A stretch of DNA of 64,000 nt, taken from positions 62,001 to 126,000 of the forward strand of contig JACRIM010000034.1 of assembly GCA_016235815.1 (NCBI GenBank), in the 5' to 3' direction. Under the pieces are notes generated by a model that was not told the origin of the DNA, did not search any database, and was given only the letters and a program-made list of their open reading frames with translations. The DNA comes from Planctomycetota bacterium (GTDB lineage Bacteria > Planctomycetota > Phycisphaerae > UBA1845 > UTPLA1). The first letter of the stretch is position 1; every line of letters starts with the position of its first letter. The position numbers were made by a program, and so were the translations under genes. Of this stretch, positions 1 through 64,000 are shown piece after piece.

Positions 1-5
1 CAGAA

Positions 6-578
6 ATGTCATCGCACCCGAAAGGAACCGTTTCACATCACGTCGCGTTCGCACTCGCCGTTGGTCTGCTTCTATGCATGTGGACGCTCACCACGGATGC
101 TCGCCCGCCGCGAGCTTCGAAATCCACTCTGCATATCGACGCCTGCTTTTCGCCGGGCGGCGGCTGCGAGAGCCGCATCGTGGAGGAAATCCAAACCGCC
201 GACAAATCCATACGCGGCCAGATTCACTACTTCACCTCCAAACCAATCGCCGACGCGCTCATCGCCGCCCACAAACGCGGCGTGTCGGTTCAACTGATCC
301 TCGACAAGTCGCAGGAGAAAATGACCTACGGCCGCTGGCCCACGCTGCGCCGCGCCGGTGTCGATGTGCGCTTCGACCGCGAACACGAGGTCAACAACAA
401 CAAAGTGCTCATCCTCGACGGCCGCACCGTGATCACCGGCTCCTACAACTACACAAAAGCCGCCGAGGAGAAAAACGCCGAGAACATCCTGATCGTGGAG
501 AACGAGGAAGAACTCGCCGGCAAGTACGCGGCCGACTTCGATGCCCATTACAAGCACGCCGTCAAAGGCTCAAGTTAG
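6..578 (+). CDS. PLD-superfamily nuclease-like protein with altered HKD motif
   Basis: Small single-domain phospholipase D superfamily protein of the Nuc endonuclease type (190 aa). Residues 13-31 are hydrophobic, so it is probably exported or membrane anchored. The signature region fits HxK(x)4D(x)6GS: K133, D138, G145 and S146 are in place, followed by the typical SYNYTKAAEEKNAEN stretch. The catalytic histidine position is Asn131 (NNK instead of HxK). Family members work as dimers with one HKD motif each, so loss of the histidine should abolish or alter catalysis. Only five bases lie upstream in this window, so the ribosome binding site is not visible and the start could lie further left. 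Confidence 0.8.
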   Translation: MSSHPKGTVSHHVAFALAVGLLLCMWTLTTDARPPRASKSTLHIDACFSPGGGCESRIVEEIQTADKSIRGQIHYFTSKPIADALIAAHKRGVSVQLILDKSQEKMTYGRWPTLRRAGVDVRFDREHEVNNNKVLILDGRTVITGSYNYTKAAEEKNAENILIVENEEELAGKYAADFDAHYKHAVKGSS

Positions 579-598
579 CGTTACGAATTATTGATCCC

Positions 599-1819
599 CT
601 AGCGCGTCTTGGTGATGACGTACGTGTCAATGACACCGCCGTCCTCGCTGATCTGCCTGAGTTCGAGCTTCTCCGCCGAGAGGTCCACCTGCGTGAAGCT
701 GAATTTCGCGTCGTTATGCACGCGGATATAGCCCGGCGGCGTTGCCGATTCCTTGTACCGATTCGCTCCGGCCGCGCCCGTCGTGATGTACACCGTGCCC
801 TGTCCCTCGCCGACGGCCTTGTCCCCGCGCATCGGCGCGGTGCGTTCGTACAAGTGGTTGTGCCCGCAAAACACCATATCAACCCCGCACTCGTCGTACA
901 CCTTTAGAAACGCGTTCTTCATGTGCTCGCCGCCGGACTCGGGGTGCTCGCTCCCGGTGTAGAACGGATGGTGGTAATAAAGAAACTTCCACCGCGCCTT
1001 GCTCTCCGTCAGCACCTTGCGCAGCCATGGCGCGACGATCTCGCTGCGTTGCTTGTTCGTGATCGTGCCCTCCTCCTCCGGCGGATTTGAATCAAGCCCG
1101 ACGAACAACGCATCACCAAAGGTGAACCAGTAGTTTCGCTCCGGCTCGATCCCCGGCGGGCCGTTTCGCGGCAGCTCGAATATCGACATGAACGCCTTCC
1201 CATGCTCCGTCGCGCAGTCGTGATTGCCGAGGCTCGGCATGAACGGGATTCGGCGAATCAACTCGGCGTACGGCTCGAAAAAATTCGTCGGGTAATCCTC
1301 GATCTTGCCGCTCGGATAAATGAGGTCGCCGGTATGAATGATCAGATCGGGTTTCGCAGCGACCATCAATTTCGCCAGATCGGCCTGCGTGTTGCTGCCG
1401 TTGCCCGAGTCGCCGAACGCGAGAAATCGAAACGGTGTCCCCGGCGTCGGGGGGGCTTTGATCTCGACCGGCCCTGCAAGCGTCGCACCGAAAAGCCCTG
1501 CACTCTTTACCTCGTACGAATATGTCGATCCCGGCTTGAATTCCGCGAAGCTCGCTTCGAATCGATCACCGTCCTGATCGGCCCGTTGCTCCTGTCGTCC
1601 GTTCGCTGAAACCAATTCCACCTTGCCGCCCGACACCGAGCCGACGTGCCATGAAATCGAAACTCGCCCCGGCTCCGGCATTTGCACCATCGGTCCGCAT
1701 CGCAACCGCGTCGGCTGCTGCATCCGAACAATTCGCCCGCCCGCGATGATCGCCGATGCTGCGACCACGAAAATCAAGAATCGGGAAGGCCTGCGTGATG
1801 CGGCGGGATGATTCATCAA
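599..1819 (-). CDS. Metallophosphoesterase, purple acid phosphatase-like
   Basis: 406-aa secreted or membrane-anchored calcineurin-like phosphoesterase. A hydrophobic segment near residues 14-28 looks like a signal anchor. Residues of about 40-130 form a fibronectin-like N-terminal domain as in purple acid phosphatases. The catalytic domain follows with the metal-ligand motifs in order: FGDSG, GDLIYPSG, GNHD, YYHHPFYTGSEH and GHNHLYER. The enzyme probably hydrolyses phosphomonoesters outside the cytoplasm; the substrate cannot be read from sequence. It starts with two ATG codons, 1819 or 1816. It is divergent from prfB, and the prfB promoter lies in the gap between them. Confidence 0.85.
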   Translation of the reverse strand: MMNHPAASRRPSRFLIFVVAASAIIAGGRIVRMQQPTRLRCGPMVQMPEPGRVSISWHVGSVSGGKVELVSANGRQEQRADQDGDRFEASFAEFKPGSTYSYEVKSAGLFGATLAGPVEIKAPPTPGTPFRFLAFGDSGNGSNTQADLAKLMVAAKPDLIIHTGDLIYPSGKIEDYPTNFFEPYAELIRRIPFMPSLGNHDCATEHGKAFMSIFELPRNGPPGIEPERNYWFTFGDALFVGLDSNPPEEEGTITNKQRSEIVAPWLRKVLTESKARWKFLYYHHPFYTGSEHPESGGEHMKNAFLKVYDECGVDMVFCGHNHLYERTAPMRGDKAVGEGQGTVYITTGAAGANRYKESATPPGYIRVHNDAKFSFTQVDLSAEKLELRQISEDGGVIDTYVITKTR

Positions 1820-1842
1820 GAAATAATCTCCATTTCCTGCGG

Positions 1843-1871
1843 TTGGCGACTCCGGTTGACGCGATTATAGT
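1843..1871 (+). promoter_or_regulatory. Sigma70-type promoter of prfB
   Basis: TTGGCG (1843-1848), a 17-base spacer and TATAGT (1866-1871). The expected transcription start near 1878 leaves a short leader before the prfB ATG at 1899, which has GGAG at 1887-1890. Confidence 0.55.
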
Positions 1872-1898
1872 TAGATATCGCGAAACGGAGTACCGCAC

Positions 1899-3030
1899 AT
1901 GCCTCTTCCCGATGGAACCGCAACGCTCGAAGAACTTTCCGCCCGGCTCAATGCCATCCGGGACTCTCTTTGACTTCCCACGAAAAAAGGAACTCCTGAA
2001 GGAAAAAGAGGCCCAGATGGCCAAGCCCGGCTTCTGGGACAGCGGAGATTCCGCGCAAGCCGTTATCGCAGAATTCAAAACGCTCAAGGCCATCGTCGAT
2101 CCGATTGAGGCCGTCATCCGCCGCGCCGAGGATGCCGCCGTCCTCTCAGAGTTGGCTGAGGCAGAGAACGACGCCTCGACGCGCGAGGAGGCCGATCGCG
2201 AGCGATTGGCCCTCATTCCCGAAGTCGATCGCGTCGCGCTGATGGCGCTGCTCTCGAATCCGAACGACAGCCGCGACTGCTATTTCAATATTCAGGCCGG
2301 CGCTGGCGGCACCGAGGCATGCGACTGGGCCGACATGCTGCTTCGGATGTACCTTCGCTATTTTGAAAAGAATAAGTACAGCCTCGAGGAACTCTCCCGA
2401 AAAGATGGCGAAGAAGCCGGCATCCAGTCGATCAGCCTGCTCGTCAAAGGCCCGTATGCCTACGGCTACATGAGCTGCGAGATGGGCGTGCATCGCCTTG
2501 TGCGGATCAGCCCGTTCAACGCCCAGGGCAAACGTCAGACGAGCTTCGCCGCCGTCGATGTGCTTCCCGTCTTCCCGGACAACGAAATCGAGTTGCCCGA
2601 GAAGGACCTCGACATCGTCTTTTTCCGGCGTGCCAGCGGCGCGGGCGGGCAGAACGTGAACAAGGTCGCCACCGCCGTCCGCATCAAACACATCCCGACC
2701 GGCGTGGTCGTCGAGTGTGTGAATGAGCGCAGCCAGCAACAGAACAAACGCCAGGCCATGAGCATGTTGCAATCCAAGCTGGAACAGATCGAGCAGGCCA
2801 AGCGTGACAGCGAACTGGCCAAGCTGCACAGCGAGAAGGGCGAAATCGCCTGGGGCAACCAGATTCGCAACTACGTGCTGGACGATCCGCGCGTCAAAGA
2901 CCTTCGCACGGGCATCGAAACCGGCAATCCGCAGCGCGTCCTCGATGGAGACATTGATGAGTTTATTCAGGCCATGCTCCGCCACCGTGCCGAGAAACGC
3001 GCCAAGCAGGATCGCGATACCGGAAAATAG
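1899..3030 (+). CDS. prfB: Peptide chain release factor 2 (programmed +1 frameshift)
   Basis: Release factor 2, which recognises UGA/UAA stop codons and triggers peptide release on the ribosome. The first 24 codons run from ATG 1899 in frame 0 and end at CTT TGA C (1968-1974), the canonical RF2 frameshift site. After a +1 slip, reading continues from GAC at 1972 to the stop at 3028, giving 376 aa. The joined N-terminus (LEELSARLNAIRDSL then DFPRKKELL) matches RF2 proteins, which neither frame alone does. The tripeptide anticodon SPF is in RISPFNAQGKR and the catalytic GGQ in GAGGQNVNK. Expression is expected to be autoregulated: scarce RF2 lets the ribosome pause at UGA and shift. A single-frame gene call would give a wrong N-terminus beginning at 1756. 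Confidence 0.95.
1968..1974 (+). promoter_or_regulatory. prfB +1 recoding site CTTTGAC
   Basis: CTT TGA C is identical to the universal prfB slippery stop. TGA is codon 25 in frame 0, and the downstream frame is open from GAC. The upstream purine-rich CGGGA could serve as a weak internal Shine-Dalgarno stimulator. Confidence 0.93.
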
Positions 3031-3159
3031 TCCCCACCGCGGCACCGGCCTCGTGTTCGTGACCTTTTGCCCGCCCAAACCGACGTTATCGCATCGCCGC
3101 GTTTTGTCGATAAAGTATTCAGCGGGAAGGGCGGTGTGGAACAAAGGATGGTTTAGCGA

Positions 3160-3188
3160 TTGAAAAGCCGACCGGCTTCGACTACAAT
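3160..3188 (+). promoter_or_regulatory. Sigma70-type promoter of the double-kinase gene
   Basis: TTGAAA (3160-3165), a 17-base spacer and TACAAT (3183-3188). It overlaps a TTG that would otherwise serve as the longest start, so translation must begin further downstream. Confidence 0.5.
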
Positions 3189-3255
3189 AGATGTCGCTTC
3201 TCAGACGCAAATCGGCCATGCCGATCGCCTCGCCGGCGATCCCTCCACGGTGCCG

Positions 3256-5112
3256 ATGCTGAGAGGATCTCGCACGACAACAGGGACCCCGACATCCGTG
3301 ACGACTTCCAGCACTGTTGCGCGCCTTGAATCGACACCCCGCGAACCGCTCACCATCCGCGAGGAAGTGCGCGGTGAGTACCAGTGGTGCATTGCCTCCA
3401 CGCATTACGACGCCCTCAATAGTTCCGATCTCGACTGGTTCAACCTGACCGAAGGCCCGAACTGCACCCTCGTGAAGCGCAACAGCCAGCGCGATGTCTG
3501 GCGCGTCCGGTGTCGCGGCAGGGATTACTTCGCCAAGCTCTACCACCCCAACGGCTGGGTCGCCAAGGCCAAGCTCCTCGTTCGCGGGCCTATCGCCCTC
3601 TGCGAGTGGGAGGTCGGCCGCTACGGCTCGGCCCACGGCATTGCCACGGTTGTCCCGGTCGCCACGGCCTGGACCGGCACGCGCGGCAGCGGCGGACCAT
3701 CACTTCTCATCACCGAGGCCGTCAACGACGGCATCCCGCTCAACGACTTCTGGATGGCCATCCGCGATGATCGTGCCAAGGCCCGCCTGCTCACCGATTC
3801 GCTGGCCCGGCTGATCGCCCGCTCGCATCAGTGCGGCTTCCAGCATGGCGACATGCACCCCGGCAACATCCTCGTGCGCGAGCAATCGCCGCGCTGCGAG
3901 GCGCTCTTTGTCGATCTGCACAAGGTCCACATCGCCGCGACGGTCACGCAGCGCCAGGCCGTGAAAAACCTCGCGCAGCTCAACCAGTGGTTCCGCTCCC
4001 ATGCCTCGCGCGCCCAGCGCCGCCGATTCCTCGTCGACTACGCCACCTATCGGCGCGAATACGCCCTCGCAAGCCCCTTCGCACAAGACCTTCACCTCGA
4101 ACCCGGCCGGCTTATTGCCGAGTTGCAGGCCCAGGCCGGGCGACACGCCGCCGCGCTCTGGTCGAAGCGCGATCGCCGCGTCGTCAGGAACAGCCGCTAC
4201 TTTGCCCGCATCAAGCCCGCGTCCGGCTGGCGCGGCCACGTTTTGCTCTCCTGCAAGCATCCGGCCGCCGCCGCTTCCGCCTCGAAGCTTGATTACACCA
4301 AGAAGCAATGGAAAGAATGGCTGGCCGATCCGCTGTCGTTGGTCGACCCGGCGCGGCACAAGCTGCTCAAAGATTCTCACACCGCGACAGTCTGCGAAAT
4401 CACCCTGCCGACGAACCCGCCGGTGAAGGTCATCGCCAAGCGACCGCTGGCCCGCAACGCATGGAAGAAATTGACGCAGCGCTTCGGCCCTTCGCGGAAT
4501 CAGCGCGCCTGGCGGATCGCCAACATGCTCCGCAACCGCGACCTCGCCACGGCCCAGCCGATGGCGATCATTGAGCGTCGGCTGTTTCGATGGGTTCTGC
4601 TCGATTCGATCCTGCTCACCGAGTTCATCGACGGCGCGGTGGATCTGGAGACCTTTCTCACCCGCGATATCGCCGAGCTTCCGCGGGATCGTCAGCGGGC
4701 CGTCAAGGATCGCCTCATCGCCGCCGTCGTGCGCACCGTGAAGACCTTCCACGACCGCGGCTTTTCGCATCGCGACTTCAAGGCGCCCAATCTGCTCGTG
4801 TCGTGGGCGCCACCGTTTGCCGGCGAGCCGATGCTGACCTTCATCGATATGGACGGCATCTCCCACGCCCGCCGCCCGCGCGAAACGCAGCGCCTCCGGG
4901 CCGTCGTCCGCCTCTGCGCCAGCCTGCTGCACAGCGCCGCCTGCACGCGAACGGACAAGCTACGCTTCCTGAAGAGCTACCTCTCCGGCCCCGGCCGCAC
5001 CACGTCCGCCTGGAAGTCGACCTGGCGGACCATCCACCAACTGGTCTGCGACAAGCTGGCCGACAAGGACCTCCGCCGCCAGTGGAAATTGGCCCACTAC
5101 GGGCGCGAGTAG
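3256..5112 (+). CDS. Tandem WaaP/Kdo-kinase-like double kinase
   Basis: About 618 aa with two protein-kinase-like domains resembling the lipopolysaccharide core kinase (Kdo/WaaP, RIO-related) family. Domain 1 has the ATP lysine in YFAKLYHP, the catalytic loop HGDMHPGNILV and the metal Asp in FVDLHKV. Domain 2 has VIAKRPLA, HRDFKAPNLLV and FIDMDGI. The key Asp, Asn and Lys residues are therefore present in both halves. Known relatives phosphorylate heptose or Kdo of lipid A core at the inner membrane; that substrate is an inference here. The first roughly 40 residues are Ser/Thr-rich and look disordered. ATG 3256 is chosen because the promoter covers the earlier TTG; GTG 3298 is another candidate. 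Confidence 0.75.
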   Translation: MLRGSRTTTGTPTSVTTSSTVARLESTPREPLTIREEVRGEYQWCIASTHYDALNSSDLDWFNLTEGPNCTLVKRNSQRDVWRVRCRGRDYFAKLYHPNGWVAKAKLLVRGPIALCEWEVGRYGSAHGIATVVPVATAWTGTRGSGGPSLLITEAVNDGIPLNDFWMAIRDDRAKARLLTDSLARLIARSHQCGFQHGDMHPGNILVREQSPRCEALFVDLHKVHIAATVTQRQAVKNLAQLNQWFRSHASRAQRRRFLVDYATYRREYALASPFAQDLHLEPGRLIAELQAQAGRHAAALWSKRDRRVVRNSRYFARIKPASGWRGHVLLSCKHPAAAASASKLDYTKKQWKEWLADPLSLVDPARHKLLKDSHTATVCEITLPTNPPVKVIAKRPLARNAWKKLTQRFGPSRNQRAWRIANMLRNRDLATAQPMAIIERRLFRWVLLDSILLTEFIDGAVDLETFLTRDIAELPRDRQRAVKDRLIAAVVRTVKTFHDRGFSHRDFKAPNLLVSWAPPFAGEPMLTFIDMDGISHARRPRETQRLRAVVRLCASLLHSAACTRTDKLRFLKSYLSGPGRTTSAWKSTWRTIHQLVCDKLADKDLRRQWKLAHYGRE

Positions 5113-5154
5113 GGGATTCCCGCAGGCAGTGGCTCCCAAACAAAATCATAACCG

Positions 5155-5183
5155 TTGACGAGGCGGCAATTCACCCATACTCT
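5155..5183 (+). promoter_or_regulatory. Possible promoter of the methyltransferase gene
   Basis: TTGACG (5155-5160), a 17-base spacer and TACTCT (5178-5183). The predicted transcription start falls on or next to ATG 5191, so the transcript may be leaderless. The -10 box is weak. Confidence 0.35.
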
Positions 5184-5190
5184 GCCGCGA

Positions 5191-6723
5191 ATGGCTAAGC
5201 GAGCATCTAAAAAGAAACCTGTAGTGGGTTCACCGCGTCGCCCATCGGCTCTGATCGATACCCGCGTCATCTACTGCGGCGACAATCTGGAGCAGTTGGC
5301 CGGGCTGCCCGATAGCTGCATCGATCTGGTCTACATCGACCCGCCCTTCAACAGCAACCGCAACTACGAGGTCTTCTGGGGCGAGACCAAGGAGAAGCGG
5401 GCCTTTGAGGACCGCCACGCCAGCACGCAGGCCTACATCGACTACATGCGGCCGCGCTGCCAGCAACTCGCGCGGGTTCTCAAGCCCACGGGGAGTTTCT
5501 ACTACCACTGCGACTGGCACGCGAGTCACTACGTCAAGGTGATGCTCGATCAGATCTTCGGTGAAAACCATTTCTCGTCGGAAATAGTCTGGAAGCGGAC
5601 CACCACGAAAAGCGATTATCGCCAAGGGGCGACGAACTGGCCAAGAATCCACGACAGCATCTTTGTGTATCAACCCGATCCACGCTCTGCAGTGTTCAAT
5701 CAACCGTTTAGGGCATACACGCAGGAGTATGTAGATAGCAAGTACCGAGCGCAAGACGAAGACGGTCGCAGGTACATGCTTGACAACCTGACTGCGCCTG
5801 GCGGCGGGACGCGAGGGCATCCCACCTATGAACTGATGGGTGTCACCCGAGCGTGGCGGTACAACAAGGAAAAGATGCTTGGCCTCGTCAAAGAAGGACG
5901 AATTGTCCAGCCAAGCCCAGGCGCTGTCCCTCGATACAAGCGGTACTTAGACGAAGTCCAAGGAATTGCCATAGGGACCTTTTGGGACGACGTGTTGCCG
6001 CTAAACTCGCAGGCAAACGAAGCCTTGGGTTATCCTACGCAAAAGCCGCTGGAACTCCTGGACCGCATCATCAACGCCAGCAGCAACCCCAACGACATCA
6101 TCCTCGACGCCTTCTGCGGCTGCGGTACCGCCCTCGTCGCCGCGCAGAATCTCGGCCGTCAGTGGATCGGCATCGACATCTCCCCCACCGCCTGCCGCGT
6201 CATGGCCAAGCGCCTGAAAGACGTCTGCAAGATGCGCGAGAGCGAGCCGGGCCACCGCGCCCACGACGTCAATTCGTTCATCGTCCGCGACCTGCCGTGG
6301 ACCATTCAGAAGCTCAAGGCCATCCCGCCCTTCGAGTTCGAGAACTGGGCCGTCATCGCACTCGGCGGCATCCCCAATAAGGTGCAGGTCGGCGACATGG
6401 GCATCGACGGCCGCATCTATCCCGTCGGCACCAAGCCCGCCGAGGCGGCGGCCAAAGGCAAGAAGGGCCACACCGACAGCATGTTCGCCGAGGACTGGTT
6501 CCCCATTCAGGTCAAGCAGATGGACAAGGTGGGCAGACCCGACATCGACCAGTTCGAGGCGGTTATGGCCCGCGAGGATCGCCAGCGCGGCTTTTTCGTT
6601 GCCTTTGGTTTTTCATCGGATGCCGAACGAGAGTGCGCCGCGTTCCATAAGAAGTCCGGCCGGATTATCAAGCTCATCACAGTTCAGGAAATCCTCGACG
6701 AGCAGCACGTTCAGAAGATGTAG
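5191..6723 (+). CDS. DNA methyltransferase fused to Mrr-like nuclease domain
   Basis: 510-aa fusion. The N-terminal part is a beta-class amino-methyltransferase: catalytic DPPF starts at residue 50 and the AdoMet motif FCGCGT lies near 308, so the order is IV, target recognition, I. It should methylate exocyclic amino groups of A or C. The C-terminal 110 residues resemble an Mrr-type PD-(D/E)xK nuclease: GDMGIDG (Asp406) and FPIQVKQ (Gln440, Lys442). That would make a single-chain restriction-modification protein. The part encoded at roughly 5570-6050, between the two conserved blocks, is visibly lower in GC and has different codon choice, as expected of an exchanged target-recognition domain. 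The unknown gene behind it follows after 26 bases. Confidence 0.82.
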   Translation: MAKRASKKKPVVGSPRRPSALIDTRVIYCGDNLEQLAGLPDSCIDLVYIDPPFNSNRNYEVFWGETKEKRAFEDRHASTQAYIDYMRPRCQQLARVLKPTGSFYYHCDWHASHYVKVMLDQIFGENHFSSEIVWKRTTTKSDYRQGATNWPRIHDSIFVYQPDPRSAVFNQPFRAYTQEYVDSKYRAQDEDGRRYMLDNLTAPGGGTRGHPTYELMGVTRAWRYNKEKMLGLVKEGRIVQPSPGAVPRYKRYLDEVQGIAIGTFWDDVLPLNSQANEALGYPTQKPLELLDRIINASSNPNDIILDAFCGCGTALVAAQNLGRQWIGIDISPTACRVMAKRLKDVCKMRESEPGHRAHDVNSFIVRDLPWTIQKLKAIPPFEFENWAVIALGGIPNKVQVGDMGIDGRIYPVGTKPAEAAAKGKKGHTDSMFAEDWFPIQVKQMDKVGRPDIDQFEAVMAREDRQRGFFVAFGFSSDAERECAAFHKKSGRIIKLITVQEILDEQHVQKM

Positions 6724-6749
6724 CACGACTCAGCCATCGTGGGGCAAGC

Positions 6750-7457
6750 ATGTCGATCCCTGCAATAATAATTGGTGACAAGCACTCCGTACTTCGATAT
6801 GGACCCGCGCCCATGAAGAATCGGTCGAAGTGGTCTCAAAGGGACTCCGACATGATCGCCCATTTCTTGCAGGCGCATGATCAAATAGCAAGTTCTCGAT
6901 GGGCGAAATCTGAAATATCATTCACGACGCAAGGATCGGTTGTTACTGAATCCAACTTTCCTGAGTTTGATGACTTCGTATTTGCGGCGGTTTATTTTCG
7001 CCAACTTACAATGAAAAAGGACGCGTTGCTTTCTGACGCTGTCACACGCTATCTAAGATTCATCGCCTGCCCTCTGCGTCATGGTTGGATCGAGATAGAA
7101 AAGGGCAGGTTCAAGACTGCACTCGACAAGAAATCGTTTCCGATGCTTACTTCCTATTCTGTACGCGAGTTGTTCGAGGCATTCATTTACGGCGCGGGGC
7201 TGATGCACAAGACGCCGAAAGCTAAGGACAAGAAACGAAAACAGTTCTTAAATCTAATCGACCACGAGCCGCGCGAGCAAGTTGTTTATTCACTCAACAT
7301 GTCTTTGCACATGACTCTCAACCATGTTGGCAATATTGCGGCGGTGATCTACCAAGACTACTCAGATTGGATCGCCAAACATAACTTACCTCGGCCCGAC
7401 ATCCGATGGCACAGCAGTTTATTTGAAGTAATTGGCTCAGATGCCAAGCAGGCATAG
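6750..7457 (+). CDS. Hypothetical protein downstream of methyltransferase-nuclease
   Basis: 235-aa protein of no family I recognise. It has no signal peptide and no clear membrane segment, is rich in Lys, His and aromatic residues, and has a basic patch KAKDKKRKQF in the middle. Base composition is lower in GC than the chromosome around it, which points to transfer. The tight spacing to the methyltransferase-nuclease gene on the same strand suggests a shared transcript and a defence-related or regulatory role, but this is context only. ATG 6813 is an alternative start. Confidence 0.6.
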   Translation: MSIPAIIIGDKHSVLRYGPAPMKNRSKWSQRDSDMIAHFLQAHDQIASSRWAKSEISFTTQGSVVTESNFPEFDDFVFAAVYFRQLTMKKDALLSDAVTRYLRFIACPLRHGWIEIEKGRFKTALDKKSFPMLTSYSVRELFEAFIYGAGLMHKTPKAKDKKRKQFLNLIDHEPREQVVYSLNMSLHMTLNHVGNIAAVIYQDYSDWIAKHNLPRPDIRWHSSLFEVIGSDAKQA

Positions 7458-7989
7458 GCTGAGACAATGAGGGCGAGTTGTTCACTACCCGTCTAAGTCA
7501 ATCATCGCGTCATCACTCGACCCTGCAATACTACAGATTAGATTCTCTCGTTAAATCGTTCGACGGCACCCAACGCTCGTAACTCATGCTCTCACAGTGA
7601 CATACCACATTTCACCGCCCGGCTGAAACACTGAGCAAGATTGATAGGTGTAAGTGAAAAAAAAGCGAAGACAGCAATGGTGTGCCAATGTGTCAAACTA
7701 AACATCGATCTTCCATCGTCCAACGACGGCACCCGGCACAAAAACCGCACAAACGGTTTGTGCGTTTTTGTGGCCGCCAGCCAGGTTTTTGTGGTTTTTT
7801 GTGGGGGGTAGTTTTTTTTACAAATCGTAGAGGCGAACGGGCATTCGCGTCGGAGATCCGCCGGGGCGGACCTACGTCGCGCAATAGATTCATACCCCAC
7901 CTGATCCCCCAGTCCCTCATTTCGATGTTTCGACTTTTCGACGTTTCAGGCGCTCTCGAATCCTTAAACCCTTGCCCCGAGGTTCACCC
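7458..7989 (+). other. Long non-coding stretch in the accessory patch
   Basis: No convincing gene in either strand. The stretch is low in GC and has runs of A and T, a strong inverted repeat (7737-7772), and three copies of a TTTTTGTGG word just after it. The right part (about 7850-7990) returns to GC-rich sequence and is the leader of the next gene. Confidence 0.6.
7737..7772. repeat. Near-perfect inverted repeat, about 17 bp arms
   Basis: Left arm CACAAAAACCGCACAAAC, right arm TTTGTGCGTTTTTGTG, with one bulged C (about 7746) and a three-base loop. The word GTTTTTGTGG recurs at about 7785 and 7796. It could be a factor-independent terminator or a protein-binding palindrome; the T-rich sequence downstream weakly favours a terminator. 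Confidence 0.6.
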
Positions 7990-8541
7990 ATGGATGTAAT
8001 GAGACAATATCGCGACAGCGCGTCCCTCATCGTCAAGACGTTGACGCTCGATCAGCTCGAGCAGCTCGATCTTGCCATCGTCACGCGCGACCCGCCCACC
8101 TACACCGCCTGTTACAAGCAATTCCAATTAACCGACCTCGGAATCAGCTTCGATGTCTTCTACCGCTATGCCCGAAAGCTCCGCACCAACCTCCGCGCTG
8201 CCGCCCTCGCACAGTACAACGTCCCCGACCCGGATAACTCCGAAACGCTCCTGCCCAAACTGGTTTGCCAACGGATGGTCGAAACCCTGCTCACCGAAAA
8301 ACTCTCGCCCCGCGCCCTGCTCCGGCTCGCCGAGTCCTACCGCATGACCGCCCAAATCGAAATCCAGCGCCGCCGCCTCGACATCGCCGAAGAAATGAGC
8401 ATCCATCGCATCGCCACCGCCGCCGAACCAATTCCCCAACTCCCGGCACCGCAAGCGCAACGCGCTCATGTCAATCCCGATGACGACTCGCCGGTAACGA
8501 CCGATCCATCAACGGACCTATCACCCGAACCCTCTCCCTAA
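7990..8541 (+). CDS. Hypothetical protein, possibly Mu gp27-like
   Basis: 183-aa soluble protein. Residues 15-65 look like a helix-turn-helix-bearing segment (LDQLDLAIVTRDPP... FYRYARKLR), followed by a long helical region (about 85-145) and a Pro/Asp/Ser-rich tail. The layout recalls the DUF3486/phage Mu gp27 family, but the similarity is by eye only and weak. ATG 7990 is preferred to the upstream TTG at 7972. It lies next to the restriction-modification patch and before the duplicated permease fragment, in a region that looks rearranged. Confidence 0.5.
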   Translation: MDVMRQYRDSASLIVKTLTLDQLEQLDLAIVTRDPPTYTACYKQFQLTDLGISFDVFYRYARKLRTNLRAAALAQYNVPDPDNSETLLPKLVCQRMVETLLTEKLSPRALLRLAESYRMTAQIEIQRRRLDIAEEMSIHRIATAAEPIPQLPAPQAQRAHVNPDDDSPVTTDPSTDLSPEPSP

Positions 8542-8608
8542 GGGAAAGGGACTTGCTCGAACCCTACTCTTCGGGAATCTGCGCAATCTGCGGTTCCATC
8601 CTCCCCGC

Positions 8609-8723
8609 CTTTCGCCTGCGAATCCGAACGCCTATCGTATGCCCCGATGGGATTCGTGACGGCTCCATTCGCACTCCTCTGGCGGCATCGGCATCTGCTC
8701 GTGCAGACCACGCGGAATGACAT
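8609..8723 (+). repeat. 115-bp direct repeat, copy A
   Basis: Matches 10080-10194 over 115 bases with two differences (8617 T versus A, 8641 G versus C), both upstream of the ATG. The spacing between copies is 1471 bases. This copy holds the leader and the first 26 codons of the ABC-2 permease gene. Confidence 0.95.
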
Positions 8724-8724
8724 C
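8647..8724 (+). pseudogene. Truncated 5' fragment of ABC-2 permease gene
   Basis: Starts at ATG 8647 and encodes MGFVTAPFALLWRHRHLLVQ and six more residues identical to the N-terminus of the intact permease at 10118. Similarity stops at 8723, and the frame then continues as unrelated sequence antisense to the cytochrome gene. It is a remnant of a duplication, not a functional transporter. Confidence 0.85.
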
Positions 8725-8761
8725 CATGCTTCACTTCCGGCGGCGAGATCGAAACCGCGAT

Positions 8762-9238
8762 TCAGTCTTTGTCCGGCGCTTCGCCGACTTGGATCGGATT
8801 CTCAATTCGCGGCGGCGCGCCCTGCGCGATGTCGCGGTGGCAGGCGTTGCACGCCTCGGTCAGGTCCGCGAACGCCCGGCGGGCGTCGGCCGGTCGGGCA
8901 TCGTCCCATGATTGTTCGAGGAGTGTTGCCTGGCGGATCAGTTCCCGCGCCTTCGGCGTGAATCGCGAGTCCTTGACTCGCGGATCGGGCGCGAAGACGG
9001 CGTAAATATCCTGCGATCCTTGCGCAAGCCGCTCCATTTCGATGAAATCTTCCGGCAGATTCTCGCCCGATCGGGACAACTCCGACGCGGTCGCTTTGTG
9101 ATGCTCATGCAAGTGGGTCATGAATTCCTTGATTCCGCCATATCGGCGAACCCGGTAGCCCTGCCACCAGAAGAATACCATGACAATCACCACGACAGAC
9201 CCAACAAGCGCCAAGACCACCTTTGGCCGGATGTTCAT
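8762..9238 (-). CDS. Membrane-anchored class II-like cytochrome c
   Basis: 158-aa protein with an N-terminal membrane anchor (residues 8-25) and one heme-attachment motif CNACH (Cys130, Cys133, His134) close to the C-terminus. A single C-terminal CxxCH after a helical domain is the layout of cytochrome c-prime/class II proteins. It probably transfers electrons, or senses ligands, on the outer face of the membrane. ATG 9238 is chosen because it overlaps the stop of the upstream pseudopilin gene as TGATG, so translation is coupled. A start 15 bases upstream (MGGSV) is less likely. No oxidase or dehydrogenase gene lies nearby. Confidence 0.72.
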   Translation of the reverse strand: MNIRPKVVLALVGSVVVIVMVFFWWQGYRVRRYGGIKEFMTHLHEHHKATASELSRSGENLPEDFIEMERLAQGSQDIYAVFAPDPRVKDSRFTPKARELIRQATLLEQSWDDARPADARRAFADLTEACNACHRDIAQGAPPRIENPIQVGEAPDKD

Positions 9239-9993
9239 CACGGAGCCTCCCACGGCAGACCGAGTTGGTCGTAATTCGCGAGATGCAGCCTGCCGCTCGA
9301 TTCAGCATGGCCATCGCCGAAAAGATAGTTGCCGGCGCCGCGATGGCGGAGCGGGTTGGCTTCGTTCGCGTCCACCCCTAATTGTGTTTCACGGACGTAT
9401 TCGCGTGAACGAATGCCCGCGAGTGTTGAAAACGACTCTCCAAGCCAAATAAGCTCGGGGCTGCGGTAAGTTTCTTTTCGTTTATAGATGCCGCCGGTCG
9501 GTCGGGAGTTGGAATGCCCGAGAGCGACAAAGTCCGCGCGATACGATACCGGCACGCCGGAAACATCCGCCCAGGCGCGTTCGATTTGCGCCGGGCATTG
9601 GAATACCTTGGCCCGCTGGCTGACCATGCCGGGCAAATAAACTCCCTGCCAGGCATCAGCCTTTTCAAGGTCGGGTATGTGCTCAGCCGCGACCTCGGTT
9701 TCAAGGTGGCGTCCCTTGACCAGGAAGTCGCTCCACGAGTAGGCGATATTTTTGTTGGCCAGCGTGATCGCGTCCCACCAATAGGGCGGGAAGTCATTTG
9801 AATTGAAATAGTTGGCGGAGGCGATGCCGACCGAGTGCAGATTGGCAAGGCAGACCGTCTTCACTCCTCCTGCCCGCGCCGACGACAGACTCGGCAGAAC
9901 GATACCGAGTAGCAGCGAAATGATGGCAATGGAGACGAGCAATTCCAGAAGCGTGAACGCTCCGCGTTTCGTAATTCGACATATGCCGTACAC
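9238..9993 (-). CDS. Pseudopilin-like protein with H-X9-DG motif
   Basis: 251 aa with a type IV/type II secretion prepilin leader: the short basic leader ends KRG, followed by AFTLLELLVSIAIISLLLG, so cleavage by prepilin peptidase is expected. The C-terminal part has HRGAGNYLFGDG, a His-X9-Asp-Gly motif typical of the very large planctomycete family of prepilin-like proteins. The role of these proteins is poorly known; they sit in the membrane with a large external domain. The start is GTG 9993, only about seven bases from a good -10 box, so the transcript may be leaderless. Its stop overlaps the cytochrome gene start. Confidence 0.8.
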   Translation of the reverse strand: MYGICRITKRGAFTLLELLVSIAIISLLLGIVLPSLSSARAGGVKTVCLANLHSVGIASANYFNSNDFPPYWWDAITLANKNIAYSWSDFLVKGRHLETEVAAEHIPDLEKADAWQGVYLPGMVSQRAKVFQCPAQIERAWADVSGVPVSYRADFVALGHSNSRPTGGIYKRKETYRSPELIWLGESFSTLAGIRSREYVRETQLGVDANEANPLRHRGAGNYLFGDGHAESSGRLHLANYDQLGLPWEAP

Positions 9994-9999
9994 CCAGTC

Positions 10000-10029
10000 A
10001 GCATATCCGATGAATCAGCGCGCAATCAA
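10000..10029 (-). promoter_or_regulatory. Promoter of the pseudopilin-cytochrome operon
   Basis: On the minus strand: TTGATT (10029-10024), an 18-base spacer and TATGCT (10005-10000). The transcription start is expected at 9993-9994, right at the GTG start. Confidence 0.42.
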
Positions 10030-10079
10030 GCCGTTTGAGCGACGATTCGCCGGTTTGGCGGGTCACTTGTCCACTTTGA

Positions 10080-10194
10080 CTTTCGCCAGCGAATCCGAAC
10101 GCCTATCGTATCCCCCGATGGGATTCGTGACGGCTCCATTCGCACTCCTCTGGCGGCATCGGCATCTGCTCGTGCAGACCACGCGGAATGACAT
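10080..10194 (+). repeat. 115-bp direct repeat, copy B
   Basis: Second copy of the repeat at 8609-8723. It contains 38 bases of leader and the first 26 codons of the intact permease gene. Confidence 0.95.
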
Positions 10195-10915
10195 TCGCGC
10201 CCGGTATGCGGGGAGCGTCCTCGGCATGGCGTGGCTGGTGCTGCTTCCGATGCTGTTTCTGGCGTGCTACACCGGCGTGCAAATCTACATTTATCAGGTG
10301 CGCAAGCCGGACATGTCGACCACCGAATGGGTGGCCTTCGTCTTCTGTGGGCTGATCCCGTTCATTGGTTTCTCCGAGGCCCTGGCCAGCGCCACCAGCA
10401 GTGTGACCAGCAACGCCAACCTCATCAAGAACACGCTGTTTCCGATCGAACTCATCCCGGTGAAGGCCGTACTCACCTGCCAATGCACGCAGACCGTGAG
10501 TACGGTGATCCTGCTCATCGCCCTGGCCTGGCTCGGTTGCCTCGGCCCGTGGGCGTTGCTGTTGCCGGTGATCTGGATCGCGCAGGTGCTGTTCACCATC
10601 GGCGTGATGTGGTTCCTGTCCAGCCTGAACGTCTATTTCCGCGATCTGCAGAATGTCGTCGGCATCATCAACCTGATGCTGATGATGATCACGCCGTTCG
10701 GGCTGATGCCCGAGGCCATCCCTGCGGGGGTACGGCCGCTACTGGGTGTGAACCCGTTGTACTACTTGATTACGTGTTATCAGGATTGCTTGAAGCTGGG
10801 GCGGTTCCCGCAGGGAAATTCGTTCTGGGTCCTGATGGGGCTGGCGGGCGTGTTCTTTCTGAGCGGGCATTGGTTCTTCTCGCGGATGAAGCTGGTGTTC
10901 GCGGATAACGTGTAA
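10118..10915 (+). CDS. ABC-2 type polysaccharide export permease (Wzm/TagG-like)
   Basis: 265-aa inner-membrane permease with about six hydrophobic segments. The N-terminus (LLVQTTRNDIRARYAGSVLGMAWLVLLPM) is the family signature of exporters of O-antigen, teichoic acid or capsule, in which a basic amphipathic stretch precedes the first membrane helix. Such permeases need a Wzt/TagH ATPase, and none is present in this window, so the partner must lie elsewhere. ATG 10118 fits the family N-terminus; longer frames run into the pseudopilin gene. The first 26 codons and the leader are duplicated at 8609. The peptidoglycan gene block starts 91 bases downstream. Confidence 0.85.
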   Translation: MGFVTAPFALLWRHRHLLVQTTRNDIRARYAGSVLGMAWLVLLPMLFLACYTGVQIYIYQVRKPDMSTTEWVAFVFCGLIPFIGFSEALASATSSVTSNANLIKNTLFPIELIPVKAVLTCQCTQTVSTVILLIALAWLGCLGPWALLLPVIWIAQVLFTIGVMWFLSSLNVYFRDLQNVVGIINLMLMMITPFGLMPEAIPAGVRPLLGVNPLYYLITCYQDCLKLGRFPQGNSFWVLMGLAGVFFLSGHWFFSRMKLVFADNV

Positions 10916-10934
10916 ATGCCGGTCGGGCGGGGCA

Positions 10935-10962
10935 TTGCGCGCGGGCCGGGATTTGGTAGAAT
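10935..10962 (+). promoter_or_regulatory. Promoter of the mur block
   Basis: TTGCGC (10935-10940), a 16-base spacer and TAGAAT (10957-10962). The start of transcription near 10969 agrees with translation from ATG 11007. Confidence 0.45.
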
Positions 10963-11006
10963 GCCCGGCGTTCACGATGGAACGTGACGGCACGGAGTGG
11001 AAGCAA

Positions 11007-12509
11007 ATGGATTTGAAGGAACTACTTCGCAAGGCGCTGGGGCAGGGCGTCGAGACAACCGCATCAATCAACATCACCGACATTTGTGAAGACTCGCGGC
11101 GCGTGACGCCGGGGTCCTTGTTTGTGGCCGTACCGGGCACGAAGGCCGATGGGAATTCGTTCATCCCCGATGCGATCAAGCGCGGCGCGGTGGCGGTGTT
11201 GATTGGTGAGAACTCGTCCCCGGTTCCCCGAACCTCGGTCCCCACGGTAACGGTCCCTGATCCGCGGCTGGCGGTGGCGCGGTGCGCTGCGACGCTCTTG
11301 GGGCTCGATGAAATTCAGAAGGCCGGTCGGCTGCAATGCGTCGGCGTGACCGGGACAAACGGCAAGAGCACTTTTGCATTCATGGTGCGGCATCTGTTCC
11401 GCACGGCCGGTCGAACGACGGCGCTGTTCGGGACGATTGAATACGACCTCGTCGCTCGCAAGATCGAATCGAGCCTGACCACGCCGGATGCGGTGACGCT
11501 GACGCGGCATCTTGTCGAAGCGAATCAGGCCGGCGCGACGCACGCGGTGATGGAAGTCTCGTCGCACAGCCTCGATCAGCGGCGGACGGACGGCGTGACG
11601 TTTTCCATCGGTGTCTTCACGAACCTGACGCAGGATCATCTCGACTATCACGGGACGCTGGAGAATTATCTGATCGCGAAAAAGCGGCTGTTCGACAACC
11701 TCGGCAGCGACGCTGTCGCGGTGGTCAATGGGCACGACCCGGCGTCGGAACGGATTGTGGCGGATTGCCGGGGTCGCGTGCTGCGATATGGCCTGCGCGA
11801 GGATTGCAACGTGCGCGGGACGATCGTGCGCGAGGATCGGACGGGCGGGCGATTCCTGTTGGAGTTTGAAGGGAAGCGAGCGGAGATTCAGACGCCGCTG
11901 GTGGGGCGGCACAACATCTTCAACGCGCTTTCTGCGGCGGCGACGGCGCTGGCAGCGGGGATCGATCTGCCGACGATTCAGAAGGGGCTGGCGGAGCTGC
12001 AGCATGTGCCGGGGCGGTTGCAGCGCGTGCCGACGGGCGATCTGGGTTTGGATATTTTCGTCGACTATGCACACACGGACGATGCGTTGAAGAATGTGCT
12101 TTCGGCGCTGCGGCCCTTGACGACGGGGCGGCTGTGGTGTGTGTTTGGCTGCGGCGGCGATCGTGATCGTTTGAAGCGGCCGAAGATGGCGCGGGCCGTG
12201 GCCGAGGGATGCGACGATTTCGTCATTACCAGTGACAATCCACGGACGGAGGACCCCGTAGCGATTCTGGCGGACATCGAGCGCGGGCTGAACCAGACGG
12301 AGATGATTCGCGGCGTGACGATTCCGGATCGGGCGAAGGCCATTGCCCACGCGATCAGCCGTTTGTCGCCGGGGGATTGTCTGGTGATCGCCGGGAAGGG
12401 GCACGAGAACTATCAGATTCTTGGAGAGAAAAAGATTCACTTCGATGATGCCGAGGTCGCGGCGGAGGCCGTGGCTCAGCGCCGGGCGGAGGGCGTATGC
12501 GCCCGCTGA
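11007..12509 (+). CDS. murE: UDP-MurNAc-L-Ala-D-Glu:meso-DAP ligase
   Basis: 500 aa, full length for MurE. This cytoplasmic ATP-dependent ligase adds the third amino acid to the peptidoglycan stem peptide. The ATP loop is GVTGTNGKST, and the motif DNPRTEDP marks specificity for meso-diaminopimelate rather than lysine. ATG 11007 has GGAG nine bases upstream; ATG 10977 is a weaker alternative. The gene overlaps murF by 13 bases, so the two are translated together. Confidence 0.95.
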   Translation: MDLKELLRKALGQGVETTASINITDICEDSRRVTPGSLFVAVPGTKADGNSFIPDAIKRGAVAVLIGENSSPVPRTSVPTVTVPDPRLAVARCAATLLGLDEIQKAGRLQCVGVTGTNGKSTFAFMVRHLFRTAGRTTALFGTIEYDLVARKIESSLTTPDAVTLTRHLVEANQAGATHAVMEVSSHSLDQRRTDGVTFSIGVFTNLTQDHLDYHGTLENYLIAKKRLFDNLGSDAVAVVNGHDPASERIVADCRGRVLRYGLREDCNVRGTIVREDRTGGRFLLEFEGKRAEIQTPLVGRHNIFNALSAAATALAAGIDLPTIQKGLAELQHVPGRLQRVPTGDLGLDIFVDYAHTDDALKNVLSALRPLTTGRLWCVFGCGGDRDRLKRPKMARAVAEGCDDFVITSDNPRTEDPVAILADIERGLNQTEMIRGVTIPDRAKAIAHAISRLSPGDCLVIAGKGHENYQILGEKKIHFDDAEVAAEAVAQRRAEGVCAR

Positions 12510-13909
12510 CGCTTGAAGAGATGGTGATCGCGATAGAGGGGCGCGTGTTCGGGACCATTGCGTCGCCGACGGTGACGAGCGTCTCGACGGATTCGCGCGA
12601 TGCGAAGCCGGGGTGCCTTTTCTTTGCGATTAAGGGGGAGAACCATGACGGACATGGCTATGTGGCAGACGTGCTCGATCGCGGCGCGTCGGCGGCGGTG
12701 ATCAGCGATTTGTCGGCAGTGCCGGCGCGGTATCAGACGGGCGGTCGCCTGGTGCTGGTGCCGGATACGGTGGCATCGCTCGGGCGATTGGCGGCGTGGT
12801 ATCGGCGGCAATTCGCGGCGCAGGTGGTTGCGGTGGTGGGCAGCAACGGCAAGACGACGACGAAGGACATGATCGCGACAGTGCTCGGTCACAAGCGGCG
12901 CGGGCGAAGCGCGAAGGCGAGCTTTAACAATCACATCGGCGTGCCGATGACGCTGCTTTCGGTGGAGCCGGCCGACGAGTTCATCGTGGTCGAGATCGGC
13001 ACGAACCATCCCGGCGAGATTGCGTCGCTGGGGCGGATCGCAAAGCCGGATACCTGCGTGGTCACGAGCATCGGCGAGGAGCATTTGGAATTCTTCGGGA
13101 GCCTCGACGGCGTGGCGGGCGAAGAGTTTTCAATTCTCTCGACGATGCGGAGCCGGGCGTTTGTGGCGATGAGCCAGCAGGCGGCGCGATTTGCACCGGC
13201 GTCGATTCGCGATCAGTTCACGGTGCTGACGTATGGGCTGGATCAGGAGTCGGCGGGCGGGTCGCCGGAGTGCGATCTGCGGGCGACGGATATTGTGGCG
13301 ACGGCGGATGGGCAGCGGTTCAAGGTGAACGCGCGGTTTGACTATCGGCTGCCGGTGCTGGGGCGGCACAACGTGGTGAATGCGCTGGCGGCGATTGCGA
13401 TTGGGTCGCGGTTTCGGATGACGACGGAAGAAATCACGGAGGCCGTGGCGAAGGTTCAGTTGCCGCCGATGCGAATGCAGCGGACGCGGGTGGGAACGCT
13501 GACGGTCATCAATGATGCGTACAACGCGAATCCATCAAGCATGGCGGCGGCGTTCGAGGTGTTGGACTGTATTCAGGACGTGCGGCGCAAAGTGTTGATC
13601 CTGGGGGATATGCGGGAGCTGGGCGACCAATCGACGCGGTGCCACCAGACGGTCGGCCGGGACGCGGGTCGATCGACGGCGCATGTGATAATTGTGGTGG
13701 GGGCGATGGCGCGGGTGATGGCGGATGGTGCGACGGGGTCGGCGGGCACTTCGAAGCGAATCTATGCGTTTCCAACAGTGGAGGCGCTGTCGGAGCGGCT
13801 GCCGGAGCTGATCGAGCCGGAGGATTTGATCCTGCTGAAAGCGTCGCGGGGGGTTCGGTTGGAACGGCTGGTAGATTCGCTACAGGAGTTGGCCCGCGTG
13901 GAGCGATGA
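12497..13909 (+). CDS. murF: UDP-MurNAc-tripeptide:D-Ala-D-Ala ligase
   Basis: 470 aa, usual MurF length. It adds D-Ala-D-Ala to complete UDP-MurNAc-pentapeptide in the cytoplasm. The three Mur ligase domains are recognisable: an N-terminal UDP-binding part (DSRDAKPGCLFFAIKG), the ATP loop GSNGKTTTKDM, and the C-terminal part with NDAYNANPSSM and LGDMRELG. It starts inside the end of murE. Confidence 0.95.
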   Translation: MRPLTLEEMVIAIEGRVFGTIASPTVTSVSTDSRDAKPGCLFFAIKGENHDGHGYVADVLDRGASAAVISDLSAVPARYQTGGRLVLVPDTVASLGRLAAWYRRQFAAQVVAVVGSNGKTTTKDMIATVLGHKRRGRSAKASFNNHIGVPMTLLSVEPADEFIVVEIGTNHPGEIASLGRIAKPDTCVVTSIGEEHLEFFGSLDGVAGEEFSILSTMRSRAFVAMSQQAARFAPASIRDQFTVLTYGLDQESAGGSPECDLRATDIVATADGQRFKVNARFDYRLPVLGRHNVVNALAAIAIGSRFRMTTEEITEAVAKVQLPPMRMQRTRVGTLTVINDAYNANPSSMAAAFEVLDCIQDVRRKVLILGDMRELGDQSTRCHQTVGRDAGRSTAHVIIVVGAMARVMADGATGSAGTSKRIYAFPTVEALSERLPELIEPEDLILLKASRGVRLERLVDSLQELARVER

Positions 13910-14002
13910 TTAGGTGTTCGGCCTTGACTCGGCCCCCGGTGGGGTCTTTGTCGACATGCCATCAGGCGGGCGTCTGATGGTTGGATTTGGGGCGCTGACG
14001 AC

Positions 14003-15145
14003 GTGCTGTTTCATCTACTTGATCATTACTTCGAGGGCGCCAACTACTTTTATCAGAATCCGCTTTTTCGCGCGATCATTGCGATCCTCGTTGCGTTTCT
14101 GGTGGTGTGGATGCTCGGCCCACGGTTCATCCGGGCGCTGATGCACAAGAAGATGGGGGACATCCCGGACTTCGATCACAAGGCGCTGAATGAGTTGACC
14201 GCGCACAAGGCGAACGTGCCGACGGGTGGCGGCATGTTGATGATGTTCGCCATCTTCGTGTCCGTGCTCCTCCTGGCAAACTTGAAGGTGTATTACATCC
14301 ACCTTGCCTTTTTCACGATGTTGTGGCTCTGCATTCTGGGCTATATCGATGATCGCGTGAAGCTGCGTGACAAGGCGAAGTCGGGTTCGCGGGACGGGCT
14401 GAAATTTTATCAGAAGCTGCTGTTTCAGATCGGCCTTGGCGTGGTGCTGGGCATTTTCATCTATTGGCGGGGAGAGGCTACGTTTCTGCCGGCCGGAGAC
14501 GTGGAGCGGGAGCACTTTCGGATACTGACGATTCCATTTTTCAAGGGTGATTACTTTTTTGGGATTCTGCTGCCGCCGTGGGCGTTTTATGCGATCACGG
14601 TGATCGTCGTGTCGGGAACCTCGAACGCCGTGAATCTGACGGACGGGATGGATGGATTGGCGAGCGGGTGCGTGGCGCTTTGCTGCTTTGTGTTCATGCT
14701 GCTTGCGTGGGTCGCGGGTGATGAGCGGGTGGCAGAGTACATGCTGTATCCGCACATTCCGCAGGCGGGGGAATTGGCGGTGCTCTGCGGGGCGATGATG
14801 GGGTCGTGCCTTGGGTTCCTTTGGTACAACTGCCATCCGGCGCAGGTGTTCATGGGGGATACGGGGTCTCTGCCGCTGGGCGGGCTTATCGGATTGGTTG
14901 CGATCATCATCCGGCAGGAGCTTATGCTGCTTATTGTCGGGGGAATTTTCGTGATTGAGGCGTGCTCCGTGATGATGCAGGTGGGGTATTTCAAGATGAC
15001 CGGGGGCAAGCGCATCTTCCGGGTGGCGCCGATCCACCATCATTTTCATCTCGGGGGCTGGACGGAAACGCAGGTGGTGACGCGGTTCTGGCTGATGGCA
15101 ATCCTCTTCGCGGCGGTGGCGCTGGCGACGACGAAACTGCGATGA
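14003..15145 (+). CDS. mraY: Phospho-MurNAc-pentapeptide transferase
   Basis: 380-aa polytopic membrane enzyme that transfers phospho-MurNAc-pentapeptide to undecaprenyl phosphate, giving lipid I. Conserved motifs are DDRVKLR, NAVNLTDGMDGLA, FMGDTGSLPLGG and the histidine-rich loop PIHHHFHLGGW. The N-terminal MLFHLL and early helix fit the family with GTG 14003 as start. It lies 93 bases after murF and is followed by ftsW, the normal dcw order except that murD is missing. Confidence 0.95.
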   Translation: MLFHLLDHYFEGANYFYQNPLFRAIIAILVAFLVVWMLGPRFIRALMHKKMGDIPDFDHKALNELTAHKANVPTGGGMLMMFAIFVSVLLLANLKVYYIHLAFFTMLWLCILGYIDDRVKLRDKAKSGSRDGLKFYQKLLFQIGLGVVLGIFIYWRGEATFLPAGDVEREHFRILTIPFFKGDYFFGILLPPWAFYAITVIVVSGTSNAVNLTDGMDGLASGCVALCCFVFMLLAWVAGDERVAEYMLYPHIPQAGELAVLCGAMMGSCLGFLWYNCHPAQVFMGDTGSLPLGGLIGLVAIIIRQELMLLIVGGIFVIEACSVMMQVGYFKMTGGKRIFRVAPIHHHFHLGGWTETQVVTRFWLMAILFAAVALATTKLR

Positions 15146-15190
15146 CCCCTTGCGCACCGCAGTTTTTCCTCAAAAATGCCCTTCCTATGC

Positions 15191-15219
15191 TTGGACTGTG
15201 GTCCCCGCCGATGTATTAT
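15191..15219 (+). promoter_or_regulatory. Promoter of ftsW
   Basis: TTGGAC (15191-15196), a 17-base spacer and TATTAT (15214-15219). Transcription from about 15226 supports ATG 15254 and excludes the earlier in-frame ATG at 15176 for this transcript. Confidence 0.5.
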
Positions 15220-15253
15220 CAACACGCCTCGATTATTACGGCACGGATGCCAC

Positions 15254-16462
15254 ATGCCCCCGACCCGCACTGAACCTTCCGCGACCAGCACCGCAATCAG
15301 CATCATTGCCGCCGCGCTCATTGCGCTCGGGATCGTCATGGTCTTTTCGGCAAGCGCGAGTCTGAATGCACCGCCGCTTACGCAGAACATTCTTAAGAAC
15401 GCGTCGTTCCGGCAGGCGATGTTTTCCATCGCCGGGTTGATCACGCTGCTGATGGTTGGGTTGTGTCCCTATCAGTCGTGGCGCATCCGAGCGCATTCGT
15501 GGAAACAGCCGACCTATTGGCTGCTCCTGGTGGTGGTGGGGCTTCTGGCGGCGGTGCTGATTCCGGGGATCGGCGAGGAACGAAACGGGGCGCGGCGATG
15601 GTTGTCGCTGGGACCTGGTTCGCTGGGATTGGGGTTTCAGCCGTCGGAGCTTGCCAAGCTGGCCGTGGTGGTGTTTGTCGCGGCCCGCTGCGCGACGATC
15701 GGCCCACGGATACAGAAGTTCTGGACCGGATTGCTTCCGATGATTCTCGTCCTGGGAATGATCGGCGCGCTGGTCGGCAAGGAGGACTTCGGGACGGCGG
15801 CGCTGCTATTCGGCGTGGGTTTCTGCATGTTGATCGGCGCGGGGGCGCGGTTGTGGCATGTGGCGCTGCTCAGCCTGCCTGCGATTGCAGGGGCGGTGGG
15901 GCTGGTGATCGCCGCACCCTATCGCGTGCAACGCGTGATGTCGTTTTTGGATCCGATGGCCGATCCGCAGGGGGCGGGGTATCACCAGATTCAATCGCTG
16001 ATCACGATTGCATCGGGCGGCTGGAGCGGCCGCGGACTGGGCGCGGGCATTCAGAAGTACGGCTATCTGCCGGAAGGGCGGACGGACTTTATCTTTGCGG
16101 TGATCTGCGAGGAACTTGGTATCGTCGGCGGGGCGGCGGTGATTCTGCTTTTTGCGATTCTCGTCTGGCAGGGACGGAAGGCGATGATGCGGGCGGATTC
16201 GGAGTTGGGGCGACTCATCGCGCTGGGTGCGACGCTGATGATTGGATTTCAGGCGGCCATGAATGTGGCGGTGGTGACGGTGTCGGTGCCTACTAAGGGA
16301 ATCGGACTGCCGTTTGTCTCGGCGGGCGGAACGGGCGTGATCTTCTTCAGCATTCTTGTGGGGCTGTTGGTGAATGTGGCCCGGACGCGCGTTTCGGACA
16401 CGGAAGGTGCGAGTGATAACACACATCTTGATGGGGCACACCCGATTGGGTGGGCGGCGTAG
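15254..16462 (+). CDS. ftsW: Lipid II glycosyltransferase FtsW (SEDS family)
   Basis: 402-aa SEDS polymerase with about ten membrane helices, which polymerises lipid II into glycan strands at the septum with a partner penicillin-binding protein. Diagnostic stretches are FQPSELAKLA, the catalytic Asp in KEDFGTAALL, TDFIFAVICEELG and the FtsW-type end PTKGIGLPFVSAGGTG. Genome position after mraY also favours FtsW over RodA. No murG, murC, ftsQ, ftsA or ftsZ follows; the next genes are secreted proteins. Confidence 0.9.
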   Translation: MPPTRTEPSATSTAISIIAAALIALGIVMVFSASASLNAPPLTQNILKNASFRQAMFSIAGLITLLMVGLCPYQSWRIRAHSWKQPTYWLLLVVVGLLAAVLIPGIGEERNGARRWLSLGPGSLGLGFQPSELAKLAVVVFVAARCATIGPRIQKFWTGLLPMILVLGMIGALVGKEDFGTAALLFGVGFCMLIGAGARLWHVALLSLPAIAGAVGLVIAAPYRVQRVMSFLDPMADPQGAGYHQIQSLITIASGGWSGRGLGAGIQKYGYLPEGRTDFIFAVICEELGIVGGAAVILLFAILVWQGRKAMMRADSELGRLIALGATLMIGFQAAMNVAVVTVSVPTKGIGLPFVSAGGTGVIFFSILVGLLVNVARTRVSDTEGASDNTHLDGAHPIGWAA

Positions 16463-16496
16463 CGGTTTTCGACATGTGAAGGTCCAATAGCTCGCC

Positions 16497-16526
16497 TTGA
16501 ATCCTGCCCTAAAACGCGGGTACAAT
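16497..16526 (+). promoter_or_regulatory. Promoter of the secreted deiminase gene
   Basis: TTGAAT (16497-16502), an 18-base spacer and TACAAT (16521-16526), about 53 bases before the expected transcription start to ATG distance at 16586. Confidence 0.5.
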
Positions 16527-16585
16527 CCTTGTTCTGCACCTGTTTTTCGGCCGCGTGCCCGTAGGGGATAGGGAGCTTATTCATT

Positions 16586-18262
16586 ATGCGATTATCAGTG
16601 ATTATCGCCGTTGGAATCACGGCGTTGCTTGGCGCTAATTCAGCCTCCGCTTGGGGTGGGGAACCCGTTGTGGGGGAACCGGTGATCGTCAACGATGAGT
16701 TGGTGTTTCCCGAGGGCGTGATTATCCCGCGATACATGACCGACACCGAAAAGAAGTGGATGGAGACGCATTCGCATGTCACGTCGCGGGCGGTGACGCC
16801 GCCGCCGACGGGGCCGATTCACTGCGCTGCTGAATACGAGGCGATGGACGGTATTGTGCTGACGTGGAAGAGCTTTACGCCGATCCTGACGTCAATGGGC
16901 AAGGAAATAACGACGACCGGCGCGGCGGATATTTATGTGATCTGCGACTCGGCCGCGGTGCAGACGTCGGCGAACACATCGTTGACGAGTGCCGGCGCGA
17001 ACATGAGTCGCGTCAAGTATCGGCAGTATGCGACAAACTCGGTATGGGTGCGCGACTACGGCCCGCGCTATGTTTTTGAAGGCGATTGCCGGGCACTGAC
17101 GGATCATGACTACAACCGGCCGCGTCCGCTGGATGACGAGCTTCCCGCGAATTTCGCGGCATACAAGCATCATGCGTTTTACGAGCATCAGCTCATCCAT
17201 GGCGGCGGCAACTATCACCTGGATTCCAACAACCATTCCTTCGCCACTGAATTGATCTGGAATGAGAATCCTCTCCTGACGCACACGCAGATTCACGACA
17301 TCTGGATGGACTATCAGAATCTGGATACGCATATCTTCCCGCCGTTTCCAACCAGCGTGGATTCGACGCAACACCTCGATATGTGGATGCAGGTCATCGC
17401 GGACAATAAGGTCGTGATCAGCGACTGGCCGAGCAATTCCGGGTCGACGCAGGATGTGATTTGCGACAATGCAGCAATCTATATGGCCGGGCAGGGGTAT
17501 ACGGTGTATCGCGTCCCGGCGTTTTCGGTCAGCGGCGTTCATTACACCTATACCAACGTGGTCATGTGCAACAACCTTGTGTTGCTGCCGAGTTACACGA
17601 ATGCGACGGTGTCGCCGTCGAATGCGACGGCCTTGGCCACGTGGCAATCCGCTGTGCCGGGCAAGACGGTGGTCCAGGTCAACTGCCAGGCGATCGTTAC
17701 GTCGGCCGGGGTCATGCATTGCATTGCCAGCCATGTTCCCAGGCATCGCGGTGCCGTGGGCGGTGGCGGAGGCCTTTCGCCGACGGCGTATTTGAAAAAC
17801 CTTCGCGGCGGGGAGTCGCTGCCGCCGGCCGTGCCCGTCGATATCAAGTGGATCAGCGATGATGACGTAAGCGTTTCCAACGTGGACATTCTTCTTTCGA
17901 CGGATGGGGGGGCGACCTTTGACATGACCATCGCATCGGCGACGGCGGATGACTGGGTGCAGACGTGGAATCCACCCAATATCTGGGCGCCGTATTGCCG
18001 CATCAAGATTGTGGCGCGCGACGGCGTCGGTAACACGGGGTCGGATCAAAGCCCGGTGAACTTCGCCATCACTGGCGCGCCGGTTCCGGGGGATGTGAGC
18101 TGCGATGCGCATGTGACGCTGGCCGACCTGCCGCCGTTTGTGGAGGCGCTGCTCGACGTCGGCTCATTCACGGGGTGCAATATCAACGCGGCCGATGTTA
18201 ACGGCGATACGTTGATTGATGGTCGCGACGCGGCCGGCTTTGTGGACGCGCTGGTTCCGTAA
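16586..18262 (+). CDS. Secreted peptidylarginine/agmatine deiminase-like enzyme with dockerin-like tail
   Basis: 558 aa. Signal peptide at 1-22 (ends NSASA). Residues of about 75-390 are a PAD_porph/agmatine deiminase domain with the expected catalytic set: Asp157 in WVRDYGP, His205 in HGGGN, His263 and Asp265 in TQHLDMW, and the nucleophile Cys379 in VMHCIASH. This family hydrolyses guanidinium groups of agmatine or of C-terminal arginine in proteins. A beta-rich linker (about 410-495) follows, then a dockerin-like module (about 500-558) with DVNGDTLIDGRDAAGF. Export with an attached dockerin points to an extracellular, surface-bound enzyme. The next gene ends in a near-identical module and is probably co-transcribed. 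Confidence 0.85.
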   Translation: MRLSVIIAVGITALLGANSASAWGGEPVVGEPVIVNDELVFPEGVIIPRYMTDTEKKWMETHSHVTSRAVTPPPTGPIHCAAEYEAMDGIVLTWKSFTPILTSMGKEITTTGAADIYVICDSAAVQTSANTSLTSAGANMSRVKYRQYATNSVWVRDYGPRYVFEGDCRALTDHDYNRPRPLDDELPANFAAYKHHAFYEHQLIHGGGNYHLDSNNHSFATELIWNENPLLTHTQIHDIWMDYQNLDTHIFPPFPTSVDSTQHLDMWMQVIADNKVVISDWPSNSGSTQDVICDNAAIYMAGQGYTVYRVPAFSVSGVHYTYTNVVMCNNLVLLPSYTNATVSPSNATALATWQSAVPGKTVVQVNCQAIVTSAGVMHCIASHVPRHRGAVGGGGGLSPTAYLKNLRGGESLPPAVPVDIKWISDDDVSVSNVDILLSTDGGATFDMTIASATADDWVQTWNPPNIWAPYCRIKIVARDGVGNTGSDQSPVNFAITGAPVPGDVSCDAHVTLADLPPFVEALLDVGSFTGCNINAADVNGDTLIDGRDAAGFVDALVP

Positions 18263-18309
18263 CAGCGCGCCCGATGGTCGGGGCATCTGTTTTGGAAAGG
18301 GGCAATCTC

Positions 18310-19656
18310 ATGTCTTCGTGTTTCCGATTTGCGGTCGGTTTTGGAATGCCGTTGCGCGCTCTTGCGGTCGTTGCGATGTTGTGCGGCGTTGAGGCGGCGC
18401 TGGGGCAATCCACGTCGCGGGCCGTGTTTGTCTCGAACAACGGTAATCTCGAGGGCAGCGTGTCGGCCTTCACGGTGAATCCCAACGGGACGCTGGCATT
18501 CGTCAATCGCGTGGTCACCGGCAGCCGCGCGTCGATCAGCGACCCTTGCGCGGGATGCAACGGGTATGAACTTTCGCTGACGCCGAATGGGCGGTATCTC
18601 GCCGTCGCGCACCCGGCGGGCGATGTGGACGGCATCAGCATTTTGCAGGTGGCATCGAATGCGGCCGTGTCGCTGGTCATGTTGTACACGATGCCGCTGA
18701 ATCAGGATGCGCCGCTGGATGTGCAATGGCTGGACAACGAATACTTCGCGGTGGCGTCGGCGGCGGGATCGCCGAACAACATCCGGGTTTATCGATTCAA
18801 TCCGGCCGGGCCGTCGGTGACGCCGATCGGGGCAACGTCGATCGGCTCCAGCGGACTGGGCTACCTTTGCAAACACCCGACCCTGCCGGTTCTTTATGCC
18901 AACAACTCGACGAATGATCTGGTTCTCGCGTACACGATCGGCGCGGGCGGGAGCTTGAGTTTTCTCGACAGTGAACCGACGGGCGCGGTGTTTCCGCTGG
19001 ACATCAATGTCAGCCCCAACGGACAGTTCCTCTATGGCGGGTGCGGCATCAGCGGCGGCGGGAACAAGATCGTGGGAATGACGATTGACGGTACCGGCGC
19101 GCTGACCGGGATGGCGGGTACGCCGTTTACGTCTCCGACGACCTCGACGTTTAACACGTGGGTGTCGGATGACAATGCGTATCTGATCGTCGGGCACAGC
19201 ACGTCGGGGCAGGTTCATACGTTTGGTGTGGACGGAGGCACGGGCGTCCCGACGGCGACGGGGAATTTCTTTGACGTGGGGATTCAGGGGGAGGGGCAGG
19301 ATGTGCGGACGCTGGATAACCTGCTCTTTGTTGTCGACAATTTCAACGGGCCGACGGGGGTTTATTCATTCACGATCGGCGCGGGGGGCACGCTGACGCA
19401 GAACGGCGTGCTAACGAGCACGGGCGGCATTGCGCCGCGTTCGCTGGCGACGTGGAAGGTGAACCTGCCGGGCGATCTGAATTGCAGCTTTACGCTCGAT
19501 CTGGACGACATCGGGCCCTTTGTGTTGGCGCTGCTCGATCCGCCGGAGTACGCCGTGCAATATCCCGGCTGCAACATCAACCTTGCGGATGTGAACGGGG
19601 ATACGTTCACGGATGGGCGGGATGCGGCGGCATTTACGGAGTTGCTGGTGCCGTGA
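18310..19656 (+). CDS. Secreted beta-propeller (YncE/lactonase-like) with dockerin-like tail
   Basis: 448 aa. N-terminal signal peptide (ending about VEAALG). Residues of about 35-385 are repeated blades of the seven-bladed 6-phosphogluconolactonase/YncE type (repeats such as GSVSAFTVNPNGTLAF and NGQFLYGGC), and the last 60 residues are a dockerin-like module (GDLNCSFTLDLDD... DVNGDTFTDGRDAAAF) almost the same as that of the preceding gene. No catalytic assignment is possible; it may bind ligands or protein partners outside the cell. ATG 18310 has AAAGGGG upstream and is preferred to 18274. Confidence 0.75.
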   Translation: MSSCFRFAVGFGMPLRALAVVAMLCGVEAALGQSTSRAVFVSNNGNLEGSVSAFTVNPNGTLAFVNRVVTGSRASISDPCAGCNGYELSLTPNGRYLAVAHPAGDVDGISILQVASNAAVSLVMLYTMPLNQDAPLDVQWLDNEYFAVASAAGSPNNIRVYRFNPAGPSVTPIGATSIGSSGLGYLCKHPTLPVLYANNSTNDLVLAYTIGAGGSLSFLDSEPTGAVFPLDINVSPNGQFLYGGCGISGGGNKIVGMTIDGTGALTGMAGTPFTSPTTSTFNTWVSDDNAYLIVGHSTSGQVHTFGVDGGTGVPTATGNFFDVGIQGEGQDVRTLDNLLFVVDNFNGPTGVYSFTIGAGGTLTQNGVLTSTGGIAPRSLATWKVNLPGDLNCSFTLDLDDIGPFVLALLDPPEYAVQYPGCNINLADVNGDTFTDGRDAAAFTELLVP

Positions 19657-19702
19657 GGTCTTCGTGTAATGCGTTAGCCGCAAAAAAACCTCAGCCGTGA
19701 CT

Positions 19703-19990
19703 TCACCAGCCCGCGATTTTTGCGATCGTGAATGGAAGCAGCACGATGATGCATACACTTCCAATTACGAGAGCAAAAAAGAGTATCGGCGAGTGCCCTC
19801 CGGTGGCCCATTGGGATCGTCGAATTCGATTGACCAACACGAATAGGCAAATTGCGGCCATGGTCGCAAAGATAATTGGTTCGAGCCGATCAGGGTAAAC
19901 TCTCCTTCGAAGAATCAAGATCAAAAGCCAATACGCGATTATTTGAGCGGCGTTTGCGATGGTGAATCGACTGCTACTCTTTCGATGCAT
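19703..19990 (-). CDS. Small membrane protein
   Basis: 95-aa protein with three hydrophobic segments and basic loops; no family recognised. The start at 19990 (MHRKSSSRF) overlaps the end of the upstream zinc-ribbon gene by 17 bases, so the two appear to be translationally linked. A longer reading from 20263 would overlap that gene almost entirely and is unlikely. Confidence 0.5.
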   Translation of the reverse strand: MHRKSSSRFTIANAAQIIAYWLLILILRRRVYPDRLEPIIFATMAAICLFVLVNRIRRSQWATGGHSPILFFALVIGSVCIIVLLPFTIAKIAGW

Positions 19991-20312
19991 CTGAAGTTCC
20001 CATTTCGCACAATCGGATCGCGGCGCCGCACTCCGGGCACATGCCACTCCGGTTTCCGCGAAGAGAATATCCACACTTGGCGCAAACGCCGACTTTTCGT
20101 TTGGCCGACGTCGGGAGAATGCCGGTTCTTCTGAGCAGCCAGAGGAGAATGGCAACGGGGCCAAGAAACGCAAGTCGGCTGAGGAAGGTCGTCTTGCTGT
20201 CAAGCGAGCACCCCATATCCCAGACGCCAACCAGATGTGCCCCGATGGCAATGGAAGTTGCAATTAGGCCTGCAAGCAAGAGAGCGTTTGATTTTTGTTT
20301 CGGTGTTTTCAT
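19974..20312 (-). CDS. Zinc-ribbon membrane protein
   Basis: 112 aa with two membrane helices (about 10-30 and 45-62) and a C-terminal zinc ribbon CAKCGYSLRGNRSGMCPECG. This CxxCGYxLRG...CPECG ribbon on small membrane proteins is common in planctomycetes, with unknown function. Two more proteins with the same ribbon lie at 22514 and 24612. ATG 20312 is chosen; the preceding in-frame TTG has no better ribosome site. Confidence 0.7.
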   Translation of the reverse strand: MKTPKQKSNALLLAGLIATSIAIGAHLVGVWDMGCSLDSKTTFLSRLAFLGPVAILLWLLRRTGILPTSAKRKVGVCAKCGYSLRGNRSGMCPECGAAIRLCEMGTSDASKE

Positions 20313-20376
20313 CTTGCCCAATTGGCCCGTTGATCGCGACCAAGAGTACGCAGGAAAAGTTCCGAACGCAAAATCT

Positions 20377-20393
20377 GGTCCGCACAGCGGACC
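20377..20393. terminator. Possible weak terminator between transketolase and zinc-ribbon genes
   Basis: Perfect 7-bp stem GGTCCGC-ACA-GCGGACC. It lies downstream of no minus-strand gene end directly (the transketolase gene ends at 20421), and on the minus strand it is followed by a short T-rich stretch, so it could end transketolase transcripts. Confidence 0.3.
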
Positions 20394-20420
20394 CTACGTG
20401 GATTCAACCGATTCAATTCG

Positions 20421-22406
20421 TCAACCGATTAACGACTTTACTCGCGCCATGATGTCCTTTGACGACAGGCCGACGTAGGTGAGGATGTCCTCTGTCGACT
20501 TCGCGCTCTTGGGCATGGTGCGGCAGGTCATGGATGCGACGCGGATGTCGCCCTGTTCGGCCGCGTCCTCGGCGATTGCGCCGGCGAGGCCGCCGAGGTA
20601 GTTGTCTTCGACGACGAGGATGCGGCTATTTGTTTTCGCGGCGGCGGCGAAGATGGGTTTCGTGTCGAGGGGGAGGCTGTAGGCGTCGATGAGCGTCACC
20701 TTCACGCCGTCCTTCGCGAGCATTTCGGCCGCCTTTTTGCATTCGTGAACCATGTAGCCCGTGGAGACGAGGGTGAGGGCGTTTCCTTCCATCAGCACGT
20801 GCGAGCCGCCGATTTCAAAGCGGGTTTCTGGTTTGTAGAGCAGGCCGATGTCGGGGCGGTGGGTTCGCATATAGCAGAGGCCGTCGTGGTTGGCCATGAG
20901 GGCGGTGAGGTGGTAGGCGGCGACGGCGTCGGCGGGTTGAAGTGAGACGCAGACTGGTTTGGCCGGAGCCTTTGATGATGGGGTGTTGGACTTGGAATCG
21001 CGCTCCAGAAACCCGCGCGCATCCGTCATGCTGGCGCTGCGGAAGTAGGCGACGTCTTGCAGGCTCATCTGGCTGGGGCCATCCGCCGCGAGCGAGACGC
21101 CGGCGTGCGAGCCGACGAGCTTGATGTTGGCCCGGGTGATCATGGCCATTTCGACCTGGTCGTAGGCGCGGGCGAGGAACTTGGCGAAGCTGCTGGCGAA
21201 GGGGATGTGGCCGGCCGCGGCCATGCCCGCTGCGACACTGACCATGTTTTGCTCGGCGATCTTGCACTCGACGAATCGGGCCGGGTATTTCTTATAGAAC
21301 ATTTCGGAGAAGGTGGAGTTTCGCACGTCGCCATCCAGGGCGGTAATGCGTTCGTCGGCAGCGCCGAGAGCGAGCAGTGCGGCGCCGTAGGCGCGGCGCG
21401 TGGCGACGGCGTTTTTCTCGACGAGCGAGCCAAGACCTGCGGCGGCCATGCCTTCGGCGAAGGGTGGGATGGCGATCGGCTTCTTTGCGGGGCGGGTGAT
21501 GGATTGGGGTTTCGCGGGAATGCGCGACGCAGCGCCGACGGTGATCTTTAGTTCGGCGGCGGTTGCGTCGAGGTCAGCGATGCCTTTGTCGAGTTGGGCT
21601 GCGCCGAGGGGCTTGCCGTGATTCGAGACATCTTTCAGCGAGGCGCAACCCCAGCCTTTATGAGTGCGGGCGATGATGGCGAGCGGGGCCCTGCGATTCG
21701 CGGCGTCACCAAGCGCGGCCTTGAAGGCGTCGGCGTCGTGGCCGTCGATGATGATGGCGGCGAAACCGAAGGCTTCGGCCTTGCCCGCGATCATTTCGGC
21801 GGACTGCTGCCTAGAGACGTAGTCGGCCTGGCCCTGCCCGTTGCAGTTGAAGATGGGGATGACGTTGAAGAGGCCGTGGTCGGCGATGAAGTCCATGGCT
21901 TCCCAGATCTGGCCTTCGCGACTCTCGCCGTCGCCGATGAGGACGTAGATCTGCTTGTCGGATTTCGCCAGACGCGCCGCCACGCCGAGGCCTGCGCCGA
22001 CGGAAAGACCCTGACCGAGTGAACCGGTCGCCGCATCAAAGAAGGGGAAGCCTTCGGCGGGGTTGGGGTGACCGTCGAGGACGCTGTGGGTTTCGCGGAG
22101 TGTGGAGAGGTCGGCCTTGGTGAGCTTCCGGGTGTTGGCGGGGTTGCTGCCGACGACACCGGCCATGTCGGCATAGACAGCGTACACGGCGGGGACGGCG
22201 TGGCCTTCGGAGAGGACGAGTCGGTCGTTGCCGGGGTTCCACGGGTCGGCCGGATCCCAGCGCATGACATCCTGCATGAGTGTGACGACGATGTGCATGA
22301 TGGAGAGGCCGCTGGACGGGTGGCCGCTGCCGGAAGCGGCGGTCATGCGGAGCACGTCCTTGCCGAGTTCGATGGCCTTTGCGTTGGCGAATTCTTTGAG
22401 CGTCAT
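20421..22406 (-). CDS. tkt: Transketolase
   Basis: 661-aa full-length transketolase of the pentose phosphate pathway, which moves two-carbon ketol units between sugar phosphates using thiamine diphosphate. The ThDP motif starts at GDGESREGQIWEAM and ends about 30 residues later with FNCNGQGQ; SGHPSSGLS near the N-terminus and the central ALDGDVRNSTF and KIAEQNMVSVAAGMAAAG stretches are family landmarks. The C-terminal transketolase domain (VSTGYMVHECKKAAEML) is complete. The ATG has GGAGG a few bases upstream. It stands alone, flanked by small membrane proteins. Confidence 0.93.
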   Translation of the reverse strand: MTLKEFANAKAIELGKDVLRMTAASGSGHPSSGLSIMHIVVTLMQDVMRWDPADPWNPGNDRLVLSEGHAVPAVYAVYADMAGVVGSNPANTRKLTKADLSTLRETHSVLDGHPNPAEGFPFFDAATGSLGQGLSVGAGLGVAARLAKSDKQIYVLIGDGESREGQIWEAMDFIADHGLFNVIPIFNCNGQGQADYVSRQQSAEMIAGKAEAFGFAAIIIDGHDADAFKAALGDAANRRAPLAIIARTHKGWGCASLKDVSNHGKPLGAAQLDKGIADLDATAAELKITVGAASRIPAKPQSITRPAKKPIAIPPFAEGMAAAGLGSLVEKNAVATRRAYGAALLALGAADERITALDGDVRNSTFSEMFYKKYPARFVECKIAEQNMVSVAAGMAAAGHIPFASSFAKFLARAYDQVEMAMITRANIKLVGSHAGVSLAADGPSQMSLQDVAYFRSASMTDARGFLERDSKSNTPSSKAPAKPVCVSLQPADAVAAYHLTALMANHDGLCYMRTHRPDIGLLYKPETRFEIGGSHVLMEGNALTLVSTGYMVHECKKAAEMLAKDGVKVTLIDAYSLPLDTKPIFAAAAKTNSRILVVEDNYLGGLAGAIAEDAAEQGDIRVASMTCRTMPKSAKSTEDILTYVGLSSKDIMARVKSLIG

Positions 22407-22513
22407 GATCCCTCCGCCGGAGCTAGTGGCCGGGCGTTTGTTGGTGCAGTGTTGAACTCATACCCCTGGTTGGTAGTGTGGGGGAGGAAGGCTGACTTGG
22501 CAATTCCGTTAGT

Positions 22514-22996
22514 ATGGTCAATAGTGCCAGCTTCAATCGTTGGTGCCTCATGAATTTCCTAACTTGGCTGCCAATCAGTGGCGAGACGTTGATGTTGATT
22601 TGTCTTGGAAGTCCGATCGCTGCGTTTGCCTATGGGCAAATCAAGGCATGCAAATGTGAAGGATGGCCTCGATCATGGCGCGTCGTCGTGTTATTGGCAT
22701 ATCTTGCGGCGTTGCTATTCCTGCTCGCATTTAACACCATCGTCCCAATGTATCTTAATTGGGGACTTGGATGGTTCGTGGCTTTTTTGGGGTATGGAGC
22801 AATCGTTGTCATGAGCTTCCTTGGGCCCGCGTTTGCGACGGCTTTCGTACTTAATGCAATCGATGCTCATCAAGCCTCCCAGCGAAATCTTTGCAGGTAC
22901 TGTCAATACAATCTCACAGGCAACATAAGTGGCGTATGCCCCGAATGTGGAGAGCAAATTGAGCCGCTCGAAGAACTCATGGGAGACGAGCAATGA
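22514..22996 (+). CDS. Zinc-ribbon membrane protein
   Basis: 160 aa with three or four hydrophobic segments (about 25-40, 58-75, 85-110) and a C-terminal zinc ribbon CRYCQYNLTGNISGVCPECG. Same family style as the protein at 19974. Lower in GC than neighbouring genes. ATG 22550 (MNFLTW) is an alternative start; neither has a clear ribosome site. The stop overlaps the ATG of a 54-codon gene (ATGA), so the two are coupled. Confidence 0.65.
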   Translation: MVNSASFNRWCLMNFLTWLPISGETLMLICLGSPIAAFAYGQIKACKCEGWPRSWRVVVLLAYLAALLFLLAFNTIVPMYLNWGLGWFVAFLGYGAIVVMSFLGPAFATAFVLNAIDAHQASQRNLCRYCQYNLTGNISGVCPECGEQIEPLEELMGDEQ

Positions 22997-23157
22997 CTAA
23001 TGATCCTATCGTTGCCGAAGTCCGACGGACGCGAAGCGCGTTGCTCAAACAGTGCGGCAATGATCTGAAGAAACTCGTAAAGCATCTTGAAGCTCAGCGC
23101 ATGGCTCGTGGGCGCAAAACGGTCAGCCCGACAACTAAACGTAAACTGCCTGCGTGA
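22993..23157 (+). CDS. Small basic protein coupled to zinc-ribbon gene
   Basis: 54-aa protein beginning MTNDPIVAEVRRTRSALLKQ and ending TTKRKLPA, rich in Lys and Arg, with one amphipathic helix in the first 36 residues. The N-terminal DPIVxEVRRxR phrase is common in short bacterial proteins annotated as hypothetical. The start overlaps the previous stop as ATGA and has GGAGA upstream, which supports real translation. Confidence 0.6.
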   Translation: MTNDPIVAEVRRTRSALLKQCGNDLKKLVKHLEAQRMARGRKTVSPTTKRKLPA

Positions 23158-23349
23158 GACGTTTGACTTGCCCTTGGTTTTTTTGCCAGTGTTAGAAAAC
23201 CGCGCCACTGGAACGGCCGGAGTCAAAGTGGCTTATGTTCGTTAACCGCTCGCAATCGACTTTCCCCCCCGATATACTGGCTTCCTGAGTAAGTTTGCCG
23301 CCGTCGTGCGGCCTGTGAAATTTGCATACCTCTCCAAGGATGGACGAAC

Positions 23350-24615
23350 GTGGACTCACTTCTTATCACCGGCGGGAACAGGCTCAAGGGGACTATTTCG
23401 GTTAACGGATCGAAGAATGCGGCGCTGCCGATCATGGCCGCGAGCATTCTGACCGAGGGCGAGACGGTCCTAAAGGGCGTGCCGCAGCTTGAGGACATCC
23501 GGCATCTGTCCGCGCTGCTTGAGAAGCTCGGCGTCAATGTGTCGCGTGACGAAAAGGGCGGTCTGCACCTCAAGGTCGAGGATGAGATGAACTGCCACGC
23601 CGAGTATGAACTCGTGCGGAAGATGCGAGCGAGCGTCTGCGTGATGGGGCCGCTGCTTGCCAAACGACGGCGAGCGCAGGTGAGTCTGCCGGGCGGTTGC
23701 AACATTGGGGACCGGCCGGTGGATTTGCACATCCAGGGTTTTCAGTGCCTTGGGGCCGAATCCGATCTGGTCGGCGGAGATATTCACCTGAAGGCGAAGA
23801 AGCTCAAGGGCACCGAGATGTTTCTCGGCGGGCCGTTTGGGTCGACCGTGCTCGGAACGGCGAATGTGCTGATGGCCGCGACGCTGGCCGAGGGGACGAC
23901 GGTGATCGAGTCGGCCGCGTGCGAGCCGGAGGTGATTGACCTTGCGAATTATCTGAATGCGTGCGGGGCGCGGATTGTCGGGCAGGGTACGCCGCGCATC
24001 ACCGTCGAAGGTGTGAAGGAACTGCACGGTTGTGAACACACCGTGATTCCCGATCGCATCGAAGCCGGGACCTTCATGATGGCGGCGGCGATTACGAATG
24101 GCGACGTCATTATTAACAACTGCCGGCTCGATCATTTGATGGCGGTGGTGGATCGGTTGCGGGCAGTCGGTGTCAATGTGGAGCGCAAGGGAGACGGCGT
24201 GCAGGTATCGTCGTCGCGTCGACTGGAACCGGTGAGCGTGACGACGCAGCCGTACCCGGGCTTCCCGACGGATTTGCAGGCGCAGATCATGGCGCTGCTT
24301 TGCCTCGCGGATGGAAACAGCATTATTACCGAGAAGATTTTCCCCGACCGGTTTGTTCACGTCGCGGAACTCAACCGGATGGGGGCGCGGTTGCGGAAGG
24401 AAGGACCGACGGTCATCGTCGAGGGAGTGAAGAATCTCGTTGGGGCGCCGGTCATGGCGAGCGATCTTCGAGCATCGGCGGCACTGGTCGTGGCGGGGCT
24501 GGTGGCCAAGGGCAAGACGAAAGTCTCGCGCGTGTATCACATTGATCGCGGGTATGAGCGAATCGAGCAACGCCTGGCCACGCTTGGCGCGGAGATTCAG
24601 CGAGTGCCTGAATGA
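23350..24615 (+). CDS. murA: UDP-GlcNAc 1-carboxyvinyltransferase
   Basis: 421 aa, standard MurA length. It catalyses the first committed step of peptidoglycan synthesis, transfer of enolpyruvate from PEP to UDP-GlcNAc, and is the fosfomycin target. Landmarks are GSKNAALPIMAAS at the N-terminus, MRASVCVMGPLLAK, and SLPGGCNIGDRP with the active-site cysteine that fosfomycin alkylates. The start is GTG 23350. A TATACT box at 23273-23278 may be its -10. It is separated from the other mur genes, as in many bacteria. Confidence 0.95.
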   Translation: MDSLLITGGNRLKGTISVNGSKNAALPIMAASILTEGETVLKGVPQLEDIRHLSALLEKLGVNVSRDEKGGLHLKVEDEMNCHAEYELVRKMRASVCVMGPLLAKRRRAQVSLPGGCNIGDRPVDLHIQGFQCLGAESDLVGGDIHLKAKKLKGTEMFLGGPFGSTVLGTANVLMAATLAEGTTVIESAACEPEVIDLANYLNACGARIVGQGTPRITVEGVKELHGCEHTVIPDRIEAGTFMMAAAITNGDVIINNCRLDHLMAVVDRLRAVGVNVERKGDGVQVSSSRRLEPVSVTTQPYPGFPTDLQAQIMALLCLADGNSIITEKIFPDRFVHVAELNRMGARLRKEGPTVIVEGVKNLVGAPVMASDLRASAALVVAGLVAKGKTKVSRVYHIDRGYERIEQRLATLGAEIQRVPE

Positions 24616-25469
24616 ACTGCGTTCGCTGCAACTATCTGCTTTGGGACTTGTCGGAGAACCGTTGCCCCGAATGCGGACTGGCGTTTGAAGTCACTGACTA
24701 CGATTTTCCAAAGAAGGCCGTGGCGTTCGTCTGCCGGGCCTGCGATCAGTCGTATGCGGGTAATGACGAGCACGGGCTTCCGGCGCCGCGTCGATTCATC
24801 TGCACGAAGTGCAATGCGCCGCTTGATGTCGCGCAGCTTCGCGTGCGTCCGCTTCGCGATGATGCGGTGGGGGAACCGTTGCGACTTGGAACTCCGTGGG
24901 AGCAGCGGCATCGGGTGGGATTTGTGCGGGCGTATCTTGACGGTGTCGCGCGGCTGGCGATGCAGCCGCAGGAATACTTTCGACTGTCCGCGTCCAACCA
25001 TAATCATGGCGAGATTGTGTTCAGCGTGTTGTGTGCCTATTTGGCGGGGGCCGTACTGATCGGCGCGATCATGCTGTTGCAATACGGCGGGTTGCTGACC
25101 TGGATTCCGGATATTCGGCTGCTGCTGAACAGTCGATCTACGTTCATGTTGATCGCGCTCGTTCCGCTCGTTCAGATCGTATGGAATTATTTTTACGGGC
25201 TTTTAATTCAAGGGGTGCTGGCGATTTTGGGGCAACAGGGGTCGGACTACGAATCAAGCGTGCGCGCGGTTGCCTTTGGAAGCGCGGTGCTGCCGGCGGT
25301 GTTCTTGCTGCCGCCAGTGGGCGTGCTGTGGTACATCCGTGTGGTGAGCAGTGGGGTGGAGCATTTGCATCACACCAGCCGGGGGCAGGCGCTGATTGCG
25401 ACGATGATTCCCATGCTGCTTGCGGGTAATGTCGTGCTGATCGCAGGTTACGCCGTTTTTGCGTCTTAG
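24612..25469 (+). CDS. Membrane protein with two zinc ribbons (Yip1-like)
   Basis: 285 aa. Two N-terminal zinc-binding clusters, CVRCNYLLWDLSENRCPECG (residues 3-22) and CRACDQ...CTKCNAP (about 42-75), then a hydrophobic part with four or five membrane helices that resembles Yip1-type proteins. Function unknown. The ATG overlaps the murA stop by four bases (ATGA), so it is translated together with murA; this suggests, but does not prove, a role in the envelope. Confidence 0.7.
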   Translation: MNCVRCNYLLWDLSENRCPECGLAFEVTDYDFPKKAVAFVCRACDQSYAGNDEHGLPAPRRFICTKCNAPLDVAQLRVRPLRDDAVGEPLRLGTPWEQRHRVGFVRAYLDGVARLAMQPQEYFRLSASNHNHGEIVFSVLCAYLAGAVLIGAIMLLQYGGLLTWIPDIRLLLNSRSTFMLIALVPLVQIVWNYFYGLLIQGVLAILGQQGSDYESSVRAVAFGSAVLPAVFLLPPVGVLWYIRVVSSGVEHLHHTSRGQALIATMIPMLLAGNVVLIAGYAVFAS

Positions 25470-25852
25470 TGCAGCGGCGTTACGTGGGGCAATTGAGCGG
25501 AGGCAGGGGGGTCCGTGTTTCGAAACCTTTTGGAAGTCAAGGCGTTACAACGGTTTGGCATCCAAAAACGGGGTGCGTGCAATCCTCGATTTCGTAATAC
25601 CTGCTGATCGAAGATTTTTTTTATAGTGCCTCCGATTTGCCATCTTTTTGGTTATAATGGCATCACTTGCCAGCGAACGAACCATCTGAATTCGCTGGGC
25701 CCATTCTCAGTTGTGGCGCGGTTCGGGAGCGCATATCGGTGGTTATCATTTCCGCGATTCAAGTGATTTCGCGTTCGTCCGTTGACGATTCGCGTGTTTT
25801 TAGTTTTTGAAAATTTGGTTGATCGAGTGGACTTGGGGGAGGGAGAATTATC
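25470..25852 (+). other. Leader region of the large cysteine-rich protein gene
   Basis: No gene seen. The stretch is AT-richer than its surroundings and contains TATAAT at 25653-25658, a plausible -10 box without a good -35, and a long purine-rich ribosome site (GGGGAGGGAG, 25836-25845) before ATG 25853. The roughly 190-base leader may carry regulatory structure. Confidence 0.5.
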
Positions 25853-28747
25853 ATGCGTCGCCCGGTGTTCAATGTGTTCCGCGTCATTTTGTTTTCTGCG
25901 TGCTTGTGTAGTCCCGTACTTTGGGAGCTCGGCCCTGGCGTTTCTACTGCCTCTGGGCAGGGATTCGTTTGCCCGATCGCTGATCCGCTCTGTCAGAACC
26001 TCGTTTCACAATGCGTGACCACCACAACCGGCACGCAATGCCGGGCCACGAAAGTAATGTTTGATCCGGCCATTCCAGGCGGCATCCGTCCTTTGAATTG
26101 CGGCTGCACGGTCCAAGGCGCGTGTGGGGCGGTTCTTGTCATTAATAGTCCTACCGGGACTACGATCTCCTGCGATCTTAATTGTCCGGTGCCGCCGGTC
26201 GGGAGTCAGTGCAACGTTTTGGTCAATGGTGTGCCATCCGGGCTTATCGTTGTAAATCCCTTTACGTATCCGCCCGGCACGACGTTTGAATGCGGTTGTG
26301 CGGCTCCGCCTCAGTGTCTGCCGGCGAGCACTGCTACCGGCTGCACCCAAACAACGTGCCCAACTCCCGGACAAGTCTGCCTGCCACGCTGTATCAAGGT
26401 CACGGCAAACGGCCAGCAGATCGTCGTGGACTGCCAGTGCATCCCCGATACGCAATGCCACATTCAACCCGGCCCTGTCCCCGGAACGCCTCTCTGTGTC
26501 GGCACATGTCCTCCCGGCTTCGTCTGCGAGCGCAGCGTAACCTTCAATCCGGCCGATGGATCAACAACTTACTGTTGCGACTGCCAGCCGGATACGACGC
26601 ACTGCCAGCCGACACCCGGTGGTACTTCCTGTCCGCCGACGGCCTGCCCGACACCCAGCGAAACTTGCAAACCCAAATGCATCGAGATTGACTTCCAGGG
26701 TCAGATGCATGTTGTTGCATGTGAATGCGGAAACCCTGACAAATGCCACGCCGTCATCACGGCGACCGGACCGGGTTGCACCGGAATCTGCCCGCCGGGA
26801 CAGGTTTGTGTGCAGAACATTTATCCGACGCCCACCGGTACGGCCTATTGCTGTGAATGCGTTGATGATCCGCCGTTCTGCGAACCGACCACCGACGGTC
26901 AGGGATGCAAGCCCTTCAATTGTCCGCCGGATGCCACGGGTGTCCCGGAAAATTGTCGGCCGCGCTGCGTGCGCACGGTCAACGGCGTATCGAAGGTGAT
27001 TGACTGCGACTGCCGTGGCCAGAATGAGTGCCACGTCGAGGCGCCTGCCGGAACCGTGCCATACTGCAGTGGTGCGTGCCCGCCTGGAACCTACTGCGTG
27101 CAGAACGTCATTCACAATGCCGATGGCTCCGTGGATACGTGCTGCGACTGTCGGCCGGTAGTTTGTGATTGCCCCGGCGACATCGACGGCAACGGCATCC
27201 TAAATGGTTTGGACATTGCCGGATTTATCCGCTGCCTGCTTGGGAATCCGCTGCCGGTGGATAATTGTGCGTGCGTCGATATGGACGGCAACGGGATCTA
27301 CAACAATGTTGATGTTCTCATCTTCATTGACTTCCTGCTGACCAAGCACCAGTGCAATCCGACGCCATGCTGTCCGAAGGCGAATCTGTCGCTGAACATC
27401 GGCACGGGTGTGGCCGATGATGGATCGCTCCTGCCGATCAATAGCCTCGACACAGACTGGATAGTCACGGTTGATGCGTCCGGCGGATCAGTCCCGACGC
27501 CGGCGACGGTTGTTACTCCGAACCCGGCGTGGCTCACCATTCCGGGAACTCGATGGATTTCCGCGAACTTGAACGGTCAGAACGGCAGGTACGAATATGA
27601 GTATTGCTTCTGCCTGGATGATCGATTCAAGAACCCGCAGTTGTCGTTGCAGATCCGTGCTGATGATGCGTCGACACCGCCCTCGCAGGTTTTCCTCAAT
27701 AACAATTACCTGGGCAATGCTGCATCTTTTGGAGCAGCGGTGCCGGCATCACTGTCCACCAACAACGCCGGTTTCTTCCTCAAGGGCCGGAACTGCATCA
27801 AAGTTGTTATTGAAAACGTCGGCGGCCCACCGACCGGATTCAACATGGCCGGAACGGTCACCTCCGTTGACGGCAAGTGCTGCTGTCCGCCGGCGGACTT
27901 GAGCAAGAACCTCAACTCCGGCGTTTATGACGTCAATGGGCCATTCATCCCAGTTGGTCAGGATGATGACACCTGGACCGTGACCTGCGATGCAACCGGC
28001 GGCACCGTCCCGAGGCCGGCGCGAGCCATTGCCCCGCACCCGGCATGGGCCACCATTCCGGGTACCAAGTGGATCTCGGCGACGACCAGCGCGATGAACG
28101 GACTGTACTGCTATCAGTACTGCTTCTGCCTTGATCCGCGATTTAAGAATGCCACATTGACGATGGACCTGCTCGCCGATGATGCGGCGACGGTCTGGCT
28201 CAACGGTGTTCAGATCGGGGCGACGCCGAACGGCTGGGCCTTCCTGAACCCGCCGACGCATATCTTCGTGACCAACCAGGCCCTCTTTAAGGACTGTCAG
28301 AACTGCATCGAGATTCGCGTGGTCAATTCCGGCGGTGTCATCACCGGCATGGACGTGGCCGCGACGATTACCGCGCAGGATGGCCTGTGCTGCGATGATC
28401 GCCAATTGTCGTGCTGCCTGGGTACCGTGGGATGTGTGGACCTCGCGCCGGGAACGAATCAGTGCCCCGGACCAGGAACACTCATTCCAGGACCGTGCGA
28501 GAACAGCCAGTCGTGCTGCTTGCCCAATGGGTCATGCGTGTTCATCTCGCCGAAGTGCTGTCGGGTCAGCGGCGGAACCGTCCTGCCGGCCGCCATCGCG
28601 TGTAGCGGGACCGCACAGGCGTGTTGCATTCCATCGGGAGGTGTCCCGTGCGGCGTCTGCGTCATGGTAGATCCGGCATGCTGTGTCGCGACCTACGGCG
28701 GTGTGCCGCAAGGCCCTGGTTCATTCTGCCCACCGCCTCCTCCCTGA
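25853..28747 (+). CDS. Large secreted cysteine-rich modular protein with internal dockerin-like domain
   Basis: 964 aa. Signal peptide at 1-35. Residues of about 150-440 hold three cysteine-rich repeats of roughly 95 aa each, with recurring elements CPTPxQxCxPxC, CxCxxxxxCH, CxGxCPPGxxC and CCxC. A dockerin-like module follows (about 442-500: GDIDGNGILNGLDIAGF and DMDGNGIYNNVDVLIF). Then come two beta modules of about 165 aa each that share PxPAWxTIPGTxWISA and YxYCFCLDxRFKN, probably carbohydrate- or ligand-binding. A cysteine-rich tail closes the protein. The very high cysteine content implies many disulfides outside the cell. No enzyme signature is visible; an adhesin or cell-surface structural role is an inference. 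Confidence 0.75.
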   Translation: MRRPVFNVFRVILFSACLCSPVLWELGPGVSTASGQGFVCPIADPLCQNLVSQCVTTTTGTQCRATKVMFDPAIPGGIRPLNCGCTVQGACGAVLVINSPTGTTISCDLNCPVPPVGSQCNVLVNGVPSGLIVVNPFTYPPGTTFECGCAAPPQCLPASTATGCTQTTCPTPGQVCLPRCIKVTANGQQIVVDCQCIPDTQCHIQPGPVPGTPLCVGTCPPGFVCERSVTFNPADGSTTYCCDCQPDTTHCQPTPGGTSCPPTACPTPSETCKPKCIEIDFQGQMHVVACECGNPDKCHAVITATGPGCTGICPPGQVCVQNIYPTPTGTAYCCECVDDPPFCEPTTDGQGCKPFNCPPDATGVPENCRPRCVRTVNGVSKVIDCDCRGQNECHVEAPAGTVPYCSGACPPGTYCVQNVIHNADGSVDTCCDCRPVVCDCPGDIDGNGILNGLDIAGFIRCLLGNPLPVDNCACVDMDGNGIYNNVDVLIFIDFLLTKHQCNPTPCCPKANLSLNIGTGVADDGSLLPINSLDTDWIVTVDASGGSVPTPATVVTPNPAWLTIPGTRWISANLNGQNGRYEYEYCFCLDDRFKNPQLSLQIRADDASTPPSQVFLNNNYLGNAASFGAAVPASLSTNNAGFFLKGRNCIKVVIENVGGPPTGFNMAGTVTSVDGKCCCPPADLSKNLNSGVYDVNGPFIPVGQDDDTWTVTCDATGGTVPRPARAIAPHPAWATIPGTKWISATTSAMNGLYCYQYCFCLDPRFKNATLTMDLLADDAATVWLNGVQIGATPNGWAFLNPPTHIFVTNQALFKDCQNCIEIRVVNSGGVITGMDVAATITAQDGLCCDDRQLSCCLGTVGCVDLAPGTNQCPGPGTLIPGPCENSQSCCLPNGSCVFISPKCCRVSGGTVLPAAIACSGTAQACCIPSGGVPCGVCVMVDPACCVATYGGVPQGPGSFCPPPPP

Positions 28748-28803
28748 GAGAGCGGAGGTGATGCCACGCGATGATTGCGTCGTGTGGATCAACAATTGAT
28801 TAC

Positions 28804-28843
28804 AAACAAAAAGCCCGTGGCGAGCGCCACGGGCTTTTTGTTT
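28804..28843. terminator. Strong bidirectional intrinsic terminator
   Basis: Perfect 18-bp stem with a four-base loop (GAGC), GC-rich core GCCCGTGGC and A-run/T-run flanks on both sides, so it can stop transcription from either direction. It separates the convergent cysteine-rich protein gene and smc. Confidence 0.93.
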
Positions 28844-28876
28844 GAATGTATTTGGGAATAATACGGAACCTGACGT

Positions 28877-31800
28877 TCAGGCAACCGCCGGCTGCTTGCG
28901 ATCTTCCTCGAATCGCACGCTCACTCGCTTCGAGACGCCAGCCTCCTGCATGGTGATGCCGTACATCACGTCGGCGATGCTCATCGTGCGCTTGGAGTGG
29001 GTGATGACGATGAACTGGCTGAGCGAGACGAATTCCTGAATGACGTGGTTGAAGCGGATGTTATTGGCCTCGTCCAGCGGGGCGTCGACTTCGTCCAGCA
29101 CCACAAAGGGCGACGGGCGGCTGCGGAAAACGGCCATGAGCAGGGCGATGGTCGTCAGGGCTTTCTCGCCGCCGGAGAGGAGGCTGATGCTCTGCGGCTC
29201 CTTGCCGGGGGGGCGGGCCATGATTTCGATGCCGCATTCCAAGACGTCGGTCTCGTTGAGCAGGGTCAATTCGGCCTTGCCGCCGCCGAAGAGCTTCTTG
29301 AAGAGGGCAGTGAAGTGTTCGGCCACGCTCTTAAAGGTTTCGAGGAAGCGTTGCTGGGATTCGAGATTGAGCTTGTCGATCAACTCGATCAGTTGTTTTT
29401 CGCTGGTGCGCAGGTCGGTGAGCTGGGTGCTCAGGAACTCCTGACGCTGCTCAAGCTGAGCCTGTTCGTCAATGGCGTCAAGATTCACGTTGCCGAGGCG
29501 TTCGATTTTCTGGCGAAGATCATTGATCTCGGCCTCGACGGCGGGCCAGTCTTCGTCCTCGGTCGGTGTGTAACCTTGATACTGTTCTTCAAGGTTGACG
29601 GAGAGTTCTTCGGCAATTCGCGCGATCAGGTCCTCAAGGCGGACGCGGACTTCCTGCAGCTTGATCTGGCGATCATGAAGCTGGGCGTCGACCTGTTCGA
29701 GATCGGCGCGAAGTTGACGGGCGGCGGCGGCGAGCTGCTCGACTTGTGTGCGGCGGTCGTCGCGTTCGGTTCGTAAGGCGTACGACTGCTCGGTCAGCGA
29801 CGTGTGTTCGGTCTTGAGATCGGCCAGTGTCTGCTTGGCCGTTTCCATCTGCCGCTGGGATTGATCGATTCGCTCCTGGGCCTCAATGACGTCGCGTTCG
29901 GCCTTGTCGCGGTCGGTCTGCAACTGAATCTTGGCGGATTGCAGATCGCGCACTGACTCGGCCACGCCGGCACGACGTTGCGACAATTCACCGGAGCGAA
30001 CGCGGGCGGCGGTGATCTGCTCGGCGATGGTCTGGCGGCGAACAGCAAGCTCCTCCAATCGGGCGGAAAGCTGCTGCACCATCCGCTCGCCCTCGCTGCT
30101 GCGCGTTTCCAGTTGGGTCAAGGCCTCCTGGCTGGCTTTTCCACGCTCCTGCATCTGCGTGAGGCTTTGCATGAGCATGGCCACCTCGGTCGCGATGACG
30201 GGGCGCTCGGCCGAAAGCTGGCGAACGATTTCATCCACGCTGGATAGCTGCGCCACGGTTTCGACGCGCTGCGTGTTGGCTTCGTAAATGGCGGTGCGGA
30301 GGTTCTGCTGCAATTGATCGAGGTGGCTGATTTCCGACTCGCTCGCGGAGAGTTGTTCGGACAATGAACCGATGCGGCCTTCCACTTCTTCCAGTTGGAC
30401 GGACAGTTCGCGCAGTTCGCTGCGACGGCTGATCAGGCCGGTACCCGTGCCGAGCGGCCCGACGCCGACGCGGCCGTCCGGCTCCCACACCAAACCATCC
30501 ATGGTGACAAAGCGTGCGATGCCGGCGTCGAGTTTCGCCAGGCGGCGGGCGTCGGCCGTGCTTTCCACGACATAGGTGCGGCCGAGGAGGTGCCGGGCAA
30601 GCCGTTCGCAGTCGGCTGGATAGCGCACCCAATCGAGCAAATTGGCGATAAACCCTTCCTGGCCGGACAGATCGGGACCGCCGATGGCCGGCGGCACGGC
30701 GTCGAGGCAGAATGCCCGGACCGGGCCGGACAATTCGGCAATGGCGTCACGATCTTCCAAGAGGGCATCCCGCTGATCGACGATGAGGTATTTTTCGTAA
30801 TTGCCGAGCACGGCTTCGACCAAGCCAGCGTGGGCGACATCGGCTTCGAAGAGTTCACCGACGGCGCCGCGGACGTAAGCAAAGGCTTGAGGCCTGAGGC
30901 TTGAGTCTTGAGAACTGAGGGCGGCATCTCGTTTTTCGAGGATTTCTCTCGCGCCGGTCAAGAGGCCTTCGTGCTTGCGATCCATTTCCGCGAGCAACTG
31001 ACGGCGGCTGTCGAGGCCGCTGCGGTATTCCTTTGCGGCGGCGAGTTGATCCTGAAATGCGACGCGTTGGCGGGCCGCTTCGCCGGAACGTTCGCGCGTC
31101 TCGTTGAGCGCCTTCGTCTGATCGGCGATCAAGACGTCGATTTCGTCCCGCCGATTGACCATTTGCTGCGATCGGCCCATTGCTTCGGCCAATTCGGTGG
31201 CGATGACTGCGTCGCGTTCGTCCAGCTTTGCTTTCTGCTGTGTGAGTGATTCGTGCTGAAGGTTCAGCCCCTGGATTTCATTGTGAAGCTGGCTGGTGCG
31301 TCGGAGCAGGTCGATGATGCCGGCCTTCTCGTCTTCGAGGCGCGAGTGGGTTTCGTGTTGTTCGTGGGCATGGGCGCGATCCTCTTCCTGCAGGCGCAGC
31401 AGGTCTTCATGCACCGTGGCCAGCTCGGCTTCGATTTCCGCCGCGGCCGCGTTGCCTTCGGCGATTTTCGCGTCGAGGGCCGCGACCTGCTCATCAAAGC
31501 CGGCGAGGCGTTCGCGCGAGCGGGCCAACAGATGCGACTGATCGGCAATGCGTCGCTCGGATGCGGCGATGCGCTCTTCGTGGGCCGTGATCTGTGACGC
31601 CGCGGTGAGCAGTTTGCCTTCCGTTTGGGATATCTCGCGTTCGAGGTCGTTGATGCGTACATTCGCGGAGCTTGTCTCGGCGTCGTTGTTCGACAATTCA
31701 GTTCGGATTCGCGTGCCGTTGTCAGACAATTCGCTGATGACGGCGTCCAACTCGTCGCCACCCACTTTCAATCGGTGATACTCGGCAAGGGCGTAGCGGC

Positions 31801-32479
31801 TGCGCAATTCACGAAGCTGCTGCACATATTGCTGATAGTTTCGCGCCTTGCCGGCTGCGAGCTTTACGCTGCGCAGGCGCTTATCGACTTCGTCGACGAT
31901 GTCCTGCAGGCGCAGCAGATTCTGATTGACGCGTTCGAGGCGGCGCTGGGCTTCTTTCTTGCGGACTTTGTATTTGCTGATGCCCGCGGCTTCTTCAAAG
32001 ATGAGCCGGCGGTCTGTCGGGTTGGCCTGAAGCAACACATCGAGGCGGCCCTGCTCGATCATGCTATAGGCATCAACGCCCACGCCGGTGTCGAGGAAGA
32101 GTTCCTTGATATCCTTGAGCCGGCACGACTGGCCGTTCATCAGGTACTCGCTCTCGCCGGAGCGAAACAATTTCCGCGAGACGACGACTTCGGTCTGGTC
32201 GGTGGGGAGCGTGCCGTCGGTGTTGTCAAAGGTCAGGTCGACCTGCGCCATGCTCATGCTCTTGCGCGTGCCTGAGCCATTGAAGATGACGTCCATCATC
32301 TGCTTGCCGCGCAGGCTCTTGGCGGATTGTTCGCCGAGGACCCACTTGATGGCGTCGACGACGTTGCTCTTGCCGCAGCCGTTGGGGCCGACGATACAGG
32401 TGATGCCGGGACCGAAATCGAGTTCGGTCTTGTCGGCAAAGCTCTTAAATCCGGTGGCTGTGAGTTTCTTGAGAATCAT
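28877..32479 (-). CDS. smc: Chromosome partition protein SMC
   Basis: 1200-aa SMC ATPase, which with ScpA/ScpB organises and segregates the chromosome. N-terminal head with Walker A GPNGCGKSN, two long coiled coils (about 170-500 and 680-1030), a hinge near 530-670, and C-terminal signature LLSGGEKALT plus Walker B VVLDEVDAPLDEAN. The start MILKKLTATGFKSF at 32479 is preferred to one 18 bases upstream. Codons 521-532, at the coil-to-hinge junction, are encoded by a five-unit heptanucleotide tandem repeat giving LSSQDSSLRPQA, an unusual insertion for a conserved gene. Confidence 0.95.
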   Translation of the reverse strand: MILKKLTATGFKSFADKTELDFGPGITCIVGPNGCGKSNVVDAIKWVLGEQSAKSLRGKQMMDVIFNGSGTRKSMSMAQVDLTFDNTDGTLPTDQTEVVVSRKLFRSGESEYLMNGQSCRLKDIKELFLDTGVGVDAYSMIEQGRLDVLLQANPTDRRLIFEEAAGISKYKVRKKEAQRRLERVNQNLLRLQDIVDEVDKRLRSVKLAAGKARNYQQYVQQLRELRSRYALAEYHRLKVGGDELDAVISELSDNGTRIRTELSNNDAETSSANVRINDLEREISQTEGKLLTAASQITAHEERIAASERRIADQSHLLARSRERLAGFDEQVAALDAKIAEGNAAAAEIEAELATVHEDLLRLQEEDRAHAHEQHETHSRLEDEKAGIIDLLRRTSQLHNEIQGLNLQHESLTQQKAKLDERDAVIATELAEAMGRSQQMVNRRDEIDVLIADQTKALNETRERSGEAARQRVAFQDQLAAAKEYRSGLDSRRQLLAEMDRKHEGLLTGAREILEKRDAALSSQDSSLRPQAFAYVRGAVGELFEADVAHAGLVEAVLGNYEKYLIVDQRDALLEDRDAIAELSGPVRAFCLDAVPPAIGGPDLSGQEGFIANLLDWVRYPADCERLARHLLGRTYVVESTADARRLAKLDAGIARFVTMDGLVWEPDGRVGVGPLGTGTGLISRRSELRELSVQLEEVEGRIGSLSEQLSASESEISHLDQLQQNLRTAIYEANTQRVETVAQLSSVDEIVRQLSAERPVIATEVAMLMQSLTQMQERGKASQEALTQLETRSSEGERMVQQLSARLEELAVRRQTIAEQITAARVRSGELSQRRAGVAESVRDLQSAKIQLQTDRDKAERDVIEAQERIDQSQRQMETAKQTLADLKTEHTSLTEQSYALRTERDDRRTQVEQLAAAARQLRADLEQVDAQLHDRQIKLQEVRVRLEDLIARIAEELSVNLEEQYQGYTPTEDEDWPAVEAEINDLRQKIERLGNVNLDAIDEQAQLEQRQEFLSTQLTDLRTSEKQLIELIDKLNLESQQRFLETFKSVAEHFTALFKKLFGGGKAELTLLNETDVLECGIEIMARPPGKEPQSISLLSGGEKALTTIALLMAVFRSRPSPFVVLDEVDAPLDEANNIRFNHVIQEFVSLSQFIVITHSKRTMSIADVMYGITMQEAGVSKRVSVRFEEDRKQPAVA
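30885..30919. repeat. Heptanucleotide tandem repeat inside smc
   Basis: Five 7-base units on the plus strand: GCTTGAG, GCCTGAG, GCTTGAG, TCTTGAG, AACTGAG. The total of 35 bases is not a multiple of three. Gain or loss of one or two units would shift the smc frame; three units would add or remove seven residues. Confidence 0.9.
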
Positions 32480-32655
32480 CCGCTTGCCGGCCTCCATGCC
32501 GCAACCTGGCTTAAAATCGGTCCCCCCCAGAACGCTCCAAGGCGTTCAGTCTACGGGCTTTGCGCTAGAATTGCCAGTTGAAAATCGGCGAAAACGCGCA
32601 CCGGGAGCCGAACGGGTCGTTGGGGGTCTGGTTGGAAACCAGTTGGTCGAGAGGC

Positions 32656-33381
32656 TTATCGACGTCGGCGAGTCAAAGCCAGACCGCCCGCAAACATGAG
32701 GCACAAGGTCGATGGCTCGGGGAAAGGGTTGTAGAGCAGCGAGTCGATTCCAATGTAGGAGCCGTTGAAGCCTGCGCTTCCACTGCCTTCAACGAAATAA
32801 CGGAAAGCCAGGCGTCCCTGGGTCGGCGCGCCGATGCCGCTGAGAACGATGTTGAACTGTTGCCATTGCGCCGTCGGGTAGCCCGCCATGGTGTAAGTCG
32901 GGTTGATGTCGAGGAGGAGTGTGGTGAAATCGCCGACGCTGGTGTCCGTGGCTCCGACATTTCCCGAGGCCCCGTTGAGGCTCATTCGGACCTGCATTCG
33001 GTCGTAGCCGAAACTGCCAACGGCCGAGCTGCGTGTCCAGAAGGAAAGCGTGTCGCCGTTGGAAAGGGTTCGCGTCGGGAGGATGGCCCAGTTGCTGATG
33101 TTGCCGGCTCCGAAGCAGCCCGCGCCTCCGGTGTTGCAGAGGTTTGCGGCGAGGTAGCTGGTCGCCGCGCCGTCCTGTGCCGAGAAAGGCGACGAAGCCC
33201 CCTGGAACCAGTTTGTATCGCCCAGCGGATTGCTGTTGTTCGTGAACGTCCAGCCGTCCGGCATGAGCAGGTTGATATCCTCGAAGCCGACGTTCATCGG
33301 CTGGGCATGCACAGAGCGCGCGGCCACGGCAACTGCCGAAACGGCAATGAGCAAACCCGTGATAAATCGCTTTGCCTGCAC
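32656..33381 (-). CDS. PEP-CTERM sorted secreted protein
   Basis: 241 aa. Signal peptide at 1-26 (ends SVHAQ), a beta-sandwich body of the choice-of-anchor/lectin-like type (about 30-215), and a C-terminal sorting signal FPEPSTLCLMFAGGLALTRRRR: the PEP motif, a hydrophobic helix and a basic tail. PEP-CTERM proteins are cut and anchored or released by an exosortase, typically together with exopolysaccharide. No exosortase lies in this window. It sits upstream of smc on the same strand with a 176-base gap and has its own promoter. Confidence 0.85.
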   Translation of the reverse strand: MQAKRFITGLLIAVSAVAVAARSVHAQPMNVGFEDINLLMPDGWTFTNNSNPLGDTNWFQGASSPFSAQDGAATSYLAANLCNTGGAGCFGAGNISNWAILPTRTLSNGDTLSFWTRSSAVGSFGYDRMQVRMSLNGASGNVGATDTSVGDFTTLLLDINPTYTMAGYPTAQWQQFNIVLSGIGAPTQGRLAFRYFVEGSGSAGFNGSYIGIDSLLYNPFPEPSTLCLMFAGGLALTRRRR

Positions 33382-33524
33382 AAGGACCCCTATGAGGCGA
33401 CTGTCCGGCCGATGCCGTGATGCAAGCGGCTGCGCGCGGACAGGTCACATTCCCCTCCAACGTCACCGTGCGAGGATGGCACGAACCGGGTGTAGCCGGA
33501 ACGGGGTGAGGCTGGAACCACATT

Positions 33525-33553
33525 ATTAGATGGCAAAACAGGGGCTACGTCAA
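33525..33553 (-). promoter_or_regulatory. Promoter of the PEP-CTERM gene
   Basis: On the minus strand: TTGACG (33553-33548), a 17-base spacer and TCTAAT (33530-33525). Each box is one base from consensus. The leader would be about 135 bases. Confidence 0.55.
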
Positions 33554-33624
33554 GAGAACGCCTGAAATATGGTGTTCTCGGACCCGTGACGCGAACGGAG
33601 TGCTCCAATTCGCAGCCGCCCGAC

Positions 33625-33987
33625 CTAGTCCTTCTTGATTGTGGTGTTTCCCCTTGTTTCCGCAACGGGCTGGCCTTGGCGCTCGGTCTTGATGCCGGGG
33701 GCGGCACCGGCCCACTCGCCGGATTTTCCATCCATCCATTCTTTGCGAGTCACGACACCGCGCTCGTCGAAGTGGACCGTTGCGTGGATGTGCTTGTCCT
33801 CGTCTTCGAACTCCCACTGGTTCGGCGTCTCGATTTCGGGGGCGCCGAGGGTCATTCGGACTTCATCCTTGGCCGAGGTGCCTTCCTTGATCATTTCCCA
33901 GTTCTGCCGCGTCATCTTGTTTTGGGCGCAACCGACGATCATCGTCGCGCCGGCCAGACACGTCAGCCACTTCATGCTCGCCTTCAT
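33625..33987 (-). CDS. Lipoprotein, SmpA/OmlA (BamE)-like
   Basis: 120 aa. Lipoprotein signal MKASMKWLTCLAGATMIVGC with lipobox Cys near residue 20. The mature part resembles the SmpA/OmlA fold: NWEMIKEGTSAKDEVRMTLGAPE, then a two-stranded beta part. Such lipoproteins stabilise outer-membrane assembly or bind partners in the envelope. The start at 33987 has AAGGAG upstream. It follows the next lipoprotein gene after 17 bases, likely the same operon. Confidence 0.7.
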   Translation of the reverse strand: MKASMKWLTCLAGATMIVGCAQNKMTRQNWEMIKEGTSAKDEVRMTLGAPEIETPNQWEFEDEDKHIHATVHFDERGVVTRKEWMDGKSGEWAGAAPGIKTERQGQPVAETRGNTTIKKD

Positions 33988-34004
33988 GATGCACTCCTTG
34001 GCCG

Positions 34005-34598
34005 TTACGGCTGTTTGTTGCCGACGGCGTTGATGATTTCTTCTTTGTTGGGGCGAAACTCGAATCGATATTCGTCGAACAGTCGTGTTGCGCCGCGAGC
34101 CTGAAAACTTGCCACGAGGACGTAGCGACTCTCGGTGGGGAGGGGCTTGCCTTCCCAACTGAGTTGGAATTCGTAAGTGGAGGTCACACGCTCCCAGAAG
34201 CGTTTCTGTGCGTCGGGGCCGAGGACGGGTTGGGTCCACTGTTGGATTAAGTCGCCCTTGTTGTTTCCGATGGCGGGTTTGTAGGCATAAAGCTCGAAGA
34301 TGAACACACCGTAGGCCTTCACCGGATCGCCGGCGGAGTCGAGCGGCCGGAGCGAAACGGAAATGCCGTCGGGGATGGCGTCTTCGTCAAAACTTCGAGG
34401 CTTGGTGAAGGGGAGAATGCGGATGGCGGTAGGGGAATAATATTTGACGAGTTCGTCGGTGCCAGGCCCTTCACCCATTTCGCTGATCTCGCCGCGCTTG
34501 CAGTTGGCGGCGATCAACATCGGCACGAAGGCGATGAGCAGCATCGCTCGAATCATCATGCGGGGGTGTGGAAACAAGACAGTCCTTTGCCGACTCAT
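34005..34598 (-). CDS. Hypothetical lipoprotein-like secreted protein
   Basis: 197 aa. The hydrophobic segment MIRAMLLIAFVPMLIAANC ends in a possible lipobox Cys. If the start is ATG 34559, the signal peptide has the usual length; from 34598 it has an extra basic stretch (MSRQRTVLFPHPR). The mature part is predicted to be beta-rich (ISVSLRPLDSAGDPVKAYGVFIFELYAY) with no family recognised. Upstream partner of the SmpA-like lipoprotein gene. Confidence 0.6.
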   Translation of the reverse strand: MSRQRTVLFPHPRMMIRAMLLIAFVPMLIAANCKRGEISEMGEGPGTDELVKYYSPTAIRILPFTKPRSFDEDAIPDGISVSLRPLDSAGDPVKAYGVFIFELYAYKPAIGNNKGDLIQQWTQPVLGPDAQKRFWERVTSTYEFQLSWEGKPLPTESRYVLVASFQARGATRLFDEYRFEFRPNKEEIINAVGNKQP

Positions 34599-34626
34599 GG
34601 GAATGGGCCTCCCATCCTCGGCGGCG

Positions 34627-34654
34627 ATTGTAGCCCGCTTGTAAGTGGCGTCAA
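34627..34654 (-). promoter_or_regulatory. Promoter of the lipoprotein pair
   Basis: On the minus strand: TTGACG (34654-34649), a 16-base spacer and TACAAT (34632-34627). It leads into the start at 34598 with a short leader. Confidence 0.5.
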
Positions 34655-34757
34655 CGAGAAAGCAAAGCCGTGTTCGTGGGTTGACAAGTCGTGCCTGAGC
34701 CAAAACCATCACCGATTGAGCCGATCTCGCGAGCATTGGATCGGCAGGGACATCGCC

Positions 34758-36227
34758 ATGCTTGTTGAATCGCTATTGGCTGCCGCAGACCGTGCCCCCA
34801 AAGGGGCCGCCATCGCCGACCCGACGCGGTCGATGGACTATCCAGGCCTCCTGGCGTTCTCCGATGTCATGAGGCGGCAGATCGAATCCGCAACGACCAA
34901 TCCGCATGTCGGGATCATGCTGCCATCGACGGTTGCGTTCGGGGCCACGTTTTTCGGGGCGCTCTGGGCGCGTCGGACGGTGGTTCCGCTCAATTTTCTA
35001 TTGCAACCGTCGGAACTTGCGGCCGTCATCGCCGATTCAGGGCTGGATACCATTTTCACCACCAAGTTTTTCGAATCACAAGTTGCCGCATTGCCCGCGA
35101 AGAAGATCTTTCTCGAAGACCTTCCGCTCAAGCGCGAGATGATCTTGGAGAAAGTCCGAAGCACGCCACCGCCGCCGAAGGTTTCACCCGATGATATTGC
35201 GATACTTCTTTATACCTCCGGCACGTCGGGCATTCCAAAAGGTGTTTGTCAGACGTATGGCAATCTGCGACACGATGTAGATGCGAGCATCGAGAAGGCC
35301 CGGTTGCAGTCGCATCATCGTTTTCTGGGCGTTCTGCCGCTGTTCCACAGCTTTGGAATTACGGCCATGCTCCTGGTTCCGGTGGTGCTGGGGGCATCGG
35401 TTTATTATGTGCCGCGCTTTCACCCCGCCGGAATCTTCGACACGATCCGTGAGCAGAAGAGCAGCGTGACAATGCTCATCGCCAGCATGTATTCCGCCAT
35501 GCTTCGGGCGAAGCAGGCCGTGGCCGCTGACCTTGCTTCGATTGAGTTCGCCATCAGCGGCGGCGAGGCGTTGCCGATGGCTGTTCACGCGGCGTTCAAG
35601 GAACGATTTCAGGTCGACATCCTGCAGGGCTATGGCATGACCGAGGCTGCGCCGGTGGTGAGCCTCAACATGCCGTGGGCGCACAAGCTCGGCAGCGTCG
35701 GGCAGCCGATCCCGGGCGTGGAAGCACGTTCGTTTGATGACGCCGGAAATCCGGTGGCGGCTGGTCATGACGGCGAGCTTTGGATTCGCGGGCCGATTGT
35801 GATGAAGGGTTATTACAAGAAGGACGCGGAAACTCAGGCGGTACTGACGTCGGATGGTTGGTATAAGACGGGCGACATGGCCTCGGTCGATGCTGACGGT
35901 TACATCACCATCACCGGCCGGAAAAAGGAGATGATCATCGTGGGTGGTGAGAACGTCTATCCACGGGAGGTGGAGAGCGTGCTTGATCAGCATCCGGCGG
36001 TTGCGGAATCGGCCGTTGTGGGGCAGGTCGATCCATCCCGCGGTGAGGTGGTGGCGGCGTTTGTTACGTTGCAGGAGGGGAAGACGGCGACCGACATCGA
36101 ACTCCGAGATTTTTGTCGGGATCGCCTCGCTGGGTACAAGATTCCACGCCGCGTGGTCATCGCCGCCGACCTTCCACGGGGTCCGACGGGCAAGATCCTG
36201 AAGCGCAAGCTCAAAGAGTTGCTCTGA
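34758..36227 (+). CDS. Acyl-CoA synthetase (AMP-forming)
   Basis: 489-aa adenylate-forming enzyme (ANL superfamily) that activates a carboxylic acid, probably a fatty acid, to its CoA thioester via an acyl-AMP. Motifs in order are LLYTSGTSGIPKGV (P-loop), GYGMTEAAP, GWYKTGDMASVDADGYITITGRKKEMI, and the C-terminal lysine in PTGKILKRKLKELL. Start ATG 34758 gives the usual N-terminus and matches the family length. Divergent from the lipoprotein pair. The substrate chain length cannot be read from sequence. Confidence 0.88.
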   Translation: MLVESLLAAADRAPKGAAIADPTRSMDYPGLLAFSDVMRRQIESATTNPHVGIMLPSTVAFGATFFGALWARRTVVPLNFLLQPSELAAVIADSGLDTIFTTKFFESQVAALPAKKIFLEDLPLKREMILEKVRSTPPPPKVSPDDIAILLYTSGTSGIPKGVCQTYGNLRHDVDASIEKARLQSHHRFLGVLPLFHSFGITAMLLVPVVLGASVYYVPRFHPAGIFDTIREQKSSVTMLIASMYSAMLRAKQAVAADLASIEFAISGGEALPMAVHAAFKERFQVDILQGYGMTEAAPVVSLNMPWAHKLGSVGQPIPGVEARSFDDAGNPVAAGHDGELWIRGPIVMKGYYKKDAETQAVLTSDGWYKTGDMASVDADGYITITGRKKEMIIVGGENVYPREVESVLDQHPAVAESAVVGQVDPSRGEVVAAFVTLQEGKTATDIELRDFCRDRLAGYKIPRRVVIAADLPRGPTGKILKRKLKELL

Positions 36228-36529
36228 AAAGCGGTGACGTGTTGCCAATAATAAACTCCGGCGCAACATTAGCAATCCCCGCATGATGCGCCACGAAGAC
36301 CTTCGCACGCCTGAGATGTGCGTGGCGTGCCGGCATCATCGGCCCGCCGACCCCGACGTCTTTCCCCGTTTCACTACGCGACCTAAGACTCCACATGGCC
36401 GATGTTTAGGGTGGCGTCGCGCCCAATGGGTGAATGATTATGGCACTGGCATCGGAATTGCACGGACCTCGCCGTTTGAGTTACGGTAGCGCGGCAACGC
36501 GCGACTATCGTGGGGAACGGGAAGGCGGC
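36228..36529 (+). other. Intergenic stretch before the PilZ gene
   Basis: About 300 bases with no convincing gene on either strand and no clear terminator or promoter. Confidence 0.5.
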
Positions 36530-36898
36530 ATGATGCACGACGAGCCTGTGAAATCTTCTGACGTCGACCGTCGTGGGTCGCGGCGACTTGAGTTGCGACT
36601 TCCCGTCGAACTTCGCATGGCTGACGGCGAGGCGTCCACGCTGGTCCGCACGATTACGCGTAACATCAGTACCGGCGGTTTGTATGTCGAACTTGATCGC
36701 GCCGATTTCTCACCCGGTGACCGCCTTAATATCGAGCTAACCGTTCCTCCGGCCGAAGGTGTGTCACCCTATCCCGGCCGCGCTTCCTGCACGGCGGAAG
36801 TCGTTCGGTGTACGCCGCTGGCCGCAGATTCCAAGACAAATTTAGATCGGGTCGGGATCGCGGCACGGTTTCTGGATCGGCTTCGAATCACCTATTAA
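36530..36898 (+). CDS. PilZ domain protein
   Basis: 122 aa, one PilZ domain that binds cyclic di-GMP and controls motility, adhesion or polysaccharide synthesis. The RxxxR part lies in DRRGSRRLELRLPVE and the second ligand motif in RNISTGGLYVE. ATG 36530 has an AAGGCGGC stretch just upstream; a longer frame begins at 36434 without support. No diguanylate cyclase is in the window, but a hyaluronan-synthase-like transferase lies 3 kb away. Confidence 0.8.
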   Translation: MMHDEPVKSSDVDRRGSRRLELRLPVELRMADGEASTLVRTITRNISTGGLYVELDRADFSPGDRLNIELTVPPAEGVSPYPGRASCTAEVVRCTPLAADSKTNLDRVGIAARFLDRLRITY

Positions 36899-37177
36899 CG
36901 ACGATTTCGCATGGTCCGGCGGGCCGAACCTTAAAAAACTGGCAAAATTCGCTTGCCTCGGACGATGTACAAGATATCATTCCGGCAGGTTCAGCGTTGG
37001 GGAAACACGCTGTGTCCGATTTGCCGGGGCTATTGGGAGCGCCGCTTCCAACCATCACCTTGCACAAAGACTGAGACGACGGATCGTGAAACGAGTCATT
37101 GACCAGGAGGGTCATGGAGAGTGTTGCACCGCACCGTCGCGGAGTGCGCGCTCACCAATGTCTTTGCGAGTGTAACC

Positions 37178-37378
37178 ATGCGTTACCGACAACACGTTGT
37201 GGAAGAAAAGTCACGTCACGAAATCATTACTCGAGCGAAGATCAGCTACGCCGAGCAAAAAACGAACATGTCCATGCGGGCGTGGATCGATCGCGAGCTG
37301 CAGGGCACCGGCATGCCGGCGCTCACCGATGATGAGTGCGGGACCTATGCTTTGAACAATCGGCCGCGGTTGTTTTAG
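37178..37378 (+). CDS. Short hypothetical protein
   Basis: 66 aa, mostly charged, predicted helical in its first half (EEKSRHEIITRAKISYAEQK). No family recognised and only a weak ribosome site. The 279 bases before it hold nothing convincing. It may not be a real gene. Confidence 0.35.
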   Translation: MRYRQHVVEEKSRHEIITRAKISYAEQKTNMSMRAWIDRELQGTGMPALTDDECGTYALNNRPRLF

Positions 37379-37437
37379 GGTCTTCACCCGACCAGCGTCC
37401 ATTGCAGAATCTTCGCCGTGCCTTCACGGCTCGTGCG

Positions 37438-38223
37438 TCACACCGCCCAGTCCGCCGTTTCTTGTTTGTAAAACGCCCGAAGCTGTGCATACAGCGCGGG
37501 GTGGTTTCGCTTCATTCGCCTGCCGTCCTCGAAGAAATGTTCCGTCGCGACCGCGAAAAACTCGGCGGGGCTTTCCGCTCCGTAGGGGTCGAGCAGCGTG
37601 CGCCTTCCCATGGAGGCAGCCGCACGAAGCGCGCGAAGCTCAGATGACATGACGCGCGACCACTCGGTGAAATCGTTTGATCGCTCAAGGGGCGGTGCGC
37701 CGTCGGCTTCGCCATTGAGGTAGTCGAGGGCGTGGGCGAACTCATGAAAAACAACGTTGCGTCCGTCGAGGCGATCGGACGCCGATTGTTTAACGTGCTC
37801 CCATGCGAGAAGCACAGGACCACGGCGCGAGGCTTCGCCGATCCGCGATTGATCGATGTGGTAGGTCCGGCCGTCGGGGCCGATGGCGTCGAGGGATAGA
37901 CCGAAATCCTCGGGGTAGAGGATGACTTCTTTTGTCTCCGGGTAGAGGCCAAGGCGGGGAATGTTCAGTATGAGCAGGCAGGCCTGCGCGGCGACGACCA
38001 GCTTCATGTGCTGTGTCACCGTGAGATCGCGATTGCCCCAGAACTCCTTTTCGGCGATGAACCGTTCAATCAGGTCGTGTGCGCGTTTCCGCTCATCGGG
38101 GGACAAGAAACGATAATGCGGCACGGACCGCGCCACGGCGCGCTGCCAATCGACTGGCAATGGAACGGCCGGCTTTGGGGATTTCGGAGCCGTGCGACCC
38201 AGTAAACGTCGAAGCCATGACAT
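37438..38223 (-). CDS. mtfA: Zinc metallopeptidase, MtfA family (M90)
   Basis: 261 aa, usual MtfA size. The zinc site is HEFAHALD with the third ligand in the downstream segment ESPAEFFAVATEHFFE. N-terminal block SVPHYRFLSPDERKRAHDLIERFIAEKEFWG and VAAQACLLIL are typical. In E. coli MtfA binds the Mlc repressor and links glucose uptake to peptidase activity; no Mlc is visible here, so only the peptidase assignment is safe. The start is ATG 38223. The gene is divergent from the MaoC-like gene. Confidence 0.88.
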   Translation of the reverse strand: MSWLRRLLGRTAPKSPKPAVPLPVDWQRAVARSVPHYRFLSPDERKRAHDLIERFIAEKEFWGNRDLTVTQHMKLVVAAQACLLILNIPRLGLYPETKEVILYPEDFGLSLDAIGPDGRTYHIDQSRIGEASRRGPVLLAWEHVKQSASDRLDGRNVVFHEFAHALDYLNGEADGAPPLERSNDFTEWSRVMSSELRALRAAASMGRRTLLDPYGAESPAEFFAVATEHFFEDGRRMKRNHPALYAQLRAFYKQETADWAV

Positions 38224-38281
38224 GGCAATATGATACGTGTGGAGCCGGCAATCGGCCGGACGAACAAAAGGAGAGACACCG

Positions 38282-38722
38282 ATGCCCGGTCTTACGCCCC
38301 GCACGCGCGAAACGCTTCAGATCAATGACTCGGGGTCGTTTACGAAGACGATTACCGAGAAAGATGTGTTCGCGTTTGCAGACGCATCGGGCGATTTCAA
38401 TCCGCTGCATATTGACGAGGAGTACGCAAAAAAGTCGCGATTCGGCCAGCGCGTCGCGCATGGCATTCTCATGGCGGGGATTATTTCCTCGGTGCTTGGC
38501 GGCGAGATTCCCGGTGTCGGCACGGTCTTTGTTGAGTTGCACATTCGCTTTCTGAAGCCGGTGTTCTTCGGCGACACGATTACGGCCAATGCGATCGTTA
38601 CGGAGATTATCAATCCAAAACGCATTCGGCTGATGGTGTATTGCGTCAATCAGGATGGGGTGGATGTAGCGATTGGGAATGCGATCGTGGTGCCGCCGGA
38701 GGGGACGAAGGTGTTGGCCTAG
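38282..38722 (+). CDS. MaoC-like (R)-specific enoyl-CoA hydratase
   Basis: 146-aa hot-dog fold protein. The hydratase 2 motif is FADASGDFNPLHIDEEYA with catalytic Asp and His, followed by FGQRVAHGILMAG. It hydrates trans-2-enoyl-CoA to (R)-3-hydroxyacyl-CoA, as PhaJ does in polyhydroxyalkanoate metabolism, or acts in fatty-acid turnover. ATG 38282 has AAGGAG eleven bases upstream. The acyl-CoA synthetase at 34758 could supply its substrate, but they are not an operon. Confidence 0.85.
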   Translation: MPGLTPRTRETLQINDSGSFTKTITEKDVFAFADASGDFNPLHIDEEYAKKSRFGQRVAHGILMAGIISSVLGGEIPGVGTVFVELHIRFLKPVFFGDTITANAIVTEIINPKRIRLMVYCVNQDGVDVAIGNAIVVPPEGTKVLA

Positions 38723-38766
38723 CCTTGGATCTCAGTCAGGGGCGAAATTGTTGATCCCCGTGTCAT

Positions 38767-38796
38767 TTGCGGCGTTTAGACAAGCTGCCATATAAT
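38767..38796 (+). promoter_or_regulatory. Promoter of the DUF5678-like/retropepsin-like pair
   Basis: TTGCGG (38767-38772), an 18-base spacer and a perfect TATAAT (38791-38796). Confidence 0.5.
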
Positions 38797-38831
38797 GCGC
38801 ATTGTCACTGCAACTTTATGAGGATGGGCTC

Positions 38832-39071
38832 ATGTCTCACGCACCGCCATTGCCAATGCCAACGGCTGCTTATCTTCGCAATAGTCAGTGGATCATTGAC
38901 CACTACTCGGAGCTTTTGCGCAACCTTGGCGTATGCTGGGTGGCAGTGCATGACGGCAAGGTTCTTTCGTCCGGACCAGCACTTGGTCCTGTGACGGATG
39001 TTGCTGAACGAGTCGCCCCGGCTGCCGATATTGCCTTTCAGTTCATCGACGACGCTACCCTCATCTATTGA
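38832..39071 (+). CDS. Small DUF5678-like protein
   Basis: 79 aa. The core NLGVCWVAVHDGKVLSSGPALGPV followed by VAERV and a short beta end resembles DUF5678, a small domain found near protease-like genes in archaea and bacteria. It is probably cytoplasmic; function unknown. ATG 38832 has GAGGATGG upstream. The retropepsin-like gene starts 44 bases later on the same strand, so the pair is probably one transcript. Confidence 0.6.
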   Translation: MSHAPPLPMPTAAYLRNSQWIIDHYSELLRNLGVCWVAVHDGKVLSSGPALGPVTDVAERVAPAADIAFQFIDDATLIY

Positions 39072-39114
39072 TCGATGCAGTGAATGCATATTTCGTTGCA
39101 CTCGTGCGAGCTGT

Positions 39115-39558
39115 ATGGGCCGAATAAACCTTGACATACTTCGTGAGCCACACCATCCATCGATCGAAGCGGGGTATCCGGTGGAGGGGGGGCGAGTATT
39201 TGCGCACGTAGGTCTTTCTACTCCATCAGGGTGGACTCAATTTCGTCGAGCGGTTGTGGATACGGGGGCACCAATCAGTCTCTTTCCGAGGCGGATGTGG
39301 GAGGGGACGCGATTTTTGGAGTTGGGGCGTACTCGAATCGGTGGGATCATGCGTCGCCCCGAGTGCTTGATCGATGCGACGCTTGCAGAGATCGTTTGCC
39401 TCATGTCGGACGGGCACGCGACGCTTGGGCCACTGACAGTTCCTGCGTATCTTGCCGAATCGGACGAGGTGGCGGCATTAATTGGGTTTGCCGGCGTTTT
39501 CGACCATGCGACTTTTCACCTGGATGTTCGCCAGGGTGATGCGTGGATTTCGGATTGA
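39115..39558 (+). CDS. Retropepsin-like aspartyl protease
   Basis: 147 aa with the aspartyl protease signature VDTGAPISLFP (Asp49, Thr50, Gly51, Ala52) and a single-lobed beta-rich body, so it would need to dimerise as retroviral proteases do. The later IGFAGVFDHA segment can be the hydrophobic-Gly motif of the second strand. No signal peptide, so it is probably cytoplasmic. The substrate may be its neighbour or another small protein; this is speculation. Confidence 0.65.
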   Translation: MGRINLDILREPHHPSIEAGYPVEGGRVFAHVGLSTPSGWTQFRRAVVDTGAPISLFPRRMWEGTRFLELGRTRIGGIMRRPECLIDATLAEIVCLMSDGHATLGPLTVPAYLAESDEVAALIGFAGVFDHATFHLDVRQGDAWISD

Positions 39559-39563
39559 TCCTG

Positions 39564-40985
39564 CTATTTCCCACCGGCTGTTCTTGTCATCCACACGCTC
39601 TTGTGCGATGTGAACAAAGCCCAGGGCCAGACCCAGGAGAGCAGCAGCATGGCATAGAGGCTGTAGACGATGGCGAGGAGGGCGTCGTCGTTGCGATCGA
39701 AAGTCCCGGCAAAAATAAGCGGGAAAACTCCACTCGCGATGGCGGCGGCGAGGAGTTTGAGGCCGAAAATCGGGGGCGAAGCGATCGCGAGACCGATGGC
39801 GGCGGCGAGGAATAGGTAAGGGACGACAAGCCCCGTCGCGCCGACAACAAAGTTGAAAAGAAATCCGGCTTCAATCGGGACTGCGCTGTTTGTGTGAGGG
39901 GCGCGTCGTTGGATGAGAATTGACGCGAGATGGGCGGTCTCGCGGACATTGCTGCGGCCCCAGCGGAGGAACATGCGGGCGAGACCGGTGTAGGTGGTCG
40001 GCGCGAGGGTTTGAACTCGGGCGGTTCGCTGAAAGGTGACGGCGTACCCCTGGCCGCGGATGTAATTGGTCATGGCATGGTCTTCGCCGGCGCGGGCCGG
40101 GTGACCGAGCCACTGCTGGTGCAGCCATTCGCTGAGGATAGGTACGACGGCCGTTCGTCGATAGGCAGCGAGCGCACCGGCGACGCAAAGGACGCCGCCG
40201 CCGGACATGACGCTTTGGGCCGCTCGCTTGAAGTCGAAGGTCATCAGATATCGAATGTCGAGCATCCGGGGGATGAGGCCATCGGATTTGTTGAGGACGC
40301 GGACGTTGCCGGCGACGGCGCCAATGCGCGGATTGCGGACGAGCGGGCTGACGAGTTCGATTAAGGCGTCCGCATCAACCAGTGAATCACTGTCGACGGT
40401 AATGAGGATGTCGCCGGTGGCGCGGCGAAATCCTTCGTAAAGGGCGTGGCGCTTGCCGCGATTGGCTGGGAGGCGAATCGTTTGAATGCGCCGATCGGAG
40501 CCGCTGTTGTGAAACCAGTCTCGTGTTCGCTCAATCTGCGCCCATGTTTCGTCGGTGCTGCCGTCGTCGACCACGATGATCTCGAGTCGGTCGGAGGGGT
40601 AGTGACATTGCGCGAGGTGAGAAAGCGTGTCGGCGATGAGCGCCCCTTCATTGAAGGCGGGAACGATGACGGAGATACGCGGCAGCGAATCGCCTGAAAC
40701 GCTGGGGACGGGGCGGTAACGCATTGCCAATATGAACCGCCACACGGTCCACACCGTGGTTAGGGCGGCGTAGGCTGTACCAAGAATGAGCAATGGCCGA
40801 CCGAGGCGATGTTGCCAGAGGATCTGGAATGCCTGGGCGCGGGTGTGTTGTGTCAGCGTTACAAGAAGAACCCCGATGCTGAAAACGATGATTGCGGTTT
40901 TGAGGATGGCGTCGGGAATATCGACCGTGCGCGGGGAAGCGCGATCCGTTTCGACGATGGCGGTTGGACTGGAAAAAGTGGTCAC
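39564..40985 (-). CDS. Membrane glycosyltransferase family 2, hyaluronan synthase-like
   Basis: 473 aa. Two membrane helices at the N-terminus (about 30-50 and 65-90), a GT-A catalytic domain (about 105-340) and three or four helices at the C-terminus, the layout of processive beta-glycan synthases (HasA, NodC, cellulose synthase-like). Motifs are VVDDGSTDE, TVDSDSL (DxD), GED and FLRWGRSN in place of QxxRW. It uses a UDP-sugar and probably both makes and exports a polysaccharide. The C-terminus ends five bases after the retropepsin-like gene stop, convergent. The PilZ protein nearby could be a regulator, as in other glycan systems. Confidence 0.82.
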   Translation of the reverse strand: MTTFSSPTAIVETDRASPRTVDIPDAILKTAIIVFSIGVLLVTLTQHTRAQAFQILWQHRLGRPLLILGTAYAALTTVWTVWRFILAMRYRPVPSVSGDSLPRISVIVPAFNEGALIADTLSHLAQCHYPSDRLEIIVVDDGSTDETWAQIERTRDWFHNSGSDRRIQTIRLPANRGKRHALYEGFRRATGDILITVDSDSLVDADALIELVSPLVRNPRIGAVAGNVRVLNKSDGLIPRMLDIRYLMTFDFKRAAQSVMSGGGVLCVAGALAAYRRTAVVPILSEWLHQQWLGHPARAGEDHAMTNYIRGQGYAVTFQRTARVQTLAPTTYTGLARMFLRWGRSNVRETAHLASILIQRRAPHTNSAVPIEAGFLFNFVVGATGLVVPYLFLAAAIGLAIASPPIFGLKLLAAAIASGVFPLIFAGTFDRNDDALLAIVYSLYAMLLLSWVWPWALFTSHKSVWMTRTAGGK

Positions 40986-41022
40986 GCCCGAACTCCGTTA
41001 CGCGGGGTGAATCGTATCGCGA

Positions 41023-41820
41023 TCAGACGGCTGCGGGCAGGGTGAGCGTAAAGGTCGCGCCGAAGCCGGGCTGGCTTTGAACGGTGATATCGCCGCGTAG
41101 CTCGGACATGAGTCGCTTGCATACGTGAAGGCCGAGCCCTAGGCCGGCACGGTCGGGGCGAGTTTCTTGTTTTTTTGTGGAATAGAAAGGCTCGAAGATT
41201 CGACTCAGGCTGTCGGGCTTGATGCCGGGGCCGGTGTCGGAGACTTCGATGGTCACGCGGTTGTCGGGTTCGGTGCGGGCGGTGATTTCGAGTCGGCCGG
41301 GGCGGTCGAGCATGGCTTGTCGTGCGTTGAGAATGAGATTGAAAAAGACTTGTTGCAACGACACTGCGTGGGCGAACACGGTCAGGTCGTCGGGCACAAT
41401 GATCCGCAAGGTGATGGAGTCTTTGTCGAGATCGCGGCCGAGGCAGGCGATGGCGTCTTCGATCAGGGGTTTCAGTGGCACGGTGGTTGGAGGGGACAGG
41501 TCATCACCGGCCAGCCCAAGAATCTTCCCGGTGAGGTCGCTGAGTCGTTGAGCATTTTTTAGGGTGCGTTCGAGAGCCGTTTTCATCAGGTCCGGCTCGC
41601 CGCGCTGAACGGCGTATTGGCAGTAGCTGACGATGGGCGTCAGCATGTTGTTGAACTCGTGGGCGATCATGGCGGCCATGGTGCCGACCGAGGCAAGGCG
41701 TTGGAGGGAGTCGACCTGCTTTTGGAGGTCGCCAAAGTGCGATTCAACGCTGTCGAGGGCGCTCTGTACGAGGTCGCTGGTCTGGACTACGTTGCTGTCG
41801 GAAAAGTCGTGTGAGGGCAT
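41023..41820 (-). CDS. Soluble sensor histidine kinase
   Basis: 265 aa with no membrane segment. N-terminal coiled coil (about 15-45), then H-box IAHEFNNMLTPI with the phosphorylated His, and an ATP-binding domain with N-box FNLILNARQAM, G1 DTGPGI, F-box EPFYSTK and G2 GLGLGLHVCK. It lacks a sensor domain and a response regulator next door, so it probably works with partners elsewhere. Confidence 0.85.
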   Translation of the reverse strand: MPSHDFSDSNVVQTSDLVQSALDSVESHFGDLQKQVDSLQRLASVGTMAAMIAHEFNNMLTPIVSYCQYAVQRGEPDLMKTALERTLKNAQRLSDLTGKILGLAGDDLSPPTTVPLKPLIEDAIACLGRDLDKDSITLRIIVPDDLTVFAHAVSLQQVFFNLILNARQAMLDRPGRLEITARTEPDNRVTIEVSDTGPGIKPDSLSRIFEPFYSTKKQETRPDRAGLGLGLHVCKRLMSELRGDITVQSQPGFGATFTLTLPAAV

Positions 41821-41912
41821 GGGGAAATCGCCTGTCGTGGAATTATCGGCAGGGGGTGCGGCCGCGCATGATGGCGCGAATGTTGCGCGGATCGCGCAGG
41901 GAATGCGGATCG

Positions 41913-42185
41913 ATGGAATTACAGAGACGACTCGACATTCTGATCGGGCTTGCGGAGGAGCTTGGCCTGACGGTTCGGCGTGAGCCGCTGGGGGGGGACG
42001 GGGGTGGATTCTGTCGGATCAAGGGACAACGCATACTTTTCATAGACACCATGGGGGATTTGGAGACTCGCTACGAGCGGACGCTGGAGGCCGTCGCGGG
42101 GATTCCGGAGATCGAGCAGCGTTTCGTTCCGCCGGAGGTTCGCGAGGATATTGAGCGGACGCTGGGAAAGAGGCTGGAGAATTAG
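41913..42185 (+). CDS. Hypothetical small protein
   Basis: 90 aa: a helical N-terminus (LQRRLDILIGLAEELGLTVRRE), a Gly-rich turn, then RIKGQRILFIDTMGDLETRYERTLEAV and a charged end. The compact alpha/beta arrangement suggests a small folded domain. I know similar unnamed proteins in planctomycetes but no function. Divergent from the histidine kinase; followed by the hydrolase after 38 bases. Confidence 0.65.
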   Translation: MELQRRLDILIGLAEELGLTVRREPLGGDGGGFCRIKGQRILFIDTMGDLETRYERTLEAVAGIPEIEQRFVPPEVREDIERTLGKRLEN

Positions 42186-42223
42186 GGCTTGAGGTTTTCG
42201 CCTTGGGTGCTCATTTGGATCAG

Positions 42224-43120
42224 ATGGAGAAAACGCCGGCAGTGATGGACCATCCGGCAAAGCAGGGTCGGCGGGGCAAGGTGATTCGACGCGTCATACT
42301 TTATCCACTGCTCCTTTACGCCACCTATTGTGTGGCGATGTTTTTCTTTCAGGAGCACCTGCTCTTCCCGTCCGACATGGCGCCGGCGCCGGCACCCACG
42401 ACGGATCGATATGCTCGCAATACAACGGTAATCAAAATCGAGGTCGACGGAGGCGGTACGAATGAGGCGTGGTTCATTCCGGCGGTCAACGCGAGCGCAA
42501 CGAATCCCGCGCCGGTGGTGGTTTTCTTTCACGGCAACGCGGAGATCATTGACTACCTCGATGAGATCGTGTTGCCGTATCGACAGTTGGGCATGTCGGT
42601 GTATCTTCCGGAATATCGCGGATACGGACGCGGCAAGGGTCGGCCATCGGAGGCGGTAATACTCGTCGATGCACTTCGGTTCTACGACGAATTGATAAAG
42701 CGCCCTGACGTGGATCGGTCGCGCATCGTCCTTCATGGGCGATCACTGGGTGGAGGACCGGCGACGTACCTTGCGTCGCAGCGGCCGGCGAAGGCATTGG
42801 TTCTGCAATCAGTGTTCACCAGTACGGCGGACATGGCCAACACATTTGGCGCTCCGGGTTTCGTGGCGCGGCATCCATTTCGCAATGATCGAATCATTCC
42901 GACGCTGGACATGCCGATCCTGATTGCGCATGGGACATCGGATGATGTCATCCCGTTTGCACAAGGGCGAAAACTTGCATCGCTCGCCAAGCGAGCAACA
43001 TTTCGGGAGTATCCGTGCAATCACAACGGTTTCCCCGGAGACGGGCATGAAGAGGAGTGGTGGAACGAGGTGTCGACGTTCCTTCGAACTGCCGGCGTGC
43101 TCCCGGAGGTGAAGCCATGA
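42224..43120 (+). CDS. Membrane-anchored alpha/beta hydrolase
   Basis: 298 aa. One N-terminal membrane helix (about 22-42, LLLYATYCVAMFFF) then an alpha/beta hydrolase domain of the BEM46/ABHD type: oxyanion region FFHGNAE, nucleophile Ser in GRSLGGG, acid in GTSDDVIPF and base His in CNHNGFP. It is probably an esterase or lipase-like enzyme at the membrane surface. ATG 42224 is preferred to the upstream TTG. The stop overlaps the purN start (ATGA). Confidence 0.8.
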   Translation: MEKTPAVMDHPAKQGRRGKVIRRVILYPLLLYATYCVAMFFFQEHLLFPSDMAPAPAPTTDRYARNTTVIKIEVDGGGTNEAWFIPAVNASATNPAPVVVFFHGNAEIIDYLDEIVLPYRQLGMSVYLPEYRGYGRGKGRPSEAVILVDALRFYDELIKRPDVDRSRIVLHGRSLGGGPATYLASQRPAKALVLQSVFTSTADMANTFGAPGFVARHPFRNDRIIPTLDMPILIAHGTSDDVIPFAQGRKLASLAKRATFREYPCNHNGFPGDGHEEEWWNEVSTFLRTAGVLPEVKP

Positions 43121-43728
43121 AGAAGAAGGATCCTTTCCGCCTGGCCGTGCTGGTGTCGGGCGGCGGCACGGGTTTGCAGAATCTGATCGATCGCATTGCC
43201 GATGGACGACTGCCCGGCGTGGAGATCAGCGTGGTAATTTCATCGTGTGCAGACGCCAAGGCGGTGGAGCGGGCCGAGCGGGCGGAAATCCCGGTCGATA
43301 TCGTCTCGCCGCGTGATTTCACGGATGTGGCTCGGTTCAGCGAACATGTCGCGCTCACGCTGGATGTCTACGACGTGGACTTGGTGGTGCAGGCCGGGTG
43401 GCTTTGCTATTGGCAATTGCCGGCGCGGTGGCTGGGTAAGACGATCAATATTCACCCCGCGCTCCTGCCGAAATTTGGCGGCAAGGGGTTCTATGGTCGG
43501 CATGTGCATGAGGCGGTTTTGGCGGCGGGGGAGGCCGAGTCGGGGGCCACGGTGCATTGGGTGGATAACGAATACGACCATGGAGCAATCATTCGCCAGA
43601 CGCGGTGCCCGGTGGAGCCGGGGGATACGCCGGAGTCGCTTGCTTCGCGGGTTCAGGGGGCGGAGTTCACACTTTTGGCGTCGGTAATTGGGGAATTGCG
43701 TGATCGGCGGCGGTCGGGGACGTGGTAG
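43117..43728 (+). CDS. purN: Phosphoribosylglycinamide formyltransferase
   Basis: 203 aa, normal PurN length. It transfers a formyl group from 10-formyl-THF to GAR in purine synthesis. Phosphate-binding loop VLVSGGGTGLQNL; catalytic Asn111 and His113 in INIHPALLPKFGGKGFYG, and Asp154 in DHGAIIRQ. It is joined to the hydrolase gene by a four-base overlap, with no other purine gene nearby. Confidence 0.93.
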   Translation: MKKKDPFRLAVLVSGGGTGLQNLIDRIADGRLPGVEISVVISSCADAKAVERAERAEIPVDIVSPRDFTDVARFSEHVALTLDVYDVDLVVQAGWLCYWQLPARWLGKTINIHPALLPKFGGKGFYGRHVHEAVLAAGEAESGATVHWVDNEYDHGAIIRQTRCPVEPGDTPESLASRVQGAEFTLLASVIGELRDRRRSGTW

Positions 43729-43773
43729 GGGCGAATTCTCGTCGAAATTGTGTGGTTTTTCGGGCTGTCTTTT

Positions 43774-43802
43774 TTGATCCTTACCCGCGACGCGGATAAA
43801 AT
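43774..43802 (+). promoter_or_regulatory. Promoter of the dockerin-type secreted protein at 43862
   Basis: TTGATC (43774-43779), a 17-base spacer and TAAAAT (43797-43802). Its transcription start near 43809 rules out an upstream start at 43805. Confidence 0.5.
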
Positions 43803-43861
43803 CGATGGTTTCCGCAGATCTGCACTGGAGGGTGAAGAACGTGGCGTTGCTGTTTCGCGAC

Positions 43862-45253
43862 ATGACAAGTCGGATTGCGCCTATGGGCGTATTGGTCGCT
43901 GCACTGCTTGTCGCACCGCGCGATGTTCTGGCCGATCCAGACGTGTTCACCTGCCAGGTGGGCGATGCGTTCACGACCTCCGGCTATTTCAGCTATGGGG
44001 CGGTCGGCGGCATTCACGCTTTCTCCATTCAATCGCAGTCGTGCAATCAGGGTTCGACCTATGCGAACTGGATCGAGGGAACGAATCAGCACCCGGTAAT
44101 CGCACAGAACCTCTTCCGCCTGCGCAACGGGCGTTTCGAGCACATTGGGCAGGCATGGCTGAAACACGGGTTCTTCGTCGCAGGGGAGGACGGATGCACG
44201 ACGTGCACCGGCGACGGCGATTACACCAAGCTTGAGCCGGGCTGTTGTGATACCTACGGCGCGTCACTAAATGGATTTCAATCGCTGCTCGGCCCAAAGT
44301 CGGAAGTGAATGCGTCGACCGGCGTGTTTCCGTATCCGGCGTGCGGAGGGTCCTGTCCGGCGGTTGATGATGGAACGGATCGGCGGCTGCAGGTTGCCGA
44401 CGCGGATCTCGACACGAACCAATCCGTCATTTACATCGCGGAAATTCAGTATGTCCTGCAGGACGACTGCCAGGCGAATCCGCGCACGGATTTTAATAAT
44501 GCGTCATGGCGGCGGATCGGCATCACCGGATTCAAGCAGTTGTCGACGTGGCTTTCCAATACGGCCTCTGGGTTCCCCGGCATTAATGCATGGGAGACGT
44601 ATGAATCGGGCGTCACGTCGGGGTTGGTGGATATTCCCAATGACGGGCGATTCTATGTTTCCGCCAAGGCGACGGACCTCGGCGGCGGCGTGTGGCACTA
44701 TGAATACGCCGTGCAGAATTTGAACTCCGACCGCTCGGGGGCATCGTTTTCGGTGCCGGTGCCGGTGGGTGCGATGGTCAGCAATGCAGGTTTTCATGAT
44801 GTGGCCTATCACAGCGGCGAGCCGTACGACAACACGGACTGGAGTCTTCCCGCCAACGGTGTGACGACGACGAATGGACTGGTGTGGGCGTCGCAGGCGT
44901 ATCCGGGCGATCCGACCAATGCGAACGCCCTGCGATGGGGGACGTTGTACAACTTCCGATTCGACCTGAACGTGCCGCCGAACTCGGGCGTAGTGACGAT
45001 TGGGTTGTTCAAGCCCGGCACGCCGACGACGGCATCGGTAGGAAGCGTCGCGCCGCGGGCTTGTGCGTGCGTGGGTGATATGAACGGCGATGGGAAGTTT
45101 GACGGGTTGGACGTGCCGGCGTTTGTCGCGGCCTATCTCGGAGTCGCGCCAAGTGTCTGTGCAGATATTTCGCTACCGGCAGGCTCGACGCCGGATGATG
45201 CGGACTTGGCTCAGTTCGTATCGTTACTGCTTGGCACGGGCACGTGTCCGTAA
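43862..45253 (+). CDS. Secreted protein with dockerin-like C-terminus
   Basis: 463 aa. Signal peptide MTSRIAPMGVLVAALLVAPRDVLA. The body is a beta-rich extracellular domain of unknown family with several Cys pairs (CTTCTGDGDYTKLEPGCC, CGGSCP). The last 60 residues are a dockerin-like module: CVGDMNGDGKFDGLDVPAFVAAYLG, then a second helix pair ending GTGTCP at the stop. ATG 43862 is set by the promoter and the signal peptide. Function unknown. Confidence 0.7.
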   Translation: MTSRIAPMGVLVAALLVAPRDVLADPDVFTCQVGDAFTTSGYFSYGAVGGIHAFSIQSQSCNQGSTYANWIEGTNQHPVIAQNLFRLRNGRFEHIGQAWLKHGFFVAGEDGCTTCTGDGDYTKLEPGCCDTYGASLNGFQSLLGPKSEVNASTGVFPYPACGGSCPAVDDGTDRRLQVADADLDTNQSVIYIAEIQYVLQDDCQANPRTDFNNASWRRIGITGFKQLSTWLSNTASGFPGINAWETYESGVTSGLVDIPNDGRFYVSAKATDLGGGVWHYEYAVQNLNSDRSGASFSVPVPVGAMVSNAGFHDVAYHSGEPYDNTDWSLPANGVTTTNGLVWASQAYPGDPTNANALRWGTLYNFRFDLNVPPNSGVVTIGLFKPGTPTTASVGSVAPRACACVGDMNGDGKFDGLDVPAFVAAYLGVAPSVCADISLPAGSTPDDADLAQFVSLLLGTGTCP

Positions 45254-45288
45254 TCTCGCGACCCAATCTTCATCCGCTCTAACCGCGC

Positions 45289-46965
45289 CTATGCCTCTTG
45301 CATTGACCTTGCCGCGTCCAGGTCGGCGTCCAAACCGGGTTGGGGGAGAAGGTACTGATGCTTGAATTGTTCGGCCGTGCGGGCGCGTTTCGCCCGGAGT
45401 TCGCGATTGCGTTCGGTGAGGCGGTTCGTTGGCAGGGTGACGACGTCGACGGGGCCAAGTCGCAACGACTTGCGTTTTGACTCGTATTCGATGTTGATCT
45501 CCCCTAAGGCCCGGTCGAGCTTCTTCGCCAAGTCTTTGGCGTCTTTCGACGCGTTCATCTCCACGTAGAGGCGGTAGAACGGGATGTCGGCCCAGCGCGG
45601 GGCGAGGACGAAATTCGTAATCGACGCTTCGTTCCCCGCCGCCGATTGCATGGCCATCACGACCTGATCTTCGGTGAGCTTCTCGCCGGCCATGGACGCT
45701 GTGTGGGCATCTCGGCTGAGAAACTCAATCATCGGCGCCTGACCCATGCGGCCCGTAACGCGGACTCGGTCGCCGAGGTCGTATCGGAAAAGACCGCTGA
45801 AGTTGGTGAGCAGCAGAAAATATTCGCCGCCTTCGGAGAGTTCGTGGCATCGAAGCACGGTTGGCTTGGCGGTGCCGTATTCGTCGGCCGGGATGAACTC
45901 GAAGAACTGACTCGTGACCGCGAGAACGCCGGATGCCGTGCTGTCTTCCAGCGGGATTGACATGCGGCCTTCGCTGGCGATGAGGCCGATGTCTCGAGCG
46001 GGCACGTTTCCAAAAAGAGCGGGAAACTGCGAGCGATAGAGACCCATGGTGCCACCCGTCCAATGGGCGAGAAAGCCAAGTCGCCAGTAATCCTTTGGAA
46101 GCAGTCGGCCGGTACGCTGCACGATTTTCTCAAGGTTGCGGGCGCGGGCCGGGTCGGGGGACAAGCGAGGCGCCAAGGCGTTTCGTATCTGCGGCTCAAC
46201 GTTCATCGTCGGATTTAGCGTGCCGTCGCGGATATCTCGGATCAGGGCTTCGCGGTTCTCGTCTGCGTTACGTGCGAGGGCGAGCAGCGTGGCCGGGTTT
46301 GCGGTGACGAGCCATGCCACATCGTTTGGCACGGCAAGGCGCATGATGGTGTAGTACTTGGCGGTCGTGTCGGCGATTCCTGCGATCGATAACGGCGACG
46401 TGTAATACTTGCGGACGAGTTTCTTTTGAGTCGCAGCGAGCATGCCGGTGATCGCGCCGCACGGGACGCCGGAGGGCGCGGCGTGGTCATTCATGGGGCT
46501 GGTGACCTGCACGATGTGGCGGAGCAGGCATCCATCATGGTCGAGGATCGCCTTGAGGCCCCAAATGTTCCAGCCGGCGCGGCAGTCGGCGAGGGCGCGC
46601 TGCGTAATGGGGATGTATTTGGATTGAGCGGTGGTTCCGCTGGTGAGGGCGAACATTAGGATGCGCTCGCCGGGGGAAAAGAGCGCGCGGACGACTCCAC
46701 TGCGAACGCGGTCGATATAGGGGGCGAGGTCGGCGTAGGTTTGGATGGGCACGCGATCGGCGTAGTCACGGTACGTGCGCGCCGAGGAGAGGCCGTGGTT
46801 GCGGGCGTAGTCGCTGTCGGACGATGCGGAAAGGATTTCGAAGAGGAGTCGATCTTGCGTGCGCGTGGCGCGGTCGACGGCCCTGAAGAATCGCTGCGTC
46901 GTTGTGCGCGCGTGGAGGCGGGCAACATTGGCGAGAAAGCGGTCGAGAATCGATGTAGACGACAC
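45289..46965 (-). CDS. GH3 family acyl-adenylate enzyme
   Basis: 558-aa member of the GH3 (auxin-responsive) branch of adenylate-forming enzymes. Motifs are LTSGTTAQSKYIPIT near residue 105, YGTAKPTVLRCHELSEGGEYFLLLTN and YDLGDRVRVTGRMGQAPMIEFLSR. Plant members join amino acids to jasmonate or auxin; bacterial members are mostly uncharacterised and probably conjugate carboxylates to amines or thiols. Stands alone, convergent with the dockerin-type gene. Confidence 0.85.
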   Translation of the reverse strand: MSSTSILDRFLANVARLHARTTTQRFFRAVDRATRTQDRLLFEILSASSDSDYARNHGLSSARTYRDYADRVPIQTYADLAPYIDRVRSGVVRALFSPGERILMFALTSGTTAQSKYIPITQRALADCRAGWNIWGLKAILDHDGCLLRHIVQVTSPMNDHAAPSGVPCGAITGMLAATQKKLVRKYYTSPLSIAGIADTTAKYYTIMRLAVPNDVAWLVTANPATLLALARNADENREALIRDIRDGTLNPTMNVEPQIRNALAPRLSPDPARARNLEKIVQRTGRLLPKDYWRLGFLAHWTGGTMGLYRSQFPALFGNVPARDIGLIASEGRMSIPLEDSTASGVLAVTSQFFEFIPADEYGTAKPTVLRCHELSEGGEYFLLLTNFSGLFRYDLGDRVRVTGRMGQAPMIEFLSRDAHTASMAGEKLTEDQVVMAMQSAAGNEASITNFVLAPRWADIPFYRLYVEMNASKDAKDLAKKLDRALGEINIEYESKRKSLRLGPVDVVTLPTNRLTERNRELRAKRARTAEQFKHQYLLPQPGLDADLDAARSMQEA

Positions 46966-47006
46966 GCGCAGTGTTCTCCATGAAAAACAGGAAGTCTGGT
47001 ACTTGA

Positions 47007-48098
47007 CTATGGCGACTTGGCCGCCGTTGAAGCCATATCCTTCGCAGACTTGTAATACTGGAGTACGCGTTTCAAGTCCGCCTGGTCATCGGCCGGAGCG
47101 GCGGCAATGGCGCGCTCTTGTGCGACGATGGCGGCGTCGATCATGCCGAGTTCGCAGTAAACCCGGGCAAGGAGCGCGAGGGCATCGGTGTCTTTTCCCT
47201 CGGTGAGTTGCTCCAGACGACGGGCGACGCGAAGCATGAGGCCGGGGTTGCGCTCGGCGAGGCTTCGCTCAAACTGAAACTCAATGACTTGTTGGAGGGC
47301 CTCGGGGTTGTCCTTCATGACCGATTCGACTTTCGCGTCGATGGCGATTATGTCCTCCATCCGGTCCAATTCGCCGAGAAAATGCCGCTTCATAAGCAGC
47401 GGCATCAGTTCGTGCGGCTTCACGGATGCCATGTCGTCGATGATCTTGAACAACTCCGTCGGGACCGGTGTTTCTCCGTTGGCGCGGTCCTTCTCGTATT
47501 GCTCTGCTGCGGAACGGGCCTTTTCCAGTAGCTCGTCGTACTTCTTCGCGGCGGCGGCGGCCGCTTTTCCTGTTTCGGTGTTGTACGTTCCCGCGACGGC
47601 CCCTTTGAGCGCGCGGGGCATGTCGGGGTCCATCGGGTGGCCGGTCCAGACAATGATGCCGGACTTGTCGACGACGAAAGCATGGGGGATGCCCTGATCC
47701 TCAAGCATCCATGCGGCGTTGGTTTTGTTTTCTTTATCCGCGCCGACGTGGTAGGGCATGTCGATCGGCTTTCCGGTCTTCGGCTTGGCGAGGAATTTCT
47801 CGATGATGGCCGGGTCTTCGCTGCTGATGCCGATGATGGTGACGCCGGTCTTGGCGAGGTCGCGGTGGAGGTCGGCGAGGTGAGGAATGCTGAGCCGACA
47901 GGGGCCGCACCAGGTCGCCCAGAATTCGATTAGATAGACGAATTTGCCCGCGTCCTTGTCGCCGGGGAGGGCGGCGGGGGCGGTGGTCAGCCACTTGTTG
48001 ATTTGAATGGGTGGGGCCTTGTCGCCGATGGCGGGCACGGCGAGGGCGGTTGACACCAGGGTTGCGATGGCGGCAAGGGTGAAACCGGGGCGAAGCAT
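47007..48098 (-). CDS. TlpA-like thioredoxin-domain protein
   Basis: 363 aa. Signal peptide at 1-20. A TlpA/ResA-type thioredoxin domain (about 25-180) with redox motif WCGPC in EFWATWCGPCRLSIPHL, then a C-terminal helical part (about 200-350) that may be TPR-like. It is probably a periplasmic thiol-disulfide reductase that keeps cysteines reduced, for example for cytochrome c maturation. The cysteine-rich secretome in this window provides possible substrates, an inference. Confidence 0.85.
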   Translation of the reverse strand: MLRPGFTLAAIATLVSTALAVPAIGDKAPPIQINKWLTTAPAALPGDKDAGKFVYLIEFWATWCGPCRLSIPHLADLHRDLAKTGVTIIGISSEDPAIIEKFLAKPKTGKPIDMPYHVGADKENKTNAAWMLEDQGIPHAFVVDKSGIIVWTGHPMDPDMPRALKGAVAGTYNTETGKAAAAAAKKYDELLEKARSAAEQYEKDRANGETPVPTELFKIIDDMASVKPHELMPLLMKRHFLGELDRMEDIIAIDAKVESVMKDNPEALQQVIEFQFERSLAERNPGLMLRVARRLEQLTEGKDTDALALLARVYCELGMIDAAIVAQERAIAAAPADDQADLKRVLQYYKSAKDMASTAAKSP

Positions 48099-48230
48099 AG
48101 GGGCCTTTCCAACGAATTATTTGCAGGTAACGGCGACGCGCAATCGCATCACTGTTGATTCAGGGATTGTCCTCGGGGTATCGTGAATCCGCAAACGAGC
48201 CAGTGAGTCGGACTTAACCGGGAGCGCGCC

Positions 48231-48947
48231 GTGGGCGATCAACAACACAACGCCACAACGGTCTCGCTGCCGGTCTATGCCGGGACGCCGCACGACTGTC
48301 CGTATCTTCCGGATCGAACGGCGAAGAATGAATTCATTGTAGCCACGTCGCTTGAGTCGGGCCTGTATCAGCAATTGATGGACGCGGGGTTTCGGCGCAG
48401 CGGCGAGATTGTGTATCGCCCCGTGTGCGACGGGTGCCGGGAGTGCGTGCCGATTCGTGTGCCGGTGGCGACGTTCCTTCCGACGCGCTCGCAGGGGCGG
48501 TCCGCGGAGAAAAATCGTGACGTCCGTGTAGAAACCGGCGTGCCTAAATTGACGGACGAGAAGTGGCGCATCTACGAGGCCTATCAGCGCGAGCAGCATG
48601 ACGGGACGATGAACTCCGGTCGTGAGGAAATGGAGGCGTTTCTGTATCGGTCGCCGACGACAACGGAGGAGTTTGTCTATTCCGTGGGGGAGAGGGTAAT
48701 TGCATCCGGAATCGTGGATGCTACATCGGCGGCTTTGTCTTCCGTTTATTTCTACTTCGATCCGGCCGAGGCGAAGCGAAGCCTTGGCGTCTTCAGCGTG
48801 TTGCGGGAGATTGAGGAGTGCCGGTCTCGGGGACTGCCGTTTTGGTATGGGGGCTACTATGTGCGGGGTTGTCGGAAAATGAGCTACAAGACTCAATACA
48901 AACCGTTTGAATTGCTGGGGGATGACGGGATTTGGCGTACGGGGTAG
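48231..48947 (+). CDS. bpt: Leucyl/arginyl-type aminoacyl-tRNA-protein transferase
   Basis: 238-aa bacterial ATE1-like transferase that attaches leucine (or Arg) from tRNA to N-terminal acidic residues and marks proteins for the N-end rule pathway. Typical N-terminal CPYLPDRTAKNEFIV and the cysteine cluster CDGCRECVPIR, C-terminal FYFDPAEAKRSLGVFS and WYGGYYVRGCRKMSYK. The start is GTG 48231. ClpS is not in the window. Confidence 0.92.
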   Translation: MGDQQHNATTVSLPVYAGTPHDCPYLPDRTAKNEFIVATSLESGLYQQLMDAGFRRSGEIVYRPVCDGCRECVPIRVPVATFLPTRSQGRSAEKNRDVRVETGVPKLTDEKWRIYEAYQREQHDGTMNSGREEMEAFLYRSPTTTEEFVYSVGERVIASGIVDATSAALSSVYFYFDPAEAKRSLGVFSVLREIEECRSRGLPFWYGGYYVRGCRKMSYKTQYKPFELLGDDGIWRTG

Positions 48948-48992
48948 GATTCGGGTCGCACATTGGACCCGTCTTTCGCCAAGGAGCCTGTC

Positions 48993-49454
48993 ATGGAAAT
49001 GCCGAAAGTCACCGAAGCGCATCGTAAGCTTGAAATCCTGGTCGGTTCGTGGACCGGCGAAGAGCGCATCTCGCCGTCGCCGTTTGATCCGCAAGGCGGC
49101 ACCGCCATTGGGCGCGTGCAGAACCGCTCGGCGCTGGATGGATTCGCGGTCGTGCAGGACTACGAGCAGGAGCGGGGCGGAAAGGTGACGTTTCGCGGCC
49201 ACGGCATTTTTCGGTTTGATGCCATGCAGAACACCTATGTCATGCATTGGTTCGATTCGATGGGCATGCCGCCGGGAGAATATCGCGGGACGTTTGACGG
49301 CAATGTGCTCGTGCTGCTGAGCACGACGCCATTCGGGCAAAGCCGGGCGACGTTCGACTTCCGCGAGAAGGGTCGATACGTGTTTAAGATGGACGTCTCG
49401 CCAGACGGTGCAAATTGGCATCCGTTCATGGAAGGTTCGTATCAGGGCAGCTAG
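48993..49454 (+). CDS. DUF1579 family protein
   Basis: 153 aa, DUF1579 (calycin-like beta-barrel): LEILVGSWTGEERISPSPFDP near the start, then repeated beta strands with GHGIFRFDAMQNTYVMHWFDS. Function unknown; relatives are thought to bind small ligands. Follows bpt after 45 bases with ATG 48993 chosen because of the AAGGAG-like site upstream. Confidence 0.8.
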   Translation: MEMPKVTEAHRKLEILVGSWTGEERISPSPFDPQGGTAIGRVQNRSALDGFAVVQDYEQERGGKVTFRGHGIFRFDAMQNTYVMHWFDSMGMPPGEYRGTFDGNVLVLLSTTPFGQSRATFDFREKGRYVFKMDVSPDGANWHPFMEGSYQGS

Positions 49455-49552
49455 GAGACCGGAATTCCGGCGTTATCGGGCGGGCGGGGGCGCCACCGGA
49501 CCAGGTTCACATCAAGGAACGACAACGGCGGCTCGATGAAGAGGGGAGCACC

Positions 49553-50527
49553 GTGCAGTGCGCGCCCACTTTTTTCGCGGAGCCGGACATGTTGCAGCAC
49601 GAAACCATCGAAGCAATTATGCGTTCGGCATCCATCCCCTCCATGCCGATGGTCGCGACCCGTTGCTATGAAATGACGCAGGACGCCGCGTGCGATTACG
49701 GCAAGCTTGTGGAATTGCTCAGCACCGACCCCGGTATTGCGGCGGATGTGTTGCGGCTTTCAAACTCCGCGTTGTTCGGTGTCACAAGGCAAGTTGCTTC
49801 GCTCCGACAGGCAATCTCCCTGCTCGGCGTGAAGCGAATCCGTGAGTTGGTGTTGGCCCGCTATCTTGTTCAGCAAATGCAGAAGGGCGACGCGGAGGTT
49901 GTTGATATTTCGTATTACTGGCGGCGATCGCTGGCCACGGCGATTCTCGCGGCCAAGTTCGCCGACACGCTGTGCCCGGCGCAGCGCGACGAGGCGTTCA
50001 TCGGCGGACTGCTGGCGGACGTCGGCATTGTCGTAATGGGGCGGGCCTTGCCGGTGCAATATGCCCCGGTGGCCGAGCGATACAAGCCGAATCAACCCGA
50101 GGACTGGCTGCACAGCGAAGTCGCCCTGATGGGCGTGGCCCACGGCGAAGTGTCGGCGTTGGTGATCGAGCAGTGGGGTCTGCCGGTGTCATTGGTGGAG
50201 GCAGTGCGCTATCACCACAGTGCTGCGACGGAGATGCCCACCAAGGGCGCCGGCGTGATCCTGGCGCGGGCCATTGGCGGTGCGCAGTTGATCGCCAAGA
50301 TCCTCTCGGAAGCGACGGACGGCGCGACCGCGGTCAACGCCTGCACCATGGCCATGAACCGCGTCAACTTGAATACGAATGTGTTGATCAAATCACTCGA
50401 CGGCATCGACGCCGAGATTCGCAACGTGGCGGATCTGCTAAAGGTTGAAGTGCTCAACAGCAAGCTCTTCACGACGCTGGGCCGGCAGTTAATTGAGAAT
50501 CTGCACGCGGTCGAGATGGTGGTCTAA
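49553..50527 (+). CDS. HDOD domain signalling protein
   Basis: 324 aa, one HDOD domain (about 15-215), a metal-free relative of HD phosphohydrolases used in signalling and in bacterial chemotaxis or cell-cycle control: IPSMPMVATRCYEM, LRLSNSALFG, SLRQAISLLGVKRIRELV and a helical end. GTG 49553 has a strong GAGGGGAG site upstream; ATG 49589 is an alternative. No output domain is attached. Confidence 0.8.
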   Translation: MQCAPTFFAEPDMLQHETIEAIMRSASIPSMPMVATRCYEMTQDAACDYGKLVELLSTDPGIAADVLRLSNSALFGVTRQVASLRQAISLLGVKRIRELVLARYLVQQMQKGDAEVVDISYYWRRSLATAILAAKFADTLCPAQRDEAFIGGLLADVGIVVMGRALPVQYAPVAERYKPNQPEDWLHSEVALMGVAHGEVSALVIEQWGLPVSLVEAVRYHHSAATEMPTKGAGVILARAIGGAQLIAKILSEATDGATAVNACTMAMNRVNLNTNVLIKSLDGIDAEIRNVADLLKVEVLNSKLFTTLGRQLIENLHAVEMVV

Positions 50528-50550
50528 CGCAGTGTTGATGTGCCGAAGGG

Positions 50551-50823
50551 CTACTCTTTGATCGTGCGGCGGTTTGACAGTCGCTCATCACACGGCACCG
50601 CGTTTTCATTTCCAATCCACTGATCCCACTTGGAATGATCGGCGATGTCCACGCCCTCGGCGCGGGCCTGGCGCTGGAGGTAATTTTGCAATTCCATGAG
50701 AAAGTCTGTGTCCATCAGCTCGCGGTGGTCGCCGAGGTGCTGGTGCAGGATGCGATAAACGAGTTTCAGTTCGTCGCGATCCAGCGCGGCAATCACGGCG
50801 TCGGCACGTTCTTCAAAGCTCAT
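50551..50823 (-). CDS. Hypothetical small acidic protein
   Basis: 90 aa, helical, rich in Asp, Glu and Gln (MSFEERADAVIAALDRDELK). No family recognised. The start at 50823 has AGGAG nine bases upstream; two other in-frame ATGs lie 6 and 18 bases earlier. Convergent with the HDOD gene. Confidence 0.55.
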   Translation of the reverse strand: MSFEERADAVIAALDRDELKLVYRILHQHLGDHRELMDTDFLMELQNYLQRQARAEGVDIADHSKWDQWIGNENAVPCDERLSNRRTIKE

Positions 50824-50882
50824 GGGCATTTGCTCCTGCATACATCATAGCGGCTGAACGGAAAATCAGCCCTGCGGACCGG

Positions 50883-51776
50883 TCAGTTCTTGATAATCAT
50901 CGCCATCGCGTCGGACATGGGTCGGCCCGGGCCTCGGCCAAACGTTGCCGCGAATTGGTCCGAACACAGGCTTACGTCGGAAGGGCGCGGTTCCGAAAAC
51001 GCGATTTCCCACTGGCGCGTCGGAATGAGCAGTGATTCCTCGCAGTGCAGGGCCGTTGCCATGATCCGTCCCATGTCGAGGCGGGAGAGCCGTTGCGGCC
51101 CTGCAACGTGCATAAGACCGGCGAATGCGGTTTGGGCGATCGTGATGACCGCTTCAGCGGCGTCGTCGAGCCAGAGAGGCGAGCGGAACTCGTCTTCGAA
51201 GAGTCGAAGTGGTTGCCCGTCGCGAAGGGTCTGGAGTTGATTGCGAAACGTGGTCGCGCGAATCACATCGGGCAAGCCATACATGAGCGGGAGTCGGGCG
51301 ACGGCGCCGCCGGGGTATGCGAGGACGAGGCGTTCACCATCGAGTTTGGATTGGCCATAGACGGACAGCGGCAACGGCGCGTCGGTTTCCCGGTAGTGGC
51401 CGGCCTTGCCGTCGAAGACGAGGTCGGTGGAGATGTACACAAGCCGCGAGCCTGACTGGGATGCGAGTTGAACGAGGTGTGCCGTAGCGTCGACATTGAC
51501 CTTGCGGGCGCAACCGGGATTCTCAAAGGCGGACTGGACGTTGGTCACAGCGGCGGCGTGAACGATGTGCGTGGATTGCAACGCGCTAAGGACGTTGGAC
51601 AAACTGTCGCGGTCGGTCAGGTCGCATCGGATCGTCATCCCGACGAGCGGCGCGGGCCCGGTGGGGGAGATCAAGCCCGTTGCCGAGTGGCCGGCACGTG
51701 TTAGCGTGCGAAGGAGGACGCTGCCGAGTTGTCCACCCGCGCCGGTGATGAGCCATCGCTGATTGTCTTTGTGCAT
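50883..51776 (-). CDS. RmlD-like NAD(P)-dependent sugar epimerase/reductase
   Basis: 297-aa short-chain dehydrogenase of the dTDP-4-dehydrorhamnose reductase type. Nucleotide fold GAGGQLGSVLL, then YISTDLVFDGKAG and the catalytic SVYGQSKLDGE (Tyr, Lys). It probably makes a deoxysugar nucleotide for surface glycans. Other rml genes are absent, so the substrate is uncertain. The start is ATG 51776, 49 bases from the divergent transferase. Confidence 0.8.
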   Translation of the reverse strand: MHKDNQRWLITGAGGQLGSVLLRTLTRAGHSATGLISPTGPAPLVGMTIRCDLTDRDSLSNVLSALQSTHIVHAAAVTNVQSAFENPGCARKVNVDATAHLVQLASQSGSRLVYISTDLVFDGKAGHYRETDAPLPLSVYGQSKLDGERLVLAYPGGAVARLPLMYGLPDVIRATTFRNQLQTLRDGQPLRLFEDEFRSPLWLDDAAEAVITIAQTAFAGLMHVAGPQRLSRLDMGRIMATALHCEESLLIPTRQWEIAFSEPRPSDVSLCSDQFAATFGRGPGRPMSDAMAMIIKN

Positions 51777-51825
51777 GAATGGGCGCCTGCATGACGACTC
51801 GTGGGTTTTGCGGCATCATGGCGGG

Positions 51826-53346
51826 ATGGATGCGGCGTCGTCAACACGCGATCGATTGCTTGGCCCCTTGTTCTTGAGCGTGCTTTGCGCTGTGGTCGGC
51901 GTTGTAGCCATCGTTCGGCCGTATCAGTGGATGAACGACGATGCGTACTTTTACCTGAAGGTGGCACTCAATCATTCTCGCGGATTGGGAAGCAGTTTCA
52001 GCGGGTTGGCGCCGACGAATGGATATCACCCCTTGTGGCAGTGGATGTTGATGGTGCTGTTTGATTTGCTGCAGCCAGGCGTGGAGGGAGGGTTGTTTGC
52101 GGCGCGGGTGTTGTGTTGGGTGGTCATGGTGGGGGCGTTGGTTGCGTTCGTGCGATTTACAACGAGGGCCTTCGGCACAGGATGGGGGGCGGCAAGCGTC
52201 GCCGTGCTTTCGATCTTTGCGACGCGGGGCGTGTCGTGCATGGAATTCTGGCCGGCGGTTTTGCTGTTGGGACTGGTCCTATTACGGGCCTCGCGGGAGA
52301 GTTCAAGAACGGCAGGGCTCGGCGATTCGCTGGTGAGTGGGTGTTTGCTTGCGTTATTGGTGCTTTCACGGTTGGACCTCGCGGTGTTTGTTGTGGTCCT
52401 GTTCGTGGCGAGCGGAATCCGTCAGCCGGGGATTGCAAAGAGGGCGGGTTGGATACAAGCGGGCGTTGTAGCGGCGGCCATGATTGCCTATGCCGTTTAC
52501 AACGCGCGGACGTTTGGTCATGCGGGGACCATTTCCTCGATGCTTAAGTCGACGTTTCCGGCACCCGTCATGCCCGGTGCTGCGACGCTTTTGTCAACAA
52601 AGCACGCATGGCCGGGGTGGGTGGCGGCTATCGCATTGTGTTTCGTTCCGGCGCGCGGCGGGACCATTCACACTCATGATCGTGTAATCCGAATTCTGGC
52701 CGAGGCGACGTTGATCCACGCGGTCGCGGTTCTGATGTTCACGCGATGGCCGGCGTTCGGGATCTGGTATTGGATATTGTCTTACGCGTCGCTGGCAGTG
52801 TTTGTCGGTGAGATGGGCCGACGGGTAAACAGGGCGCGGGCGGCGACCGTTGTCGTCGCGTTGGCGAGTCTATGGCACGCGGGGGCCATTGCCGACGCGT
52901 TGATTCGTTATCCCGATCAGCCCGAGGGTGAGATGGGTCGGCAGTTCGCGGCGTATGTTCCGAAGGACGCGGTGGTGTTTCAGGTCGATGCGACGGGTAT
53001 GACGTCGTACTTAAGCGATCGCACGATCATCAACGGCGACGGGCTTATGAATAACCGGGAATTTCAGACGGCGGTTGGCAATCACGCACTCGACGCTTAC
53101 TTGAATAAGTTCGGAGTGACACACATCGTGCATGATGAAGCAGAGGCGCTCGGGGATGATTTCGCTTCTGGCGACTATCGAGTTGCGAAATACGATGTGC
53201 CGTGTCATCTCGAAGGAACCGGCACGACCCTGGCGCTACGGCGCGAGGACGAGGTTGCCCGGTGGACGGTGGAGTGGCCGGGGCAAGTTTTTCCGTGGCC
53301 GCGGGATGGGCATCGGCAGACGTTCGTGGTGTGGCGGCGGAAGTGA
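51826..53346 (+). CDS. Polytopic glycosyltransferase-like membrane protein
   Basis: 506 aa with about ten membrane helices and a C-terminal extracytoplasmic part (about 390-506). An N-terminal external loop with WMNDDAYFYLKVALN and TNGYHPLWQWM is the style of GT39/GT83 mannosyl- or arabinosyltransferases that use polyprenyl-linked sugars. No enzyme motif is certain. Divergent from the RmlD-like gene and adjacent to folP. Confidence 0.65.
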   Translation: MDAASSTRDRLLGPLFLSVLCAVVGVVAIVRPYQWMNDDAYFYLKVALNHSRGLGSSFSGLAPTNGYHPLWQWMLMVLFDLLQPGVEGGLFAARVLCWVVMVGALVAFVRFTTRAFGTGWGAASVAVLSIFATRGVSCMEFWPAVLLLGLVLLRASRESSRTAGLGDSLVSGCLLALLVLSRLDLAVFVVVLFVASGIRQPGIAKRAGWIQAGVVAAAMIAYAVYNARTFGHAGTISSMLKSTFPAPVMPGAATLLSTKHAWPGWVAAIALCFVPARGGTIHTHDRVIRILAEATLIHAVAVLMFTRWPAFGIWYWILSYASLAVFVGEMGRRVNRARAATVVVALASLWHAGAIADALIRYPDQPEGEMGRQFAAYVPKDAVVFQVDATGMTSYLSDRTIINGDGLMNNREFQTAVGNHALDAYLNKFGVTHIVHDEAEALGDDFASGDYRVAKYDVPCHLEGTGTTLALRREDEVARWTVEWPGQVFPWPRDGHRQTFVVWRRK

Positions 53347-53347
53347 T

Positions 53348-54199
53348 TCAACGAAGGGCAGCGCAGGTGTCGACGACCTGCCGAATTTCCTTGACGTCGT
53401 GGACGCGGAGCATCTCCACGCCGGCCAGGGCACAGTGGGCGGCAACGGCAACGGTGCCCATCAAGCGGGCCTTGGGGTCGTCCTCGCCGAGGAGTACGCC
53501 GAGGAACTTTTTTCGCGATGGGCCGACAAGTACCGGCCATTTTCCCCGAAACGAGCGAATCGCACGGAGTAGTGCGAGGCTGTGTTCGGTCGTTTTTCCG
53601 AATCCGATGCCGGGATCGATCATCATCTGTGCGACATCGACACCGGCACGCTCCAGTTCACGAGCGCGCTGGTCGAAGAACGCGGATACTTCGGCCACGA
53701 CGTCGCGGTACATCGGGTTGGCTTGCATCGTTTCCGGCGTGCCCTGCATGTGCATGGCGACGAAGGGAACGCGGCGGGCCGCAAGTAGCGCGGGCATCGC
53801 GGGGTCGTGTTGGGCGGCGGAGATGTCGTTGATGATGTCGGCGCCGGTATCGAGGGCGGCCTCGGCGACGGCCGCGAGGCGCGTGTCGACGGAAATTGGA
53901 AGCGTTAGGCCTGTCGCCCGTAGTTCGCGGATCACCGGCACGATGCGGGTGATTTGCACATCGGGGGGCACGGCGACGGAACCCGGCCGGGTGCTTTCGC
54001 CGCCGATATCGATGAGATCGGCACCTTCACGTTGCATGGTGAATGCACGGGCGACGGCGGACTTCAGCGATGCGAACTCGCCGCCGTCGCTGAAGCTGTC
54101 GGGCGTGACGTTGAGGATGCCCATGATCAGCGTTCGCGGGCCGAATGTGAGCGTGCCGTGTGCAGTCGGCCACGAGCGGATGTCACCTTGCGTTGACAT
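53348..54199 (-). CDS. folP: Dihydropteroate synthase
   Basis: 283 aa, usual length. It joins pABA and dihydropterin pyrophosphate in folate synthesis and is the sulfonamide target. Motifs are IMGILNVTPDSFSDGG, DIGGESTRPGS, SVDTRLAAVAE and a C-terminal SRKKFLG. ATG 54199 is chosen; a longer reading frame has no ribosome site. The stop lies two bases from that of the convergent transferase gene. Confidence 0.95.
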   Translation of the reverse strand: MSTQGDIRSWPTAHGTLTFGPRTLIMGILNVTPDSFSDGGEFASLKSAVARAFTMQREGADLIDIGGESTRPGSVAVPPDVQITRIVPVIRELRATGLTLPISVDTRLAAVAEAALDTGADIINDISAAQHDPAMPALLAARRVPFVAMHMQGTPETMQANPMYRDVVAEVSAFFDQRARELERAGVDVAQMMIDPGIGFGKTTEHSLALLRAIRSFRGKWPVLVGPSRKKFLGVLLGEDDPKARLMGTVAVAAHCALAGVEMLRVHDVKEIRQVVDTCAALR

Positions 54200-54256
54200 G
54201 CCGGGATGATAGGCTGAGGCGAAGCGGAGTCCTAATCTCCCGCGAGCGAGAGCTAC

Positions 54257-56569
54257 TTGAAGAACCCTTCGGACACAGCGCTCCAAGCCGACGCGAAATC
54301 GCGCGTGATTGTCTGCGCATCCATCGTCTTTATCGCGGCCGTGGCGTGCATGTGGCCGGCGGCGAAAGCGACCTTTGTCTCGGGCGACGATGAGCGGCTG
54401 ATCCTGAACCACCTGCTCGTAAATCATCCAACGCCGGGCCACGCGTGGACGGTGCTGACCAGGTTGACGGATGATCTGTATCAGCCGATCCCGATGATTT
54501 CGTTTCAATTGAATTATGCGCTGGCGGGAGCGGACGCAGACGGTCGTTTTCCGGTGAGCGCGCGGGGGTTTCACGCGACGAATCTGATGCTGCACGGCGT
54601 GTGCGCGGTCCTTGTGTTCTTCGTCGTGCGACGGATTGCGGGGTGTACGCGCATCGGGTTTGTCACGGCGACGTTGTTCGCATGTCATCCATTCGCGGTG
54701 GAGCCGGTGGCGTGGATCAATGGTCGGATGATCCTGCTGGCAACGCTGTTCGCGCTGCTTATGATCTGGCTACGAATTCGCGAGGGGACGCCGTCGACCG
54801 TGGTAGCGGTGATCGCGTGGGCGGCGTCGGTGGCGTCGAAGGTGGTACCGACGATGCCGATTACGGCGATGTGGTGTGAGTGGCGCGTGCGGGGGCGACT
54901 GGTTCGGCGTGACTGGATCGCGTATGGAACGATGATCGCCATTGCGGCGGGCGGAACGCTGCTGGCCACGAAGACCACGATAGACGCGGCGGGCGAAGGG
55001 GATGCCGGTGGAGCGTCCGCGTTCGTGCGTGTGGCGATGGCGTGGCGATATTATGTTGAAAACTATTTCTGGCCCACACGCCTGTGCGCCTGGAGCCCGC
55101 CGTCATTGGGAGTGAGTGCGAGCGATCCGCGTGTGATGATTGCAATCGCCGAGGCGTCGGCATTTACGATTGCCATGTGGTTTTTTCGGAAGAGGAATCC
55201 CGCGGCGTTTTTTGGCATTGGCTTCTTTGCCATCACGATATTGCCGTTTCTTGCGGCGGGGACAACGCGGCGCTTTCTCGCGGCGGATCGGTACATGTAC
55301 CTTCCGATCGTGGGGCTGCACTGCGCCGTTGCGGCGATTTGCGTTCAGACCTTTGACCGACTTCGCAAACGACTTTCGTTCGCGCGTGCGGATAAGGTAG
55401 TGGGATGGCCCTTAGCAGCCGCCGTACTCGCGAGTTTCATGTGGAGTCACCGGTTATGCGATACGTGGGCGGACTCGGTTCGCCGTGATGAGCGAGTCGT
55501 CGCGGTGAACCCGACCGAACCGGACGCCCATGCACAGTTGGCGAAGGCCTATCTCTTTCAACGCGACCCCGATGCCGCGCTTCGCGTTATTTCATCGGCG
55601 CGGGCGACGCTGGTTGAGAACGGACGGCTCGCGGCGGCGGCGGGGGAGGCCTATCGCCAAAAGAGAGACTTTGAGTCGGCGGAGCGCGAACTACGGGTTG
55701 CCGTTGAGAAACTTCCCGAGCACACGCGGACGAATTTTCTCTTCGCGTTGACGTTGGAGGATCGTGGGCGGTATGCCGAGGCGACCGCACGGTATCAAAA
55801 GCTAGTTGCGACCAGTCCTGAGTTTCTGCCGGCGCTGACGGCATTGGCGCGCTGTCACCGGCGCGATGGTCGTGTTCAGGAAGCAACGACGCTTTATGAG
55901 CGCGCGCTGAAAATAAATGAGAACAATGTTGAGAGCCTGCGAGGTCTGGCGGGCATTCTAATGGAGTCAAAGCAGGATGACCGGGCATTGAAACTGTTAC
56001 AGCACGCTGCGCGGTTTGACATGAGCGACATAACCGCGATGACGTGGCTGCACACTCTCCTGGTGGAACATGGGCGCGGCACCGAGGCCGCGGCCATCTG
56101 GGATCGTGTGCTCACGGTTTCAGGTCGAAGTGATGAAGTGCTCGCATGGCGGGCGTGGGGAGAACTTCACGCGGGGAGAAGCCCGCGACCGTTTGTCGAG
56201 CAGGTCGCGCGTGCGCGGCCGGAGCGGAACTTCGCTGAGTGGGCCGTCGTGGTGGAGGCGTTGGGCCGTGGCGATGAGGACGCCGTAAAGCGCTTTGATT
56301 TGGCGGTTCCCGTTGGCGCGGATGTTGGGTCGAATCGGACGGAGAAGCGGCGTTTGATCGTGTCCGCGATTGGAACGATGCCGGGGAAAGTCTTAACGAC
56401 TCCTGCTGCCATGTATCTTGTGGCGCGGGCGTTTGTAATTGACGGACAGGTGGAGTCAGCGAAGAAGGCGGCAACCGTCGTGCTTCAGTCGGCTGACCCC
56501 TTTTGGCGCGATTTGGCGTTGCGGTTGATGCGAACCGCGTCAACTACGGAGCAATCAGAGCCGCATTGA
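54257..56569 (+). CDS. Membrane glycosyltransferase with TPR domain (TMTC-like)
   Basis: 770 aa. The N-terminal half has about eight to ten membrane helices with the TMTC/DUF1736-type motif HPFAVEPVAWINGRMILLATLFALL and RYMYLPIVG; the C-terminal half (about 410-700) is tetratricopeptide repeats. TMTC-type proteins transfer mannose to extracytoplasmic proteins in animals; the bacterial relatives are uncharacterised. The start is TTG 54257 with no good ribosome site, so the exact start is uncertain. The last 26 bases overlap the convergent NPCBM gene. Confidence 0.7.
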   Translation: MKNPSDTALQADAKSRVIVCASIVFIAAVACMWPAAKATFVSGDDERLILNHLLVNHPTPGHAWTVLTRLTDDLYQPIPMISFQLNYALAGADADGRFPVSARGFHATNLMLHGVCAVLVFFVVRRIAGCTRIGFVTATLFACHPFAVEPVAWINGRMILLATLFALLMIWLRIREGTPSTVVAVIAWAASVASKVVPTMPITAMWCEWRVRGRLVRRDWIAYGTMIAIAAGGTLLATKTTIDAAGEGDAGGASAFVRVAMAWRYYVENYFWPTRLCAWSPPSLGVSASDPRVMIAIAEASAFTIAMWFFRKRNPAAFFGIGFFAITILPFLAAGTTRRFLAADRYMYLPIVGLHCAVAAICVQTFDRLRKRLSFARADKVVGWPLAAAVLASFMWSHRLCDTWADSVRRDERVVAVNPTEPDAHAQLAKAYLFQRDPDAALRVISSARATLVENGRLAAAAGEAYRQKRDFESAERELRVAVEKLPEHTRTNFLFALTLEDRGRYAEATARYQKLVATSPEFLPALTALARCHRRDGRVQEATTLYERALKINENNVESLRGLAGILMESKQDDRALKLLQHAARFDMSDITAMTWLHTLLVEHGRGTEAAAIWDRVLTVSGRSDEVLAWRAWGELHAGRSPRPFVEQVARARPERNFAEWAVVVEALGRGDEDAVKRFDLAVPVGADVGSNRTEKRRLIVSAIGTMPGKVLTTPAAMYLVARAFVIDGQVESAKKAATVVLQSADPFWRDLALRLMRTASTTEQSEPH

Positions 56570-57689
56570 GCAGATTCACGCGATCCTGAATGTGGGCCGA
56601 TTTGCCGACTCCGACCTCAATCGTAAGTTCGTTCACGCCGGAAACGCCGATGTCCACGTTTCGACGAGGCAAATTCGTCGCGAGATCTCGATGCTCCGCG
56701 GCCTTGCGTCCATCCAACTTGATAATCACCTCGGCATCGGCCATTGCGCCTGCGGAGTCGTCCATTGCAAGTTGGCACCGGAAATGTTGATAACGGCCGC
56801 CGAGGTTCCATGTTGCCTTGCATGGAGCGTGCAGGCCGATTCCGCGACGATAGACCTGTCCCTGAACGGTGAGCGGATCGCCGATGGCGTTGGCGTTCAC
56901 TTGCATGGGCCATTTCTTATCAAAGTACGGAGTGCTTTCGTATCGCGCGGGGGCAAGATCGCTAAGCCAGATGCGACGATAGCCGTTGATCTCAATTCGC
57001 GCGGCACGGTCGGCAGGGATCGTGGCGTTTCCGAACGAACCTGTCGCCATGATTCTGCCATCCGACCATTTCAGTGATTCAGCGCGGAGTTGAGTCCCGT
57101 CGATGAGCGTAATTTCGGCGCTCGGACCGGCGAGTTGGTGCCGATTAGCCTTGGCGAGTATCACGGCCTGCACGGACTTCCACGGAAGGGCGCGGTCCGT
57201 GCCGTTGATATTCATGGTCAGCTCATCGCGGGCGAATCGGGCAATGCTGCCGCGCGGGGCATCGCCGGAGAGGAGGAGCGTGACATCCTCGTCGGCGGGC
57301 GGGGCGAGACGCCGAGCCGAGACTGACGCGCGATGAATGGAAGCGATCGCATCAATATCAATTCGCAGGGTTTCCAGCACACGAGAGTTCACGGAAAACG
57401 ATTGGTCGTCGCCGCCGGCCGGGTCGGCGAGGATGGCGGAGCCGTCGTGCAATTCGATGATCCAGTCGGCGTGGGTCGGCGAGGTTACCGCAGGCTCCAG
57501 GGTAACAACGTCGATGTCAGCCGCGGCGAAAGCCTGACCGTCGGCGAGCCTGATGCCCTCCGTGAGCGTCCATGAGCGAATCACTCCCTTAATGGGCTTG
57601 CCATCCAATGGAGTGACGGTCACCGGGGCGGCGTCGACGCGGCCGGACGCAATCAGGCAAAGAACGAAGAGTGAGGTTCGCACAGTCAT
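56544..57689 (-). CDS. Secreted NPCBM domain protein, last gene of envelope operon
   Basis: 381 aa. Signal peptide at 1-20 (ends RVDA). Two repeated beta modules, and in the C-terminal 150 residues an NPCBM domain (GIGLHAPCKATWNLGGRYQHFRCQLAMDD), a carbohydrate-binding module found on glycosidases. It may hold a polysaccharide on the cell surface. It is coupled to the previous gene by a four-base ATGA overlap. Confidence 0.75.
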   Translation of the reverse strand: MTVRTSLFVLCLIASGRVDAAPVTVTPLDGKPIKGVIRSWTLTEGIRLADGQAFAAADIDVVTLEPAVTSPTHADWIIELHDGSAILADPAGGDDQSFSVNSRVLETLRIDIDAIASIHRASVSARRLAPPADEDVTLLLSGDAPRGSIARFARDELTMNINGTDRALPWKSVQAVILAKANRHQLAGPSAEITLIDGTQLRAESLKWSDGRIMATGSFGNATIPADRAARIEINGYRRIWLSDLAPARYESTPYFDKKWPMQVNANAIGDPLTVQGQVYRRGIGLHAPCKATWNLGGRYQHFRCQLAMDDSAGAMADAEVIIKLDGRKAAEHRDLATNLPRRNVDIGVSGVNELTIEVGVGKSAHIQDRVNLLNAALIAP

Positions 57690-58735
57690 TTCTGAAAGAT
57701 CGGCATCGTTTCTTTAGGCATCTGAAGAATGATCATGGCCATGGCGGTTCCGTATTCGGTGCCGGCTTCGCCGCGCCAGGAGCCGTCCGGAGCCTGCTTG
57801 GATAGTAACTCGTCGCGGATTGCGGGCCACCATTCGGCCCAGTGCTGGCCGCCAGCGAGGTGCATGGCCTGCGCGGCGTAATAGTGGCCATAGTAATAGT
57901 GCGTCTGTTCCTCGGTCTTGCCCGGGATGAATTTTTTCAGATACGCAACGCCGCGGCGCGTGCTGCGGTCTTCGTAGATTCCGGCGTAATAAAGCGACGC
58001 GACGCCCGCGGCCGATCGGGCGAACATCGATCCCGACGAATCGAGCATGTAACGAAAGCCGCCATCCGGGTTCTGGCTGTCCTTCACGTATTGGATCGAA
58101 CGATCAATGACGCTCTTGGGCACTTCGACGCCGGCGTTGCGGGCGGCGCGAAGGGCCATGACCTGACAAATGGTGACGGAGATGTCGGCATCGGCCTTTA
58201 CGGGGTGATAACGCCAACCGCCGCGATCATTTTGCGTGCGCACGATCAGTGCGACGGCCTTTTGCAATTTCTCGCGCAGATCGGCGCGCGGAGACATGCC
58301 ATACATCTCGGCGAGAAAGAGCGTTGCGAAACCGTGCCCGTACATCGGGCCGTAGGACGTTTCGGCGGCAATGAGGCCGGATTGATCGCTGCACGAATTG
58401 AGAACGAAGTTCAGGCCGTTTTCGACGACGCGCGAGTAAGGTCCTCGACCGGGGACGCTGCCGTCGCTGACGAACGCCATGCATGCGAGCGCGGTAATGC
58501 CAACGTGGCGACCATATTGCGATCCGCTGCCGAACGAGCCGTCGGGTTGCTGTTGTGCGGCGAGCCAGGCAAGGCCTTTGTTAACGGCGAGTTGGATGCG
58601 CGCTCGGTCATCGTCCGCACGGACGGGGCTTTGCGGTCGGTCGGCGGCAGGTTGCGATGTGGCGGGTTGAGCAATGAGTCGGGAGACGCCAAGCAGCGTA
58701 AAGAGCGCGAGGACGAGACGGGTAATGCGAACCAT
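57686..58735 (-). CDS. Prenyltransferase/squalene-cyclase-repeat protein
   Basis: 349 aa. Signal peptide (ends about LIAQ) then the alpha/alpha-barrel with repeated QPDGSFG, NDRGGWRY, NPDGGFRY and APDGSWRG motifs. It lacks the terpene-cyclase DXDD acid, so it is more likely a surface or binding protein of the same fold than a cyclase. Part of the coupled minus-strand operon, four-base overlap with the NPCBM gene, and three bases from the gene before it. Confidence 0.75.
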   Translation of the reverse strand: MVRITRLVLALFTLLGVSRLIAQPATSQPAADRPQSPVRADDDRARIQLAVNKGLAWLAAQQQPDGSFGSGSQYGRHVGITALACMAFVSDGSVPGRGPYSRVVENGLNFVLNSCSDQSGLIAAETSYGPMYGHGFATLFLAEMYGMSPRADLREKLQKAVALIVRTQNDRGGWRYHPVKADADISVTICQVMALRAARNAGVEVPKSVIDRSIQYVKDSQNPDGGFRYMLDSSGSMFARSAAGVASLYYAGIYEDRSTRRGVAYLKKFIPGKTEEQTHYYYGHYYAAQAMHLAGGQHWAEWWPAIRDELLSKQAPDGSWRGEAGTEYGTAMAMIILQMPKETMPIFQK

Positions 58736-58738
58736 GTG

Positions 58739-59392
58739 CTATTTGTTCTTCTCGGCAGCCTGAGCCAGGTCGCGATAGTAACGGATGATCTCTTCGCGGT
58801 ATTTTCCGAGGAATTCTTCGTCGAAGCCCTGTGACACCTCGTGACGATCCTTCAAAGGCAGGTAGCCCCAGCCGCGGGTCAATTCAGCCTTTTCGTCGGC
58901 GCGGGATCCTGCGGGCTTTTTGTCGTTGCCGGGTGCACCCATGCCCCCCTTCGTGCTTTTCCCGGGGTCGGGGGCGTTGGAGCGTTTTGCAGTCTGCTGA
59001 GGCTTTCGATCTCCGGGCTTGGGGTCGGCGGGTCGGCGGGCCGACTGTTGTTGGCTGCTTGAGGAGTTATTCTTACGGGCCTGTTCGATGAGCTGGTCGA
59101 TTCCCGCGACGATTCGGCGCTGCATCTGTTGAGTTTGCTGGCCGACGTCGCGTTGGTCGGCGATGCGCGTGGCGGCGGATTTCATGTCGGAGAGCGTGGC
59201 GTCGACGGTGTCGAGCGTGGAAGACTCGCCGCCGAGTAGCTTCTTGACGAGATCGGGATTGACGGCGCGGCGGGTTGTCGGTTGCGAGGCCGGTGCGGAG
59301 GTCGTCGGCTCGGCCGATACGCCAAAAGGGATCGCAGCAGTCGCCACGACGAGAAGCAGCGCTTGAAACAGCCACGATCGCGCACAAGTCAT
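58739..59392 (-). CDS. Hypothetical secreted low-complexity protein of envelope operon
   Basis: 217 aa. Signal peptide (ends about GVSA), then Ser/Gln/Pro/Lys-rich low-complexity sequence (SSSSQQQSARRPADPKPGDRKP) and a C-terminal amphipathic domain (LPLKDRHEVSQGFDEEFLGKYREEIIRYYRDLAQAAEKN). The tail FDEEFLGKYREEIIRYYRDL looks like a conserved interaction motif. Translation starts inside the previous gene by a four-base overlap. Confidence 0.6.
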   Translation of the reverse strand: MTCARSWLFQALLLVVATAAIPFGVSAEPTTSAPASQPTTRRAVNPDLVKKLLGGESSTLDTVDATLSDMKSAATRIADQRDVGQQTQQMQRRIVAGIDQLIEQARKNNSSSSQQQSARRPADPKPGDRKPQQTAKRSNAPDPGKSTKGGMGAPGNDKKPAGSRADEKAELTRGWGYLPLKDRHEVSQGFDEEFLGKYREEIIRYYRDLAQAAEKNK

Positions 59393-62300
59393 TGGGCCCC
59401 TGCCTTCTCGATCATCGTCTGGGCAATTTCCTGGATCTTCCGTTGTCGTGCACCGAGGACGTCGATTCGCTTTTGTGGATCGTCCGCCGGATTCGCGGTC
59501 GACATTGCTTTTTCGAGAGCGGTCGTGGCGGAGTTCAATTCGGTTTGGAGCAGTCGAAGTATTTTCAGTTCCGCAAGCGTCGGCACAGGGTTCGCGGGCG
59601 TCGGCTTGCTCGGCCCGCCACCGCCGGAATTCTCGGAGGCGAAGCGCGGGTCGTCATTCTTTGAGCGTTCATCAACCGCTTCGATCAGTTGAGTCAGGGC
59701 GCGGAGTGCTGCATCCTGTTTGTCGAGTGCCGGCGTGGCGCGACGGGCCGTAAGTTCTTCGACAGCCGATTTCATCGCCTCTGCGACTTCGCCGCACACA
59801 TAGTCGTACACGACGGATTTTTCGACCTTGGTTCGCACGTTCGCCAATGGCTCCAGCAGCGACTCCTGATCCTTGGCGATTCGGTTCAATGCAAGGGCAT
59901 CGGCGCGAGGGACGGTATCACGATCCTTCAATCTCGCCTCGATTGTGGCGGTTTGATCGCGGAGCGATGCCTGCCGTCTGCGAAGCTCCTTCAGCGATTC
60001 GATGATGGCAGCCATGGATTTTTCAGCGAGTTGACTCAGGGCCTGGTCTTCGATTTTTTCCAGCAGGGCAACCACTTTGGCAAGCGATTCCAGCGCGCCA
60101 CGCTGGGAATCCTGGGCCTCGACGGCCTCGGTGTCCTTCAACCATGTCACCGCCGAGGTCATGTGGTCGGCCGCGGCCAACAGTTCGTCTTTTGCCTCCT
60201 CGGCTTCGGTTCCGTTGATCTTCATCGACTCTGTCAGGGTACGCGTTGTGTTTTCAACGCTGGCCTGCCGATCCGCGAGTAGGGTCATGCGCGAAGCGAC
60301 ATCTTCGGTTCCGCGGGCGTCGCTGGTCTTCTTACGCAGGTCCTCCTGAACGGCGATGATTTTCGTGAGTTTGGCGCGCAGGTCCTGCACGTGTCGTGAC
60401 AGTTGCTCCAATTCGCGCCTTGGCTTCTCCCGAAGTGCAACGAGCATGGATCGCATGACGGAGGCGGCGCGTTCCTGACCGGCCGATGCTTCAATAAGGC
60501 GCGCGGCGCGAACGGCCTCGGCTGACTCCGTCATGGTTGGGAGAAGACTTCCCTGCCGGGCCGTCTGGGCGGCGCGCGTGAGCGACTCGGCGGACGGCCG
60601 ATCACGATCTTGCAGTTGCGATGCCAGAGTATCCATCGCGGAGAGCAGCTTCGCCGCGTCGGTCTGTGCGACCGATTGATCGGCGGCGATCATGGCCGAG
60701 TCCTTGGAGATGGAGTCGGGCGGCTGTTTCATCAGTCGCGCGGTGCGTCGGACAAGCCCTTCCTGGCCGTCGATGAGATCGTGCAGCTTGCGAACCATCT
60801 CATCGAAGCTGTCCCACTGTTCCACTTCGTCAAGCATGGAGCGAAGCCCACCAGCTGCACGCTCCAACCCGTCGGACGATTCATGCAGGCGGTTTCGGCG
60901 CTCGGCATCCGACGTTGGCCGTTCGAGCCCGGCCAGGTTTATTGTGGCGCGATTCACACCGTCGCGGACCGCGTCGCTCAGTCGTTTCGCGAGCCGTTGG
61001 GATTGTCGTGCAGCATCGGAGTCTGCCGTCTGGTTCATTTCCGCCCGGTGATTGAGCTGGGCGAGTCGACGGGACGCCTCGTCAACCTGTTGCGCAAGGC
61101 GACGTGCGTCGGCCGTTGCCCGCTCGGTACGTTCGCGGCGTGCTTCATCGGTGGAAGCCCCGGCCTTCAACTGATCGATCTGTCCCCGAATTGCCTCCAG
61201 CGCGGAAAGCATTTTTCGGAGGCTGCCTCGCATGGTCAACACATCCTGGCGAAGCCGCTCGGCAAAACGCTCGGGCGAGACGATGTTGAGGCGCATCACG
61301 GCGGAGCGGGCAGGTTTGTGACGGTTCCCGTGCCACTCGTAGAAATCGGCAGCCTCGGCGACGTAGTCAATCGTGTCGCCGACGGCGGGCTTTCGTGGCG
61401 CGAGGTTCCATGCCAGAGTTCCGGTTTGTGTCACCAAAGAACCCGGCGACGAACTGGAATCATTGTTCAACGGGATGTCGCCAACAAGGCTGTACTCGCC
61501 GGATTTGCTTGAGGCGAGGAGCGAGATACGGGCGATGCCAAGATCGTCTTCAGCGCGAATGAGCACGTCGACGGTTGCGGTGGGGGTGACCTCCAGCGGG
61601 CCGGTGGGTTCCTTGATCGCCACAGCGGGGAGACGGTCGGGCACAACGTCGAGTTGATAGCGCGGGCCTCCGCGCGATTCGAACTTGCTCTCATCGACAA
61701 GCACGACTTCAAATGCGCAGTCTTCATCGATTTCCATTTCGATGGACCCGGTGGTGCCGACGGTGTCGGCGTTTCGAAGCGGGAGCACGATACCGGATTC
61801 GAATACCACCCGAGACGCCGTGGCCGCCTCGCCGAAGGTGACGTTCTTGTCGGCGAGGACATCAAGGCGGATTCGGCAGCCTCGAACGAGCGAGACACGT
61901 GGGTCGCTCAGGTGATGTTCGTGAACGGGCAGTTGCGATGCATAGGGCGGCGGAGTGATTGTCAGCATCGCCGAGGCGACCGTCGGGCGTTTGACGAGTC
62001 TTAGCGCGCCGGGCCGATCCGATGTGTCGTCGTCGCCCGCCGAGAAGTAATAGGAAACGTCGGAGGTGAGCCGTTCAATCAGTCGGCGATACACGCCGTC
62101 GGGGTCACGCCGCATCATGGCTTTTTCGAGCGGCCGATTGCCGCTTCGCCAATGAATGAAGCCTCGCAGGTTGGGATCGTCGCCGCGCGTCAGATGCATT
62201 TCGGCGGTGAATGTTTCGCCGTGGGCAACGAGCATGTCGCCGGTCAGCGGTTCAATTTGTGTTGACTTGGGCCACTGAATGTCGGCGAAGGGCGTCACGA

Positions 62301-62844
62301 TTCGTTTTTGACCGATCGACAGCCATTCAGGGAGCTTTGCGGCTGCCAGGAAAAGGGAGCCGATCAGCGCCGCGACAGCGACGGTTGAACGGATGGCTCG
62401 TCGCGGGTTGATGCCGAGTGAGAGATTAAGTTGGCCGGCCTCTTCGCCGGCGTCGACGGTGGCGCGCGACCAAAGAGCCGCATCACCGTCGCCCGCACCG
62501 CCAAGGTGGGCGACCGCGCCGGCAAGGCGATCGCGCTGGTTCTGCGTCAGTGTCGGCAACGACAGAACGAGCTGATCCAATGCAATCGGCCTTAGCAGCG
62601 GCCGCCAGATGCGCTTCCAACTCCAGCCGATTGTCCAGATGGCCGCGGCGGCCAGGAAACTCGCTCGCACCAACGGCGGAAAATGAACCCACCAATCCAG
62701 CACGGCAAGCAGGGCAAAGGTACCCATGATCGCGGCGACCAGGCGCGACACGCCGTCGACAACGAGCACGACGCGCAAGCGGCGGCGAAGTCGCACGAGG
62801 GAACGTATCAGGTTGTTCGGCTCACTGGTCACACGTAGCTCCAC
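59389..62844 (-). CDS. Large membrane-anchored coiled-coil protein (DUF4175-like)
   Basis: 1151 aa. Two or three N-terminal membrane helices (about 30-50, 58-75, 150-170), beta-rich extracytoplasmic domains (about 190-500), then a long coiled-coil tail (about 540-1140) rich in Glu, Gln and Arg. It resembles DUF4175-type proteins found beside MoxR/vWA genes, a similarity I could not test. Probably a periplasmic scaffold. It starts one base after the upstream gene ends and overlaps the downstream gene by four bases. Confidence 0.7.
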   Translation of the reverse strand: MELRVTSEPNNLIRSLVRLRRRLRVVLVVDGVSRLVAAIMGTFALLAVLDWWVHFPPLVRASFLAAAAIWTIGWSWKRIWRPLLRPIALDQLVLSLPTLTQNQRDRLAGAVAHLGGAGDGDAALWSRATVDAGEEAGQLNLSLGINPRRAIRSTVAVAALIGSLFLAAAKLPEWLSIGQKRIVTPFADIQWPKSTQIEPLTGDMLVAHGETFTAEMHLTRGDDPNLRGFIHWRSGNRPLEKAMMRRDPDGVYRRLIERLTSDVSYYFSAGDDDTSDRPGALRLVKRPTVASAMLTITPPPYASQLPVHEHHLSDPRVSLVRGCRIRLDVLADKNVTFGEAATASRVVFESGIVLPLRNADTVGTTGSIEMEIDEDCAFEVVLVDESKFESRGGPRYQLDVVPDRLPAVAIKEPTGPLEVTPTATVDVLIRAEDDLGIARISLLASSKSGEYSLVGDIPLNNDSSSSPGSLVTQTGTLAWNLAPRKPAVGDTIDYVAEAADFYEWHGNRHKPARSAVMRLNIVSPERFAERLRQDVLTMRGSLRKMLSALEAIRGQIDQLKAGASTDEARRERTERATADARRLAQQVDEASRRLAQLNHRAEMNQTADSDAARQSQRLAKRLSDAVRDGVNRATINLAGLERPTSDAERRNRLHESSDGLERAAGGLRSMLDEVEQWDSFDEMVRKLHDLIDGQEGLVRRTARLMKQPPDSISKDSAMIAADQSVAQTDAAKLLSAMDTLASQLQDRDRPSAESLTRAAQTARQGSLLPTMTESAEAVRAARLIEASAGQERAASVMRSMLVALREKPRRELEQLSRHVQDLRAKLTKIIAVQEDLRKKTSDARGTEDVASRMTLLADRQASVENTTRTLTESMKINGTEAEEAKDELLAAADHMTSAVTWLKDTEAVEAQDSQRGALESLAKVVALLEKIEDQALSQLAEKSMAAIIESLKELRRRQASLRDQTATIEARLKDRDTVPRADALALNRIAKDQESLLEPLANVRTKVEKSVVYDYVCGEVAEAMKSAVEELTARRATPALDKQDAALRALTQLIEAVDERSKNDDPRFASENSGGGGPSKPTPANPVPTLAELKILRLLQTELNSATTALEKAMSTANPADDPQKRIDVLGARQRKIQEIAQTMIEKAGAQ

Positions 62845-62845
62845 G

Positions 62846-64000
62846 TCACGGCAATCCGCGCGTCTTGCGAACGATCCATTCGGCGATGATGAGTACGGCG
62901 AAGAGCACCACCATCACCGGTTTATCCCACAATGGCTCTTCGATGTCGTCGGGAATCTGCACGCTGCGATCCGGAATCTGCGCGGCCAGCGCGGCGAGAT
63001 CGTCGCCAGGCTTTGCAAAGCGGCCGCTCGTACGAGAGGCAATCATCCGAAGAAGCTCCGGATCGGCCTCGGGGCGAAGTCGTTCGTGATCGATCTGGGT
63101 AACACGAATGGCTGCGCCAAGTTTCTTGCAACCGTCGGTCTGTTCGGGCAATTGCGGGATAAGGTCGTAGTGGCCCGGCGCGTCGGCGGCGAAGTCGGCT
63201 TCGAAGTCGCGCGACCCGGGATGGGTGGGACGCAGGGCGACGCGCTGCGTGAGGCCGAGTTGCGCCTCCATGACCCGGAGCGTCATGTCGCCGACGTCGG
63301 TGGAAAGCACGCTTTCAGCGCCGGTGAGGCGAACGTGAACTCGCTGGCCGACCTCGTAATTGCGACGATCGACGTCAAGACGCCACGGGCAATCGGCGCC
63401 GAGGCGCCGATTGCGGGCGAGGGTGCGGATGATTCGAAGCCAGAGGGCCTCGTACTCTTGTTCACCGATGGATTGTCTCCAGCGCCAAAGATCATCCGTG
63501 CCGAGATAGAACGTTCTGCCGGCGCCGGCTCGTCCGAGTACGGCCAGCGGCATTGAGAGTGCCGCTCCGGTTGTTGTGGGATGCGTGAGCAACACGGTCG
63601 ATGCCGGCTGCGGGCCGAGCACGCGGGCGAACCAATACCACCCGGTGCCGGAGCCGACCCACTGGTCGGAATCATCATCGGCGGCGAGACCGAAGAGACC
63701 GCTCTGACGGCCCTCAATCGTCAGTTTCGGCGCATAGGTCTCGGCGATGCTTTGTTCGTAGCGGCCAAGGAATTCTGGGTCGATGCGAACGGGGAGCAGC
63801 TTTTCAAGCGGGGTCTGTCTCAGCCGGTGGGGCACGAACGATTCGCCCGCAATGAATGCGATTCCGGCCCCTTGTTGAGAGACGTGATCGGCCAGCATGG
63901 CGAGTTGCACGGGGCTGATCCAATCGCCGCGCGGGTCAATGTCGCCGAGGAGGATCACGTCGTAAGGTCGCAATTCCTCAACACTTTGGGGGAATCGACG
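62846..64000 (-). CDS. Envelope operon first gene, C-terminal part, runs off the window
   Basis: Open reading frame continues past the right edge, so the N-terminus is missing. The visible part begins (R)RFPQSVEELRPYDVILLGDIDP, a GATase-like Rossmann domain typical of membrane proteins encoded near vWA/MoxR genes, followed by beta domains and a C-terminal membrane helix (DKPVMVVLFAVLIIAEWIVRKTRG). It is probably a membrane scaffold protein of the operon. The stop is one base before the next gene's start. Confidence 0.65.
   Translation of the reverse strand, partial: RRFPQSVEELRPYDVILLGDIDPRGDWISPVQLAMLADHVSQQGAGIAFIAGESFVPHRLRQTPLEKLLPVRIDPEFLGRYEQSIAETYAPKLTIEGRQSGLFGLAADDDSDQWVGSGTGWYWFARVLGPQPASTVLLTHPTTTGAALSMPLAVLGRAGAGRTFYLGTDDLWRWRQSIGEQEYEALWLRIIRTLARNRRLGADCPWRLDVDRRNYEVGQRVHVRLTGAESVLSTDVGDMTLRVMEAQLGLTQRVALRPTHPGSRDFEADFAADAPGHYDLIPQLPEQTDGCKKLGAAIRVTQIDHERLRPEADPELLRMIASRTSGRFAKPGDDLAALAAQIPDRSVQIPDDIEEPLWDKPVMVVLFAVLIIAEWIVRKTRGLP

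Follow-up and report, generated by a model that had tools for sequence, protein, structure and literature searches.

The heptanucleotide tract in the smc gene of this planctomycete is probably a tolerated copy of a dispersed repeat family, CTCARGN, that was copied as a block rather than grown by slippage and is most likely functionless. It resembles an insertion that the gene tolerates and bears no sign of an on/off switch.

The tract in smc and the linker of its relatives

The tract lies in the window (the whole 64,000-nucleotide stretch of DNA that was analyzed) among the following features. Its coordinates and translation, as given in a preliminary description, proved correct when the sequence was re-read.

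28877..32497, minus strand: smc (chromosome segregation ATPase), 1206 aa, reading frame unbroken across the array; Pfam SMC_N and SMC_hinge
30536..30877, minus strand: SMC hinge domain (Pfam SMC_hinge), residues 541-654, beginning right after the array; coordinates computed from residue numbers
30884..30925, minus strand: coil-hinge linker housing the array, 14 codons (AALSSQDSSLRPQA); 7 codons in most relatives
30885..30919, minus strand: heptamer array, five units (CTCAGTT, CTCAAGA, CTCAAGC, CTCAGGC, CTCAAGC) followed by CT; from reading of the sequence and TRF

The first unit (CTCAGTT) is a variant of the consensus CTCARGN, and the array encodes LSSQDSSLRPQ, its last two bases opening an Ala codon (SMC residues 527-538). 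TRF called the tract at 30883-30912 with a period of 7, 4.3 copies and 86% matches; adjacent units are never identical, and both TRF and reading of the sequence reveal a direct repeat only, with no palindrome in the tract. It is the top period-7 stretch of the window (22/28 matches); because 22 matches were attained in one of 100 simulated windows, it is only moderately unusual when judged on the window alone. Unlike many arrays of the same genome, it is not preceded by GCGC. The solved SMC hinges have a gap at the array site in the alignment, and against the hinge construct 5h69 the array residues fall in a gap beside the coil-hinge junction. Together with the variable length of the linker among relatives, this gap agrees with the earlier proposal that a flexible loop tolerates the repeat. 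With a length only 7 codons above that of the short form, the linker does not correspond to a clean insertion of 7n+2 nucleotides; therefore, either bases have been lost or the linker is older than the array.

In the 29 relatives whose smc linker was read, the linker is compact in 25 and longer, with a different sequence, in four (G001, G008, G012, and G015). None of the 29 carries a CTCARGN array in smc, and none possesses the array residues without the DNA repeat, a comparison that the preliminary description had put forward as a check. The G008 linker is built from an 8-base unit, CTCAATCC or CTTAATCC, present four times and belonging to a different family that is dispersed within G008 (28 matches) and has no match in the present genome and one in G010. 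The present linker and that of G008 are both 14 codons long and have a common start, GCCGCCCTCA (GCC GCC CTC A). In an SMC tree of 20 rows, the present gene clusters with those of G002 and G013, which have a short linker and no array, and G008 clusters with the other three long-linker rows; two gains fit this tree equally well as one gain and one loss. The smc arrays of the two genomes may, to judge from their sequences, be of common ancestry, the tree demanding two changes either way.

The CTCARGN family in the genome and beyond

The suggestion that the repeat is a genome-wide element is borne out by its counts: the two-unit pattern CTCARGNCTCARG has 363 matches in the genome vs. 43 for a reversed-pattern control, and the four-unit pattern (CTCARGNx4) has 210, of which the smc tract is one, vs. 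4 for its reversed pattern. CTCARGN is a member of a loose class of dispersed degenerate heptamers. Among 70 arrays of this genome that were read, comprising 437 units, six types make up nearly all units (CTCAAGA, 135; CTCAGGA, 129; CTCAAGC, 64; CTCAGGT, 47; CTCAAGT, 20; CTCAGGC, 14), the variation being mostly at position 5 (A or G) and position 7 (A, C, or T). The boundaries of the arrays are in constant phase, with CTC at the start and CT at the end.

The four-unit pattern is present in 15 of 392 genomes in a scan of the phylum and in nine of 41 genomes in the set of relatives, the present genome included in both; the comparison set comprised one genome per species. Matches number 210 in the present genome, 74 in G039, 38 in G117, 25 in G008, and 12 in G015. 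The distribution of the family is patchy, and the mix of units is genome-specific: position 7 is mostly A here, mostly C in G008, and C and T in G039, and near-uniform arrays occur in G117. At least 112 stretches with the CTCARGN pattern occur in other phyla, and they appear mostly uniform by eye. The gene content suggests that the genome is that of a planctomycete; searches of the literature on heptamer repeats, either in planctomycetes or in general, found no description of a CTCARGN family.

Many heptamer arrays lie less than about 1 kb from contig ends (contigs C2, C6, C12, C22, C28, C35, C48, C53, and C56 of the present genome); composite repeats containing them therefore probably broke the assembly. 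Oppositely oriented arrays occur tens of bases apart in G117 (loci L297 and L298) and G051 (contigs C31 and C118), and such neighbors could form long intergenic hairpins.

Arrays inside genes and behind stop codons

According to gene calls made for this analysis, arrays lie within genes in 23/70 cases in the present genome, 12/23 in G008, and 2/55 in G039, and between genes in 47/70, 11/23, and 53/55, respectively. Every in-gene array is read in the CTCARG sense, the strand that is stop-free in three frames; the opposite strand contains TGA in all three. When arrays were masked before gene calling, 0/70, 1/23 (G008), and 5/55 (G039) fell inside antisense ORFs, in which the array itself would provide a stop. 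All 23 in-gene arrays of the present genome are currently in frame. Their unit number is 1 modulo 3 in 16/23 cases, vs. 12/47 for intergenic arrays (Fisher p 0.0006), with smc counted by its four strict units (15/23 if five are counted). Such an excess is expected for an inserted length of 7n+2, and it indirectly supports the earlier remark that the reading frame matters.

The array-bearing genes of the present genome include, from repair and replication, smc, uvrA (three arrays), mutL (three), holB, the gene for error-prone DnaE (dnaE2), and radA; others encode a TIGR03960 radical SAM protein, an aminotransferase, a MacB-like permease, an MFS/spermidine-synthase fusion, an S9 peptidase, and an M48 peptidase, among others. 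When MutL and UvrA were aligned with 11 and 10 relatives, respectively, every array fell in a length-variable loop, and none of the aligned relatives carried one. At two of the uvrA sites, the present protein is, by reading of the alignment, about 10 residues longer than those of close relatives, which fits an insertion of 30 nt. In smc, uvrA, mutL, and other genes, the in-frame copies record insertion into conserved genes, and a comparison of sites with and without the array could test how the repeat spreads. A tblastn search with the array-bearing genes of the present genome against the array loci of other genomes gave one weak match, to an aminotransferase; therefore, the same genes have not been hit again in those loci, the query set having omitted the YdiJ-like and FabA-domain ORFs. 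Both of these ORFs bear arrays in the present genome and in G008, by reading at different places.

DNA repair and replication genes (loci L066, L087, L069, L079, and L217, and window 28877-32497) account for 6/18 array-bearing ORFs and 10/23 in-gene arrays of the present genome. Against assumed background values of 3-8%, the binomial p is 1e-5 to 0.002 for 6/18 and 2e-4 to 0.02 for 6/28. Targeting of repair genes was a post hoc idea and was not adopted, since these genes are 0/10 of the array-bearing ORFs in G008; the excess is left as unexplained.

Placement behind stop codons was analyzed with arrays masked before gene calling and with random placement in the same gaps as the expectation. 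In G039, 29 of 48 intergenic arrays follow a stop codon by no more than 25 nt and have TGAG on the coding strand, where 7.7 would be expected, vs. two in the opposite orientation (7.2 expected); these post-stop arrays are placed tightly, 0-18 nt behind the stop codon, and in one orientation. The 44 G039 gaps for which both neighbors were called comprise 17 convergent, 25 tandem, and two divergent gaps. The tendency is weak in the present genome (6/47 vs. 1.5 expected; none in the opposite orientation vs. 1.5 expected), and no post-stop placement was found among the 11 intergenic arrays of G008.

Origin of the arrays and likeness to known repeats

In the explanation that we favor, ready-made blocks of a few heptamers would have been copied from other arrays by a recombinational or templated route, and the arrays would mainly not have grown in place by slippage. 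Copies would be retained where the harm is small, namely in frame in surface loops or behind genes, and the CTCARG sense, being open in all three frames, would permit in-frame copies within genes. In SMC, the array would contribute a flexible, polar LSSQDSSLRPQ linker, most likely without a function of its own.

Unit order was compared with within-array shuffles over 367 neighboring pairs of the 70 arrays. Neighbors are equal at position 5 in 169 pairs (179 in shuffles), i.e., without autocorrelation, which indicates that the arrays stem mainly from something other than slippage in place. At position 7, they are equal in 220 pairs (190 in shuffles; 0/1000 shuffles as high), and identical neighboring units are slightly over-represented (113 vs. 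93 in shuffles; 1/1000); some local duplication therefore happens. As for unit number, the counts of exact arrays, derived from two-, three-, and four-unit totals, are 20 with two units, 10 with three, 25 with four, and none longer in G008, and 46, 38, 50, 3, 2, and 3 with two to seven units in G039, so that the four-unit preference of Xanthomonas/Nostoc-type heptamers is present in both. In the present genome, four is also the commonest number (17/70), within a broad distribution that includes arrays of 22 units and has a tail up to 33.

Two alternatives invoke slippage itself. It is improbable that each array arose from a chance CTCA seed that expanded in place by replication slippage and mutated later, the shared motif reflecting a mutational bias of each genome. 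The autocorrelation of position 7, the coexistence of several distinct 7- and 8-base families in the same genomes, and the uniform arrays of other phyla and near-uniform arrays of G117 would fit such an origin, but one degenerate unit recurs at dozens of unrelated sites, its variation is mostly limited to positions 5 and 7 with position 5 random, and the sharp cut-off beyond four units in G008 and G039 is unlike slippage. Still less credible is a contingency locus, in which slippage of heptamers toggles smc, uvrA, mutL, and other genes for phase variation or as a mutator switch. The unit length, 7, is not divisible by 3, and smc, uvrA, mutL, holB, dnaE2, and radA, a third of the array-bearing ORFs, are genes that a mutator switch would choose; however, repair genes are absent from the array-bearing ORFs of G008, and the in-gene arrays of the present genome are at present in frame without exception. 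The near-identical units that are the hallmark of a phase-variable simple sequence repeat are absent from the smc tract and position 5 is random throughout the family, whose units are mixed, whereas the stretches in other phyla look mostly uniform. Moreover, smc is essential in many bacteria, and a switch in it would therefore be costly. The slippage switching of smc that the preliminary description had envisaged thus finds no support, since all adjacent units differ and position 5 is not autocorrelated, and a phase-variation switch was rejected as the best reading because the units are not uniform.

A functional element is conceivable, although we consider it unlikely: the arrays would be protein-binding sites or would work in RNA at the ends of genes (termination or the mRNA 3′ end), and the in-gene copies would be by-products. 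This would account for the oriented placement 0-18 nt behind G039 stop codons and the scarcity in divergent gaps (2/44), and the heptamers of Xanthomonas and Nostoc show the same placement and four-unit preference (PMC4692102). By contrast, no intergenic array of G008 lies behind a stop codon, about half of the G008 arrays that were read (12/23) lie inside genes, the family is patchy (15/392 genomes of the phylum), and part of the pattern could arise because damage to genes and promoters is avoided. With a similarly low probability, dispersed heptamers may form a general class of mobile blocks of about 30 nt (four units and two further bases), each genome having its own “dialect” of units, and a dedicated insertion mechanism favoring post-stop positions, in-frame copies in essential genes being the survivors. 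If so, the four-unit rule would stem from the copying mechanism and not from G-quadruplex formation.

The CTCARGN family resembles several known systems in part. Rickettsia palindromic elements are dispersed, short elements that also lie in frame in protein-coding genes, but they are palindromic and longer, whereas CTCARGN is a direct repeat. The cyanobacterial STRR heptamers are short tandem heptamers with several families per genome, to which CTCARGN is likened by description, not by sequence. The closest precedent, and the nearest described family, is GGGNATC of Xanthomonas and Nostoc. According to the source, which also mentions Calothrix heptanucleotides, the GGGNATC and GGGGA(C/T)T heptamers are dispersed and have a variable position and 2 to 26 units, four being preferred; they sit shortly after stop codons on the coding strand, are rare between divergent genes, and, in Xanthomonas, are 89-93% intergenic (PMC4692102). 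Within that description, CTCARGN shares the 7-base unit, dispersal, four-unit preference, post-stop placement, and rarity in divergent gaps; it differs in lacking GGG and in that, of the arrays that were read, about one-third in the present genome and about half in G008 lie in frame in genes. The Xanthomonas and Nostoc heptamers are G-rich and form G-quadruplexes, to which the authors tie the number of four units (PMC4692102). A G-quadruplex basis was rejected for CTCARGN, which has no G-tracts: GGG arises in the unit only if position 7 is G, which is rare, and in none of 70 four-unit arrays (13 of the present genome, 38 of G039, and 19 of G008) do all units carry G at position 5. The opposite strand has GG wherever position 7 is C, as in all four units of 8/19 G008 arrays, and a two-tetrad form may be possible there on sequence grounds. 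The four-unit number and the stop-codon placement thus recur with a heptamer without a G-tract, and because the printed explanation is the G-quadruplex, the four-unit rule needs another cause here.

The TAACTGA repeats of marine Beggiatoaceae are likewise dispersed heptamers with one stop-bearing and one open, translatable orientation, which their author expects to affect their distribution; they are placed directly upstream of start codons (PMC4679880), whereas CTCARGN is found behind stop codons. The (GATAGRA)n repeats of Chloroflexus aurantiacus are also a scattered degenerate heptamer family, counted as satellites of one species, and in-frame gene insertions are not described for them in the part of the source at hand (PMC6749651).

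Other repeats accompany the arrays. A GTAG-tagged, REP-like hairpin (GTAGGGTCCGCTGTGCGGACC, minus strand) is located at 20377-20397 of the window and at seven more places in the array loci of the present genome, where it sometimes adjoins heptamer arrays. GTAG-tagged palindromes are reportedly the subject of one published study. REP hairpins were rejected as carriers of the arrays, the GTAGGGTCCGC element being within 120 nt of at most six of 70 arrays (four upstream, two downstream). An 8-base array at 7920-7947 of the window (TTTCGATG TTTCGACT TTTCGACG TTTC) represents a second degenerate family that is found in other loci of the present genome. The degenerate 7- and 8-base families of these genomes include TTCCCNG, TTCGACNT, GAGGCACN, AATGCGG, and CTCAATCC, among others, and they are often strung together between genes (loci L062-L097 and L217-L234 of the present genome, and loci of G039 and G008).

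Follow-up and report, generated by a model that had tools for sequence, protein, structure and literature searches.

The RL3499-RL3502 operon of Rhizobium leguminosarum, reportedly described by Vanderlinde et al. in 2011, is said to include a MoxR of the MRP type. The rhizobial BatA-type gene carries DUF4159. Together with vWA partners, MoxR proteins serve as chaperones or remodelling factors (PMC3893208; NorQD, PMC13036017), and in NorQD, MoxR pulls on its vWA partner (PMC13036017). In Rhizobium, membrane integrity and cell morphology depend on the MoxR protein RL3499 (PMC3893208), and RL3499 and RL3500 were classed as growth-impaired in a transposon screen (PMC5118466). The locus described here, from a member of the Planctomycetota, carries the same kinds of upstream genes followed by four genes for membrane-anchored or secreted proteins.

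An eight-gene operon headed by MoxR

The window (the whole stretch of 64,000 nucleotides that was analysed, bases 62001-126000 of contig C15 in a genome of 4.58 Mb) ends in five minus-strand genes that nearly abut, with successive gaps of +1, -4, +3 and -4 bp. In the order of transcription, these encode the C-terminal part of a vWA/GATase-like protein (62846-64000); BIG, a protein of 1151 aa (59389-62844), after a gap of 1 bp; LC, a low-complexity secreted protein (58739-59392), whose gene overlaps that of BIG by 4 bp; TOR, a toroid protein (57686-58735; SQHop_cyclase_C E=9e-11), after a gap of 3 bp; and NPC, an NPCBM protein (56544-57689; NPCBM E=3e-23), whose gene overlaps that of TOR by 4 bp. 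The preliminary description of this DNA had reported that the genes touch or overlap end to start and had named the squalene-cyclase fold and the NPCBM domain, and it was correct on each of these points.

The edge of the window cuts the vWA/GATase gene, leaving only the C-terminal 384 of 790 aa inside; in window numbering the gene runs on to 65218 (L005:7347-9719). Outside the window and directly upstream on the same strand are genes for a BatA/vWA protein of 705 aa (65197-67314), a DUF58 protein of 306 aa (67330-68250) and a MoxR protein of 402 aa (68270-69478), the last of which heads the operon. The gaps vWA/GATase-BatA, BatA-DUF58 and DUF58-MoxR are -22, 15 and 19 bp, respectively. MoxR, DUF58 and vWA genes were therefore present past position 64000, where the preliminary description had proposed to look for them, and the likeness to MoxR/vWA clusters that it had remarked on was borne out. 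Its five-gene operon was right as to the five touching genes and wrong as to the size of the unit, which consists of eight same-strand genes in the order MoxR-DUF58-BatA-vWA/GATase-BIG-LC-TOR-NPC.

The gene upstream of MoxR is divergent, and the 3' boundary is set by a convergent gene (54257-56569, plus strand) that overlaps the NPC gene by 26 bp. This neighbour encodes a 770-aa multi-TM protein with C-terminal TPRs. The dihydropteroate synthase gene at 53348-54688 (minus strand; Pterin_bind E=1e-84) is listed with a start that is probably too far upstream. Promoter- and terminator-like patterns within the operon were no more frequent than in shuffled sequences, in scans that are weak in this group of bacteria; at this chance level, nothing points to internal transcription units.

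MoxR matched AAA_3 (E=7.5e-64) and AAA_lid_2 and contains the motifs GVPGLAKT and ADE. The DUF58 protein (domain E=4e-41) has an intact DxSxS MIDAS motif, DCSES. DxSxS is also present in the BatA/vWA protein, which matched BatA (E=5e-15), TIGR02226 and VWA_2; BatA and VWA_2 were its sole domains above cut-off, and DUF4159 was not found. What had been called a GATase-like membrane protein does reside in the membrane, with two N-terminal TMs and one at the C-terminus, but its identity is that of a vWA protein (VWA E=1e-5; MIDAS motif DRSAS) whose GATase-like domain is degenerate (GATase1_like E=0.004, below cut-off). The profile of this family matched the Shinella homologue over its full length (E about 1e-66). 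Across the families, DxSxS was conserved in 34/37 DUF58, 58/69 vWA/GATase and 33/55 BatA proteins, counts that include several proteins that are contig fragments. For both membrane vWA proteins, the positive-inside rule suggests a cytoplasmic location for the loop that joins the first TM to the second, and hence a periplasmic one for the vWA and GATase-like domains.

A MoxR and vWA pair is also a feature of the MoxR-vWA ternary conflict (defence) systems known in multicellular bacteria, planctomycetes included, and the Pfam bpMoxR model scored 41 bits on this MoxR against a cut-off of 27 (PMC7159879). AAA_3 scored far higher, however (214 bits), and the operon lacks variable effectors as well as a third component of the VMAP, iSTAND, FtsH or propeller kind. 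Its wide distribution and clade-wise conserved layouts, described below, also speak against a conflict system. The missing third component and effectors together with the distribution rule out membership in the class, and we regard a role in defence as highly improbable.

The BIG, LC, TOR and NPC proteins

BIG has three N-terminal TMs, an Ig-like part and a long coiled coil, consistent with the coiled-coil membrane protein of 1151 aa first reported; a positive-inside reading of the N-terminal TMs suggests that the Ig-like and coil parts are periplasmic. Profile comparison further places BIG as a divergent member of the DUF4175 (PF13779/TIGR02302) family. PF13779 gave 40.3 bits summed along the frame, compared to a cut-off of 27.3, and hhalign of 11 BIG proteins against 6 alphaproteobacterial DUF4175/TIGR02302 proteins gave a probability of 98.5% (E=2.5e-15) in an alignment that runs collinearly through the TM, Ig-like and coil regions. 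DUF4175 was not listed by single-protein hmmscan of the window BIG, and HMMER with one Shinella DUF4175 sequence matched the coil region alone. A coiled-coil false positive was ruled out as the source of the family match because the Ig-like and TM parts align too. In many genomes BIG is split into two genes, BIGN and BIGC.

In LC proteins, a conserved helix with the sequence TQxxQExxLxxLDxLI is followed by a linker rich in Q and, at the C-terminus, by the motif WGxLPxRxRxxL...YYRxLA. In four genomes LC is joined in frame to the C-terminus of BIG (family f2; probability 99.9%, E=4e-31). The idea that LC corresponds to part of the tail of alphaproteobacterial DUF4175 proteins was not supported (probability 17%). 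The N-termini of the window LC, TOR and NPC read as Sec-type signal sequences, and most members of the three families have a hydrophobic N-terminal stretch, with a lipobox in few.

TOR is secreted and belongs to the squalene-cyclase superfamily, with one alpha/alpha barrel. The AlphaFold2 model (mean pLDDT 89.9) is all-helical with 12 helices, and a profile search returned squalene-hopene cyclases and other class II cyclases, followed more weakly by TED domains and prenyltransferases. Relatives at 68-77% identity were mostly from Phycisphaerae MAGs, and the source of the window is therefore most probably a member of this class. Where the profile alignment shows DXDD or DVED in the cyclases, TOR reads DxSVT, with S186 conserved at 97% and T188 at 90%. 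Since Ser replaces the catalytic Asp/Glu, TOR is predicted to be non-catalytic and cyclase chemistry appears unlikely. Two identities were rejected: a squalene/hopene cyclase, given the absence of DXDD and one barrel instead of two, and a thioester protein of the complement/A2M TED type, given that no CGEQ-type Cys and Gln three apart were found and merely an adjacent CQ is conserved. Zinc ligands were not evident in TOR.

Were TOR nevertheless active as a terpenoid or hopanoid cyclase or a transferase, the operon would modify envelope lipids and the MoxR/vWA proteins would act as a maturation chaperone. The superfamily relationship is clear, the polar and aromatic residues W174, Y176, R196, Y229, Y282 and Y286 are strongly conserved, and enzymes are matured by MoxR/vWA pairs elsewhere. 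The change from Asp/Glu to a nearly invariant Ser at the DXDD-equivalent position, the presence of one of the two cyclase barrels, the secretion signal and the lack of an evident thioester motif or zinc ligands weigh against an active enzyme, which we consider improbable.

NPC is secreted; its N-terminal region is of a repeated beta type, and the NPCBM domain lies at the C-terminus. This domain hints that NPC might bind glycans, and the preliminary description's proposal of glycan binding outside the membrane draws on it. The proposal is weakly supported: Pfam recognises NPCBM in just 6/13 NPC relatives and glycan binding is thus unsafe as a general claim.

Conservation and layouts across genomes

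BIG was encoded by 104/148 genomes drawn across the phylum Planctomycetota, and TOR was found in 49/61 genomes of the class Phycisphaerae. At 76 BIG loci from 72 genomes, LC was downstream at 47, vWA/GATase upstream at 47, a same-strand TOR no more than 7 kb away at 53 and NPC downstream at 20, all of which are lower bounds since many of the loci lie on short or cut contigs. Genes at these loci were called profile-first, as greedy longest-ORF calling misses genes in high-GC loci. Tight spacing was kept: the BIG-LC gap was -4 or -1 in 13/21 cases and the median LC-TOR distance was 2 bp. The window order from BatA or DUF58 to NPC was repeated in Phycisphaerae records and in Planctomycetales ZRK34. 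That order and short overlaps recur in distant genomes argues that the touching genes are more than chance. An order confined to this genome, which the preliminary description had named as a reason to give up its proposal, was not what we found; the order is conserved beyond it, with clade-specific variants. The planctomycete operon appears to be ancient and phylum-wide in recognisable variants.

In addition to the window's gene order (layout A), we distinguished BamB-TOR-MoxR...NPC (layout B) and MoxR...-BamB-TOR-BIGN-BIGC-LC-TOR (layout C), and further layouts exist. The vWA/GATase tree separates the layout types, five labels requiring 5 changes compared to 26 in shuffles. TOR may lie ahead of MoxR, ahead of BIG or after LC, so a strict complex stoichiometry is not implied. 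In a Pirellula-like layout (L084, L087, L090, L092, L106; also L049), BIG-LC is kept, as is vWA/GATase where detected, and TOR and NPC are absent after it, indicating that these two are not obligatory. In Verrucomicrobiota, vWA-BIG is followed by a TOR-like stretch.

Several loci differed in other ways. Many planctomycete versions include a large PQQ/BamB-like propeller, often with TPRs, which lies between vWA/GATase and TOR at L052, L062, L094, L104, L113 and L133, and in one case (L071:1-2655) a gene for an HtrA-like trypsin/PDZ protease follows NPC. On the 81-kb plasmid pPL62-3 of Planctomyces sp. SH-PL62 (L154, 551-13523), near parAB, the order is DUF58-BatA-vWA-three hypotheticals-NPCBM, and the operon can thus be plasmid-borne. 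Two records look misassigned: L126, labelled 'Cyanobacteria bacterium', groups inside Phycisphaerae, and L143, labelled 'Akkermansia muciniphila', which looks very GC-rich, is a near-match to a different Verrucomicrobiota bin.

The same genome contains a paralogous ten-gene operon of layout B (G000:C28:26700-45665; L053, L162), with genes for a BamB-like/TPR protein of 1540 aa, TOR, MoxR, DUF58, BatA, vWA/GATase, BIGN, BIGC, LC and NPCBM, in that order. The window copy and this copy fall on different deep branches of the vWA/GATase tree. Two of the three TOR genes and two of the three NPCBM genes in the genome are inside its two MoxR operons, which argues against chance linkage.

A genuine Bat (Bacteroides aerotolerance) operon is found elsewhere in the genome (C41, L055) and consists of MoxR, DUF58, BatA, BatB, TPR and BatD. 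Bat operons guard against oxidative and heat stress (PMC11834572) and have MoxR, DUF58, BatA-N and vWA proteins in common with the locus studied here, which might then be an ordinary Bat stress operon with the downstream genes as passengers. Yet BatC (TPR) and BatD are absent here, and the downstream genes are conserved and hence not passengers. Membership in the Bat class is ruled out by the two absences and the separate Bat operon, and we give a stress operon with passengers little chance of being the right account.

The mobility of TOR and NPC, and their absence from some clades, would also be expected if the four upstream core genes alone made up a machine and BIG, LC, TOR and NPC were co-transcribed with it yet had roles of their own, such as structural proteins of the cell surface. 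The position of alphaproteobacterial DUF4175 next to lysA, outside a MoxR operon, is compatible with this. Clade-wise linkage across the phylum, the translational overlaps and the BIG-LC fusion weigh against it, and separate action seems unlikely to us, if somewhat less so than the Bat or active-enzyme accounts.

Proposed function and comparison with known systems

With a probability of roughly 0.55, the eight-gene operon encodes an ATP-driven trans-envelope chaperone or remodelling machine related to Rhizobium RL3499-RL3502. Its product most likely maintains or remodels the cell envelope, and the BamB-like propeller and HtrA-like protease of other layouts, both of envelope type, were counted in favour of an envelope machine. 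The single membrane-spanning complex suggested in the preliminary description is supported as an inference by the TM and charge pattern, the Sec-type N-termini and the in-frame BIG-LC fusion.

In such a machine, MoxR, a cytoplasmic AAA+ protein, would work with the cytoplasmic vWA protein DUF58, and their conformational work would be passed across the membrane by way of the BatA-like and vWA/GATase-like proteins, with their putative periplasmic MIDAS domains, to BIG. The Ig-like and coiled-coil part of BIG would form a periplasmic scaffold, of which LC would be a detached C-terminal piece. TOR, a barrel without the catalytic acid, and NPC might be periplasmic binding modules that hold a client, which would probably belong to the cell wall or the outer membrane. 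The output would be envelope integrity and cell shape, as with RL3499-RL3502, most likely achieved here through a larger periplasmic arm. More tentatively, some lineages may keep at least two ancient paralogous versions per cell of a machine powered by MoxR from the cytoplasm, in which the dead cyclase barrel and the DUF4175 scaffold carry the client beyond the inner membrane; we put this forward as a possibility rather than an expectation. If true, bacteria with unusual envelopes would possess an energised device for envelope assembly that forms a class of its own.

Envelope building and cohesion in planctomycetes are poorly understood, and specific genes for study are provided by a phylum-wide operon that couples a cytoplasmic AAA+ motor with a number of secreted proteins not yet characterised. 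The MoxR/vWA context found for DUF4175, so far an orphan family, and for a squalene-cyclase barrel predicted to be non-catalytic narrows the possible functions of both. No published description of the eight-gene arrangement in planctomycetes was found in the literature searched, most of it available without subscription, and genes for MoxR, DUF58, von Willebrand, squalene or aerotolerance functions go unmentioned in the main text of the essential-gene paper on P. limnophila.

Compared to squalene-hopene cyclases, TOR is secreted, has one barrel and has lost the catalytic acid, while sharing the alpha/alpha barrel and QxxDGSW repeats with the superfamily, which has single-domain members (MstE). 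BIG aligns with alphaproteobacterial DUF4175/TIGR02302 proteins over the TM, Ig-like and coil regions, but it is longer, is encoded in a MoxR operon rather than beside lysA, and has a tail in the form of a separate LC or is itself split. The RL3499-RL3502 operon has the same four-gene upstream core (MoxR, DUF58 and two membrane vWA-type proteins), and in Shinella, a relative of Rhizobium, the DUF58, BatA-like and vWA/GATase-like genes stand in a row as they do here; unlike the planctomycete operon, the Shinella genes have no BIG, LC, TOR or NPC alongside. DUF4159 of the rhizobial BatA-type protein is missing from the planctomycete counterpart, and we therefore file the planctomycete operon not as a strict copy of RL3499-RL3502 but as a variant within the MRP-type class of MoxR/DUF58/vWA operons.
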